Shown here: piece by piece, positions 1 through 45,514 of the stretch
Layout: each line of letters starts with the position of its first letter
Numbering within the stretch: position 1 is the first letter of the stretch
Source: Fimbriimonadales bacterium
GTDB lineage: Bacteria; Armatimonadota; Fimbriimonadia; Fimbriimonadales; Fimbriimonadaceae
Reading direction: 5' to 3'
Assembly (NCBI GenBank): GCA_026418055.1
Contig: JAOACB010000007.1
Location: 41,176 to 86,689 of the forward strand
Length of the DNA stretch: 45,514 nt
Translations under genes and position numbers: made by a program
The notes under the pieces: generated by a model
What the model saw: the letters and a program-made list of their open reading frames with translations, nothing else
Told to the model about the DNA's origin: nothing
Databases searched by the model: none

Positions 1-1298
1 CCCCGCCAATCCAACCGCACGTGCACCGCAGCGGTGGAGAACAACCGATCGAACGCGTAGTCTGGCCTTCCCGAGTGGCCTCCCAAAACCACGACGGTTG
101 CGAGGTCCACGCCGCTGGCAGGTCGGTACAGCAGACCGGCTTGGAGCTGGCCCCAGAACATCTCCGATCCGCCCAGGTAGCCGCCGGCATCCACGCGCCC
201 GATCCAAGAGAGCCTGGGCGCGACGCCGATCGGCGGGGCGAGCAACGCGCCCTGCAGAGCCAGCCGCGACACGCCCGGCCCTTCCAGCGGCTCGAGGCGC
301 TGCAACCTGGCTTGAAGGAAACCGGCGCCGGACCCGACCGGGCCGCCCAACTCCCCGATCGCTTCTAGGGGCCTGTTCACCGTCGGGTTGGTGAGCCGGC
401 CGGAAGGTCGCAATCCCCACTGCGAGCCGAGGTGCAGCGAGCCCCGCCGCTGCCCCAGCAGCTCCCTCTCCTCTTCCGGTGAGGCCACGGAAAGCTGGTC
501 GAGATACCCATAGGGAAACCGATTGCCGAGGTCGCTGTACGGTCGTGCCGGCAACCCGCCAACCAAGGACCACCCCAGTCGGGCGGCATACCCGGGGTGC
601 CGGCCATCCTCCACGGAGGCTCCCAGGTCCAGCCCGATGTCGCCGCGCAAGGGAAAGGTCTGGTCCCACGAGGCCGCAACGAAGCCCCGTTCCGTCACCG
701 CGACCCGCGGAAGGCGGATCTCGGCTTCACCTCGAACGAGCGCGAGGCGATAGCCGGGCAACGATGCGATCCTTCGACCCAGCGCCCTGGCCTCAACCCT
801 CCGCAGTCGTGCCCGGCGTCCTTCCTCCACCTCGGCAACGGCCGCGCGCAGCACGAGCGGCGAGGGTCCAGCGTCGCACGGCGTCACCGTGACTCCGAGC
901 AGGGTCCACTTGTCCCCTCGGACCTCGGCTCGGTCCGCCGTCAGGAGAGACTTGCCGACTCGAACCCGAACGTTCTCGGCCGAGCCCCTCCTTTGCCGCC
1001 AATCCCACGCGAACCTGTCGGCGAGCACCTCCGCCGGGCCGTCCTCCACCCGCACGTTGCCCGCCGCCTCGACCCGGGAGTCGCCTGCCCCGTCCCATAC
1101 CACCAGTCTGTCGGTGGTGAGCCGCAGGCCGAGAGATTCGGCGACAACCCCTCCCTCGTACGTCACGGACCGCTCGAGGAGGTCGTAGCGCTGAGACGCC
1201 GATCGGACCCGCAGCGTCTCGTCGCTAGCCTCGGCCGCCGATCCGGCCGCCTGCAGGGCCGCCAGCAACAAGGCGAGCTGCGTCCAGATCGGCACCAT
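1..1298 (-). CDS. LptD/OstA-like outer-membrane LPS-assembly protein (3' end cut by window edge)
   Basis: Open frame of 432 codons from ATG 1298 that runs off the window, so the C-terminal part is missing. It opens with a signal peptide (Leu/Ala core at residues 8-18, then small residues before an acidic SDE). An OstA/LptA-like beta region follows, alternating strands and phrases such as AAGNVRVED. Next comes a stretch typical of LptD (VTPCD, later GRRIASLPGY) and a region that looks like outer-membrane barrel strands. LptD-family proteins insert lipopolysaccharide into the outer leaflet, so a double-membrane envelope is implied. It is divergent from the ECF sigma gene across a 145-base control region. 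The family is clear to me; LptD proper versus another OstA-like protein is less certain. Confidence 0.72.
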   Translation of the reverse strand, partial: MVPIWTQLALLLAALQAAGSAAEASDETLRVRSASQRYDLLERSVTYEGGVVAESLGLRLTTDRLVVWDGAGDSRVEAAGNVRVEDGPAEVLADRFAWDWRQRRGSAENVRVRVGKSLLTADRAEVRGDKWTLLGVTVTPCDAGPSPLVLRAAVAEVEEGRRARLRRVEARALGRRIASLPGYRLALVRGEAEIRLPRVAVTERGFVAASWDQTFPLRGDIGLDLGASVEDGRHPGYAARLGWSLVGGLPARPYSDLGNRFPYGYLDQLSVASPEEERELLGQRRGSLHLGSQWGLRPSGRLTNPTVNRPLEAIGELGGPVGSGAGFLQARLQRLEPLEGPGVSRLALQGALLAPPIGVAPRLSWIGRVDAGGYLGGSEMFWGQLQAGLLYRPASGVDLATVVVLGGHSGRPDYAFDRLFSTAAVHVRLDWR

Positions 1299-1306
1299 GA
1301 GGCCCG

Positions 1307-1312
1307 ATTCTA
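1307..1312 (-). promoter_or_regulatory. -10 element of lptD-like gene (leaderless type)
   Basis: TAGAAT preceded by GG, ending 8 bases before ATG 1298. No Shine-Dalgarno sequence lies between, and no good -35 box sits 17 bases upstream. The placement predicts a transcript starting at or next to the start codon. Confidence 0.5.
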
Positions 1313-1363
1313 CCGCCTGACCGTTCCCCTGCCCCGACGGCACGGATCGCATTCCGGCGGCGC

Positions 1364-1412
1364 GGAAACCGCGGTAAAGTGGGAGTGGCCGAACGAAACC
1401 GCACGCGGTTTC
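1364..1412. promoter_or_regulatory. GAAACCGC half-sites and palindrome, candidate operator between lptD and sigma genes
   Basis: A perfect inverted repeat, GAAACCGC-AC-GCGGTTTC, lies at 1395-1412. A third copy of the half-site GAAACCGC lies at 1365-1372, exactly 30 bases upstream of the left arm and touching the candidate -10 at 1375-1380. The palindrome would sit just after the sigma-gene transcription start. This arrangement suggests a dimeric regulator, or autoregulation involving the sigma operon. The regulator is unknown. Confidence 0.45.
1375..1380 (+). promoter_or_regulatory. Candidate -10 element of the sigma operon
   Basis: TAAAGT preceded by GG, matching the GGTANNNT form seen at many genes in this window. 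It would give a 5' leader of about 57 bases that contains the palindrome at 1395-1412. The -35 position (about 1352-1357) is weak. An ECF-type promoter further downstream (GAAC 1391-1394, CGTC 1413-1416) has a poor spacer. Confidence 0.35.
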
Positions 1413-1443
1413 CGTCCGCAGGTTGAAGGTTCGGAAGTTTGAG

Positions 1444-1995
1444 ATGTTCCGCCTCGCGCGCAGTGTCCGGTCGAACGAGCTCGCCCTCGCGGAGGCCCAG
1501 TGGGTCCTCCGAGCCCGCGAGGGGCACGAGCAGTCCATGCGGCTGCTGATCGAGCGCCATCGCAACCGCCTCGTGCGAACCGCCTCCAACATCCTCCGCG
1601 ACGCGAACGAGGCCGAGGACGTCACGCAGGAGGCGTTCCTGAAGGCCTTTCGCGAGCTCGACCGCCTGAGAGACGACCAGGCGTTCTCGGGCTACGTCTA
1701 CCGGATCTGTGTTCGGCTCTGCATGGATCGGTTGAGGGCACGGCGAGCGGAACCGTCCGAGTTCGAAGCCGTCACGGAGGATCAGGGGGAGAACATCGAG
1801 AACAGGGTGGTCATCGAGCGGTTGCTGGACCGACTGCCGTATGATCTGCGAACCACCCTCGTGCTCCGCGAAGTCGAGCAGTTGAGCTACGACGAGATCG
1901 CCGAGGCGATGCGCGTCCCGGTGGGAACCGTCCGTTCGAGGCTGCATGCGGCTCGGGAGAGGTTCCGAGCCCTCTGGATGGAGGCCAACGGTTGA
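1444..1995 (+). CDS. ECF-type RNA polymerase sigma factor
   Basis: 183 residues. Region 2 (about residues 15-85) holds the ECF pattern with EAEDVTQEAFLKAF (promoter opening and -10 recognition). Region 4 (about 120-175) ends in the helix-turn-helix LSYDEIAEAMRVPVGTVRSR, which reads the -35 element. I chose ATG 1444 because GGAAG lies six bases before it; an in-frame TTG at 1423 is the alternative. The TGA stop overlaps the TTG start of the next gene, a zinc-binding anti-sigma-like protein, which is the usual ECF arrangement. Its signal and target promoters are not visible, but the divergent lptD-like gene is an obvious candidate target. Confidence 0.93.
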   Translation: MFRLARSVRSNELALAEAQWVLRAREGHEQSMRLLIERHRNRLVRTASNILRDANEAEDVTQEAFLKAFRELDRLRDDQAFSGYVYRICVRLCMDRLRARRAEPSEFEAVTEDQGENIENRVVIERLLDRLPYDLRTTLVLREVEQLSYDEIAEAMRVPVGTVRSRLHAARERFRALWMEANG

Positions 1996-2435
1996 GCAAC
2001 CCCTTCGCCTGCCGTCGCTTCCGCCGCCTCTGCCTGGAAGCGAGAGACCGCGACTTGGCGCCCGGGGAGCTTCGATTCACGGAGCGGCACGGGGCGGCCT
2101 GCCCGCGCTGCGCCGAGCACCGCCGCGCCTCTGAACAGGCCCTGAGCGCCTTGCGGAACCTCGGTGGGCGGACCAACTTGCCGTGCGAGCGCCTGACCGG
2201 CCGAGTCCTGCGGCGATTCCGCGTGGAGAACGTTCGGCAGAGCTTCCGCTACTGGTCTCCCGCGCTCCTTGCGGCTTCCGTCGCCGCCGCGCTCGTGCTT
2301 GCGGCCATCCAAGTGGCCACCCGCCATCCCTCGACAGACGTCTTCCAGCCGGGCGACTCGCAGGCCCGGCGCATCACCATAGCGCCCGTCCTTCCGGATC
2401 TGACGCCCGCCGGCGCTCGCGCGCCCTCGCGATGA
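1992..2435 (+). CDS. Putative membrane-anchored zinc (ZAS-type) anti-sigma factor
   Basis: 147 residues, starting at TTG 1992, which overlaps the sigma-factor stop. The N-terminal half carries H33-x3-C37-x2-C40, the spacing of the zinc-binding anti-sigma signature. One membrane segment follows (about residues 88-108, Ala/Leu/Val rich), then a short extracytoplasmic tail of about 40 residues. Such proteins hold the cognate sigma factor at the inner membrane until an envelope signal releases it. The function is inferred from the motif, the topology and the position directly after the sigma gene; overall similarity is too low for me to name a subfamily. The stop overlaps the next ATG (ATGA). Confidence 0.72.
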   Translation: MSNPFACRRFRRLCLEARDRDLAPGELRFTERHGAACPRCAEHRRASEQALSALRNLGGRTNLPCERLTGRVLRRFRVENVRQSFRYWSPALLAASVAAALVLAAIQVATRHPSTDVFQPGDSQARRITIAPVLPDLTPAGARAPSR

Positions 2436-3964
2436 CCACCGCGGGGCGGGTCCTCCTCGGCGCCTTGCTCGGGGCCTGGGCCGTCGCCCTGATCCATCCG
2501 ACCTCACGAGCCTGGGTGCTCGGCGCCCGCCTTCGCCCAGGGCCTTGCCCGCCGCTGACCCCGACTTGGCGGCCCTCGGACGAGCGCCTCGAAGCCGCCG
2601 AGAGGATCCGTTCGCGGGCTGCGGACCTGCGGACCCTCGAGGCGCGCACCCCGGAGCGGCTACGATCGGGCCTGAGCTCCTCGCAGATCCGCGCGCGGCG
2701 GGAGCCAGCGAACGCCTACTGGCTGCAGATGGTGGCGGTCTTCCGTCAAGCGCTCGGCGACTCGGCGGGCGCCCGCGAGGCGTGGGAGCTCGCGGCGAGC
2801 TGCCGGCGATGGGCAGACCTGCAGACGGACGAGCTGCTGGCCAGGGCGGACGCCGCTGGCAGGGCGCAAGGCATCCAGCAGGCATGGACGCTGTTCGCCG
2901 CATACCCGTTGCGCTCGACCGACGCCGTCGCGGCGATCAAGTCCTTCGCCCGGGTCGTGCACCGTCAGCACCCCGTGCGGGGCTCCTCCAACCTTCGTTT
3001 CCGCATCGCGACGGTCGCCAACGGCAGGCTGCTGCGCGACGGCAGCCGCTCGCTGCTTCTCGCCGCCCTCGGCTCCGACATTCTCGAGATGGCCACCTAC
3101 CCGCCTTCGATGGCGTCGTTCCCCAGCCAAAGGGCTCTTCTGATCGCCCGCTACGACCTCATCAACGCCGCGAGGGAGGCCGGCATGGAGGACGAGGCGG
3201 TCTGGTTGCTGCGCACCTTCCAAGAGAACGACGGCTGGAACGTGCTGCTGGCCTCCGTGGACCCGATTCGCGAGGCGCAAACCTTGGCGTTCGGTGCCCT
3301 TCTCACGGCGGTGCTGCCGGGCGCTCTCGCTCTGTTGTCTCTGAGCGGGCTGGCCGTTTGGGGCTTGGGCTGGCTGCTGATCCATCGCAGGGGGCTCAGG
3401 GCGCCGTTCTGCCCCCCATGGGTGTACGGCGTCGGCGTCGCCGCCGGCCTGTTGGTCTACCTGCAGTTGCGGCTTTGGATCCCTGCGGTCGCGGTGGCCG
3501 CGGCCTTCGCCCTGCTGGGGTTCGGGCCGACGCGTACGAGGAGGGTCGCGGATCCCGAGATGGGACCGCTGTTCTCCTTCACGGTGTGGCTGCTCGCCTC
3601 CGCGTTCGGTCTGTTCCACACGCTCATGATCGCGGGCAAGTCTTGGCCGGGCTGGCACCTCCTGCCTTTCCTGCAACTGGATGCCGAGTTCGTGGGAGGC
3701 GCAGGGGCCTGGGCCTCGCTGGCGGGTCTCTGCCTCTCCGGCCTCCTGGTGGTCGCTCCGACCTGGGCGATGGTGGAAAGACAGTCCACGCCGTTCGTGC
3801 TGGGGCTGGCGCTGCGCCTCGCCGGGAAGTATCTGGCCCTGACAGGAGCCACGCTCGGGCTGCTGTCGCTGCTCGTGGCCCTCCCGCTGGACCGCAGGCT
3901 GTACAATGTTGGGCGCGAGCTGGTGGAGAACGAGCCGCTCCACTACTACGTGCAGAACCCATGA
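2432..3964 (+). CDS. Multi-pass membrane protein with helical-repeat-like soluble domain, unknown function
   Basis: 510 residues, from an ATG sharing ATGA with the anti-sigma stop. A hydrophobic N-terminus (about residues 6-25, signal anchor) is followed by a helix-rich region of about 260 residues (for example residues about 90-150) that resembles TPR-type packing. The C-terminal 200 residues hold several membrane segments (about 290-320, 330-370, 380-405, 425-450, 465-490). I do not recognise the family. The overlapping starts place it in one transcript with the sigma/anti-sigma pair and GlnD, so it may belong to the sensing or output side of that system. That is inference from position only. 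Confidence 0.75.
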   Translation: MTTAGRVLLGALLGAWAVALIHPTSRAWVLGARLRPGPCPPLTPTWRPSDERLEAAERIRSRAADLRTLEARTPERLRSGLSSSQIRARREPANAYWLQMVAVFRQALGDSAGAREAWELAASCRRWADLQTDELLARADAAGRAQGIQQAWTLFAAYPLRSTDAVAAIKSFARVVHRQHPVRGSSNLRFRIATVANGRLLRDGSRSLLLAALGSDILEMATYPPSMASFPSQRALLIARYDLINAAREAGMEDEAVWLLRTFQENDGWNVLLASVDPIREAQTLAFGALLTAVLPGALALLSLSGLAVWGLGWLLIHRRGLRAPFCPPWVYGVGVAAGLLVYLQLRLWIPAVAVAAAFALLGFGPTRTRRVADPEMGPLFSFTVWLLASAFGLFHTLMIAGKSWPGWHLLPFLQLDAEFVGGAGAWASLAGLCLSGLLVVAPTWAMVERQSTPFVLGLALRLAGKYLALTGATLGLLSLLVALPLDRRLYNVGRELVENEPLHYYVQNP

Positions 3965-6336
3965 CGCCCAAAACCCGCCAAGCCGTTCAAGAGCTGGCCG
4001 CGAAGAGGTCCGATCTGTTGCGCGAGTTGCCCTCCCGACCCTCCGGGCTGGACTGGTGCCACCGCCATACCCGCCTGGTCGACGAGGTCGTGCGGCTGAT
4101 CTACGAGGACGTGTCGTCGCAGGTGGAACGGATGCCCGCTCTGGCTGTGGTGGCCACCGGCGGCTACGGTCGAATGGAGATGGCGCCGTACTCGGACGTC
4201 GACCTGACGGTCGTGCCGGCCGACGAGTCCGACCCTGCCATCGACGACGCGGTGCGGCTGCTGTTCCGAGACCTGCACACGGCCTTCGGCTCGGAGATCC
4301 GGCTGGATGTCGGCTACAACTTCCTGCTCGTCAACGACACGCCCGGGCTGGACGTCAAGACGAGGACGGGCCTGTTGGACGCCCGCCTGGTGGTGGGCAC
4401 TCCCGACGCGTTCAACCGCCTGATGCGGCAGTTCTGGGACTCCTTCTCCGTCGGCGAGTTCCTGCTGGCCAAGGTGCGCGAGCGTCAGGAGGCCGAGGCG
4501 AAGTACAACGACTCGCCCTTGGCCGTCGAGCCTCATGTGAAGGAGGGCGCCGGCGGGCTTCGCAGCTTCCACTGCGCCAACTGGCTCCGCACGGTGATCG
4601 GCGAGCGGCCCGGCAGACCGGGCCGAGCCTACGACACCGTGCTGCTCATGCGGAATCTGCTGCACGTGGTCGCGCGCAAGCGCCTCGACATCCTCAGCCG
4701 GACGCGGCAGGGCGAGATCGCCGAGACCACGGGAGCCGATCTGTACCAGATGATGCGCCGTCACGTCGAGGCCGCGACGGAGCTGCACAACGAGTACCAG
4801 ACGGCGCGCGAGCGCCTGCACGAGGCCCGCTTCCCCCTCACCGAGGGCGTGCTCGCGTTCCGGGGCGAGGCGCGCATCAGCGGCAACACGGGCATCGGCG
4901 AGGCCGCCGTGGGCATCTCCCTCGCCACGCAGCTCGGGCTGAGCGTGGCGGAGATCAAGGCCTACGCCCTGCCGGGGATCGCGGCGCCCGAGGCTCTGTA
5001 CGCCGTCGGGGCGGGAGAGCCCGCGCTGCGCAATCTCGACCGTTGCGGCCTGCTCGAGCGGCTGCTGCCCGAGCTGGCCCAAACGCGCTTCCTGATCCCC
5101 GTCGACGCGAACCATGCGTTCACCGTGTTCGAGCACACGATGCGCGTGGTGCGGAACCTCGACTCTCTGCAACCGGGGTCGTTCCTGGGAGACCTGAAGG
5201 CGGGCCTGCAGAACCGCGAGGCCTTGTACCTCGCGGCCTTGTTGCACGACGTGGGCAAGGCGGACCCCAACAGCGACCACTCGCTGTGCGGCGAGCAGAT
5301 CGCGCGACAGGTGGGCCGCCGCTGGGGTCTGGCCGGCGAGATTACGGAGCTCGTCGCCTGGCTGGTGAGGGAGCACCTCACCATGTCCAAGTTCATCCGC
5401 ATGCGCGACGTGATGAACCCCTCGACGGTGGCGGAGTTCGCGCAGATCGTGGAGAACCAGGAGCGCCTGGACATGCTCACGCTGCTCACCTGGGCCGACA
5501 CGTCCGCCGTCACCGAGGGAGCTTGGACGGGCGTCCACGAGACGTTCCAGCGCGAGCTCTACTCGCGCACGGCTTCGATCCTGAGCCAGGACGCCCCCGA
5601 GGAGGCCGACGCGGGACTGTACCGCCAGCGCATCCTCCGCGAGCTCCGAAGGGTCGAGGCGAGCGAACAGGAGGTGGAGGAGTTCCTGAACAGCCTTCCC
5701 GCCCACTACGTGCTGTCCACCCCGCCGGACGTCGTCAAGCTGCACATCGGCTTCGCCCGGAAGGCGCGCGAGGGAGAGCCCTCGGTGGAGTTCTTCCACC
5801 AGCCCGAGATGGGCACGACCGACGTGACCGTGTGCTGCTTGGACTCGAAGGGCCTCTTGAGCAAGGTTCTCGGCGTGCTGTATGCCCTGGACCTGACCGT
5901 GCACGCCATCCGCGCTTCAACCACCTCCACCGACCCCGCCGTCGCGATCGACGTGTTCAGCGTGAGCTATACCGGCCGGCCCCTGCCTCCGGCCACCTGC
6001 AGGCACCTCTCGCAGGCTCTTCGCAAGGTCCTCGTGGGGGAACAGAGCGTCGAGGAGCTGCTGCAGTCCCGAGGCAAGGATCCCGACCGGCGCCAGCAGG
6101 TGTTCACCTTCGCCTACCTGCCGGGCAATCCGGGCATCCTGGAGTTCCGCGTTCCCCGAGGCCGAGGGATGGCCTACCGGCTCTCCCGCCTCATCGCGGA
6201 GAACGGGTGGAACATCCTGACGGCGAGGGTGGGACAGTGGGCCGGGCGGGGCGCGGCGGCCTTCTACATCCAAGGCGACGCCGGCCGCCCCCTCTCCGAA
6301 GACGAGGTCCGCGCGGCTCTGGAACCCAAGGTATAG
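3961..6336 (+). CDS. glnD: GlnD-like [protein-PII] uridylyltransferase / uridylyl-removing enzyme
   Basis: 791 residues. Domains in order: nucleotidyltransferase with GGYGR (67-71) and the catalytic D79-x-D81 pair; a helical middle; an HD hydrolase domain with LLHDVGKAD (H429, D430); and two C-terminal ACT domains (about 620-680 and 715-785). GlnD uridylylates PII proteins when glutamine is low and removes UMP when it is high, with glutamine read by the ACT domains. The ATG overlaps the previous stop (ATGA), so it is translationally coupled. No PII, AmtB or glutamine synthetase gene is in view. It is somewhat shorter than the roughly 890-residue enterobacterial enzyme. Placement inside a sigma-factor operon is unusual. 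Confidence 0.9.
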   Translation: MTPKTRQAVQELAAKRSDLLRELPSRPSGLDWCHRHTRLVDEVVRLIYEDVSSQVERMPALAVVATGGYGRMEMAPYSDVDLTVVPADESDPAIDDAVRLLFRDLHTAFGSEIRLDVGYNFLLVNDTPGLDVKTRTGLLDARLVVGTPDAFNRLMRQFWDSFSVGEFLLAKVRERQEAEAKYNDSPLAVEPHVKEGAGGLRSFHCANWLRTVIGERPGRPGRAYDTVLLMRNLLHVVARKRLDILSRTRQGEIAETTGADLYQMMRRHVEAATELHNEYQTARERLHEARFPLTEGVLAFRGEARISGNTGIGEAAVGISLATQLGLSVAEIKAYALPGIAAPEALYAVGAGEPALRNLDRCGLLERLLPELAQTRFLIPVDANHAFTVFEHTMRVVRNLDSLQPGSFLGDLKAGLQNREALYLAALLHDVGKADPNSDHSLCGEQIARQVGRRWGLAGEITELVAWLVREHLTMSKFIRMRDVMNPSTVAEFAQIVENQERLDMLTLLTWADTSAVTEGAWTGVHETFQRELYSRTASILSQDAPEEADAGLYRQRILRELRRVEASEQEVEEFLNSLPAHYVLSTPPDVVKLHIGFARKAREGEPSVEFFHQPEMGTTDVTVCCLDSKGLLSKVLGVLYALDLTVHAIRASTTSTDPAVAIDVFSVSYTGRPLPPATCRHLSQALRKVLVGEQSVEELLQSRGKDPDRRQQVFTFAYLPGNPGILEFRVPRGRGMAYRLSRLIAENGWNILTARVGQWAGRGAAAFYIQGDAGRPLSEDEVRAALEPKV

Positions 6337-6337
6337 T
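6332..6337 (+). promoter_or_regulatory. Candidate internal -10 for the trkA pair
   Basis: GGTATAGT spans the end of glnD, 12 bases before ATG 6350. It fits the GGTANNNT form seen elsewhere and would give a leader of only a few bases. It may be chance, since the genes already look co-transcribed. Confidence 0.3.
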
Positions 6338-6349
6338 CGCCAAGGCCCT

Positions 6350-6802
6350 ATGAAAGTGATCGTGTTCGGTTGTGGCCGCACAGGAACGATGCTCAGCCTT
6401 GAGCTGGCCCACGAGGGCCACGAGGTCACGATCATCGAGATGAACCCCAGCGCCCTGCGCCGCCTGGGCCGCGACCACAAGTGCCGGGTTGTGATCGGCA
6501 GCGGGTTGGACAGCGACGTGCTGGAGAGCGCGGGCATCCAAGAGGCGGACGCGTTCTTCGCGCTCACGCGGGGCGACAACACCAACCTGATGTCCGCCCA
6601 GATCGCCAAGCTCCGCTACCGCGTCGCCAAGGTCTGCGTCAAGGTGGCCGACCCCCGCCGCGCCGAGGCCTACCGCAACCTGGGCTACTTCTGCATCACC
6701 CCCTCGGCGCTGACCGCCGGCATGATGCGGGATTGGATCCTCGGAAGGGAGTACGAGAAGATCGACACCTACAACAAGCTGAGCGACGTCCTGAAGAGTT
6801 AG
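6350..6802 (+). CDS. TrkA-N (RCK_N) nucleotide-binding protein
   Basis: 150 residues, essentially one Rossmann domain: the dinucleotide-binding loop FGCGRTG near residue 6, an acidic residue ending strand 2 (IIEMN) and a SGLDSD segment. It lacks the RCK_C domain found in full-length TrkA/KtrA. RCK_N proteins gate Trk/Ktr potassium channels in response to bound nucleotides. The next gene starts two bases after its stop and encodes a second RCK protein with a C-terminal domain, so the two probably form a hetero-assembly. No TrkH/KtrB pore gene is in the window. I reject a split gene, because the downstream protein has its own complete RCK_N domain. Confidence 0.87.
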   Translation: MKVIVFGCGRTGTMLSLELAHEGHEVTIIEMNPSALRRLGRDHKCRVVIGSGLDSDVLESAGIQEADAFFALTRGDNTNLMSAQIAKLRYRVAKVCVKVADPRRAEAYRNLGYFCITPSALTAGMMRDWILGREYEKIDTYNKLSDVLKS

Positions 6803-6804
6803 CC

Positions 6805-7476
6805 ATGTACCTCATCATCGTTGGCGGTGGTAACGTCGGCCTGCAACTGGCCAAGCGGTTGCTTCAGAACGGGCACGAGGTGCTCGTCGTCGAGCGAGAC
6901 CCGCAGACCGCCAACCGGCTCGCCACCCAGATCGGCGAGGAGAACGTCACCCTCGGCGACGGTTGCGAGATGGCCACCCAGCAGGACTGCGGCTTCGGTC
7001 GTGCCGACGTCGTCATCGCGGTCACCGGCGAGGACGAGGACAACTTGATCGTCTGCCAAATGGCCAAGACGGTCTGGTCGGTCAAGAGAGCCCTGGCCCG
7101 CATCAACGACCCGAGCCACGAGGAGATCTTCAAGCAGGTGGGCATCGACGAGACGGTCAGCGCGACCGGCATCATCTACTCGATGCTCGAGCAGCAGATC
7201 ACGCCGGACGTGCTCATCCCCGTGGGCACGCTGGCGCGGGGCGACCACGAGGTCGTGGAGGTGGAGCTCGGGCCGCGCAGCAAGGCCGTCGGCAAGCGCA
7301 GGAGCGAGCTGGACCTGCCGAACGGGACGCACATCGTCTGGTTCTACCGGGAGCAGTTCGGGGGTCACACCGTGGACGACCAAACGACCTTCGCCGTTGG
7401 CGACACGCTGGTGGCGATCGTTCCCCGGGCTTCGGCCGAGGCGTTGCGCCGCAAGCTCGCGCCGCCCGTGACCTGA
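6805..7476 (+). CDS. TrkA-family potassium uptake regulator (RCK_N + RCK_C)
   Basis: 223 residues. RCK_N covers residues 1 to about 135 (IVGGGNVG loop at the N-terminus, VVERD ending strand 2). RCK_C covers about 138-222 (HEVVEVELG, then SELDLPNGTHIVWF and GDTLVAIVP), the usual domain order of a complete TrkA/KtrA subunit. It binds nucleotides at the cytoplasmic face of a Trk/Ktr channel. It starts two bases after the upstream TrkA-N gene. Which potassium pore it serves cannot be told from this window. Confidence 0.9.
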   Translation: MYLIIVGGGNVGLQLAKRLLQNGHEVLVVERDPQTANRLATQIGEENVTLGDGCEMATQQDCGFGRADVVIAVTGEDEDNLIVCQMAKTVWSVKRALARINDPSHEEIFKQVGIDETVSATGIIYSMLEQQITPDVLIPVGTLARGDHEVVEVELGPRSKAVGKRRSELDLPNGTHIVWFYREQFGGHTVDDQTTFAVGDTLVAIVPRASAEALRRKLAPPVT

Positions 7477-7483
7477 CAGGCCC

Positions 7484-8668
7484 ATGGTCTGGGCCCTGTT
7501 CGGCAAAGAGATCCGCGAGCTGGCGCGCGACCGGCGCGTGATGGTTTCGGCCATCGTGCTTCCGATCGTGCTCATCGGTCTGTTCGTCTACCTGTTCGCC
7601 GGTTTGCAGGCGAGCCTCCAGAAGCCGAAGCCCCAGACCGTCGCGGTCGTCGGCCCATCCGACCATCCGTTGCGCAGGGCTCTGTCCGAAAGCCGCATCC
7701 TCTCGCTGGCTCCCGCGCCTTCCGCCGAGAAGGCTCGGGAATGGGTGCGGGCGGGCAAGGCCAAGGCGGCAGTTTCGCTGAGACCCTTCGACCCGGAGGA
7801 GCTGCGCCGCGGGCAGAAGTGGCGCATCGAGGTCTGGGTCGACTCGGACGACCCGATGGCCCCTCTGGTTGCCCGATCCGTCCGCGAACTGGCCGAGCGC
7901 CTGAACCTGGCGATGGCGAGCGCGGCGTTCCGTTCGGCCGGACTGGACGCCAACGTGCTGCAGGCGATCGTGGTGGACGAGCGGCCGGTGGATCCCGGAA
8001 AGGGCTTGGGGGAGTCGATGCTGCTGTCGATCCTTCCCTACCTCGTGGTGATCTGGGCCTTCTATGGCGGCATGTCGGTGGCGGCCGACGTGGTCGCGGG
8101 CGAGAAGGAGCGCCAGACGCTCGAAACCCTGCTGGTGAGCCCGGCAACGCGGCGCGACATCGCGCTGGCCAAGTTCCTGGCCTTGTCCGTCGTCTGCTTG
8201 GCCGGAAGCGCCTCGACGTTGCTGGGGGTGGGCCTTCTGGCGCTCGTTCCTCTGCCCGGCGGACGGGAGGCGCTGCCCGGCGGGGCGGGTCTCACCGTGG
8301 CAGGCGGCTTGGCGATCCTGACGGTCGTCGCTCCTCTGGCTCTGGCCTTCGCGGCGGTTCTGCTGGCGCTGAGCACCCTGGCGCGCAACGTGCGCGAGGC
8401 GCAGACCCACCTCACTCTAGCCAGCTTCATGGTGCTGGCTCCCGCCATCTACTCGCAGTTCATCGGCTTCACCGGCAACGAGGGGGAAGGCTGGGTGCGG
8501 TGGGTCCCCATCCTGAACGCGGCCGTCTGTGTCCGCCAGACCCTGCTCGGACGGCTCGACGGCTCGCTGTTCGCCGCCACGCTCCTCGTCAGCCTCCTGC
8601 TGGCGGCGCTCGGGGTTGCAGCGGCGGTGCGCCTCATGCGGCGCGAGGCTATCCTGCGGAGGCTTTAG
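7484..8668 (+). CDS. ABC-2-type transporter permease (NatB-like)
   Basis: 394 residues. There is one membrane helix at about 20-42, a large external loop (about 45-180), then a cluster of helices from about 185 to the end (segments near 185-205, 225-250, 265-300, 310-335, 365-385). The sequence GEKERQTLETLLVSP at about 206-220 is the conserved cytoplasmic stretch of ABC-2/NatB permeases. It starts seven bases after the trkA gene. No ATP-binding subunit lies next to it, so its partner must be elsewhere. Its last 20 bases overlap the convergent fliD gene. The substrate is unknown (sodium or drug export are family precedents). Confidence 0.85.
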   Translation: MVWALFGKEIRELARDRRVMVSAIVLPIVLIGLFVYLFAGLQASLQKPKPQTVAVVGPSDHPLRRALSESRILSLAPAPSAEKAREWVRAGKAKAAVSLRPFDPEELRRGQKWRIEVWVDSDDPMAPLVARSVRELAERLNLAMASAAFRSAGLDANVLQAIVVDERPVDPGKGLGESMLLSILPYLVVIWAFYGGMSVAADVVAGEKERQTLETLLVSPATRRDIALAKFLALSVVCLAGSASTLLGVGLLALVPLPGGREALPGGAGLTVAGGLAILTVVAPLALAFAAVLLALSTLARNVREAQTHLTLASFMVLAPAIYSQFIGFTGNEGEGWVRWVPILNAAVCVRQTLLGRLDGSLFAATLLVSLLLAALGVAAAVRLMRREAILRRL

Positions 8669-11231
8669 GCAAGTTCGAGATCAGCGACGCGAGCCGCGTC
8701 TGCTGGGCCGTGAGCGCCGCGATAGCCGACTCCATCTGGGCGAACCGCTTGCGGAGCGCCTGCTCCTTCAGGCTGATCTGCGCGCGCAGGTCCGCGATCT
8801 GCTCCTCGATCGCGTCCGACTGCTCTTGGAGCGCGTCGTTCGAGGCCTTGAACGAGCCGTTGGAGCCGTCGGTGAAGACCGAAACGAGATCGTTCAGCAG
8901 GGCGCCGATGCCCTTGGTGAACGTGACCGTGCCGATGCTGCCGGTGGTCGCCCCCGTGTACATCACCTGCAAGCCGGAAACGTTCGGCGCGGAGGGAGCT
9001 CCCGTGAGGAACTGACCCGTTCCGACGGCGTCCTCGCCGTTGATCCGGCCGGCCACATCGAGTCCGGCTGTGGCCACGGCGATCGGGCCCACCGTGATCT
9101 CCGCGTCACCCACACCCGACGTGGCGGGGCCCGCCGCCAGGTCGCTCGAAACCGTGAACGCTCCCGAGGGACCCTGGACCTTCGGCGTGAAGCGCAGCCT
9201 GCCGCCGTCGATGGAGGCGGACAGCACGGTCGATAGCGTCGCGTCTGCGTTGATGGCCGCCGCCACCTCCGCGAGCGTCATGCCGGCGCTCAGGACGAGC
9301 GAGTGCGGCGTGCCGGCGAAGGCTGCGCCGTCGAAGGTCAGCGTTTCCTCCTGAGCCAGCGGCGACGTGGGGGCCACCGGAGCGGTAGCCCCGGCCGTCC
9401 CGATGCCGGATGACGTTGGGCCAGCAACCCGGTCGCTGGTCACGCTGAACGAGCCTGGCGTTCCGTAGCGCTTGCTCTCGATCTTCAGCCGTCCGCCGTC
9501 GATCGACGCCACCACCAGGTCCTTCAACCGCGCGTCGGCGTTGATGCGTGCAACGATCTCGGAGAGCGAGATGCCCGACTCCAGCACCAGCGCCACGGAG
9601 CCGTTTCCAAACAGAGCGCCACCGAACGTGAGCGTCTCCTGAGCGGAGGACGGCGCGGTCATCGCCGTGGCCGCGACGAGGCTCGCCCGGGTTGCCGCCT
9701 GCGTGATCTCGACGAGGTAGCCGGAAGCGCCGCTGGGCTTGGTTGCGGACGTGCTGGAGACGAAGGCCAGCTGGCTGGTGCTCGTTCGACCAACGGCGGC
9801 GAACAGCCCCGCGACGTTCGACGCGTTGGTCGCCAGAGCCGAGTGGAGCGCGGCCTCGTCCAAGGAGATCTTGCCGTCGGTGTCGATGCGCACGCCGACC
9901 TGCGTGAGGTTCGAATAGGGCCCGAGCAGGCCGGGGACGTTCTGGAACAGCGCCTCCGAGAGCTGCGACTCGACCTGCAGCGCCGTTGGATCGCCGAGCA
10001 ATGGTCCGGCTTGGTACGTCTCCGCGTCGAACTTGCTGTTCGACCGGATGAAGTCGATCAGGTCGTTGTAGGCCTGCACGAAGTCCTTGATCTTGGCCTT
10101 CGTGGCGGCGTTGTCCGCCCGAACCTGCACGTTCGTCGTCTTGGGGTTGCTCTGGTCCGCCTGCTTCAGCTGGAGCGTCAGGCCGGAAACCACCCCACTC
10201 ACCTCGTTCGTGGGCGAGGAGAGCGCCACCCCGTCGATGGTGAACTGCGCGTCCTGAGCGGCGAGGATCTGGTTGCCGAAGCCTCTCTGCAGGAACCCGA
10301 GCGCCTCGAGCGCGCCGCTGGGGTCGCTGTGCGAGGCGACGCCGGTCAGCTCCAGTTTCTGCACCGTGCGGCCCGACACCGTGACGGAGCGGATCGTCGC
10401 GGTGACGCCAGCCCCCGAGGCGTTGATGGAGGCGGCCACCGCCTGGAGCGACATCGTGTCGAAGTCCAGGTCGATCGAAGTGCCGTTGAGCACGATCTGT
10501 CGGACACCGACCCCCGAGGTTCCGAGCATCGAGGAGAGGTTGTCGGTCGCGCTGGCGAAGCCCGCGCTGGCGAAGCCGCCCGTCAACGGTTCCCGGACGG
10601 TCGCAGCCCCTGAGATGAAGCCCAGAGCGGCGGCGGCGTTCCCCGTAAGGTCGCTGATCTGGATCCTCGAGGCGGCCCCGCTGCTCGTTGCCGTCAGCGA
10701 GAGGTAGGCGTTGCCCGACCCTCCGTCGATGACGGTGGCCACCACGCCAGCATCGGCTTGGTTGATCTTGCCCGCGAGGCTCGACAGGGAGTCGCTCGCC
10801 TCCACACGCACCCCGCGGCCGTTGATCACGATCACGCCGTCCGACAAACCTAGGGCGGACGTGGCGGATGCCTGGGCCGAGCTGGCGATCTTGTGCGCCT
10901 GCGCCAAGTGCGATACGGCGAGGGAAAAGCTGCCTGTGGTCGCGCCCGGACCGACGCGCACCTCGGCCACGTCCGAATTGGAGGACGTCGCGGCGTAGTT
11001 CTCGAACGCGCTGGTCTGGCGCAGACCCGCGGCCGCGGTGGAGAGCGACACCATCTTGCCCTTGAACTGGTTCATCAAGGACATCCGGTTGATGAGCTCG
11101 GCCTGGCGCGACTGCAACCGCTTGATCGGAGTCTGTTCGAGCTCCATCAACCGCGTGATGATCGACTCGGTGTCGATTCCGCTACCGAGTCCGCTGAAAC
11201 TGATCCCAGAGCTGCTCAGACTGCCGGACAT
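8649..11231 (-). CDS. fliD: Flagellar filament cap / hook-associated protein 2 (FliD), enlarged
   Basis: 860 residues. The N-terminus carries the FliD_N signature (GLGSGIDTESIITRLMELE at about 15-33, then QTPIKRLQ). The middle carries flagellin hook-IN-type beta modules. The C-terminus carries a long coiled coil ending KRFAQMESAIAALTAQQ with LASLI near the end, which anchors the cap in hook-filament junction proteins. FliD caps the growing filament and assists flagellin folding outside the cell. At 860 residues it is longer than most family members (roughly 450-700), partly because of two similar 80-residue modules (residues 532-611 and 629-708). It is the last gene after cheW-cheA-HDOD. No fliS or flagellin gene is adjacent. 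Confidence 0.92.
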   Translation of the reverse strand: MSGSLSSSGISFSGLGSGIDTESIITRLMELEQTPIKRLQSRQAELINRMSLMNQFKGKMVSLSTAAAGLRQTSAFENYAATSSNSDVAEVRVGPGATTGSFSLAVSHLAQAHKIASSAQASATSALGLSDGVIVINGRGVRVEASDSLSSLAGKINQADAGVVATVIDGGSGNAYLSLTATSSGAASRIQISDLTGNAAAALGFISGAATVREPLTGGFASAGFASATDNLSSMLGTSGVGVRQIVLNGTSIDLDFDTMSLQAVAASINASGAGVTATIRSVTVSGRTVQKLELTGVASHSDPSGALEALGFLQRGFGNQILAAQDAQFTIDGVALSSPTNEVSGVVSGLTLQLKQADQSNPKTTNVQVRADNAATKAKIKDFVQAYNDLIDFIRSNSKFDAETYQAGPLLGDPTALQVESQLSEALFQNVPGLLGPYSNLTQVGVRIDTDGKISLDEAALHSALATNASNVAGLFAAVGRTSTSQLAFVSSTSATKPSGASGYLVEITQAATRASLVAATAMTAPSSAQETLTFGGALFGNGSVALVLESGISLSEIVARINADARLKDLVVASIDGGRLKIESKRYGTPGSFSVTSDRVAGPTSSGIGTAGATAPVAPTSPLAQEETLTFDGAAFAGTPHSLVLSAGMTLAEVAAAINADATLSTVLSASIDGGRLRFTPKVQGPSGAFTVSSDLAAGPATSGVGDAEITVGPIAVATAGLDVAGRINGEDAVGTGQFLTGAPSAPNVSGLQVMYTGATTGSIGTVTFTKGIGALLNDLVSVFTDGSNGSFKASNDALQEQSDAIEEQIADLRAQISLKEQALRKRFAQMESAIAALTAQQTRLASLISNLPKASAG
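9108..9638 (-). repeat. Duplicated 80-residue module inside fliD
   Basis: Codons 532-611 and 629-708 encode two copies of one domain with a 97-residue period. Both begin ETLTF, both hold an INAD...SIDGGRL core and both end AGP..SG.G. By eye about half the positions are identical, so the copies are old or fast-evolving. They match the style of hook-IN beta modules and probably form extra exposed lobes of the cap. Confidence 0.7.
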
Positions 11232-11312
11232 GGTCTTCGAACCCGCTCTCCCGCGGAGGCGGCGCTTCCCTCCTTTCCATCGGCGCCCGACGGCATCGCC
11301 TGGATACCGGTT

Positions 11313-12167
11313 TCACGCGGCTAGGCCGCAATACTCCGCCATGGCCCGCACGCGCATCTCCATCTCGCGCCGCAGCCATTCCAGCTCGGTGGGTTGAAGG
11401 CCCAGCGTCTCGATCGAAGGGTCCTGCACCTGGCCGGCCTCCTCCGGCGTTTCGCTGGCCGCGAGCAGCGAAGAGGCGCGAATCGCGTGGAAGTCCTCTC
11501 GAAGACCCGGATCCTTGGGAGGCTCCTCGGCTCGAATGAGGGTCGTCAGGTCTGCCGGGAGCTTCCAATGCTCGGCGAGCATGCCGCCGATCTCCTTGTG
11601 GGTGACGCCCAACACCGGACGCTCCACCTCGATCTCGGGCACCCCCTTGAAGGTCGCCATCTCCCGCACCTGGCGGAAGAGCTCCGGGAAGTAGGCGAGA
11701 AGGAAAAGGCGGCCGATGTTCGCGAGCAGTCCTCCCACGAACAGCAGCTCCAGCTGGATCTCGCCGTAGCCCTTCAGCTTTCCGATGGCGCGAGCTCCGA
11801 TCGCCGTCGAGAAGCTCTCGCGCCACATGGACTTGAGGGCCTCCGCATCGGACGGATTCTTCGCCTCGATCAGGCTCATGGCGCTCACGCCGATCACCAG
11901 GTTCCGCACTTGCTGCATGCCGAGGATCACGATGGCCTGGCTCACGCTGCGCACCTGGCCGGCCAAACCGTAGTACGACGAGTTGACGATCCTCAGGACC
12001 TTCGCCACCAGAGCCTGGTCCGAGCTGAGAATCCTCTCGACCTGAATCGCCGATACGTCCTCCTTCTCCGTTTCTTCCAAAATGCGCGCCACCACCGCGG
12101 GCAACGGCGGCAGACCCTTGACGGCGGCCTCCACGCACTTGGCACCCAGCAAGCCTCGATTGTCCAC
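11313..12167 (-). CDS. HDOD-domain signalling protein
   Basis: 284 residues, starting at GTG 12167 with AGGAG a few bases before. The HDOD domain fills about residues 15-215 (LPPLPAVVARIL near the start, ILSSDQALVAKVLRIVNSSYYG, then VILGMQQVRNLVIG and FVGGLLANIGRLFL). HDOD proteins are non-catalytic relatives of HD phosphohydrolases that act as scaffolds in signalling, motility and cyclic-di-nucleotide pathways. The gene lies 13 bases after cheA and 81 bases before fliD on the same strand, which suggests a role in motility control. Its partners cannot be read from sequence. Confidence 0.87.
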   Translation of the reverse strand: MDNRGLLGAKCVEAAVKGLPPLPAVVARILEETEKEDVSAIQVERILSSDQALVAKVLRIVNSSYYGLAGQVRSVSQAIVILGMQQVRNLVIGVSAMSLIEAKNPSDAEALKSMWRESFSTAIGARAIGKLKGYGEIQLELLFVGGLLANIGRLFLLAYFPELFRQVREMATFKGVPEIEVERPVLGVTHKEIGGMLAEHWKLPADLTTLIRAEEPPKDPGLREDFHAIRASSLLAASETPEEAGQVQDPSIETLGLQPTELEWLRREMEMRVRAMAEYCGLAA

Positions 12168-12180
12168 GTTGTCTCTCCTG

Positions 12181-14220
12181 TCAAGCTGCCCGACCGCACG
12201 AGATGATGCCGTTCACGTCGGCGATCAGAGCCACGTTGCCGTCTCCCAGAATCGTCGCGCCGCTCACTCCCGGAACGTCCCCCACGAAGCCGCTGAGCGA
12301 CTTGATGACCACTTCCTGCTCGCCGATCAGCCGATCCACCACCAAGCCGATCCTCTGCTCGGCCACTCCCACGATCACGACGTAGAACTCGTCCTGTTGC
12401 CTTCTGTCCCTGGTTCCGGCCATGCCCAGCGCCTCGGCCATGCGCACCAGCGGCGTCGTGACGCCCCGAATGAGGATCACCTCGCGAGCGTGGACGGTCT
12501 GGATCTCCTTGCGGTGGATCAGCAGCGTCTCGACCACGCTGCCGAGCGGGATCACGTAAACGACTCCGCCCACCGAGACGAGCAGGCCGCGGATGATGGC
12601 CAGCGTGAGGGGCAGCCGGAGACTGAACTTGGTTCCCCGCCCGGGGGTCGACTCGACGTCGATGATTCCGCCGAGCTTCTGGATGTTGGAGCGGACGATG
12701 TCCATGCCCACGCCTCTGCCGCTCACCTCGCTCACCTGCTGGGCCGTGCTGAGGCCGCTGGCGAAGATGAACTGCAGGGTGTCCTTGTCGGTCAGCCGCT
12801 CGGCCGCTTCGGCAGACACGAGGCCGTTCTCGATCGCCTTCTGCCTGACCCTGGCGACATCGATGCCCCGCCCGTCGTCCTCGATGTCGATGACGATGTG
12901 GTTCTCCTGGTGCCGGGCCGAAACCACGATCTGGCCGGTTTGGGGCTTGCCCGCCCTCAGCCTCTCCTCCGGCGGCTCGATCCCGTGGTCCACGGAGTTG
13001 CGCAGGATGTGCAGCAACGGATCGCCGATCGCCTCGATCACGCTGCGGTCCAGCTCGGTGTCGCCGCCTTGGAGCTCCAGGCGGATCTCTTTGCCAACCT
13101 TGTTCGCCAGGTCCCGCACCATGCGCGGGAAGCGGTTGAACACCGTTTCGATCGGCAGCATCCGCGCCTTCATGATCTGGTCCTGGAGGTCGCTCGTGAT
13201 GCGCGCGATGTGGCTGACCGTCTCTGCCAGGGCCTCGACGTTCTCCTCGTTGTCGTACTTGCTGGCAAGGACCGCCCCAATCTGGGCGACGCGCGTTCGG
13301 TCGATGACCAGCTCGCCGACAAGGTTCATCAGTTCGTCCAGTCTGGCGACGTCGACGCGGACCGTCTGCCCCGTGTCCGCCTTCCTCGCCCCGGTCGCCT
13401 GCGCCGGCTTCGCGGCCGGGCGCGACGCCGGGACCTCCGCCGGCTCGTCCTTCGCCGCCGCTCCTGCGGGGGCGGCCACGTTGGCGGGCGGCGTCCAAAC
13501 CGACACCTTCGCCTCGGCCACCTCGCCGATCGCGCCGAACTTCGCCTCCCATTCCTGCAGAGGAGCGTCGGAGCGGAAGAACAGCTGGAACATGTCCCCG
13601 AACTTCTCCTCCTCCAGCGCCTCGCCGTCCGGGTGCGTCGCTACGAGGGTGCCTCGCTCGTTCACGGCGTTGATGGCCATGAAAGCGCGCACGAACTTCA
13701 TCACGCAGTCCGGAACGAGGCGGATCGACGCTCGAAGGATCGGCCCTTGCCCAGCCTTCTCGGACAGCTTCCGCACGAGCTCGGCCGGCAATTCGCTCGG
13801 CGAGGATCCGGACTTCGAGGCTTCCTCGGCGGTCGCCCCCTTGGCGAGGGCCCGGAGCTGTTGCAGCAGTTCGGAAGCCTCGAACGCGTCCCCCTTGCCA
13901 TCGGCGATGCGTCCCTTGATCGCCGAGAGCGTGTCCAAACAGGCCAGCAACGCGTCGGCGATCTCGGTGGTGACCTCGAGCTGGCCGCCGCGCAACAGAT
14001 CCAGGAGGTTCTCCATCTCGTGGGTCACCTCCGCGAAGGTGAGGAAACCCATGGCTCTGCTGCTGCCCTTCAGCGTGTGCGCAGCGCGGAAGATCTTCTG
14101 GAGCCGCTCTTGGGTCGGCTCTCTCTCCAGCTTCAACGTCTCCTGTTCGAGGATGTCGAGCTGCTCGTCGGCCTCTTGCAGGAAGAGGTCGAGGTACTGG
14201 GACATGTCGAGGTCGGCCAT
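12181..14220 (-). CDS. cheA: Chemotaxis histidine kinase CheA
   Basis: 679 residues in the standard CheA order. HPt (P1) has the phospho-accepting H48 in AAHTLKGSSRAMGF. A P2-like CheY-binding region spans about 150-245, followed by a proline/alanine linker. The dimerisation helices start near 285 (RVDVARLDELMNLVGELV). The ATPase has the N box HILRNSVDHGIEP, the G1 box DDGRGID and the G2 box GRGVGMDIV. A CheW-like domain (P5) fills the last 140 residues. It autophosphorylates under receptor control and passes phosphate to CheY/CheB. CheW lies 18 bases upstream on the same strand. No receptor, CheY, CheB or CheR gene is beside it. Confidence 0.95.
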   Translation of the reverse strand: MADLDMSQYLDLFLQEADEQLDILEQETLKLEREPTQERLQKIFRAAHTLKGSSRAMGFLTFAEVTHEMENLLDLLRGGQLEVTTEIADALLACLDTLSAIKGRIADGKGDAFEASELLQQLRALAKGATAEEASKSGSSPSELPAELVRKLSEKAGQGPILRASIRLVPDCVMKFVRAFMAINAVNERGTLVATHPDGEALEEEKFGDMFQLFFRSDAPLQEWEAKFGAIGEVAEAKVSVWTPPANVAAPAGAAAKDEPAEVPASRPAAKPAQATGARKADTGQTVRVDVARLDELMNLVGELVIDRTRVAQIGAVLASKYDNEENVEALAETVSHIARITSDLQDQIMKARMLPIETVFNRFPRMVRDLANKVGKEIRLELQGGDTELDRSVIEAIGDPLLHILRNSVDHGIEPPEERLRAGKPQTGQIVVSARHQENHIVIDIEDDGRGIDVARVRQKAIENGLVSAEAAERLTDKDTLQFIFASGLSTAQQVSEVSGRGVGMDIVRSNIQKLGGIIDVESTPGRGTKFSLRLPLTLAIIRGLLVSVGGVVYVIPLGSVVETLLIHRKEIQTVHAREVILIRGVTTPLVRMAEALGMAGTRDRRQQDEFYVVIVGVAEQRIGLVVDRLIGEQEVVIKSLSGFVGDVPGVSGATILGDGNVALIADVNGIISCGRAA

Positions 14221-14238
14221 GGCGGTGGAGGGGTAGCG

Positions 14239-14682
14239 TTAGGCGGCGATCGCTTGATCGAGGTTGAGGAGCGTGATCAGCTGGTTCTCCTGCTTGGCGA
14301 TGCCGCGCACGAACTCCGCCGTCACGTTGGCGACCAGCGGCGGCGTCGCGTCGACCTGGTCCGGCTCAACGGTGACCACCTCGGTCACCGCGTCGACGAC
14401 GATGCCCACGTTGCCCTTCTCCGACTCCACGACGATGATGCGCGTGGAGTCGGAGTCCTCCACCGGCGGCAGGCCGAACTTCGTGCGCAGGTCCACGACG
14501 GGAATGGTCTTGCCGCGCAGGTTCACCAAGCCTCGGATGTGCGGCTCGGAGCCGGGAATCGGGGTAATCTCCCGGAGCCGGATGATCTCGTGCACCCGGA
14601 AGATGTCGATGCCGTAGGACTCGTCTCCCAGGCGGAAGATGACGTTCTGCTCGCGATGACTCAAGACCGGTGCCGTAGACAT
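14239..14682 (-). CDS. cheW: Chemotaxis coupling protein CheW
   Basis: 147 residues, a single CheW domain: FRLGDESYGIDIFRVHEI near the start, the conserved NLRGKTIPVVDLR at about 53-65 and IVVDAVTEVV at about 93-102. CheW bridges receptors and the CheA P5 domain in the chemosensory array. The ATG at 14682 is preceded by GAGGAG with an eight-base spacer. It is first in the cheW-cheA-HDOD-fliD run, and a TAAAGT element at 14738-14743 (minus) could drive it. It is divergent from the HAD phosphatase gene. Confidence 0.94.
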   Translation of the reverse strand: MSTAPVLSHREQNVIFRLGDESYGIDIFRVHEIIRLREITPIPGSEPHIRGLVNLRGKTIPVVDLRTKFGLPPVEDSDSTRIIVVESEKGNVGIVVDAVTEVVTVEPDQVDATPPLVANVTAEFVRGIAKQENQLITLLNLDQAIAA

Positions 14683-14745
14683 TCGGGTTGCTCCTCGGGA
14701 CGAACCCAGTAGCCATTTTCGGACGCCGCGACCGGCAACTTTACG

Positions 14746-15591
14746 GTGAAAGAAGGCCCCCGCAACAGACCGAAGGCTCCCATCCGCCTGCTAGCCGTGG
14801 ACCTGGATGGGACGTTGCTCGGCTCCGACCGCACGCCCCATCCCGCGAGCGCCGAGGCACTGCGCCTGTGCCGGCAGCGCGGCGTCAGGGTCGTCCTGGC
14901 TAGCGGAAGGGTCTCCCTCACCATGGCGCCGTTCGCCGAAGCCATCGGCCTCGAGAGGACGTTCGTGTGTTGCAACGGCGCGCACGTCGTCGAGGCTCGC
15001 CATGGAGACGTTCTCCACACGCCGTTGCCCGGCAACGCCGCCCTGGCCATCTGGGAGTTCGGCCGCCAGAGAGGGCTGCAGACGAATCTGTACTTCCGCG
15101 ACCGCATCGCCTTCGGCCACCGGTCGCCGTTCGGAGACGTGTACCTCTCGCGGGTGAGGGCCGAAGTGCAACCGAGCGTGACCCGAGAGGAGATCCTCCG
15201 CGATCCTCCGACCAAGATGATGGTCCTCGCGGAGCCCGAGGAGCTGGAGCGCCACCGCGCGGCGGCGGAGGAGCTCGCCTCCGGCCTCGGTCTGCGCACG
15301 GTTCTCAGCGAGCCCGACTACCTGGAGTTCCTCGTCCCGACAGCGGACAAGGGCAGCGGACTGCGCGCGCTTTGCCGACACCTTGGGGTTCCCCGCGAGA
15401 GCTGCGCCGCAATCGGCGACTACTCGAACGATGTGGAGATGCTGGCCTGGGCTGGGTTCTCCGGCGCGATGGCCAACGGTAGCGAGGACGCCAAGGCCGC
15501 GGCCGACGCGGTGGTCTCCTCGAACGACGACGGAGGGGTTGCCGAATTCGTGAGCCGGTTCGTCCTGGGAGAACTCGGCCAATCCGAGTAG
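14746..15591 (+). CDS. HAD-superfamily (Cof-type, IIB) phosphatase
   Basis: 281 residues from GTG 14746. Motif I DLDGT has the nucleophile D19 and general acid D21. Motif II is VLASGR at about 50-55. A large IIB cap insert lies at about 85-195. Motif III K is in the ADKG stretch near 205, and motif IV is IGDYSNDVEM near 225. Cof-type HADs hydrolyse sugar phosphates, flavin mononucleotide or similar small phosphoesters; the substrate here cannot be told. It is divergent from cheW, and the next gene follows 44 bases downstream on the same strand. There is no Shine-Dalgarno sequence before the GTG. Confidence 0.88.
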   Translation: MKEGPRNRPKAPIRLLAVDLDGTLLGSDRTPHPASAEALRLCRQRGVRVVLASGRVSLTMAPFAEAIGLERTFVCCNGAHVVEARHGDVLHTPLPGNAALAIWEFGRQRGLQTNLYFRDRIAFGHRSPFGDVYLSRVRAEVQPSVTREEILRDPPTKMMVLAEPEELERHRAAAEELASGLGLRTVLSEPDYLEFLVPTADKGSGLRALCRHLGVPRESCAAIGDYSNDVEMLAWAGFSGAMANGSEDAKAAADAVVSSNDDGGVAEFVSRFVLGELGQSE

Positions 15592-15635
15592 TGTAGTATC
15601 CTTAGGGGTCGCGCCCAGCTGAGGGTGCGCCAGAG

Positions 15636-16499
15636 ATGCCCATGCGCATGGGAGAAATGGGAACCGAAACCGTTCTTCTGTACCGCGCGATCGCGGGGGA
15701 AAGGGCGGACAGGTATGCGAGCGAGATGTTGCTCGGCCCGCTCGGCCGCCTGCTTTCTCTGCACAGCCCGAGCATCGCAGAGATGCGCGAGGCCCTGCTG
15801 GACCCGTTCGAGTGTCTGCGCGTGTTCTTCGGCCACTACGCCTTTTCCCGGCGCGGGAAGGATCGCCAGATCCTCTCCGAGCTCGCCCTCGACGCCTTGG
15901 AAGAGGTGGCAGGCGGGGACCGCATCGGTCAATTCCTCTCGCTCGACGACGGCTTCGGACTGTGGCAAGCCTTCGAGAACCGCTGCCGCGAGAACCGCAT
16001 CAAGTCCAACGAGCAACAGAACCGCGGGGTGATCCAGGGCACGGCGGAGTTGGCCCAAGAAGTGAGCCGCATCGGCCTGCGCAGCATCGCCGATTGGGTG
16101 CGCAAGGCAGTGGCGGAGACAGACCGCATGGAGCCGCAATTTCTGCGGATCGTCGACATCCGCGGCGTCGGCCCCAAGATCACGTCGCAGTTCCTGCGCG
16201 ATCTGACGTATCTGTTCGGTTTGGAGGAGCGCATCGAGCGCGCCGACAGAATCTACATCCAGCCCATCGACAAGTGGATCCGGGCTTTGGCGCCCTACGT
16301 CGTGCCGGAGCCGAACGCCGAAGGGATGGCCGACTGGGTGCTGGCCGGCAAGCTCAACAAATACTCGCGCTGGGCAGGAGTGAGTCCGGTGCGCTTCAAC
16401 ATGGGTGCGACCTACTTCGGTGCGCGCGAGGTGCACGACGTGGAGCACATGGCCCGGGCCGTCGCGGAGGTCATCGCAGGGGCTAGCCCCGTCGCTTGA
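15636..16499 (+). CDS. HhH-GPD-like protein of unknown function
   Basis: 287 residues. The middle carries a helix-hairpin-helix, DIRGVGPKITSQFLRDL (about 173-189, with K181), followed by IQPIDKWIRAL with D212. In HhH-GPD DNA glycosylases a lysine in the hairpin and an aspartate in a V/I-D motif form the active site, so the pairing K181/D212 is suggestive, though 31 residues apart rather than the usual 18-19. There is no C-terminal four-cysteine iron-sulfur loop. Several in-frame ATGs (15636, 15642, 15648, 15657) make the start uncertain. The 3' end overlaps convergent coaX by 17 bases. A DNA-repair role is a hypothesis only. Confidence 0.7.
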   Translation: MPMRMGEMGTETVLLYRAIAGERADRYASEMLLGPLGRLLSLHSPSIAEMREALLDPFECLRVFFGHYAFSRRGKDRQILSELALDALEEVAGGDRIGQFLSLDDGFGLWQAFENRCRENRIKSNEQQNRGVIQGTAELAQEVSRIGLRSIADWVRKAVAETDRMEPQFLRIVDIRGVGPKITSQFLRDLTYLFGLEERIERADRIYIQPIDKWIRALAPYVVPEPNAEGMADWVLAGKLNKYSRWAGVSPVRFNMGATYFGAREVHDVEHMARAVAEVIAGASPVA

Positions 16500-17250
16500 T
16501 CCTCTCGTAGGCCAGGCGCAGGCCGTCCAGCGTCAGGTTCGGTTCGTACACGTCGATCGTCTGGCAGAGGCCCAGGAACATCCCTCCCAATCCTCCCGTG
16601 GCGATCGTCAGAACTTTGCCGCCGAGCTCCTCCGCCATGCGCCGCACCACGCCGTCGATCGCGCTGGCGTAGCCGAACATCAAGCCCGACTGGATCGATT
16701 CCGCCGTATTCTTGCCGATCGTTCTGGGCGGAGCCACGAACTCCACCTGCGGCAGCTTGGCGGTGTGGCTGGCGAGCGCTTGGCTGCTCACCAGGATGCC
16801 GGGGAGGATCGCTCCACCGACATAAACGCCCTCCCTCGAGATCGCGTCGAACGTGGTCGCGGTCCCAAGGTCCACCACCACCATGGGCGGTCGGTGCTTG
16901 TCGAGCGCCGCCAGGGCGTTCACCAGGCGATCGGCACCCACCGACGAGGGGGGTTCGTACTCCACAGGCACCCCGAGGTTCGCGGCTTGCACGAACACGG
17001 GGTCGATCCGGAACCAGCGCTGAGCCAGGCGCTCGATCGCCTCGTTGGCGGCAGGCACGACCGACCCGCACACCACGCCGTCGACCTGATACGGCACGCC
17101 CGCGAGGTCGAAGGCTCCCTTCAGCCACACCGCGATCTGGTCCTCGGTGCGGTCCGGATTCGTCGCGCGCCGCCACACGGCCCGCCAGGCCGTCCCATCC
17201 CACACGCCGAACACCGTGTGGGTGTTGCCGACGTCAATCGCCAAGAGCAT
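16483..17250 (-). CDS. coaX: Type III pantothenate kinase
   Basis: 255 residues. The N-terminal phosphate motif is AIDVGNTHT, with D6 as likely metal/ATP ligand. Further family signatures are SSVGADRLVNALAA at about 108-121 and VVDLGTATTFDAIS at about 131-144, the ASKHA-fold ATP site. CoaX makes 4'-phosphopantothenate, the first step from pantothenate to coenzyme A. The start at 17250 lies inside the 3' end of glmM (17-base overlap), which implies coupling. The stop overlaps the convergent HhH-GPD-like gene. The length is typical. Confidence 0.95.
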   Translation of the reverse strand: MLLAIDVGNTHTVFGVWDGTAWRAVWRRATNPDRTEDQIAVWLKGAFDLAGVPYQVDGVVCGSVVPAANEAIERLAQRWFRIDPVFVQAANLGVPVEYEPPSSVGADRLVNALAALDKHRPPMVVVDLGTATTFDAISREGVYVGGAILPGILVSSQALASHTAKLPQVEFVAPPRTIGKNTAESIQSGLMFGYASAIDGVVRRMAEELGGKVLTIATGGLGGMFLGLCQTIDVYEPNLTLDGLRLAYERIKRRG

Positions 17251-18616
17251 GGGTGAGGTCCACCTCGCTGTACACTCTGCCGCCAGCCTCGTCCAGCAAG
17301 GCCTGCACGATGCGGTGCAAGGCGGCGTCACGGGCCTGCTCGGTCTTCGCCTCCACCATCACGCGGACCATCGGTTGGGTGCCGCTCGCCCGCACCAGAA
17401 CCCGCCCCAAGCCGTCGAGCGACCGCTCGGCGTCCTCGATCGCCGCTCGAACCAGCGGCCCGTCGGCCCAAGAGGCTCGGTCGCGGACCTGCACGTTGGC
17501 CAGCTTCTGGGGCCAGGGCTCGTACGCGCACGAGAACGCGGACAGCGGCTTTCCCTCCCGACGCAGCACGCGAAAGACCTGCAGCGCGGTGGCGATGCCG
17601 TCGCCGGTCGGTCCCAGCTCGGGAAAGATGATGTGGCCGCTCTGCTCGCCGCCGATGGGAGCCTGGTGGCGTTCGATCCAATCCGCAACGTGCTTGTCGC
17701 CCACCGGCGCCCTCTCCAGACGCACTCCCAAGCCCGCCAGAAACTCCGCCAAGCCGCCGTTGCTCATCACGGTTCCGATCGCGACCGGCTGCATGGTCTT
17801 GCCGCTCTCCAGCCAGTGCCGCAGCCACAGGCCGATCGTGCGGTCGCCGTTCACCAGCCGTCCCTCGGCGTCGCTGAACACCGCCCGGTCCGCGTCTCCG
17901 TCGAACGCCACGCCAGCATCCGCACGAAGCTCCTTCGTGATCCTGCACAAGGCCTCCGGCTTGGTTGCTCCTCCCTCGGCGTTGATGTTCACGCCGTTCG
18001 GCCGATCACCGACCACCGACACCTCGGCACCGAGCTCGCGAAGCACGCGCGGAGCCAGCTCGTAGGCGGCGCCGTGCGCCGCGTCCACCGCCAGCCTCAT
18101 GCCATCCAACCGCTCGGGCACCGTGGAGACCAGAAAGCGTACGTAAGGCTCCAAAACGCTACGGTCGCTCTCCAGCCAGCCGATGTCGGCGCCCTTGGGC
18201 CGCGGGCCGGACGCGTCGGCCAGCCTCGCCTCGATCTCGGCCTCGAACTCGTCGGGCGTCTTGCGGCCGTCGTGCAGAACGAACTTGATGCCGTTGTCGG
18301 GGGCGGGGTTGTGGCTGGCGGAGACGATGGCCCCCATGCCGAAGTCGCCGGTCCGAGCGATGAAGCTGACGGCCGGCGTGGGAGCCACGCCCAGCGCAAC
18401 GACGTCCACACCGACGGAACAGAATCCGCTGGCCAGAGAAGCCGCCAGCATCGGACCGCTGCGCCGCGTGTCCCTACCGAGCACAACCCTCGGCGTCAGA
18501 CCGCGGCTCCGGAGCGTGCGCCCTGCGGCCTGGCCCAGCTGGAAGGCGAACTCCGGCGTGAGGCCGACGTTGGCCACCCCCCGCACGCCGTCGGTCCCGA
18601 AGTGCCTGCGGCTCAC
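17234..18616 (-). CDS. glmM: Phosphoglucosamine mutase
   Basis: 460 residues. FGTDGVRGVAN opens the protein. The phosphoserine loop SASHNPAPDNGIK places the catalytic S101, the metal loop DGDADR lies near 240, and the sugar-binding region GEQSGH lies near 325. GlmM converts glucosamine-6-phosphate to glucosamine-1-phosphate for UDP-GlcNAc, feeding peptidoglycan and lipid A. Its ATG overlaps the grpE stop (ATGA) and its own end overlaps coaX, so grpE-glmM-coaX form one coupled run. Confidence 0.96.
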   Translation of the reverse strand: MSRRHFGTDGVRGVANVGLTPEFAFQLGQAAGRTLRSRGLTPRVVLGRDTRRSGPMLAASLASGFCSVGVDVVALGVAPTPAVSFIARTGDFGMGAIVSASHNPAPDNGIKFVLHDGRKTPDEFEAEIEARLADASGPRPKGADIGWLESDRSVLEPYVRFLVSTVPERLDGMRLAVDAAHGAAYELAPRVLRELGAEVSVVGDRPNGVNINAEGGATKPEALCRITKELRADAGVAFDGDADRAVFSDAEGRLVNGDRTIGLWLRHWLESGKTMQPVAIGTVMSNGGLAEFLAGLGVRLERAPVGDKHVADWIERHQAPIGGEQSGHIIFPELGPTGDGIATALQVFRVLRREGKPLSAFSCAYEPWPQKLANVQVRDRASWADGPLVRAAIEDAERSLDGLGRVLVRASGTQPMVRVMVEAKTEQARDAALHRIVQALLDEAGGRVYSEVDLTHALGD

Positions 18617-19194
18617 GGCGCCTTGGCCACCCTCACCTTCGCCGGGCGGATCACCTTCTCACCCAGCATGTATCCCGCCTCCAGCTCGTCCGTGATCGTG
18701 CCGGCGGGCACCTCCTCGGTGGGTTGGGTCACCACGGCTTCGTGCACGGACTCGTCGAACGCCGCTCCGACCGCTGGAATGCGAACCAGATGCCTCGCCT
18801 CGAGCGTGGCCCTCAGCTGCCGGTCCACGGCCCGGATCCCCTCCACGATGCTCTCCAGGCTCGCTCCGCTCTCGATGGCGGCGAGCGTCCGCTCGAAGTT
18901 GTCCAGCACGGGCAACAAAGCCACGATCAGGTCCTCTGCGGCGAGCTTCTGAAGGGCGTGCTTCTCCTGGGCGTGTCGCTTGCGGACGTTCTGGAGATCC
19001 GCCATCGTCCTGAGGAGCTGGTCCTTCAGCTCCTGGTTCTCCTGCTTCGCGCGGGCGAGCTCGGCCGCGAGATCGACGTCGTCCTTGGCCTCGGCGGACT
19101 CCCCCACGGGCTCCTGCCGCTCCGCGACAGCGAGCTCCTCCGTCTGTTGCGCGTTCGTCTCGTCGCTCGGATGTTCGTGCTTGTGTTTACGCAA
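18613..19194 (-). CDS. grpE: GrpE nucleotide-exchange factor
   Basis: 193 residues. A charged, disordered N-terminus (about 1-40) is followed by a long coiled coil (about 40-90, ELARAKQENQELKDQLLRT) and the GrpE core (LLPVLDNFERTL, FDESVHEAV, and the C-terminal beta wing with GYMLGEKVIRPAKV). It releases ADP from DnaK. The start must be TTG 19194: the frame has a stop three codons upstream and no ATG before the coiled coil. dnaK, dnaJ and hrcA are not adjacent; it is coupled to glmM instead. Confidence 0.94.
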   Translation of the reverse strand: MRKHKHEHPSDETNAQQTEELAVAERQEPVGESAEAKDDVDLAAELARAKQENQELKDQLLRTMADLQNVRKRHAQEKHALQKLAAEDLIVALLPVLDNFERTLAAIESGASLESIVEGIRAVDRQLRATLEARHLVRIPAVGAAFDESVHEAVVTQPTEEVPAGTITDELEAGYMLGEKVIRPAKVRVAKAP

Positions 19195-19224
19195 GGAACT
19201 TCACCCCATCATCCAACAAACAGA

Positions 19225-19230
19225 ATTCTA
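19225..19230 (-). promoter_or_regulatory. Candidate -10 element of grpE-glmM-coaX
   Basis: GGTAGAAT begins immediately after the stop of the upstream EamA gene, 30 bases before TTG 19194. The -35 position is not recognisable. It would separate the housekeeping run from the transporter. Confidence 0.42.
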
Positions 19231-19231
19231 C

Positions 19232-20149
19232 CTATGGTTCCTTCCCCTCCCCCGGAGCGGCTCGGGAGCGCAGCGCCCAGGTGAGGCCGGCGAACGTGAC
19301 CACCATGCCGACCAACTGCAACGGTCTCAAAGGGTCCCCCAGCAACCACCACGCGAGCAGCGCCGCCCCCGGGGGCACGGCGTATTGGTGCAGCATCGCT
19401 CCCGTCGGGCCCACCTGTCGAACGCCCAGGTAGAAGAGCGTGAACGCCAAACCCCCCGCGAAGACGGCGACATAGCCCACCATCCAGAGAGTCAAAGGTT
19501 CCAGGGAAGTCCAGTCGGTGGCGACGGTCGAACTCCAGCCATAGGGGGCGATCGCCAAGAGGGCTCCGGGCAGGCTGAGCATCAACACGCGCTGCGGCGA
19601 GTGAGCCTCCGAGAGCGGCTTCGCGAGCAGAACTCCCCAAGCCCAAACGAGCGAGCTGAGCAGGATGAGCAGATTGCCCCCAAGATGCCCCGGCGTCTTC
19701 GCCGTCGGAGCGGCGACCATCGCCACCCCAGTCATCGCGACCGCCGCTCCTGCGAGCGTCCCGCTCCTCAGCCTCTCGAAGCCGGCCCACGCGGACAGCA
19801 GCATCACGAACAGAGGCGACGTGGAGAGCAGGATGGAGGCCTCGGCGGGACTCGTGCGGCTCATCCCCTCGAGGAACGCCACCATGTAGGCGCCCGAAGC
19901 GACGAAGCCCATCCAAAGGAAGCGCCACGCCTCGCCGCGGGGATAGCCGAGCGGCTCGCGCCTGGCGGCCACGAACAGGACCATCAGAGCGTAGGTGGCC
20001 AGCGTGCGTACGAACCCGACGGCCGGCGCCGACACCTCCCGGTACGCCAGCTTGATCGCCACGAAGTTGAACGCCCAGCAGACCATGGCAGACGCCAGGG
20101 GCAGACTGAACGCGGGCCGGCCGGACGACACTACCGCCGAGTATGGCAT
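19232..20149 (-). CDS. EamA/DMT-family transporter
   Basis: About 305 residues with roughly ten membrane helices in two EamA repeats (about 15-135 and 150-285). The N-terminal helix has the family pattern (CWAFNFVAIKLAY). The second repeat ends with LLGDPLRPLQLVGMVVTFAGL, the typical last-helix motif of drug/metabolite exporters. It probably exports a small metabolite; the substrate is unknown. I prefer ATG 20149. An in-frame ATG at 20200 would overlap the divergent ATPase gene, and its 17 extra codons look non-conserved. grpE follows 37 bases downstream. Confidence 0.86.
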   Translation of the reverse strand: MPYSAVVSSGRPAFSLPLASAMVCWAFNFVAIKLAYREVSAPAVGFVRTLATYALMVLFVAARREPLGYPRGEAWRFLWMGFVASGAYMVAFLEGMSRTSPAEASILLSTSPLFVMLLSAWAGFERLRSGTLAGAAVAMTGVAMVAAPTAKTPGHLGGNLLILLSSLVWAWGVLLAKPLSEAHSPQRVLMLSLPGALLAIAPYGWSSTVATDWTSLEPLTLWMVGYVAVFAGGLAFTLFYLGVRQVGPTGAMLHQYAVPPGAALLAWWLLGDPLRPLQLVGMVVTFAGLTWALRSRAAPGEGKEP

Positions 20150-20198
20150 CCTTGCGAACGAATCCCCAGGGGCGGGCGCGTCCCCGCCATGAGGCGCC

Positions 20199-21473
20199 AT
20201 GAACCTGCGCGACTACTCCCAAACCAACTTCGGCGCGGCCAAGCGCTTCCGGCTGATCCTGCGCGAGCAAGGCGTCATGCGCGAAATGGGCGGCCAGGAG
20301 ATGTCCTTGGCGGTCGGCATCGTCGACAACATCCTGATCAACGCGCTCGAGTCCTCGAGCAGCGACGTGCACCTGCAACCGGAGCGGGACCAGCTGCGCA
20401 TCCGTTACCGCCAGGACGGTGTGCTGACCGACGCTGGCCAGCTGCCGCCCGAGCAGGCGGCCAACGTGCTGGCTCGGCTCAAGCTCGCCGCGGGCATGAG
20501 GATCGACGAGACTCGCGAGCCGCAGGATGGCCGCATCGACATGGAGTTCATGGGAAGGCGCCTCAGCGCGCGAGCCAGCTGCATCCCCTGCCTGAACGGC
20601 GAGAAGTTCGTCATGCGGCTGCTCGACCCCGCCGCGATGCGGGTGGACCTCGACCGTCTCGGCATGCCCGAGGACGTGCTGCACCGATGGAAGAAGGCCA
20701 TTCAAGTGCCCTACGGCCTGATCCTCGTCACCGGTCCTACCGGTTCGGGAAAGTCCTCGACGCTGTACGCCAGCCTCCACCAGCTCGACAGCAGGTCCCG
20801 GAACATCGTCACGGTCGAGGACCCCATCGAATACGAGTATGAGAAGAACATCGTGCAGGTGCAGGTCACCGAGAAGATGACCTTCCCCAAAGTGATGCGA
20901 ACGTTCCTGAGGCAGGACCCCGACGTGATGCTCGTCGGCGAGATGCGGGACCCAGAGTCTCTGGCGATCGGCATTCAGGCTGGTCTCACCGGCCACCTGG
21001 TGCTCACGACGCTGCACACCAACAACGCGGTGGAGTCGATCGGGCGGATGATCGACATGCACGCCGAGCCCTATCTCATCGCCGGCGTGCTGGTGGCCAT
21101 CATGGCGCAGCGCCTCGTGAGGCTGAACTGCGCCAAGTGCAGAAAGCCCTACGCGCCAACGGCCGAGGAGATCGCCGCCTTGGGGCTGACGCCCGAGGAG
21201 ATCGCCGGGGCCACGTTCTACAAGGGCGACGGCTGCGCCGAGTGCCGCGGCACGGGATACAAGGGACGCATCGGAGTGTTCGAGCTCGTGCTCGGCACCC
21301 AAGAGTTCCGGGCTGCGATCGCGCGCCGGGCTGGCCTGCAGGAGCTGCAGCAGCTGGCCCGCCAACAGGGGTACCGGACCATGCTCGAGGACGGGCGCGA
21401 CAAGGCCATGAAGGGGTGGACCACCCCCGAGGAGGTCCTGAGGGCGGTCTACACCCAGACGCTGGACGACTGA
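20199..21473 (+). CDS. GspE/PilB-family type II secretion / type IV pilus ATPase
   Basis: 424 residues. An N-terminal sensor-like domain (about 30-170, with SSSSDVHLQPE) precedes the ATPase core. Walker A is GPTGSGKSS at 179-187, the Asp box is near TVEDPIEYEYE, Walker B is DPDVMLVGEMRDPE, and the His box is LTTLHTNNA. Zinc cysteine pairs C311/C314 and C346/C349 are typical of GspE/PilB extension ATPases and absent in PilT. The usual N-terminal MshEN/T2SSE_N domain is missing, so it is a short form. It drives pilin or pseudopilin assembly at the inner membrane. Its stop lies four bases from the end of the convergent lipoprotein gene, next to a prepilin gene. Confidence 0.9.
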   Translation: MNLRDYSQTNFGAAKRFRLILREQGVMREMGGQEMSLAVGIVDNILINALESSSSDVHLQPERDQLRIRYRQDGVLTDAGQLPPEQAANVLARLKLAAGMRIDETREPQDGRIDMEFMGRRLSARASCIPCLNGEKFVMRLLDPAAMRVDLDRLGMPEDVLHRWKKAIQVPYGLILVTGPTGSGKSSTLYASLHQLDSRSRNIVTVEDPIEYEYEKNIVQVQVTEKMTFPKVMRTFLRQDPDVMLVGEMRDPESLAIGIQAGLTGHLVLTTLHTNNAVESIGRMIDMHAEPYLIAGVLVAIMAQRLVRLNCAKCRKPYAPTAEEIAALGLTPEEIAGATFYKGDGCAECRGTGYKGRIGVFELVLGTQEFRAAIARRAGLQELQQLARQQGYRTMLEDGRDKAMKGWTTPEEVLRAVYTQTLDD

Positions 21474-21477
21474 TCGA

Positions 21478-21657
21478 CTACTTCAGGTTGGCTTTCGCCG
21501 CCTCCTCGTCCGTCACACCGGGGGGATGGCGGTCCGAGGCCTTCGGGCCGCCCGGCGGCGGCGGCGCGTCCACCTCGCCGGGGATCTTCGAGGAGCATCC
21601 CGACAGAGCGACCGCGCAGATCGCCAGCACGGCAAGAAGCAGGCTACTTGGTCGCAT
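21478..21657 (-). CDS. Small lipoprotein (59 residues)
   Basis: A 59-residue protein: positively charged start MRPSS, hydrophobic core (about 6-17) and lipobox LSGC, giving lipid-modified C21. The mature part is only 39 residues, proline-rich (a run of four Pro near 32-35) and acidic towards the end. The ATG overlaps the last 14 bases of the prepilin gene, so it is probably coupled to it. I do not recognise the family. Small proline-rich lipoproteins beside prepilin-like genes could be envelope anchors, but that is inference. Confidence 0.75.
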
Positions 21658-22423
21658 CCCCGTATCCGCCCCAGAAGCGGTCCAACCCGCGCTCGTACAG
21701 CAGCGTGCAGTACGTCGAGCGGTTGGGAGCCTCGTCCCAAGTGATGAACTTGTTCGGGCCGACCTTTCCCGCGTGGCTGTCGCCGTACACCGTCGGGATC
21801 TGCCTTCCGGCGTGCGCCAGACGCGTCTGCCAAACCTGGTTGTACCAAGACCACGAGGTGTACTCGCGGCTCGTGTCCACCCAGTTCGCCTGGTAGTGCC
21901 GGAAGTAATACCAACCGACGTTGGTTCCCGCCCACATGTTGGGCATGAACGCGGCGCGCTCCGCCAGGTTCTCGATGCCCGTCAGGCTCCTCCCGTAAAA
22001 GTAGTTCGTGTACGACTGGCAGGTGCCGCTCCAGTAGCCGGAGAAACCGCCGTCGTTGATGGCGATCGTCGGCACGACGTCCCAGTAGTAGCCGTAGACC
22101 TGCTCGCCCTGCGGGATGCTGCGGGCCGGATCCCAGTTGATGTCGCGGTTCTTCGTGTACGGCAACAACAGGTAGGCCCAGGTTGGGCGGTCCCACGACG
22201 TCGGCTCATGGTCCGTCAGAACGGTCATGTCGTCGTAGTCGGACGAATACATGTGGACGGCGGTGCCGATCTGCTTCAGGTTGGACAGGCATGCGGCCGA
22301 CTTGGCGCTGGCCTTCGCTTGGGCGAACACCGGAAACAGGATGGCGGCCAGGATCGCGATGATCGCGATCACGACAAGGAGCTCGATCAGGGTGAAACCT
22401 CTTCGCTGAGGCAAGTGAAGCAT
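21644..22423 (-). CDS. Type IV prepilin-like protein (N-methylation domain, DUF1559-like C-terminus)
   Basis: 259 residues. A short basic leader ends in RRG, followed by F10[18 protein letters not shown]. Cleavage after G9 would leave Phe as the methylated residue and E14 as the conserved Glu5. Beyond the helix are [16 protein letters not shown] (typical of large planctomycete/Armatimonadota-type prepilins), a Trp/Tyr-rich middle and GDSHAGKV near the end. ATG 22423 has GGAGGA six bases upstream, which decides the start over a GTG seven codons earlier. It is a secreted or surface pseudopilin, probably assembled by a GspE/PilB-type machine. Confidence 0.92.
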
Positions 22424-22459
22424 GACAGATCCTCCGATAGCCACACCTGCGGCGCCGCT

Positions 22460-22488
22460 ACTATACGCTTAGGTTCCGAGGAATGCAA
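22460..22488 (-). promoter_or_regulatory. Sigma-70-type promoter of the prepilin gene
   Basis: -10 TATAGT (22460-22465) and -35 TTGCAT (22483-22488) with a spacer of exactly 17 bases. It would give a leader of about 30 bases containing the GGAGGA ribosome-binding site. It is one of the few clearly paired promoters in the window. Confidence 0.6.
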
Positions 22489-22504
22489 GGCCCCGGGAGA
22501 CGTT

Positions 22505-23752
22505 TCAGCGAAAGAAGTCGAACGCCTGCAGCCTGTCCCGGATCGCAGCCAAGAACCGTCCCGCCAGCAGGCCGTCAACCAGTCGGTGGTCGTACGTGAG
22601 CACGAGGTTCATGACGGATCGGATCGCGATCATGTCGTCGATCACCACGGGCACCTTGCGGATCGCGTAGGTTCCCAGAATGCCCGCCTGCGGCGCGTTG
22701 ATCATCGGCGTGCCGAACAGCGCGCCGTAGGTGCCGGGGTTGGTCAGCGTAAACGTGCCGCCCTGCACGTCCTCCAAAGTGAGGGCGTTGGACCGGGCCT
22801 TCTTGGCCAGCCGCTCGACCTCGCGCGCCAACTCGACCAGGTTCTTCTTCTCGCACTCCCGAATGACGGGCACGATCAACCCCTCGTCGCCCTTGGAGCC
22901 GAGGGCCACGGCAACGCCGATGTTCACGTGGGGGTGGCGCGTCAGCTGCAGATCGGCCGACAAGCTCGAGTTGAGGAGGGGAAACTCGATCAGCGCCTCC
23001 GTGAGGGCCTTCAGGAAGAAGGGGGTGTAGGTGAGCTTCAGACCGTGCTCCGCTTGGAACGCCTCCTTGTTCCGTTCGCGGAACTGCACCATGCGCGTCA
23101 CGTCCACCTCGGTCACGGTGCTGACCGTGGGAACCTGCGAGCTCCGGACCATCGCCTCGGCGATCATCCGGCGAAGGCCGATGAGGGCCTCCACCCCCAC
23201 CGCAGCGGCCGGCTCCCGCACCGGAGCAGGAGGCGCCGGAGAGGAAGGCGCTGGAGCCTTAGGGGACTCCGACCGCCGCGCCAGAAACGCCTCGACGTCC
23301 GCTTTGGTGACTCTGCCGCCTTGACCGCTGCCGCGGATCCCTGCGAGATCGGCTTCGCTGATGCCGTGCCGCCGAGCCATGGCGCGCACCACAGGGGTCA
23401 GAAAGGTCCGTTCCCTCTCGACGGACGGCGCCTCTGGGGCTGGGGTCGCGGCCTCCGCCAACGGCTTGCTTTCGACCGGCTCCGCCGGCGGGCGAGAGGC
23501 GACCTCGGCACCCTCGGCCTCCTCGATGATCCCGAGCGCGGCGAACACCGCAACGGGGCTGCCCTCCGGAATGAGGATCTGCTTGAGTACGCCCGTGGCG
23601 GGCGAGGGCAACTCCGTGTTGACCTTGTCGGTCATGATCTCGACGATCGGCTCATCCTCGCGGACGAAGTCTCCAACCTGCTTGAGCCACCTCGAGACGG
23701 TGCCCTCGTGCACCGATTCGCCCAGCTCGGGCATCAGGATCTCCACGGGCAT
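22505..23752 (-). CDS. 2-oxoacid dehydrogenase E2 (dihydrolipoamide acyltransferase)
   Basis: 415 residues. The lipoyl domain covers 1-78 with lipoyl-lysine K43 in MTDKVNTELP. A Pro/Ala linker precedes the E3/E1-binding domain (about 115-152, TPVVRAMARRHGI and GSGQGGRVTKADVEAFL). A second linker leads to the catalytic CAT domain (about 190-415) with YDHRLVDG near 388-394 (H389). E2 moves the acyl group from E1 to CoA. The lipoyl motif resembles branched-chain and 2-oxoglutarate types more than pyruvate E2, but I cannot assign the complex. No E1 or E3 gene lies nearby. Confidence 0.92.
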   Translation of the reverse strand: MPVEILMPELGESVHEGTVSRWLKQVGDFVREDEPIVEIMTDKVNTELPSPATGVLKQILIPEGSPVAVFAALGIIEEAEGAEVASRPPAEPVESKPLAEAATPAPEAPSVERERTFLTPVVRAMARRHGISEADLAGIRGSGQGGRVTKADVEAFLARRSESPKAPAPSSPAPPAPVREPAAAVGVEALIGLRRMIAEAMVRSSQVPTVSTVTEVDVTRMVQFRERNKEAFQAEHGLKLTYTPFFLKALTEALIEFPLLNSSLSADLQLTRHPHVNIGVAVALGSKGDEGLIVPVIRECEKKNLVELAREVERLAKKARSNALTLEDVQGGTFTLTNPGTYGALFGTPMINAPQAGILGTYAIRKVPVVIDDMIAIRSVMNLVLTYDHRLVDGLLAGRFLAAIRDRLQAFDFFR

Positions 23753-23758
23753 GGGGCT

Positions 23759-23764
23759 ATTTTA
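23759..23764 (-). promoter_or_regulatory. -10 element of the E2 gene (leaderless type)
   Basis: TAAAAT ends six bases before ATG 23752. There is no Shine-Dalgarno sequence and no -35 box at the expected distance. This predicts transcription beginning at the start codon. Confidence 0.5.
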
Positions 23765-23804
23765 GCCGGAAGCCCTGCGAACCGGGACCCGAACGCAGGG
23801 ACCC

Positions 23805-24197
23805 TCACCAGCGGCGCCGTTTGGACGCCATGAAGGCGCCGTACCCAGCGAGGATGACCGCCCCAAGCAAGGGCAGGAACACGGCGGCCCACAGCGCGTA
23901 CGTCACCTTCCGACCCGGGTAGGTCAGCTGGAAGGCGGTGTCGGTCACCAAGCCGTACGCCCAAGGGCTCTTCCAAACCGCCGAAACCACCAGAGGAAGC
24001 AGCGCGAGCCACTTCCAGCGCACCTGCCGGGGCTTCTCGGACCTTTGGACCTTCTGCTCGCCCAAGCGGAACACCGCACCCCCGGCGGCCATCTTGGCCT
24101 CCTGTCCCAGAGCGAAGTACCAGATCGCGGCCGACAGGAGCACGAGCACCACAGGCCAGAGAAGAACATCGATGGGGGTGCTCGGCAAGTTTTCCAT
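23805..24197 (-). CDS. Small three-helix membrane protein, unknown function
   Basis: 130 residues with three likely membrane helices (about 10-30, 62-80, 101-123), a basic loop between the first two (QRSEKPRQVRWKW) and a basic C-terminus SKRRRW. I do not recognise the family. It lies between the response regulator (34 bases upstream) and the E2 gene (52 bases downstream) on the same strand. A GGTACGAT element at 24216-24221 lies 18 bases before the ATG, so it may have its own promoter. No Shine-Dalgarno sequence is visible. Confidence 0.66.
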   Translation of the reverse strand: MENLPSTPIDVLLWPVVLVLLSAAIWYFALGQEAKMAAGGAVFRLGEQKVQRSEKPRQVRWKWLALLPLVVSAVWKSPWAYGLVTDTAFQLTYPGRKVTYALWAAVFLPLLGAVILAGYGAFMASKRRRW

Positions 24198-24231
24198 GGC
24201 GCGATGCGGCGGCGGATCGTACCGAGACGAG

Positions 24232-24636
24232 CTAGAGCTCGATGCGCTTGTCGCCGGAGCCGCCCTCCGTACCCTTCGCGATGCGCTTCACGAACGTCAC
24301 CAGCTCCATGGGGTTGAAGGGCTTGGTCAGGTACATGTCCGCCCCGTAGTGGTAGCCCTCGAAAACGTCCTTGTCCTGCGCCTTGGCCGTGAGCATGATG
24401 ACCGGAAGGCTCTCCGTTTCCGGTTCGCGACGGATGGACCGAAGAACCTCGAACCCATCCATGTAGGGCATCATCACGTCCAGCACGACGATGTCCGGCT
24501 TCTCCGAGCGGATCTTCTCGAGGCCTTCCTTGCCGTCGAAAGCCGTCACCACCTGGTAGCCTTGTCGCTCCAGGTTCACCTGGATCAGTCGCACGATGTG
24601 CCTCTCATCGTCACAAACCAGAACTTTCAGCGGCAT
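24232..24636 (-). CDS. Single-domain response regulator (CheY/PhoB-type receiver)
   Basis: 134 residues, one receiver domain: acidic pair CDDE at 8-11, phospho-acceptor D53 in VVLDVMMPYMDG, switch T83 in MLTAK and K105 in LTKPF. There is no output domain, only a 15-residue charged tail. It must act by protein contact or as a phosphorelay carrier. Candidate partners in the window are CheA and the two-GAF kinase, but neither is adjacent. The sequence resembles PhoB/PleD-type receivers more than motility CheY. The ATG is preceded by AGGAG and GAGG. Confidence 0.92.
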   Translation of the reverse strand: MPLKVLVCDDERHIVRLIQVNLERQGYQVVTAFDGKEGLEKIRSEKPDIVVLDVMMPYMDGFEVLRSIRREPETESLPVIMLTAKAQDKDVFEGYHYGADMYLTKPFNPMELVTFVKRIAKGTEGGSGDKRIEL

Positions 24637-24703
24637 TCCTCACTCCTGACTGGGCGAGCGCGGGCTCGGGCGGCGACGGCCCCGCGCAAGCCGATACCGG
24701 CCC

Positions 24704-24732
24704 ATGCTACCTGATCCAGGGGGTCAAGTCAA
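24704..24732 (-). promoter_or_regulatory. Sigma-70-type promoter of the response regulator
   Basis: -35 TTGACT (24727-24732), a 17-base spacer, and -10 TAGCAT (24704-24709) preceded by GG. The leader of about 60 bases is GC-rich and ends in a Shine-Dalgarno sequence. It is the best -35 match I found. Confidence 0.62.
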
Positions 24733-24763
24733 CCGCCGGACGGGCCGGGAGGAGGGCGTCGGG

Positions 24764-24769
24764 TACCAT
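24764..24769 (+). promoter_or_regulatory. -10 element of the FAH-like gene (leaderless type)
   Basis: GGTACCAT ends eight bases before GTG 24778, with no Shine-Dalgarno sequence. It faces the response regulator promoter, the two -10 elements being 54 bases apart. Confidence 0.45.
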
Positions 24770-24777
24770 GCGGAGTT

Positions 24778-25539
24778 GTGAAGCTCTGCCGTTTCGAACT
24801 CTCCTCCCAACCCGGAGTGGTGCGTTCGGGGATCGTCTACGGGGGAAAGGTCTACGAAACGGACGGCGCGCAACCGATCGCCGTGTACGATTGGTCGCAG
24901 GCGCGCCTTCTCAGCCCGGTCGGCAACCCCCCGAGCGTGCGGCTGTTCAACCTCGGTAGCGCGGGCGCCTTCTCCGGAGGAGAGCTGCACCTACCCTTCA
25001 GCTACCTGAACCCGGCTTCCTCCATTCCGCCTTTCGGGACCGTCCCCACGGCGTTCAGCGGCAAGATGCGCGCTTGGCCGTGCCTGGCGTTCGTGATCGC
25101 CTCGGAAGCCCACCGCGCGGACGTCCTCGCGGCCGCCGAGGTGCCCCTCGGCCTCGCCCTGGGCCTCGCCCTCCAGCACGAGGACCCCAGCGGTCAGGGA
25201 TTCCCCAGCGGGAGGACCATGGACGCGGGCTACTCGGTCGGGCCCGTGCTGACCACTCTGGACGAGCTCGAGGAGACCATCGTCACGGATCTGGAGGGGC
25301 CGATGTACAAGCTGACGATCCTCACGCGCGTCAACGGTCAGCTCGCAGCGGAGTGGGTCACCGACGCCCTTCCCGCCACCGTCGCCCAGATGGCGTCCTA
25401 CGCCTCCCACTCGGCCAAGCTGCTGCCGGGAGAGCTGTTCTTGGCCACCATGGGCCCGATCGACGCCTCCGTCGAGCACGGGGACGAGATCCAGGTGGCG
25501 TGCGACCGGCTGGGAGCCCTGCACATCGCGATTCAGTAA
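24778..25539 (+). CDS. Fumarylacetoacetate hydrolase-fold protein, catalytic site apparently degenerate
   Basis: 253 residues from GTG 24778. The overall plan follows FAH proteins: an N-terminal strand region (RSGIVYGGKVYE), a hydrophobic core, then a C-terminal GELFLATMGP...HGDEIQVACDRLGAL. That end corresponds to the usual P-G-x-x-x-x-T-G-T-P and G-D-x-V/I-x-V stretches. The E-x-E metal pair normally in the core strand is replaced by WPCLAFVIAS, and the usual KSFD-type loop reads RTMDAGYSVGP. I therefore infer loss or change of the metal-dependent C-C hydrolase activity. It is followed five bases later by the M16 protease and then the kinase. Confidence 0.66.
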   Translation: MKLCRFELSSQPGVVRSGIVYGGKVYETDGAQPIAVYDWSQARLLSPVGNPPSVRLFNLGSAGAFSGGELHLPFSYLNPASSIPPFGTVPTAFSGKMRAWPCLAFVIASEAHRADVLAAAEVPLGLALGLALQHEDPSGQGFPSGRTMDAGYSVGPVLTTLDELEETIVTDLEGPMYKLTILTRVNGQLAAEWVTDALPATVAQMASYASHSAKLLPGELFLATMGPIDASVEHGDEIQVACDRLGALHIAIQ

Positions 25540-25544
25540 CCGCC

Positions 25545-26780
25545 ATGCCCAAACCTCTCGCGACCACCCTTCCCAACGGCGTTCGCGTCTTCGCCGAGCG
25601 CATCGAGCACGTCCGCTCCGTTGCCGTGGGCCTGTGGTGCCACACAGGCAGCCAAAACGAGCGGCCGGGTGAGTTCGGCTTCGCCCATCTGTTCGAGCAC
25701 ATGGCGTTCAAGGGAACGCCGACCCGGTCCGCGAAGGACATCGTGGACTCCATCGAGGGGCGCGGCGGGTCGCTCAACGCCCTGACCGACAAGGAGGCGA
25801 CCTGCTTCTACGCCCGGGTGCTGCCCGACGACCTCTCGAACGCCATGGAGGTGTTGGCGGACATGGTGTTCCACGCCAACGTGGATCCCGCCGACCTGGA
25901 ACTCGAGCAGGGAGTGGTGGTGGAGGAGATCCGCCAAGCCCGCGACGAACCCTCGGATCACGTGCACGAGCTGCACGTGGAGCGCTGCTGGCCCGACCAC
26001 CCGCTCGGTCGGCCGATCAGCGGCACGGAGGAGTCGGTGAGGCAGGCGGAGCGCGATTCCCTGCTCGGGTTCGTCCGCAGGCGCTACACCGGGCCGAACC
26101 TCCTGTTGAGCGTCGCAGGCTACTGCGACCCGGAACAGGTGTTCCGCGAGGCGGAACGATTGCTTGGCGAGGCCTCGCCGAACGCATCGGAACCGAAGCC
26201 CGGGGCTCCGTCGTACGCGCCGCACCGAACGTTGGTGGAGGACGACACCGAACAGGTTCACTTCTGCATCGGCGGCCCCGGCGTGTCGGTGTACGACGAC
26301 GACCTGCACGCGGTCGGGGTGTTCGACGCGATCCTGGGCGGCGGCATGAGCAGCAGGCTTTTCCAGGAGGTGCGCGAGAAGAGAGGCCTGGCCTACACGA
26401 TCGCGAGCTATTCGGCGACCCTTTCGGGAGGCGGCCTGAACGTGGTCTACGGCGACACCAGCCCCGAGAAGTGGGCCGAGGTGCAACGGGTCGTTCTGGA
26501 TGTGCTGCGAGATCTGACCACCAACGGCCCCACCGAGGACGAGCTGGAGCGGGCCAAGCGGCAGATCCACGGCCACTTGGTGATCAGCCTCGAGGGCATG
26601 AACCAGAGGATGTCGCGCATCGCGCGCAACAACCTGCTGTTCGGCCGCACGATCCCGATCGACGAGACGCTGGAAAAGGTTCGGGCGGTGAGCCTGGAGG
26701 ACGTCGTGCGCGCCGGCAGGCGCGTCTTCCCCATGGATCGCCTTTCCGTCACGGCGATCGGTCCGAAGCTGGAGGCCTGA
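25545..26780 (+). CDS. M16-family (insulinase-type) zinc metalloprotease
   Basis: 411 residues in two homologous halves. The N-terminal half has the inverted zinc motif H48-L-F-E51-H52 and a downstream Glu-rich helix (VVVEEIRQ), which supplies the third ligand. The C-terminal half has the R/Y substrate-binding stretch (SRLFQEVREKRGLAYTI). The length and motifs match bacterial processing-peptidase-like M16B enzymes (YmxG/PqqL group). There is no signal peptide, so it is probably cytoplasmic. It sits between the FAH-like gene and the histidine kinase with gaps of five and three bases. Confidence 0.93.
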   Translation: MPKPLATTLPNGVRVFAERIEHVRSVAVGLWCHTGSQNERPGEFGFAHLFEHMAFKGTPTRSAKDIVDSIEGRGGSLNALTDKEATCFYARVLPDDLSNAMEVLADMVFHANVDPADLELEQGVVVEEIRQARDEPSDHVHELHVERCWPDHPLGRPISGTEESVRQAERDSLLGFVRRRYTGPNLLLSVAGYCDPEQVFREAERLLGEASPNASEPKPGAPSYAPHRTLVEDDTEQVHFCIGGPGVSVYDDDLHAVGVFDAILGGGMSSRLFQEVREKRGLAYTIASYSATLSGGGLNVVYGDTSPEKWAEVQRVVLDVLRDLTTNGPTEDELERAKRQIHGHLVISLEGMNQRMSRIARNNLLFGRTIPIDETLEKVRAVSLEDVVRAGRRVFPMDRLSVTAIGPKLEA

Positions 26781-26783
26781 GCC

Positions 26784-28403
26784 ATGGCCGAGCGAAGAAC
26801 GAGGAACGACCGGCTGCTCACCCTCGCCGAGAGCGTGCTGAAGTCCCTGGGGCGTTGCGAGTCGGAGGACGAGCTGCTCTCGGAAGCCATGTGGGCCCTG
26901 AAGGACACCGTGGAGGCCGACACGTGCGAGGTGCTCCTCGAGTTCGAGCCGAATCGTCTGGTCTTGCGGGCCAGCACCTGCGCCCCGGAGCTCGTCGGGC
27001 ACCTGCGCCTCGGTCCAGGCGTCGGCCTGTCCGGAAAGGCGTTCGAGATCCAGCAGCCGATCTTCGTGACCCGCAACATCGGGAACCACCCTTGGTACGC
27101 GAAGTACCCCGGCATGGACGACCAGCCTTGGGAGAGCGGCGTTGCCATGCCGATCCAAGTGGCAGGCAAACCTGAGGGGGTCGTCCTCGTCCGACGGCTG
27201 ACGCCGTGGCCGTTCGCTCCGGAGCAGCGGGAGTTCGTGCAGCGCGCGGTCGCGCTCGTCGAGAGCGCACTCGCCGGCTTCCGCCACTCGTACCAAGCCG
27301 GCGCGAAGGTCAACCGACTGGGCGCACTGAGCGAGGTGGCCAAGACGATCACCACCAGCCCCTACGTCGACGAGATCCTCCAGCTGCTGGTGAACCTGAC
27401 CGCGCAGCAGTTCAACTACCGCGTGTGCACGGTGCGGCTGCTGGACGAGAGGACCAACGAGCTGGTGCTGCGGGCCACGCAGGCGCCCGCCAAGGCGTAC
27501 CAGCGCAAGCGCGCGATCAAGCTGGGCGAAAGCATCGCGGGCAGGGCGATCGCCGAGAATCGTCCCGTGATCGTGCCGAACGTCCTGGAGGATGAGGAAT
27601 ACATAGGTCACGACCTAGCCAAGGAGCAAGGGCTGATGTCGATGATCTGCGTCCCGCTCACCATCCAGGACCGCGCGGTGGGAGTGCTCAGCTGCTACAC
27701 CAGCGAGATCCGCGACTTCACCGACGACGAGATCAAGGCCCTGGAAACGCTGGCGAAGCAGGCGGCCGTCAGCATCGAGCATGCCAAGCTCCAAGTCCGC
27801 TCGACGCTGATGCAGGAGATGCACCACCGCGTCAAGAACAACCTGCAGCAGGTCGCCAGCCTGTTGCGCCTGCAGATGCGCACGTCGGACTACAAGTCGC
27901 TGGAGGACGCGCTGAACGACTCTCTGTCGCGCGTGTTGGCGATCGCGTCGGTGCACGACCTCCTCAGCCGCGAGGACCTAGACCGGGTCGGCATCCGCTC
28001 GATCGCCGACACCCTGGTGATGCACCAGCAGCATTCGTTCGTCCTGCCGGACCGCCTCATCCGCTTTCTGGTTCGCGGAGACGACGTCCGCCTGAACATG
28101 AACCAAGCCACGCAGGTGGCTCTGGTGCTCAACGAGCTCATCCAAAACGCCATCGAGCACGGCTTCAGGGTGGCCACGGAAGGCGAGATCCACGTGACCA
28201 TCGAGGAGAAGGACGAGATGGTCTCGGTGTGGGTGTCGAACAGCGGAGACGCGTTGCCCGAGGACTTCGACATGAACCAAGCCAAGCACCTGGGGCTCCA
28301 GCTGGTGGAGAGCATGACCAGAGCCCTCGGCGGCAGGTTCAAGCTGTCGAACATCCTCGGCTGGACGGTCGCCGAGGTGAAGTTCCCCCGGGTCGGCGAA
28401 TAG
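26784..28403 (+). CDS. Soluble two-GAF sensor histidine kinase (HisKA_2 / HWE-like, PdtaS type)
   Basis: 539 residues with no membrane helix. GAF 1 covers about 15-165 and GAF 2 about 180-335 (GESIAGRAIAENRPVIVPNV). The HisKA_2 phosphoacceptor is EMHHRVKNNLQQV with H347, and the HATPase domain covers about 420-535 (LVLNELIQNAIEHGF N box, GLQLVESM G box). Such kinases usually signal through ANTAR-type RNA-binding regulators or single receivers and sense small ligands in their GAF domains. No response regulator is next to it; the receiver at 24232-24636 lies two genes upstream on the other strand. GGAGG lies eight bases before ATG 26784. Confidence 0.92.
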   Translation: MAERRTRNDRLLTLAESVLKSLGRCESEDELLSEAMWALKDTVEADTCEVLLEFEPNRLVLRASTCAPELVGHLRLGPGVGLSGKAFEIQQPIFVTRNIGNHPWYAKYPGMDDQPWESGVAMPIQVAGKPEGVVLVRRLTPWPFAPEQREFVQRAVALVESALAGFRHSYQAGAKVNRLGALSEVAKTITTSPYVDEILQLLVNLTAQQFNYRVCTVRLLDERTNELVLRATQAPAKAYQRKRAIKLGESIAGRAIAENRPVIVPNVLEDEEYIGHDLAKEQGLMSMICVPLTIQDRAVGVLSCYTSEIRDFTDDEIKALETLAKQAAVSIEHAKLQVRSTLMQEMHHRVKNNLQQVASLLRLQMRTSDYKSLEDALNDSLSRVLAIASVHDLLSREDLDRVGIRSIADTLVMHQQHSFVLPDRLIRFLVRGDDVRLNMNQATQVALVLNELIQNAIEHGFRVATEGEIHVTIEEKDEMVSVWVSNSGDALPEDFDMNQAKHLGLQLVESMTRALGGRFKLSNILGWTVAEVKFPRVGE

Positions 28404-28412
28404 CGCGGAGGC

Positions 28413-29255
28413 TCAGTCCACGACCTCGACGGCAACCTCGGGCACGAGGCCGTTGCGAGCGCCCTCCGCGAGCAACAGCCGGATGGCGGCCACGCCCTCT
28501 TCGCCCATGTCCCGTGTGCGGTCGTTGACGTACATCCCGACGAAGCGGTCGCTGGTCTGGAGGTCCATCCCCCGAGCGAAGCGCAATGCGTACTGCAGAG
28601 CCTCCTCCCGGTGGGCCAGGCCAGCCTCGATGCTCTCTCGCATGCAACGGCTCACCTCCGCCATCACGTCTGGACCGAGGTCCTTGCGCACGACGTTGAC
28701 GCCGAGCGGCAGAGGCAGGCCGGTTTTGTCCCTCCACCACTGACCCAGGTCCACCACAAGGCTGAGGCCCTCCCGCTCGTAGGTCAACTGCCCCTCGTGG
28801 ATGATCAGGCCCGCGTCGAAGCGACCCTCCTTCACCGCCGGGAGAATCTCGTCGAACGGCACCACCTCGTGGCGCAGCTCGGCGTCCTCACCGAACCTCT
28901 CCGTCCACAGGAGCCGCAGCTCGAGGAACGCCGAGGTCAAACGCCCGGGAACCGCAACCGTCTTCTCGCGCAGCGCCTCGAACTCGAGCGGCTCGCGAGC
29001 GATCACCATCGGTCCGTAGCCCTCGCCGAAGGAGCCGCCGTGCCGCAGCAGCGCGTACTTGTCCGCGACATGGGCGAATGCGTGGACCGAAACCGCCGTG
29101 GATTCCAGCAGGCCTTGCATCGCCCACTCGTTCAGGGTCTGAATGTCACGGAGGATGTGCTCGAATTCGAGCTCCGTCCGCACCCTTCCGCTGGCCAAGC
29201 CCCAGAACATGAACGCGTCGTCGCTGTCGGGGCTGTGGCCGAGTCGGATCCTCAT
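28413..29255 (-). CDS. mqnD: 1,4-dihydroxy-6-naphthoate synthase (futalosine pathway)
   Basis: 280 residues. The N-terminal LGHSPDSDDAFMFWGLA is the hallmark of MqnD. The periplasmic-binding-protein-like fold continues with GEGYGPMVIA and FDAGLIIHEGQLTY. MqnD converts cyclic dehypoxanthinyl futalosine to 1,4-dihydroxy-6-naphthoate, so this organism makes menaquinone by the futalosine route. That quinone would serve the HybA/HybB-like module and cytochrome bd further along. It is convergent with the kinase gene (nine-base gap) and divergent from the nuclease gene. Confidence 0.92.
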   Translation of the reverse strand: MRIRLGHSPDSDDAFMFWGLASGRVRTELEFEHILRDIQTLNEWAMQGLLESTAVSVHAFAHVADKYALLRHGGSFGEGYGPMVIAREPLEFEALREKTVAVPGRLTSAFLELRLLWTERFGEDAELRHEVVPFDEILPAVKEGRFDAGLIIHEGQLTYEREGLSLVVDLGQWWRDKTGLPLPLGVNVVRKDLGPDVMAEVSRCMRESIEAGLAHREEALQYALRFARGMDLQTSDRFVGMYVNDRTRDMGEEGVAAIRLLLAEGARNGLVPEVAVEVVD

Positions 29256-29261
29256 GGCGCT

Positions 29262-29295
29262 AGGTTACCTGCCGACTCTCCTGCCCATGGATAAT
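29262..29295. promoter_or_regulatory. Back-to-back leaderless promoters of mqnD and the PD-(D/E)XK gene
   Basis: GGTAACCT on the minus strand (hexamer 29262-29267) ends six bases before the mqnD ATG at 29255. GATAAT on the plus strand (29290-29295) ends eight bases before ATG 29304. Both fit into a 48-base gap and neither gene has a Shine-Dalgarno sequence. Confidence 0.5.
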
Positions 29296-29303
29296 AGGGC
29301 CGC

Positions 29304-30083
29304 ATGGCGCGCAAACCGACGCTCAGCCCCACCAAGATCTCCACCTACCTCGCCTGCCCGTCGAAGTACCGTTGGACGTACGTGGACGACCGCGGCAAGT
29401 GGTACATCCGCGCCAAGAGCTACTACAGCTTCGGCGCCACGCTGCACAAGGTGCTCGAGCGCTTCCACGACTCGCGCGACGCGGGCGTGCAGACCGTCGG
29501 CCAGGTGCTGGCAGCCTACGAGGAGAGCTGGATCGACGCCGGCTTCGAATCCCCCGAGGCGATGGCGCAGGCTTACGCCGAAGGCAAGGTGATCCTGGAG
29601 CAGCACGTCCGCGCCGCCGCGGAGCGACCCTCCGAAGCCAAGACCATCGCCGTGGAGCGCCTGCTGAGGGCCGACCTCGGAGACTTCGTGCTCATCGGCA
29701 GGATCGACCGCATCGACGAGTATCCCGACGGCACGCTGGAGATCGTCGACTACAAGTCCGGCCGGCAGGAAACCTCCGACGAGGAGGTCGCCACCGACCT
29801 CGCGATGGCGTGCTACCAGCTCTTGGTACGGGAACGCTACCCCGGTCGACCCGTCCGCGCCACCATCCTTGCGCTCCGCTCGGGCTCCCGGGGCTCGGCG
29901 AGCCTCGGCGACGAAGAGCTCGCTCGCTTTCGAGACGACCTGATCCTGCTCGGCCGCGAGATCCTGCACCGCGACTACGAGAACCTGACGCCGGTGTGGA
30001 AACCCCTCTGCGAGGACTGCGACTTCCTCCCACTGTGCCGGCGTCACCCCGAATTCGAAGAGCCAGGGTCCCAGGCGAGCTGA
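29304..30083 (+). CDS. RecB/Cas4-like PD-(D/E)XK nuclease with likely Fe-S cluster
   Basis: 259 residues. The N-terminus is LSPTKISTYLACPSKYRWTY, the PDDEXK_1 start with its first cluster cysteine (C18). The catalytic core is GRIDRIDE followed by EIVDYKSG, giving D-x(n)-D-Y-K, then a QxxxY-like ACYQLLVRE. The C-terminus C-E-D-C-D-F-L-P-L-C supplies the remaining cysteines. This is the architecture of AddB/RecB-type and Cas4-like nuclease modules with a 4Fe-4S staple. It stands alone, with no helicase and no CRISPR genes. The last 40 bases overlap the convergent M16-like gene. Confidence 0.9.
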   Translation: MARKPTLSPTKISTYLACPSKYRWTYVDDRGKWYIRAKSYYSFGATLHKVLERFHDSRDAGVQTVGQVLAAYEESWIDAGFESPEAMAQAYAEGKVILEQHVRAAAERPSEAKTIAVERLLRADLGDFVLIGRIDRIDEYPDGTLEIVDYKSGRQETSDEEVATDLAMACYQLLVRERYPGRPVRATILALRSGSRGSASLGDEELARFRDDLILLGREILHRDYENLTPVWKPLCEDCDFLPLCRRHPEFEEPGSQAS

Positions 30084-31237
30084 GCGCGCTGCAGCGCATC
30101 CAGCGCCGTGCGGCGCAGTTCTTCCAGCGGCGTGTCCCTCGCAGCCGCCGACCAAGCTCCAAGGTCCAGCGCCCTCCCCGTCTTCATGGCCCAGTAGGCG
30201 GCGAGCTCCGCCTCCTCCCACGGCAACGGACGCCATGGCTCGACGCCAGTCAGAGCCAAAACCCCATCGTTCAAGGGTGACGGACCGCGGCGGTCGATCA
30301 TCGCGAGCGCCCTCCGCCGGTCCGCTTCCGTCCAACGCCCCACCCATCCCCGCAGCGACCCCAGAGCGTCTTCGGCCCGCCATGGGCCGGAGCGCGCGAC
30401 GGTGAGGGACCATGCGAGGCCCTCTGCGCGCCCTTCGATGCGTAGCTCCTGCCGATAGGTCAGCCCCCCCTCCACCCTCCAAGCGCGGAAGAGCGCCGAG
30501 CCTTTGCCGGAGCCCAGGGCCGACGCGACCAGCCACGCGCGGCCCATCGCCCCATCCGAAAGGTCCTCCCACGGCAGCGTCCAACGCCAAACGCGAAGGT
30601 CGCCGCGACGAGGCGCCTGCTCGACCGGCTGCCCCTCCAGGCCGTGGGGCAACCGGGAAGGAGCCTGCGGCGACCAATCCTCGAGCCGAACTTTGAGAGC
30701 GGAAGCTCCCTGTCCCGCCGCGAAAGGTCCACAGATCGACACCGCGACCCTCTCCGGCCGCAGGAGCCACCGTCCGAACGCCGCCGCCTGCGACGGGCCG
30801 AGCCGTTCGAAGTCCGCCGCCCTCGGATCCAGCGCGGACTCCCACAGGTCCCGGCGCTCTCGCCGCGCGGTTTCCCAGGCCCGCTGGAGGTTCTCCCTCC
30901 CGAGGTCCGGGTTTCGCAGGAGATCAGCCACATAGCTCGCCGCCACCAAGTGGCGGCCTGGAGCGGCGGTGAGGCGGACGAGCAGCGCGTCCCGCGCCAC
31001 CTCAACGCTGGGCATAACCCCCGCGAGCGAGCCCTCCACCAGCCAACGAGCTCGGCTGAAACCGCTGGATCCGGCCCGCAGCGCCTCGGCCAGCGTGCGG
31101 GCCGCGGCGAGACCCGACGGGGATAGCTCCGGCAGGCGGACGGCGGCTGCTACCGTCACGGTAGACTCGCCAGGGTTCGGGAGTTCCAAAACCCGCAATC
31201 CGTTGCCCAACACCCACAGCACCCAAGGCGCGATCAT
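30044..31237 (-). CDS. M16-like protein without zinc motif (probable inactive partner)
   Basis: 397 residues. ATG 31237 overlaps the stop of the upstream M16 gene (ATGA). It starts with a hydrophobic segment (IAPWVLWVLGNGL), then M16-type phrases such as GLTYRQELRIEGRAEG (the counterpart of the substrate-binding R-x-x-x-G-L-x-Y region) near 275. I find no HxxEH or HxxxE. Tandem M16 genes with one active and one inactive product are known (PqqF-like and processing-peptidase pairs), so I infer a heterodimer with the preceding protein. Its Arg/Ala/Trp-rich sequence is divergent and the family call is moderate. Confidence 0.68.
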   Translation of the reverse strand: MIAPWVLWVLGNGLRVLELPNPGESTVTVAAAVRLPELSPSGLAAARTLAEALRAGSSGFSRARWLVEGSLAGVMPSVEVARDALLVRLTAAPGRHLVAASYVADLLRNPDLGRENLQRAWETARRERRDLWESALDPRAADFERLGPSQAAAFGRWLLRPERVAVSICGPFAAGQGASALKVRLEDWSPQAPSRLPHGLEGQPVEQAPRRGDLRVWRWTLPWEDLSDGAMGRAWLVASALGSGKGSALFRAWRVEGGLTYRQELRIEGRAEGLAWSLTVARSGPWRAEDALGSLRGWVGRWTEADRRRALAMIDRRGPSPLNDGVLALTGVEPWRPLPWEEAELAAYWAMKTGRALDLGAWSAAARDTPLEELRRTALDALQRAQLAWDPGSSNSG

Positions 31238-32391
31238 GGCCGCAACCCCTCGATGAACCATGCCTCGCCGGGCTCGAATCGCCTCAGGCCCCTCTTCACA
31301 CCCTCCGCATTCAAGCCCGACAGCCGTTCCAGCAGCGTCTCCGGCTCGGAGCTGCTTCCGTGGAGCGAGGCGACGCCGTACCACAGTCCTGCCGTCAGCG
31401 GGTCGGCCAGCTGCCGCCTCAGCCATTCGGTTGCCCTGAGGGCGGCGGACTGCAGGTCGCGCTGGGAGGCCGACTCCAGCAACCTCCGGGCGTTCTCGAG
31501 GGCGTTCGGGCTCCGCTCGTGCAGAACGCTGACCAAGGAGGGGGCCCGGGTCGGGGTGTAGACCACTCTCGCTCCCTCGGCCTTGGCCGCAACCGCGAGG
31601 GCCGCCGCGAGCGCCTGCGCGGTCGCATCGGTGTCCATGGCCGGAACCGCAGCGGCCAACAGACCTCCGGAGAACGCAACCGACCCCAGCCTGCCGCCGG
31701 GCCCCGCCGTGCGGCGCGGCAGAGGGGGAGCCGCGTCCCCCTTCGGCCAGACGACGCTCTCACGGATCCACGACGCCCACTCCCGCACGCGGTCCGGCAC
31801 GCAAGCCACCAACACCAAATTCGCCCCTCGAAAGAGTCCCGACCAGAGACCGAGCAAGTCCGCCGGCGTGGCTCGGGCGAGACTCTCCTCATCCCCGAAC
31901 GGATCGAGCCCCCCAAGGCCGAAGGCGTTGCTCCAAGCCTGCGCCAAGGCCACCGGCTCGCCTTCCCGCAGAGCCGCCTCCTCCCGCATCACCGAGAGCT
32001 CCCTTCGGAGGAGGGCCTCGCCGATCTTCGGCGGACGCAGCAGCTCCGCCAACGCCGCCACCATCGTCCGGCCCTCCGAAGCGGGCCCCCAGACGCGGAA
32101 GTGCGCGTAGTCCCTGTAGGTGTCGGCCGTGAGCCCCGCTCCCACGGCCTCCAGCTTCAGGTCCAGGTCCCTCTCCGGTCCCAGCGCGACGAGGTGCTCG
32201 AGCAAATGCCGCCAGCCATGGCGCTGCGGCGTCTCGGGATAGGCTCCCGCACCCACCACCAGGTGCAGACAGGCGATCCGAGCGCCGGGAAACGAACGAA
32301 CCTGCACGTTGGCTCCCGAGCGGTCCCGCCACCCGAGCGCCTCCCCATCGGCGGCCATCGCGGCCGCGGCGATCCAAGGCAGCCAGACCAT
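31234..32391 (-). CDS. M16-family zinc protease-like protein (active-type, signal-bearing)
   Basis: 385 residues. ATG 32391 shares a base with the SDR stop (TGATG). The N-terminus WLPWIAAAAMAADGE looks like a short signal peptide, suggesting export. The inverted zinc motif H62-L-L-E65-H66 sits in GWRHLLEHLVALG, and a Glu-rich helix RRELSVMREEAAL at about 133-145 can supply the third ligand. The second half is weakly conserved. It is coupled by overlaps to the SDR before it and to the motif-less M16 relative after it. The substrate is unknown. Confidence 0.8.
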   Translation of the reverse strand: MVWLPWIAAAAMAADGEALGWRDRSGANVQVRSFPGARIACLHLVVGAGAYPETPQRHGWRHLLEHLVALGPERDLDLKLEAVGAGLTADTYRDYAHFRVWGPASEGRTMVAALAELLRPPKIGEALLRRELSVMREEAALREGEPVALAQAWSNAFGLGGLDPFGDEESLARATPADLLGLWSGLFRGANLVLVACVPDRVREWASWIRESVVWPKGDAAPPLPRRTAGPGGRLGSVAFSGGLLAAAVPAMDTDATAQALAAALAVAAKAEGARVVYTPTRAPSLVSVLHERSPNALENARRLLESASQRDLQSAALRATEWLRRQLADPLTAGLWYGVASLHGSSSEPETLLERLSGLNAEGVKRGLRRFEPGEAWFIEGLRP

Positions 32392-33128
32392 CAGTGGAAG
32401 TAACTCGCTCCGTTGATGTCGATCGTTTGCCCGGACAGGTAGTCCGCCTCCCCGCTCAGCAGGAAGCGCACCACTTGCGCGCAGTCTTCGGGGGTGGCCA
32501 TCCGCCCGAGCGGGATGGTCTCGAGAATGCTCGGCAGGCGCTCCCGCATGCCGCTGCGCGCCATCGCGGTGTCGACCCATCCGGGCGCGATGCCGAACAG
32601 CAACACCCCGTGCGGGGCGAGCTCGACCGCGAGAGAGCGCGTGAGATTGATCAGCGCGGCCTTGGATGCCGCGTAGGCGGCCGCTCCGGCCTCTCCGCGA
32701 AATCCCACTCGGCTGGCGACGTTGACGATCCTGCCGCCGCCTGCATCGGCGAAACGCCGAGTTGCCAGCCGGCACAGCACCATCGGCGCGCGCAGGTTCA
32801 GAGCGATCGTCTCGTCCCACACGCGGGACCACTCCGTTTCCTCCGCCTCGAGGATCCCGCAGGGCACGTAGGCCCCGGCGTTGTTGACCAGCGCGTCGAG
32901 GTCTCCGTCGCGGATCGCCTCCTGCCACAGCCGCTCGGCCTCGCCGGGCTCCGCGAGGTCCGCCCTGTACACTCCCGCAACCTTCGAGCCGAGCTGCTCC
33001 GCGACCTCGCCGATCCCCGACGGCGAACCGCGGTGGTGCAACGCCACGGACCAGCCGTCCGCAGCCAGCCGCAGCGCGATCGCCCTCCCGATGCCTCTGC
33101 TCGAACCCGTGACCAGCGCCCTTCGCAT
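32391..33128 (-). CDS. Short-chain dehydrogenase/reductase (FabG-like)
   Basis: 245 residues. The cofactor loop TGSSRGIG lies at 7-14, NNAG at 82-85, and the catalytic tetrad is N111, S139, Y152, K156 (YAASK). GYVDT-like GWVDT and a C-terminal SGQTIDINGA complete the pattern. It is closest in style to 3-oxoacyl-ACP reductases, but many SDRs of other function look the same; there is no fatty-acid gene beside it. The basic loop HHRGSPSG after strand 2 suggests NADPH. It is first in a coupled run with two M16-type genes, which is odd company for a FabG. Confidence 0.88.
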   Translation of the reverse strand: MRRALVTGSSRGIGRAIALRLAADGWSVALHHRGSPSGIGEVAEQLGSKVAGVYRADLAEPGEAERLWQEAIRDGDLDALVNNAGAYVPCGILEAEETEWSRVWDETIALNLRAPMVLCRLATRRFADAGGGRIVNVASRVGFRGEAGAAAYAASKAALINLTRSLAVELAPHGVLLFGIAPGWVDTAMARSGMRERLPSILETIPLGRMATPEDCAQVVRFLLSGEADYLSGQTIDINGASYFH

Positions 33129-33135
33129 GCAGCGG

Positions 33136-33141
33136 ATTGTG
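33136..33141 (-). promoter_or_regulatory. Possible -10 element of the SDR gene
   Basis: CACAAT ends seven bases before ATG 33128, with no Shine-Dalgarno sequence. It resembles the TACAAT at the isomerase gene but lacks the leading TA, so this is weaker. Confidence 0.3.
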
Positions 33142-33201
33142 GCACCGCGAAAGCCGCGAATCTTAGGCAGGAATCGGGTGGCTCTTACTAGAAGACGTTG
33201 C

Positions 33202-33225
33202 TTGACATCCCTCGCTTGGAGGGAT
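33202..33225 (+). promoter_or_regulatory. TTGACA box and 7-bp inverted repeat upstream of cydAB
   Basis: A consensus -35 TTGACA (33202-33207) is followed directly by ATCCCTC-GCTTG-GAGGGAT (33207-33225). The -10 position 17 bases on reads TTGCGG and is poor, so this could be an activated promoter or an operator controlling the oxidase. The 33129-33260 gap holds nothing else I can name. Confidence 0.38.
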
Positions 33226-33260
33226 TGCGGCTCGCCCCGCTTGAAGGAGGACATTGCGCT

Positions 33261-34613
33261 ATGGATGCGGAAACCTTGGCCCGAATCCAATTCGGCCTGA
33301 CCGCAGCGTTTCACTTCATCTTTCCGCCGATCAGCATCGGTCTCGGCGTGATCCTGGTCCTGCTGGAAGGGATCTACCTGAAGACGAAGAACCCGGTGTA
33401 CGAGCTGGCCACCAAGTTCTGGGTGCGCATCTTCGCGATCGTGTTCGCGGTGGGCGTGGCCTCCGGAATCGTCATGGAGTTCCAGTTCGGCACCAACTGG
33501 TCCGTGTACAGCCGCTTCGTCGGAGACATCTTCGGCAGCGCGCTCGCCGCCGAGGGCATCTTCGCCTTCTTCCTCGAATCGGGCTTCCTCGCGGTGCTCG
33601 TGTTCGGCTGGAACCGCGTTACGCCGAAGGTGCACTTCCTGTCCACGATCATGGTGATGCTGGGATCGCACTTCAGCGCGATCTGGATCCTGGTGGCCAA
33701 CAGCTGGCAACAGACTCCCGCGGCGTACAAGATCGCGGGGGAGGGGGTGTTCCGGCGCGCCGAGATCACCGACTTCTGGGGTCTGGTGTTCAACCCCTCC
33801 TCGATGGACCGCCTGGTCCACACGGTGGTGGCGTCGTGGGCCACCGGAGCGTTCTTCGTGGTCAGCGTGAGCGCCTACTATCTGCTCAAGCAGAGGCACC
33901 AAGACGTCGCCCAAGCCGCGTTGCGGGTGGCGATCCCGTTCGCCGTGGTTGCCTCGCTGCTGCAACCCTTGACCGGCCACAAGAGCGTCGCCGGGGTGGC
34001 GCAGAACCAACCCGCCAAGCTCGCGGCCTTCGAGGGGCACTACGACTCCACCAAGCCGATGGACCTCGTGCTGCTCGGGTGGACCAACCCGTCCACGGGA
34101 CAGACGACCGCGATCAAGATCCCCGGCATGGCGAGCTGGCTGCTCTACCGGGACGCCCAGCGTCCGGTCATCGGCCTGGACCGGTTCCCCAAGCAGGATT
34201 GGCCGCCGGTCGCCTGGGTGTTCCAAACGTACCACCTGATGGTGGGCGTGGGCATGCTCATGATCGCCCTCTCCTTGCTGGCGGCCTGGAGGTTCCGCGC
34301 GGGCAAGCTGCCCGAGTGCAAAGGACTGCTCCAAGCGCTGGTGGTGGCCGTGGCGCTGCCGCACATCGCGAACCAAGCCGGGTGGCTCTCGGCCGAGCTG
34401 GGCCGCCAACCTTGGATCGTGTACGGACTCCTTCGGACCTCGGAGGGCCTCTCCAAGTCCGTTCCCGGCTCGCACGTGCTGACCTCTCTGATCCTGTTCA
34501 CGGTCATCTACGCCATGCTCTTCGCGCTGTTCCTGTTCCTTCTGGACAGCAAGATCAAGGAGGGACCGACCGCGAAGGTGGAGTCGAAGCGAAGCGATAG
34601 GGGGCTGATCTGA
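33261..34613 (+). CDS. cydA: Cytochrome bd-type quinol oxidase subunit I
   Basis: 450 residues. ATG 33261 follows AAGGAGG by ten bases. Haem ligands can be placed: H18 in AAFHFIFPP (b595), and H187 (RLVHTVV) with M327 (HLMVG) for b558. GRQPW at 381-385 closes the conserved quinol-oxidase stretch. The periplasmic Q loop is short, giving 450 rather than about 520 residues, so this is the short-Q-loop class. There are about nine membrane helices. With CydB it oxidises quinol and reduces oxygen with high affinity. The quinol would be menaquinol if the futalosine pathway is the only route here. Confidence 0.96.
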   Translation: MDAETLARIQFGLTAAFHFIFPPISIGLGVILVLLEGIYLKTKNPVYELATKFWVRIFAIVFAVGVASGIVMEFQFGTNWSVYSRFVGDIFGSALAAEGIFAFFLESGFLAVLVFGWNRVTPKVHFLSTIMVMLGSHFSAIWILVANSWQQTPAAYKIAGEGVFRRAEITDFWGLVFNPSSMDRLVHTVVASWATGAFFVVSVSAYYLLKQRHQDVAQAALRVAIPFAVVASLLQPLTGHKSVAGVAQNQPAKLAAFEGHYDSTKPMDLVLLGWTNPSTGQTTAIKIPGMASWLLYRDAQRPVIGLDRFPKQDWPPVAWVFQTYHLMVGVGMLMIALSLLAAWRFRAGKLPECKGLLQALVVAVALPHIANQAGWLSAELGRQPWIVYGLLRTSEGLSKSVPGSHVLTSLILFTVIYAMLFALFLFLLDSKIKEGPTAKVESKRSDRGLI

Positions 34614-35641
34614 TGGACTACCCGTTCGATCTCCAGACCACTTGGTTCCTGCTCGTGGGTGTGCTCCTCACGGGGTATGCCATCCTCGACGGTTTCGACC
34701 TCGGAATCGGAACCGTGTACCTGCTCGCCAAGAGCGACCTGCATCGCCGCACGCTGCTCAACGCCATCGGCCCCGTGTGGGACGGCAACGAGGTGTGGCT
34801 GATCACCGGTGGAGGCGCGCTCTTCGCGGCGTTCCCGCACGTGTACGCCACGGTGTTCAGCGGGTTCTACCTGCCGTTCATGCTGCTGCTGTTCGGGCTG
34901 ATCTTCCGGGCGGTGGCGATCGAGTTCCGCAGCAAGCTGGAGTCCGCCCGCTGGCGCCAAGCTTGGGACGTCAGCTTCGGCTTGGCCTCGGTGCTCATCG
35001 CTCTGCTTGCAGGCGTGGCCCTGGGCAACATGATCGTGGGAGTTCCCCTGGGACCCGACATGGAGTACAAAGGCACGTTCTTCACGCTGCTCAACCCGTA
35101 TTCGGTGTTGGTCGGGGTCACCACAGTGGCTCTGTTCACGATGCACGGGTCGATCTACGCTGTGCTGAAGACGGAGGGAGAGCTGCAGGAGCAGGCGCGC
35201 AAGTGGGTGTTCGGCTCGATAATCTTCTTCGCGCTGTGCTACTTGCTCACCACGATGGCCACTCTGCTGTTCTTCCCGCACATGGCGGAGAAGTTCCGCA
35301 CGCAACCGCTGTGGCTGCTCGTGCCGATGGTCAACGTTCTCGCGCTGTTCAACATTCCGCGCGAGATCTACCGGCGGAACGAGATGATGGCGTTCCTGTC
35401 GTCGTGCGTCGCGGTGGCGTCGCTGATGGCGCTGTTCGGCATCGGTCTGTATCCGAATCTGGTTCTGTCGAACCCGAACCCCGAGTACAGCCTCACGATC
35501 CGCAACGCCTCGTCGTCCGAGGCTTCGCTGACCATCATGCTCACGATCGCGATCCTCGGCATGCCGTTCGTGCTCGCCTACACGTCGGCGATCTACTGGG
35601 TGTTCCGCGGCAAAGTGAACACCCAGGCCCTGCACTACTGA
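34613..35641 (+). CDS. cydB: Cytochrome bd-type quinol oxidase subunit II
   Basis: 342 residues, about eight or nine membrane helices. The family start is LTGYAILDGFDLGIG at about 20-34, followed by GPVWDGNEVWLITGGGALFAAFP at about 53-75. The ATG shares a base with the cydA stop (TGATG), so it is coupled. It stabilises the haems in CydA. No cydX-like small ORF or cydDC exporter follows: the next gene, an isomerase with its own promoter, starts 51 bases on. Confidence 0.96.
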   Translation: MDYPFDLQTTWFLLVGVLLTGYAILDGFDLGIGTVYLLAKSDLHRRTLLNAIGPVWDGNEVWLITGGGALFAAFPHVYATVFSGFYLPFMLLLFGLIFRAVAIEFRSKLESARWRQAWDVSFGLASVLIALLAGVALGNMIVGVPLGPDMEYKGTFFTLLNPYSVLVGVTTVALFTMHGSIYAVLKTEGELQEQARKWVFGSIIFFALCYLLTTMATLLFFPHMAEKFRTQPLWLLVPMVNVLALFNIPREIYRRNEMMAFLSSCVAVASLMALFGIGLYPNLVLSNPNPEYSLTIRNASSSEASLTIMLTIAILGMPFVLAYTSAIYWVFRGKVNTQALHY

Positions 35642-35659
35642 GCGCAGCCTAGGCGAAAG

Positions 35660-35710
35660 GAAGGGGCCGGAACCGTTCGGTACAATCCCGGAATGGGTTC
35701 CGGCCCCTTC
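35660..35710 (+). repeat. Perfect 15-bp inverted repeat bracketing the isomerase promoter and start codon
   Basis: Left arm GAAGGGGCCGGAACC (35660-35674) and right arm GGTTCCGGCCCCTTC (35696-35710) are exact reverse complements with a 21-base loop. The loop contains the -10 TACAAT and the ATG at 35693; the right arm is codons 2-6 of the gene. There is no T-run, so it is not a normal terminator. Read-through RNA from cydAB would fold into a very stable hairpin with the start codon in its loop. Confidence 0.75.
35681..35686 (+). promoter_or_regulatory. -10 element of the isomerase gene (leaderless type)
   Basis: GGTACAAT ends six bases before ATG 35693, with no Shine-Dalgarno sequence. A transcript from here would start at the ATG and lack the left arm of the inverted repeat. 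Confidence 0.55.
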
Positions 35711-36535
35711 GCATGGGTCACCGGCTTCGTCGACGAGGCCGCCGCAGAGGCCGCGGAGCAGATCTCCCTGGCCGTTCGCCTTGGGTTGCGCGGGGTGGAC
35801 GTTCGAACCGTCGGCGGAAAGAACGTCCTGGCGCTGAGCGACGACGAGGCGAGGGCCTACCGGGACCTGGCTGAGGCGGCCGGGCTGACCGTGCAGACGG
35901 TGAGCTCCCCGGTCAACAAGGTTCCGCTGACGCAGGCGAACCGCGAGGAGGAGCGCCGCAAGCTGCGTCGCGCCATCGAGCTAGCAGGTTTGCTCGGCAC
36001 CAGGCGCATCCGCATCTTCTCGCCGTCGGTCGGAGACCAGTGCGACGAGCGGGACTGGCCCGCCGTCCGAGAGTGGATGGCCGAGCAGGTCGCCATGGCG
36101 CGCGACGCGGACATCCTGCTGCTGCACGAGAACGACGCCCGCTTCTACGGCGCCTTTCCCGAAGGCTCCCGCCGCCTGCTCGAGGAATTCGGCTGCGCTC
36201 ACTTCCGTGCGGCGTTCGACTTCGCGAACACCGTTCTGATCGGCTTCCGTCCGATGCGGGACTGGTTCCCTTGGCTCCTGCCCCACTTGGACACCCTGCA
36301 CATCAAGGACGCCGTGGAGTCCGAGGGCAGGGTCGTCCCAGCGGGTGAGGGGGACGGTCAAATGGAGGAGACGTTCCGCTGGCTGCTCGCACAGGGCTGG
36401 GACGGCCCGCTCACGCTCGAGCCGCATCTGACGGTCGCCGGCCCCTTCGGCGGCCACACCGGTCCCGAGCTCTTCGAGACGGCCGTTCGGTCGCTTCGAA
36501 GCCTGCTGGCTCGGGTCTGCGCACGAGAGGGATGA
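35693..36535 (+). CDS. Sugar phosphate isomerase/epimerase (xylose isomerase-like TIM barrel)
   Basis: 280 residues. The AP endonuclease-2-type TIM barrel shows ligand positions in LLHEND (Glu), RAAFDFANT (Asp), DTLHIKDA (His) and LTLEPHL (Glu), at the ends of strands as expected for a divalent metal site. The N-terminus carries GLRGVDVRTVGG, the usual strand 1-2 region. Members isomerise or epimerise sugars or inositol derivatives; the substrate cannot be told. It lies 51 bases after cydB but has its own leaderless-type promoter inside a long inverted repeat. Confidence 0.88.
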   Translation: MGSGPFAWVTGFVDEAAAEAAEQISLAVRLGLRGVDVRTVGGKNVLALSDDEARAYRDLAEAAGLTVQTVSSPVNKVPLTQANREEERRKLRRAIELAGLLGTRRIRIFSPSVGDQCDERDWPAVREWMAEQVAMARDADILLLHENDARFYGAFPEGSRRLLEEFGCAHFRAAFDFANTVLIGFRPMRDWFPWLLPHLDTLHIKDAVESEGRVVPAGEGDGQMEETFRWLLAQGWDGPLTLEPHLTVAGPFGGHTGPELFETAVRSLRSLLARVCAREG

Positions 36536-36540
36536 GATTT

Positions 36541-36558
36541 GCCCACGTCGGTGTGGGC
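36541..36558. other. Small hairpin between convergent genes
   Basis: GCCCAC-GTCGGT-GTGGGC, a 6-bp stem just after the isomerase stop and 14 bases from the end of the 24-residue ORF. Neither strand has a following T-run, so a Rho-independent terminator is doubtful; it may protect 3' ends. Confidence 0.3.
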
Positions 36559-36571
36559 CTCGCTGGAAACG

Positions 36572-36646
36572 TTACTCCAGCTCGGTCGGGACCGTGATCT
36601 TCACCAAGTGGTCGACCAGGTCCTCGAGGAACGCGATGAACCGCAT
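36572..36646 (-). CDS. 24-residue small protein with strong ribosome-binding site
   Basis: A 24-codon ORF (MRFIAFLEDLVDHLVKITVP... ending in Glu). It has a consensus AGGAGG seven bases before the ATG, better than almost any other gene in the window. The first 18 residues form an amphipathic helix pattern (Phe/Ile/Leu/Val on one face, Glu/Asp/His/Lys on the other). It lies 92 bases after galT on the same strand and has its own leader with a palindrome (36675-36688) and a CATAAT element (36714-36719). I do not recognise it. It could be a real small protein or a leader peptide. Confidence 0.5.
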   Translation of the reverse strand: MRFIAFLEDLVDHLVKITVPTELE

Positions 36647-36674
36647 TCTTGCACCTCCTGTTGTTGGTTTCTCG

Positions 36675-36688
36675 ACCCAACCTTGGGT
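36675..36688 (-). repeat. Palindrome in the leader of the 24-residue ORF
   Basis: ACCCAA-GG-TTGGGT on the minus strand, with perfect 6-bp arms, between the candidate -10 CATAAT (36714-36719) and the ribosome-binding site. It is an operator or RNA hairpin candidate. Confidence 0.35.
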
Positions 36689-36738
36689 GGCGGTTCTGCT
36701 GCGAACGATGGAATTATGGACGCTGCGAGTCTTCGACT

Positions 36739-37770
36739 TTAGGACTCTTCGGCGTAGTGGGTCTCGGGAAGCGAGCGCAGGCGCTCCGCCGCGGCCTCGG
36801 GCGTGATGTCCCGCTGGGGCTCTCCGAGCATCTCGTAGCCGACCATGAACTTGCGCACGGTCGCCGAGCGCAACAGGGGCGGAAAAAGATGCGCGTGCAA
36901 GGTCCAGTGTCGGTGGGCGCCCGCCTGGTACGGCGCTCCGTGCCATCCGAACGAGTACGGGAAGCTCGTTTCGAAGAGGTTGTCGTAACGAACCAGCAGC
37001 CTCTTGAGGCACTCGGCCAAGTCCTCCCGGTCCCCGCCGTCGAGCTCCTCCAACCTCGCTGCTGGGAACTTGGGCAGGACGAGCGTCTCGAACGGCCAGA
37101 CGGCCCAGAACGGCACCAAGGCGAGCCAGCGGCGCGTCTCCACCACGACCCGACGCCCGAACTCCAACTCCCTCTCGGCGACCTCCTGCAGCATCGTGGA
37201 TCCGCGAGACGCGTAGTGGGAGCGGAAGCGGGCGTCCTCCTTGCCGGGGATCTCGGGAACGTGGCCGCTCGCCCAGATCTGCCCGTGCGGGTGGGGATTG
37301 CTGCATCCCATGGCGGCGCCTTTGTTCTCGAACACCTGCACCCACGAGTAGGTTCGTCCCAACTCCTCGCACTCCGCCGCCCAGAGGTCGACCACGGAAC
37401 GGATCCCGTCGACCGGCATCTGCGCGAGCGTCAGATCGTGCCGAGGGGAGAAGCAGAGGACTCGGCACGTGCCGGCCACCGACTCCCACCGATACAGGTC
37501 GCTCCCGTCGCGCTGCGACGGCGTGTCCGGCAGGAGCGCGGCGAAGTCGTTCGTGAAGGCGAACGTGCTGGAGTAAGGGGGATTCCGCTCGCCGCTGGCC
37601 CGCACGTTGCCCGGGCAGAGATAGCACTGCGGGTCGTAGCGAGCCCTCGCATCGGCAACCGCTTCCCGCTGCCCCTGCCACGGGCGCTGGGTGCGGTGCG
37701 GAGACACCAGGATCCACTCTCCGGTGAGGGGGTTGAACCTGCGGTGCGGGAGCTGCGGAGGTTGCTGCAC
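36739..37770 (-). CDS. galT: Galactose-1-phosphate uridylyltransferase
   Basis: 343 residues from GTG 37770. [16 protein letters not shown] opens the protein. C49-x-x-C52 (CYLCPGN) and H111 are likely zinc ligands. The active site H160-P-H162-G-Q164 carries the nucleotidylated H162, and [18 protein letters not shown] near 282-299 is the second metal region. It swaps UMP between UDP-glucose and galactose-1-phosphate in the Leloir pathway. galK and galE are not in view, so it may also serve other hexose-1-phosphates. It is divergent from the nuclease gene with a 61-base gap. Confidence 0.95.
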
Positions 37771-37775
37771 GGCTC

Positions 37776-37825
37776 ATTTTGGCTCAGGACGGGCAAACCC
37801 CAGAAACGCGCGTCAGGGGTAACCT
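37776..37825. promoter_or_regulatory. Divergent leaderless-type promoters of galT and the nuclease gene
   Basis: Minus strand: CAAAAT (37776-37781) ends five bases before GTG 37770. Plus strand: GGTAACCT (hexamer 37820-37825) ends six bases before GTG 37832. The latter is the same octamer as at mqnD. Neither gene has a Shine-Dalgarno sequence. Confidence 0.45.
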
Positions 37826-37831
37826 GCCTCC

Positions 37832-38320
37832 GTGCGTAAGCTCGCCCCCCTGCTCTGCGCCGCCGTCTCGCTGCTCGCGGCCTGCTCCGCGCCCCGCCCG
37901 GACGAGGGCCGGGTGGTGGGAGTGACCGACGGCGACACCCTCCGGGTGTTGGTGCAGGACCCCACGCCGAGGGAGATCCGAGTGCGTTTGCACGGCATCG
38001 ACGCGCCGGAGAGGAGCCAGGCGTTCGGATCCAGGGCGCGTCAGGAGTTGTCGAAGCTGGTGTTCGGCAAAACGGTGCGCGTGGAGAAGGTGGACACCGA
38101 CCGCTACGGCCGCACCGTCGCCCGACTGTTCGTCGACGGGACCGACGTCAACGCGGAGATGGTCCGCCGAGGCTTCGCTTGGTGGTACCGTCGCTACGCC
38201 CCGGACGACCTCGAGCTGCGCCGCGCCGAGGAGGCGGCACGGGCCTCGAAGGTCGGTCTCTGGAGGGATCGGAGCCCCACGCCGCCTTGGGAGTTCCGCG
38301 CGGCCGAGAGGGCGCGCTGA
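37832..38320 (+). CDS. Staphylococcal nuclease-like (SNase/thermonuclease) lipoprotein
   Basis: 162 residues from GTG 37832. The lipoprotein signal MRKLAPLLCAAVSLLAAC places the lipid at C18. The OB-fold nuclease domain follows: VTDGDTLRV, then R52...E60 in RLHGIDAPERSQ and R94 in YGRTVAR, matching the catalytic Arg-Glu-Arg set of SNase. It is probably exported and anchored to a membrane, degrading extracellular or periplasmic DNA/RNA for nutrients or defence. The next gene, sucC, starts 39 bases downstream with its own promoter. Confidence 0.92.
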   Translation: MRKLAPLLCAAVSLLAACSAPRPDEGRVVGVTDGDTLRVLVQDPTPREIRVRLHGIDAPERSQAFGSRARQELSKLVFGKTVRVEKVDTDRYGRTVARLFVDGTDVNAEMVRRGFAWWYRRYAPDDLELRRAEEAARASKVGLWRDRSPTPPWEFRAAERAR

Positions 38321-38347
38321 AACGATTCCGCAGAGCCGGCCTGTGGG

Positions 38348-38353
38348 TATGAT
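38348..38353 (+). promoter_or_regulatory. -10 element of sucC (leaderless type)
   Basis: GGTATGAT ends six bases before ATG 38360. There is no Shine-Dalgarno sequence and no -35 box 17 bases upstream. Confidence 0.52.
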
Positions 38354-38359
38354 CCGGGC

Positions 38360-39511
38360 ATGAAGCTCCATGAGTACCAGTCCAAGGCCGTGCTGGCTCA
38401 AGCCGGCGTCCCGGTTCCCAAGGGCAGCGTCGCCGACAACGCCGAAGACGCCCGACGGATCGCCGAGCAACTCGGAGGTCGAGTCGTGGTCAAGGCGCAG
38501 GTGCTGATGGGCGGGCGAGGCAAGGCGGGGGGAGTCAAGCTGTTCGACGACGCCGAGTCCGCCGGGAACTTCACTCGGGAGCTGATCGGCAAGCGGCTGG
38601 TGAGCGTGCAGAACCCGCAGGGGATGGTGGTGGAGCGGGTGCTCGTCGCCGAACAGGTCGACATCGCGGAGGAGTACTACCTGTCCGTTCTCCTCGACCG
38701 CGACGTCCAAAAGCTCGTCGTCATGATCTCCGCCAAGGGCGGCATGGACATCGAGGAGGTGGCCGCCACCGATCCAGAAGCCATCGCCCGCCTCCACGTC
38801 GACCCCGCGTGGGGCCTTTGCGACTACCAAATCCGCGAGGCGCTGCGCCAGGCATCGATCCCTCCGCACGCCCGATCGCAGATGGTGACGATGATCAAGA
38901 GGCTCGTCCGCGCCTACGTGGACGCGGACGCCGACCTCGTCGAGGTGAATCCCTGCGCGTGGACCACCGACGGTAGGCTCGTGGCCGCCGACGCGAAGGT
39001 TTCGATCGACGACAACGCCCTGTTCCGCCACCCCGATCTGGCGGGCACTGCCGAAGACTCCGCCGATGACCCGATCGAAGCGGAGGCCGCCAAGCGCGGC
39101 ATCGCCTACGTCCGGTTGAAAGGCGACATCGGCATCATCGGCAACGGCGCGGGACTCGTCATGTGCTCGATCGACGAGGTCGCGGCCGCGGGAGGCAGGC
39201 CCGCGAACTTCCTCGATGTGGGCGGCGGCGCCAAGGCCGACCGGGTCAAGGCCTGCGTGGAGCTGGTGATGATGGATCCCGGAATCAAGGGCCTGCTCAT
39301 CAACATCTTCGGAGGGATCACGCGCTGCGACGAGGTGGCCCGAGGCATCCTGGAGGCGTTGCAGCAACTGGACCTGAAGGTTCCCGTGGTCGCGCGCATC
39401 GAGGGCACCGCCGCGGACGAGGGGCGCAAGCTGCTCGAGGGCAGCCCGTTGGTGTCGGCCACCACGATGCGCGAAGCGGCGCAGAAAATCGTGGCACTGG
39501 CTTACGGGTAG
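38360..39511 (+). CDS. sucC: Succinate-CoA ligase, beta subunit
   Basis: 383 residues. MKLHEYQSKAVLAQAGVPVPKG opens the ATP-grasp domain. VVVKAQVLMGGRGKAGGVKL is the nucleotide loop, ADLVEVNPCAW and FLDVGGGAKADRV are conserved, and INIFGGITRCDEVARGI is the C-terminal phosphohistidine/alpha-contact region. With SucD it interconverts succinyl-CoA and succinate with ATP or GTP in the TCA cycle. sucD, which usually follows directly, is absent; an HxlR-type regulator follows instead. Lone sucC with sucD elsewhere is possible but less common. Confidence 0.95.
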   Translation: MKLHEYQSKAVLAQAGVPVPKGSVADNAEDARRIAEQLGGRVVVKAQVLMGGRGKAGGVKLFDDAESAGNFTRELIGKRLVSVQNPQGMVVERVLVAEQVDIAEEYYLSVLLDRDVQKLVVMISAKGGMDIEEVAATDPEAIARLHVDPAWGLCDYQIREALRQASIPPHARSQMVTMIKRLVRAYVDADADLVEVNPCAWTTDGRLVAADAKVSIDDNALFRHPDLAGTAEDSADDPIEAEAAKRGIAYVRLKGDIGIIGNGAGLVMCSIDEVAAAGGRPANFLDVGGGAKADRVKACVELVMMDPGIKGLLINIFGGITRCDEVARGILEALQQLDLKVPVVARIEGTAADEGRKLLEGSPLVSATTMREAAQKIVALAYG

Positions 39512-39529
39512 TTCCCCTCGAAGGGGCCC

Positions 39530-39889
39530 GTGGTAAAGTACGCATTGGACGTTCCCGATGCGGTTCGTCGCAAACGTGCGCCCATGTCCGCCAGCGAAGC
39601 CGTCGAGCTCAGCACCCATCCACGCAAGAACGACCCCGTGATGCGGGTTCTCGATGACTTTCAGAACAAGTGGAGCCTGCACATCCTTTGGGCCGTTCAC
39701 AGGGGTGCGACCCGGTTCAATGACCTGCTTCGGATCCTCGTCGTCAGTCCGACGCTGCTGAGGGACCGCCTGCGCGAGCTGGAGCTGCTGGGCTACGTGG
39801 AGCGTCGAGAGCGCGACTATCGGTTGACCGAGAGGGGCCTGTCGGTCGCCCGGGTCCTTTCCCATCTCGAGTCGGCGCACAGCCACTGA
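39530..39889 (+). CDS. HxlR-type winged-helix transcriptional regulator
   Basis: 119 residues as drawn. The winged helix covers about 37-110: DPVMRVLDDFQNKWSLHILWAV, RFNDLLRIL, SPTLLRDRLRELELLGYVERRE and YRLTERG are the HxlR order, but the usual N-terminal cysteine of redox-sensing members is missing. The start is uncertain. GTG 39530 has AAGGGG only three bases away. TTG 39545 lies five bases after GGTAAAGT and could be leaderless. ATG 39584 has no signal. A CCCCT-CGA-AGGGG hairpin (39514-39526) separates it from sucC. The target is unknown; aspS follows after 35 bases. Confidence 0.82.
   Translation: MVKYALDVPDAVRRKRAPMSASEAVELSTHPRKNDPVMRVLDDFQNKWSLHILWAVHRGATRFNDLLRILVVSPTLLRDRLRELELLGYVERRERDYRLTERGLSVARVLSHLESAHSH
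39534..39539 (+). promoter_or_regulatory. Possible -10 element of the HxlR gene
   Basis: GGTAAAGT lies five bases before the in-frame TTG at 39545. If this is the promoter, the GTG at 39530 cannot be the start. Confidence 0.35.
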
Positions 39890-39907
39890 AGGCCCCTCCC
39901 GCGAGGG

Positions 39908-39913
39908 TATCCT
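39908..39913 (+). promoter_or_regulatory. Candidate -10 element of aspS
   Basis: GGTATCCT, 11 bases before ATG 39925, would leave a leader of about four bases. AAGG five bases before the ATG could be a weak Shine-Dalgarno sequence. Confidence 0.38.
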
Positions 39914-39924
39914 GCAAGGTCCGG

Positions 39925-41742
39925 ATGAGCTTTGCCCAGCGGACGATGTTTTGCGGCGATGCCCGCCCCGAGCACGCGGGTTCCGAGGTGGTCCTCAACG
40001 GTTGGGCGCACCGCATCCGCGACCTCGGAGGGCTGTTCTTCGTCGACCTGCGCGACCGCTCCGGCTTGGTCCAGCTGTTCTTCGACCCCAACCGGTTTCC
40101 CAATCTGCAGGAGATTCGGCCGGAGACGTGCCTCTCGGTTCGGGGCCGCTTGGAGCGGCGGTCCCCGGAGACGGTCAACCCGAAGATCCCCACGGGCGAG
40201 GTGGAGGTGCTCGTGGACGCCTACGAGGTGCTGGGTCCTGCCAAGCCGCTGCCCTTCCCCCTGAGCGACGAAGAGCAGATGGCCTCGGTGAACGAAGAGC
40301 TGCGGATCAAGCATCGGTACCTGGACTTGCGCCGCCCGTCGATGCTGCGCCGCCTGCAGATCCGCGCCTCGGCGGTTCGTCGGATTCGGTCGTACTTGGA
40401 CGCGCGGGGGTTCCTCGAGGTGGAAACGCCGATCATCACCAAGAGCACCCCCGAGGGCGCGCGCGACTACCTCGTGCCCTATCGCTTGGAGCCGGGCAAG
40501 TTCTACGCGTTGCCCCAGAGCCCGCAGCAGTACAAGCAGCTGCTGATGGTCGCAGGCGTGGAGCGCTACTACCAGATCGCCAAGTGCTTCCGCGACGAGA
40601 GCCAGCGCAGCGACCGTCAACCGGAGTTCACGCAGCTGGATCTCGAGATGTCGTTCGTGGTGCAGGAGGACATCCTTCGGCTGATGGAGGATCTCACGCG
40701 CACGCTCGTGAACGGGCTGATCGACGAGTTCGGCCTCGACAAGCGGCCTGTCGGGCCCTTCCAGCGCCTGAGCTACGACGAGGCCATGCGCCTCTACGGT
40801 TGCGACAAGCCGGATCTGCGCTTCGGCCTGCCCATCTTCGACGTCACGGACGAGCTGAGGGGCTGCTGCTTCGGCGTTTTCCGCTCGGCGATCGAAGCCG
40901 GCGGCCGAATCCGTGGGTTGCGGTATCCGGGCGGAGCTCGCCTCAGCCGGAAGGAGGTCGGCCAGCTCGAGGAGTTCGCCAAGACGTTCGGCGCGAAAGG
41001 ACTGGCGACGCTGGGCGTCGTTCCCCCGCAGACCCCCGACGCGACGCCCGCCGGAGAGCTGGCGGTGCGCGGCTCGATCGCCAAGTTCTTCACGGAACCC
41101 GAGCTAAGGGCCATCCTGAGCGCCTCTCAGGCCGAGCCCGACGATCTGCTGTGCTTCGTGGCCGACCAGTACGCGGCCGGCAACAATGTGCTGTATCGGT
41201 TGCGGAACGAGATCGGCGACCGATGCGGCCTCCGCGACCGGCGCGTGCTCGAGTTCTGCTGGGTGCTGGACTTCCCGCTGGTCGAGTGGGACGAGGAGAC
41301 CGGCAGGTGGAGCCCGACCCACCATCCGTTCACGTCTCCAAAGATCGAGGATCTGGGGTTCTTGGAGACCGATCCGGCCAAGGTCCGGGCAGACTGCTAC
41401 GACATCGTTTGCAACGGCGTCGAATGGGCTTCGGGATCCATCCGAATCCACCGGCCGGACGTGCAGACGCGGGTGTTCTCGCTGCTCGGCATCGACGAAG
41501 CGACGCAAAGGGAGCGCTTCGGACACATGCTGGAGGCGTTCCAATATGGTGCGCCGCCGCACGGTGGGATCGCTCCCGGCATCGATCGCTTGATCATGTT
41601 CCTCACGGACGACGAGAACATCCGCGAGGTGATCGCCTTCCCCAAAGTGGGCAACGGCTACGACCCGCTGATGGACGCGCCGAGCGGCATCGATCCCCAG
41701 CAGTGGGAGGAGATCGGGTTGAGGCTGGCGAATCCCGGCTAG
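39925..41742 (+). CDS. aspS: Aspartyl-tRNA synthetase (bacterial type)
   Basis: 605 residues. The N-terminal OB anticodon-binding domain is about 1-110 (VVLNGWAHRIRDLGGLFFVDLRDRSG). The class II core begins at about 130: motif 1 in FLEVETPIITKSTPEGARDYLVP, the QSPQQYKQ loop at about 195-202, and motif 2 FRDESQRSDRQPEFTQLD. A GAD insertion lies at about 290-420, and motif 3 GIAPGIDRLIM at about 549-559. The GAD domain and full length mark the bacterial rather than archaeal form. It charges tRNA-Asp; discrimination from tRNA-Asn cannot be judged here. The 3' end faces the cytochrome gene across 27 bases. Confidence 0.97.
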   Translation: MSFAQRTMFCGDARPEHAGSEVVLNGWAHRIRDLGGLFFVDLRDRSGLVQLFFDPNRFPNLQEIRPETCLSVRGRLERRSPETVNPKIPTGEVEVLVDAYEVLGPAKPLPFPLSDEEQMASVNEELRIKHRYLDLRRPSMLRRLQIRASAVRRIRSYLDARGFLEVETPIITKSTPEGARDYLVPYRLEPGKFYALPQSPQQYKQLLMVAGVERYYQIAKCFRDESQRSDRQPEFTQLDLEMSFVVQEDILRLMEDLTRTLVNGLIDEFGLDKRPVGPFQRLSYDEAMRLYGCDKPDLRFGLPIFDVTDELRGCCFGVFRSAIEAGGRIRGLRYPGGARLSRKEVGQLEEFAKTFGAKGLATLGVVPPQTPDATPAGELAVRGSIAKFFTEPELRAILSASQAEPDDLLCFVADQYAAGNNVLYRLRNEIGDRCGLRDRRVLEFCWVLDFPLVEWDEETGRWSPTHHPFTSPKIEDLGFLETDPAKVRADCYDIVCNGVEWASGSIRIHRPDVQTRVFSLLGIDEATQRERFGHMLEAFQYGAPPHGGIAPGIDRLIMFLTDDENIREVIAFPKVGNGYDPLMDAPSGIDPQQWEEIGLRLANPG

Positions 41743-41769
41743 TCGATCCCCGACCTCAACCCTGCCGTC

Positions 41770-43335
41770 TCACTCGCTCTTGTGGCAACTGGCGCAGCTC
41801 TCGCCGGTCTCGTCGTCCACGGACGACGAGGCGGTTTTGCCGTCGTGGCAGGTGCCGCACGCCTTGTGCCACGCCTCTTGGCCCTCGAGTTTCGGGCTGT
41901 GCTGGAAACCAAGGCCGAACGTGTTGGCGTGGCACTGCATGCAGTCCGGCTTCTCCTGCATGCCCACGTGCAGCTCGTGGCTGAAGATCACCTTGCCCAT
42001 CGAGCTCTCCGGCCCCGACAGCGTGAGGTCCTTCGGCAAGTGCGACAGTTCGAAGTCCGGCTGCACGTTGAGCGCCTCGGCCGCGGGGATCGGTTTGGCC
42101 TGCGCCTCGATCGCGGTGCGCGTTGGCGCGGCACGAACCAAGAGGACCAGCACGACGAAGAACACTGCGACTGCCGTGACCGCACCGCGGGGAAACCATC
42201 CCATCCCGGGCGTGGTGCCCGGCTCCAAGTACTCCGACTTCGCCAGTACGTTCAGGTGCCGCACCGCGAGCCCGAAGAGCAGGATGCCCACGGTGATGAT
42301 CATCATCGTGATCGCCACCTCGGACCACTTCGGGAAGTAGGTCTCGATGTTCCGCATGCCGGTCATGCTCACGTTGACTCGGTTGAGCACGAACCCGCCG
42401 ACGACCAGCAGCGCGTAGAAGAACAGGTTGCGCTCCTTGATCTTGTCACCGGAAGCCAAGATCAGCATCAGAGGCAGGATCGCTCCGAAGCCGATCTCCG
42501 CCCAGAACATCACCGACTGCTGCGAATACACGAACGCCAGCGGCAGCATGCCTCGGCCGATCAGGTCGGCGAAGCGCCACGTGACGTACACCGCCAGCAC
42601 CACGACCGTGACCCTGGCGATGCCCAGCAGAACGTCGTGCTCCAACCGCCTCGAGAAAACCTTGGAGCTGATGAAGGACTCGATGATGCTCATCGAGAGG
42701 CCGGCCGCGACGGCGCTCACGAAGAAGAAGGCCGGCAGCACGGGCGAGTACCACAGCCCGTGCAGCTTCTCCGGGACGATCAAAAACAGCGTGCCGAGGG
42801 ACGACTGGTGCAGCGTCGACAGCAGCACGCCGGCGATCACCAGCGGCAGGTAGATCGCCCGGATCGCCCGCAGGGGCCAGTGCCAGCCGAGCTTCTCGAA
42901 GACGAGAGGGCTGAACTCGAGCGCCAGAACCGTGGTGTAGAGCGTGACGCACCAGGCCACCTCGAACATCACGGAGTGCGGGTTCCACATGATCAGCGGG
43001 TGCCACAGGCGCAGAGGGCGACCGATGTCCACGACGAGGGCCGCGGTCACCAGCAGATACCCCAGGAACGCCGTGAGCAACGACGGTCTGCTGACCGGCT
43101 CGTACTTCTTGAGGTTCAGGACGTACACGGTGGCGGCGATGGTGAAGCCGCCGGCCGCCAAGCCGACTCCAACCAACACGTCGATGCCGACCCAGAAGCC
43201 CCAAGGGAACGTGTCGTGCAGGTTGGACGCGCCGCCAAGCCCCTGAGTGAACCGGATCCACAGCGCGTAGGCGCCGACCGCCAGAATCAGCGCCGCGAGC
43301 GCCCACCAGCGCGGAACCAAGGCCAGCCTCTTCAT
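41770..43335 (-). CDS. HybB/NrfD-type quinone membrane protein fused to a three-haem cytochrome c domain
   Basis: 521 residues. The first roughly 390 are a HybB-like NrfD/PsrC membrane protein with about ten helices (TFPWGFWVGIDVLVGVGLAAGGFTI and PLRLWHPLIMWNPHSVMFE are family phrases). A linker leads to a C-terminal domain with three CxxCH haem sites, at 465-469 (CMQCH), 493-497 (CGTCH) and 514-518 (CASCH), plus SHELH near 454-458 as a likely distal ligand, as in c7/c3-type cytochromes. The haem domain must be outside the cytoplasm. The ATG overlaps the HybA-like stop (ATGA). It probably passes electrons between menaquinol and c-type haems. No hydrogenase subunits are present. Confidence 0.9.
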   Translation of the reverse strand: MKRLALVPRWWALAALILAVGAYALWIRFTQGLGGASNLHDTFPWGFWVGIDVLVGVGLAAGGFTIAATVYVLNLKKYEPVSRPSLLTAFLGYLLVTAALVVDIGRPLRLWHPLIMWNPHSVMFEVAWCVTLYTTVLALEFSPLVFEKLGWHWPLRAIRAIYLPLVIAGVLLSTLHQSSLGTLFLIVPEKLHGLWYSPVLPAFFFVSAVAAGLSMSIIESFISSKVFSRRLEHDVLLGIARVTVVVLAVYVTWRFADLIGRGMLPLAFVYSQQSVMFWAEIGFGAILPLMLILASGDKIKERNLFFYALLVVGGFVLNRVNVSMTGMRNIETYFPKWSEVAITMMIITVGILLFGLAVRHLNVLAKSEYLEPGTTPGMGWFPRGAVTAVAVFFVVLVLLVRAAPTRTAIEAQAKPIPAAEALNVQPDFELSHLPKDLTLSGPESSMGKVIFSHELHVGMQEKPDCMQCHANTFGLGFQHSPKLEGQEAWHKACGTCHDGKTASSSVDDETGESCASCHKSE

Positions 43336-44090
43336 TGCCCTTTCTCCTCCCGCTTGCTCTCGGCCGCTTCCTTTGCCCGCTCCTCGGCCAGCTCCATGCG
43401 CCTATGCGTGATCCACCACAGACCGGCCAGCCCCACGCCGCCCACCGAAACGACGCTCGGCAGCTGCCGCAGCACGTTCCACGTCAGGTGGGGATAGGTC
43501 GTGTCCGTGCGGATCTGCTTGAATCCCAGTTGCTCGAACGGAACCGCCGTCAGGTAGAGGGCGCAGGTTCCACCGGCCTCGTGCTCGCCGTAGATGTGGT
43601 CCACGTAGCGCCCTGGGGCCTCGCGGATCCGCTGCTTGGCTTCCAACAGAAGGTCCTCCCGCTTCCCGTACTTCGCGGCGCCCGTCGGGCAGGCCTCCGT
43701 GCATGCCGGCTGCTCGCCTCTCTCGAGCCTCGGATAGCAGTGGATGCACTTGCGGACGCGTGGTTGCGTGCTGAACCACTCGTACTTCGGCACGTCGAAC
43801 GGGCACGCCATGATGCAGTACCGACAGCCGATGCAGCGCGTCTCGTCGTAGATGACGGCCTCCAGCTTGGTCTTCTGGAGCGCCGCGACCGGGCACACCG
43901 ACACGCACGTCGGATCGACGCAGTGGTTGCACTGCCGTTTGACGTTCACGCCGCCGTGCCGCTCGATGGTCGTCCATGTGACGGCCGACAGCTTGTCCAT
44001 CGAGCCTGGCGGCAGGTGGTTCTCCTGCTTGCAGGCCAAGCTGCAAGCCTCGCAACCGATGCATTTGGTGAGGTCGATGAGGAAGGCCAT
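43332..44090 (-). CDS. HybA-like ferredoxin with four [4Fe-4S] motifs and C-terminal membrane anchor
   Basis: 252 residues from ATG 44090. Sixteen or more cysteines sit in four ferredoxin-type clusters: CIGCEACSLAC at 10-20, CNHCVDPTCVSVC, CIGCRYCIMAC and CIHC...CTEAC. A single membrane helix lies at about 208-228, followed by a highly charged tail. This is the HybA/DmsB/NrfC class of electron-transfer subunit. Classical HybA has a twin-arginine signal; here the protein begins MAFLIDLTKC and an upstream in-frame start (44174) adds no Tat motif. It is coupled to the HybB-cytochrome fusion by a four-base overlap. Confidence 0.9.
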   Translation of the reverse strand: MAFLIDLTKCIGCEACSLACKQENHLPPGSMDKLSAVTWTTIERHGGVNVKRQCNHCVDPTCVSVCPVAALQKTKLEAVIYDETRCIGCRYCIMACPFDVPKYEWFSTQPRVRKCIHCYPRLERGEQPACTEACPTGAAKYGKREDLLLEAKQRIREAPGRYVDHIYGEHEAGGTCALYLTAVPFEQLGFKQIRTDTTYPHLTWNVLRQLPSVVSVGGVGLAGLWWITHRRMELAEERAKEAAESKREEKGQ

Positions 44091-44245
44091 CGCCGGTATC
44101 CCTACAGCCCAACTTTGGCAGATTCCGACCGGGCCTTTCGACCTATCGCCCGATCCATGTTCCATTTCGAGCAAGAAACGGAGCCTGTGGGCGCTTAGGG
44201 CGGCGCCGACGCAACCCAGTCGGCCGCTCCTGCGTGGAACCGAAC

Positions 44246-44737
44246 ATGGAAACCGTTCGGTACCGGCCGGGCGAGGTGCTCCAATGGCTGGAAGTCGGCG
44301 CGGTGCAGTTCCGCAGAAACGCCCGCGACAAGGGCTCGGAGGCGCTGCGGAGACACGAGGACGCTCCGGTCTCGGCCAACCTCCGAGCCGCAGCCGAGGC
44401 GGCCGTCGATCTCGGCAAGGGCGCCCTGGCGGAGCTGGCCCGTCTGAAGGCCGAGCGCACCGAGTACATCCTTGGCGAGCACAGCTTCGAAGCGGTGCAA
44501 GCGGGCCGGTTGCGCTCGATCCGCTACGACGCGGTGCAATCGATCGTCCAGAAGGGGGACACCTACCACCTCCACCTGGCCAACGGCAGGAGCCTGGCGA
44601 TCCGCCCTCCCGCGCACCTGCTCGTGGGCAGGCTCAAGGTTCCGGTGGGTTGGATCCGCAACGGTCTGCAGGTTCCGTACAGCGTGCTGGCGGACGAGCT
44701 CGCAGCGCGCTGTGGGGTAAACATCCAGCCGTCGTGA
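44246..44737 (+). CDS. Conserved-looking protein of unknown function, possible PH-like fold
   Basis: 163 residues from ATG 44246 (GGAA about seven bases before); GTG 44234 would add four residues. A helical N-terminal half (GSEALRRHEDAPVSANLRAAAEAAVDLG region) is followed by a strand-rich part (about 90-130: RLRSIRYDAVQSIVQKG, YHLHLANGRSLAIRP) that resembles bacterial PH-like domains, where a RIPYDxIxxI-type phrase is common. There are no membrane helices or catalytic motifs. I do not recognise the family. The stop overlaps the nadC start (GTGA), so it is coupled to NAD synthesis by position. The 143-base gap to hybA on the other strand holds no promoter I am sure of. Confidence 0.68.
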   Translation: METVRYRPGEVLQWLEVGAVQFRRNARDKGSEALRRHEDAPVSANLRAAAEAAVDLGKGALAELARLKAERTEYILGEHSFEAVQAGRLRSIRYDAVQSIVQKGDTYHLHLANGRSLAIRPPAHLLVGRLKVPVGWIRNGLQVPYSVLADELAARCGVNIQPS

Positions 44738-45514
44738 GCGCTTGGATGGGCCCTGAGCCCGCGAACTGGTGGGACGTCGTCGACGAGGCGCTGCGGGAGG
44801 ACATCGGGACGGGAGACCTGACCGCGGCTTGCTTCTCCGAGTCCGACGAGATCGAGTGGTTCATCGAGGCCCAAGCGGACGGGGTGGTCTGCGGCGTGGG
44901 GATCGCCGAGTACGTCTTCGGATCGTACAGCGATGATTCCGACCCCTCCGACGTCCGAGCGATCGTGTCCGACGGCCAAACCGTGAAGCGAGGCTCCACG
45001 GTGCTGACCGGCCAGGGGTTGGCGCGGCGCGTGCTGACGCTGGAGCGAACAGCCCTCAACTTCCTGATGCACCTCAGCGGCATCGCCACCCTCACGAGAC
45101 AGTTCGTCGACCGGGTGGCCGACACCCGGGCGCGCATCGTCGACACTCGGAAGACGATCCCTGGTCTGAGGGCTCTCCAGAAGTACGCGGTGCGCTGCGG
45201 CGGTGGGTTCAACCACCGGATGGGCCTGTACGACGCCGCGATGATCAAGGACAACCACATCCGGGCCTGCGGCAGCATCGCCGAGGCCGTTCGGAAGGTG
45301 CGGGCGGTTTGCTCCCACCTGGCTCGCATCGAGGTGGAGTGCGAGAGCCTCGCTCAGGTCGAGGAGGCGATCGAGGCAGGCGCCGACGTCGTTCTCTTGG
45401 ACAACATGGATCCCTTCATGATGCGGGAGGCGGTCCTGCGCTTCGGCGACCGCGCCGTGTTCGAGGCCAGCGGCGGCGTGTCGCTTGAGACCGTGCACGG
45501 CGTCGCCCAAACCG
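44734..45514 (+). CDS. nadC: Nicotinate-nucleotide pyrophosphorylase (quinolinate phosphoribosyltransferase), 3' end cut
   Basis: 260 codons are visible before the window ends. LREDIGTGDLT is the N-terminal family signature. LERTALNFLMHLSGIATLT and DTRKTIPGLRALQKYAVRCGGGFNHRMGLYD form the quinolinate/PRPP site, followed by MIKDNHI and IEVECESLAQ. The last visible part is EASGGVSLETV of the barrel end, so perhaps 20-30 residues are missing. It makes nicotinate mononucleotide in de novo NAD synthesis. GTG 44734 overlaps the previous stop; ATG 44746 is an alternative. nadA and nadB are not in view. Confidence 0.95.
   Translation, partial: MSAWMGPEPANWWDVVDEALREDIGTGDLTAACFSESDEIEWFIEAQADGVVCGVGIAEYVFGSYSDDSDPSDVRAIVSDGQTVKRGSTVLTGQGLARRVLTLERTALNFLMHLSGIATLTRQFVDRVADTRARIVDTRKTIPGLRALQKYAVRCGGGFNHRMGLYDAAMIKDNHIRACGSIAEAVRKVRAVCSHLARIEVECESLAQVEEAIEAGADVVLLDNMDPFMMREAVLRFGDRAVFEASGGVSLETVHGVAQT

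Follow-up and report, generated by a model that had tools for sequence, protein, structure and literature searches.

What does a HybA-HybB pair do when its membrane subunit ends in a cytochrome, its iron-sulfur subunit lacks a twin-arginine (Tat) signal and no hydrogenase or reductase catalytic subunit adjoins it, and on which side of the membrane does the iron-sulfur subunit sit? These questions are raised by two genes on the minus strand of the window analysed here, i.e., the whole stretch of 45,514 nucleotides.

A HybB-type protein with a built-in cytochrome

The pair consists of a gene for a HybA/HmcB-like four-cluster Fe-S protein of 252 amino acids (43332..44090, minus strand) and, overlapping it by four bases, a gene for a HybB/HmcC-like NrfD protein of 521 amino acids joined to a trihaem cytochrome c7 (41770..43335, minus strand), the latter identified by Pfam and by homologues of the same architecture. 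PF03916 (NrfD) matches residues 39-326 with 69 bits against a cut-off of 25.8, and PF14522 (Cytochrome_C7) matches residues 449-519 (41779..41991, minus strand) with 36.9 bits against a cut-off of 24.8. The c7 domain is also recognized by TIGR04257 of NCBIfam (43.7 bits, cut-off 40), and its three CxxCH motifs begin at residues 465, 493 and 514. With two Pfam domains above cut-off in a single unbroken open reading frame, the first-pass annotation was right in placing the NrfD part and the three haems in one frame, and right that the two-gene unit contains no catalytic subunit, as none is encoded next to it. The pair is followed by aspS, and upstream lie a divergent gene for a 167-residue protein and then a nadC-like gene. 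Gene order is the same in a sister species (locus L002). The 167-residue protein (44234-44737) has no match in Pfam or NCBIfam, and its gene is retained in the sister species between the nadC-like gene and hybA. Simple promoter and terminator scans of positions 43900-44400 found nothing. In comparison with the sister species, dN/dS was 0.11 for hybA and 0.20 for the hybB fusion, so that both genes are under constraint.

Hydropathy over 96 homologues and the helices of an AlphaFold2 model delimit a ten-helix NrfD domain at residues 10-361 (42253..43308, minus strand). Ten helices and the PF03916 match place the protein in the NrfD/PsrC family. By the same two approaches an eleventh helix was located at residues 382-402 (42130..42192, minus strand), which would put the haem domain outside. 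The model of the fusion (mean pLDDT 77.5) has ten long helices followed by a helix at 383-402, and its c7 part is poorly modelled, with pLDDT mostly 40-60. ActC subunits of Alternative Complex III (ACIII) rank first in Foldseek, with a TM-score on the target of about 0.6. When functional residues of E. coli HybB (PMC8076601) were mapped by alignment onto the protein, the quinone-site and proton-path residues were recovered as D52, R83, Y93, D103, S121, E140 and H176. Residues defined by mutants in E. coli are kept (D52, R83, Y93, E140 and H176), and S121, D103 and D52 correspond to HybB S129, D109 and D58, i.e., the quinone-site serine and acidic residues. The Fe-S protein has 16 conserved cluster cysteines in four [4Fe-4S] motifs. 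Its C-terminal helix, delimited by AlphaFold2 and charge counts at residues 210-228 (43407..43463, minus strand), is followed by HRR, a positively charged tail resembling that of E. coli HybA; the helix spans residues 210-251 in the model. Superposition on FdnH (1kqf_B), tail helix included, covered 236 residues with a Z of 24.9 and an rmsd of 3.0. Note that Foldseek and VIA-align bear on folds, not on the face at which HybA docks.

The fusion recurs with 80% identity in the sister species (L002/L081) and with 44-52% identity in other lineages. Together with the dN/dS of 0.20, this recurrence argues that it is no accident of assembly. The closest match outside, again 80%, stems from a record titled 'uncultured Fimbriimonadaceae bacterium'. 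A search for NrfD proteins fused to multihaem cytochromes, which the first-pass annotation had proposed, thus returned the same architecture in several lineages. Such fusions, with 3 to 12 haem motifs, occur in Armatimonadota, KSB1, Myxococcota and Acidobacteriota. Three motifs are found in the protein studied here and in KSB1, Myxococcota, Acidobacteriota and others; further fused relatives carry 5, 6 or 12 in the same place. In four other armatimonadotal loci (L082:1477-3957, L083, L084 and L085) HybB is fused to 12 haem motifs. The L082 protein has four c7 matches and resembles a membrane-tethered nanowire cytochrome. Within the Armatimonadota, HybB relatives are rare (12 of 291 genomes), and in a tree of 94 HybB sequences the protein clusters with KSB1 bacteria (98% SH-aLRT). 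This combination suggests gene transfer.

The missing Tat signal and the side of the Fe-S subunit

As the first-pass annotation had stated, HybA has no Tat signal, and a corrected start does not restore one: the earliest upstream start, a TTG at 44174, adds 28 residues without an RR. A hidden upstream signal was thus rejected, as there is no RR and the sister species has an in-frame stop 17 codons upstream. The protein falls into a clade with tree support that spans about 60 loci and some nine phyla; a Tat signal is absent throughout. By record titles, some of which are doubtful for metagenome-assembled genomes, the phyla comprise Armatimonadota, KSB1, Myxococcota, Acidobacteriota, Bacteroidota, Ignavibacteriota, Calditrichota, Planctomycetota, Poribacteria and others. 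All 31 members of the sister clade have the Tat motif. The HybB tree shows the same division: 30 sequences with Tat-bearing HybA partners cluster together (support 99), as do 63 with signal-less partners (support 97), and the haem fusions, for which three changes on the tree are needed, are confined to the second group. This tree stems from a quick search in which some long branches meet, and its deep order is provisional. Four loci (L043, L044, L048 and L050) have two HybAB operons back to back, one with a Tat signal and a 13-haem cytochrome, the other without Tat.

In formate dehydrogenases it is the catalytic partner that carries the Tat signal, and one signal-less HybA has been described beside a Tat-bearing FeFe-hydrogenase (PMC10924467). 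A conserved Tat-bearing neighbour was sought in 67 signal-less loci and none was found. The FeFe-hydrogenase of this genome was rejected as carrier, as no Tat signal was seen at its start and most relatives have no such enzyme at all. With neither a signal of its own nor a Tat-bearing neighbour, a periplasmic Fe-S domain would need another export route. Near the end of contig C41 an Fe-S protein with a twin-arginine-like signal is encoded (L115:13709-14362, genome G000), a possible redox partner or carrier.

In principle, the Fe-S subunit could sit on either side of the membrane. It could remain in the cytoplasm with the haems outside, so that the complex would span the membrane as a link between Fe-S carriers of the cytoplasm and cytochromes outside. 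This arrangement is in line with the absence of Tat from about 60 HybA proteins of many phyla, set against its presence throughout the 31-member sister group, and with the lack of any Tat-bearing neighbour able to carry HybA. An inverted membrane subunit is expected in the case of SoeC, as its partner is cytoplasmic (PMC8076601). No such inversion is seen here. Loop charges, a rule of thumb, place the HybB N-terminus inside in 96 of 96 sequences, irrespective of whether the partner carries a Tat signal. The conserved quinone site and the outer loops would therefore lie opposite a cytoplasmic Fe-S domain, and it is the outer loops L1, L3 and L5 that are more conserved than the inner ones in the signal-less group. 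Lysine and arginine residues are more numerous after the HybA helix than before it in 59 of the 61 signal-less members, as in E. coli HybA; were the Fe-S domain cytoplasmic, these charges would fall outside. In addition, Y91 of HybA (43818..43820, minus strand) is invariant, both in 60 of 60 signal-less and in 31 of 31 Tat-bearing sequences. It aligns with Y113 of QrcC, which caps the quinone site as the sole Fe-S-subunit residue there and is indispensable to QrcABCD (PMC13059093). The alignment was checked with PsrB, where T. thermophilus has alanine at this position in agreement with PMC13059093. Finally, NrfD proteins are devoid of cofactors for electron transfer across the membrane (PMC8076601).

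Taken together, HybB orientation, outer loops, the residues kept, Y91, the charges of the HybA tail and the FdnH superposition favour the outside, and judged from these features the Fe-S subunit probably sits on the outer (P) side; a cytoplasmic location appears unlikely. Of the topology given in the first-pass annotation, the outer position of the haems is thus supported by eleven helices and the N-in charge bias, and the topology prediction that it had called for yielded a HybB in normal orientation. Its cytoplasmic ferredoxin, however, is not favoured by the uninverted HybB and the conserved outer loops, and is also opposed by the invariant tyrosine and the cytoplasmic-type charges after the HybA helix. 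With more reserve, we suggest that the Fe-S subunits of this widespread clade may either serve the outer quinone site without Tat or a recognisable carrier or lie in the cytoplasm on a non-inverted NrfD protein. If so, either option would break a rule of the NrfD family, and the signal-less clade poses a testable question about the export route of folded Fe-S proteins or the side on which an NrfD protein is served.

Hydrogenases, sensor kinases and the function of the pair

The genome does contain hydrogenase-type genes. Contig C41 encodes a NiFe hydrogenase large subunit, whose neighbours look soluble, and an FeFe-hydrogenase whose N-terminus is of the NuoG type; contig C83 encodes a complex-I-like subunit. 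Their presence would allow the pair to be an orphaned component of a hydrogenase whose other genes lie elsewhere in the genome, and hydrogenase genes matching only this pair are what the first-pass annotation had named as evidence against its reading. None of them, however, is an evident partner. Neighbours and domains look soluble or complex-I-like, no Tat signal was seen at the start of the FeFe enzyme, and in two relatives (draft genomes G209 and G226) the pair occurs without any match to a NiFe or FeFe hydrogenase above cut-off. We therefore consider the orphan explanation very unlikely.

A different function, sensing of the redox state rather than energy conservation, comes into view in the relatives. 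All 30 unfused signal-less loci with enough flank encode relatives of a histidine kinase, a sigma54-type response regulator and an archaemetzincin (M54) on the same strand, and 28 of the 30 also a membrane-anchored GcvH-like protein (examples: L011, L012, L030 and L043; domains were checked on examples). The kinases read have a CxxCH motif in the sensor part. Three of them (L008:9556-11244, L011:4343-6034 and L014:5492-6790) combine one CxxCH with a Cys-x4-Cys-His-x-His stretch further along that sensor domain, which may be a second haem site. In two loci a membrane anchor, a receiver and a GcvH-like domain form one protein encoded immediately before HybA (L004:5938-7083 and L003:5982-7163; checked by Pfam on L004). 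Inspection by eye of the GcvH-like proteins read did not find the lipoate-carrying lysine at its expected place. Tat-bearing relatives have the kinase in 25 of 26 and the GcvH-like gene in 21 of 26 cases, and HybB is mostly followed at once by a 13-haem cytochrome. As the GcvH-like gene accompanies Tat-bearing HybA too, the idea that it proves the Fe-S domain to be cytoplasmic was rejected. A GcvH-like partner at another site of the genome was likewise discarded; the single GcvH match looks canonical. A haem-bearing kinase beside most relatives could read the state of quinone or haem. Yet the pair described here has no GcvH-like, kinase, sigma54-type regulator or archaemetzincin neighbour, several other fused loci also lack the kinase set, and a kinase beside a respiratory complex may merely regulate that complex. 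A sensory rather than energy-conserving role is thus improbable.

We rather favour a two-gene menaquinone:c-type-cytochrome oxidoreductase, i.e., a minimal module of the Hmc/Nhc/Qrc type with the cytochrome built in. The compact conduit between quinone and cytochrome without hydrogenase or reductase subunit, as originally put forward, is thereby supported as a prediction. The pair combines intact quinone and proton-path residues of NrfD, a tethered trihaem c7 and four cluster motifs in the Fe-S subunit. QrcABCD draws its electrons from a cytochrome in the periplasm and its protons from the cytoplasm (PMC13059093), and an electron path linking c7, clusters and menaquinone is proposed by analogy. 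On the outer (P) face, c7 and the four clusters would line up as a chain ending above the quinone site. Electrons would enter or leave via c7 in exchange with other cytochromes, and the protons of the quinone chemistry would be exchanged with the cytoplasm through the NrfD helices, a path measured in QrcABCD. With less confidence, the Fe-S subunit may reach the P-side without a Tat signal of its own, via another carrier or route. Both directions, quinone reduction and quinol oxidation to c7, appear equally possible. A look for cytochrome c acceptors in the genome, another of the checks suggested at the outset, pointed to contig C80, where an ACIII-like gene set is followed by a cytochrome-oxidase-like gene; such acceptors are therefore likely. 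If our reading is correct, a quinone-linked module can have an extensible haem wire (3 to 12 haems) as part of one polypeptide, which would be an easy way of wiring quinones to cytochromes outside the membrane in phyla of which few members are in culture.

Relation to known systems

A literature search covering few subscription journals found no description of an NrfD-c7 fusion, of a broad signal-less HybA clade or of the kinase/archaemetzincin locus. The two-gene unit as such is not unique. Combinations of tail-anchored HybA, HybB and cytochromes away from hydrogenase loci have been described (PMC10924467), and these hydrogenase-free modules, along with the one signal-less HybA of the same study, partly anticipate our findings; the c7 fusion and the breadth of the signal-less clade appear undescribed. 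The published modules share with our pair HybA, HybB and a c-type cytochrome, but were chosen for their Tat signal and have separate cytochrome genes. Compared with Tat-dependent tail-anchored Fe-S proteins in general, the C-terminal helix and positive tail are present and the twin-arginine signal is absent.

The closest solved relatives of the haem domain are c7-type multihaem cytochromes such as PDB 3ov0, a Geobacter protein; there, no link to a quinone protein exists, whereas here the domain is tethered to one. E. coli hydrogenase-2 contains a homologous HybA-HybB pair with the functional residues conserved. The present pair differs by the absence of HybO/HybC and of a Tat signal and by the added haem domain, and the hydrogenase matches of the genome lie on other contigs. 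An Act gene set is likewise missing around the NrfD gene, the ACIII-like set being located separately on C80. The distinction from hydrogenase-2 and ACIII drawn in the first-pass annotation therefore holds.

Qrc and Nhc (QrcABCD, NhcABCD) resemble the pair in combining cytochrome c, a four-cluster Fe-S subunit and a ten-helix NrfD protein, and the serine and aspartate of the quinone site as well as the Fe-S tyrosine are kept. In Qrc, however, the hexahaem subunit is separate and QrcB is also present; here the unit comprises two genes only, without QrcA or QrcB neighbours, and the QrcD equivalog scores 129 of the 570 bits required. The best equivalogs in NCBIfam are HmcC (304 of 550 bits) and HmcB (246 of 420 bits), ahead of those for HybB (PRK10881, 276 of 450 bits) and HybA (PRK10882, 206 of 263 bits), all of them below cut-off. 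The pair differs from Hmc of Desulfovibrio in that its cytochrome is part of the NrfD protein, with 3 rather than 16 haems, no separate 16-haem HmcA and no HmcD/E/F-like genes are adjacent, and the N-terminal signal region is missing from the Fe-S protein, whose match to the HmcB profile begins at position 38. What it has in common with Hmc is an HmcB-like tail-anchored Fe-S protein encoded directly before an HmcC-like NrfD protein, together with a multihaem cytochrome.
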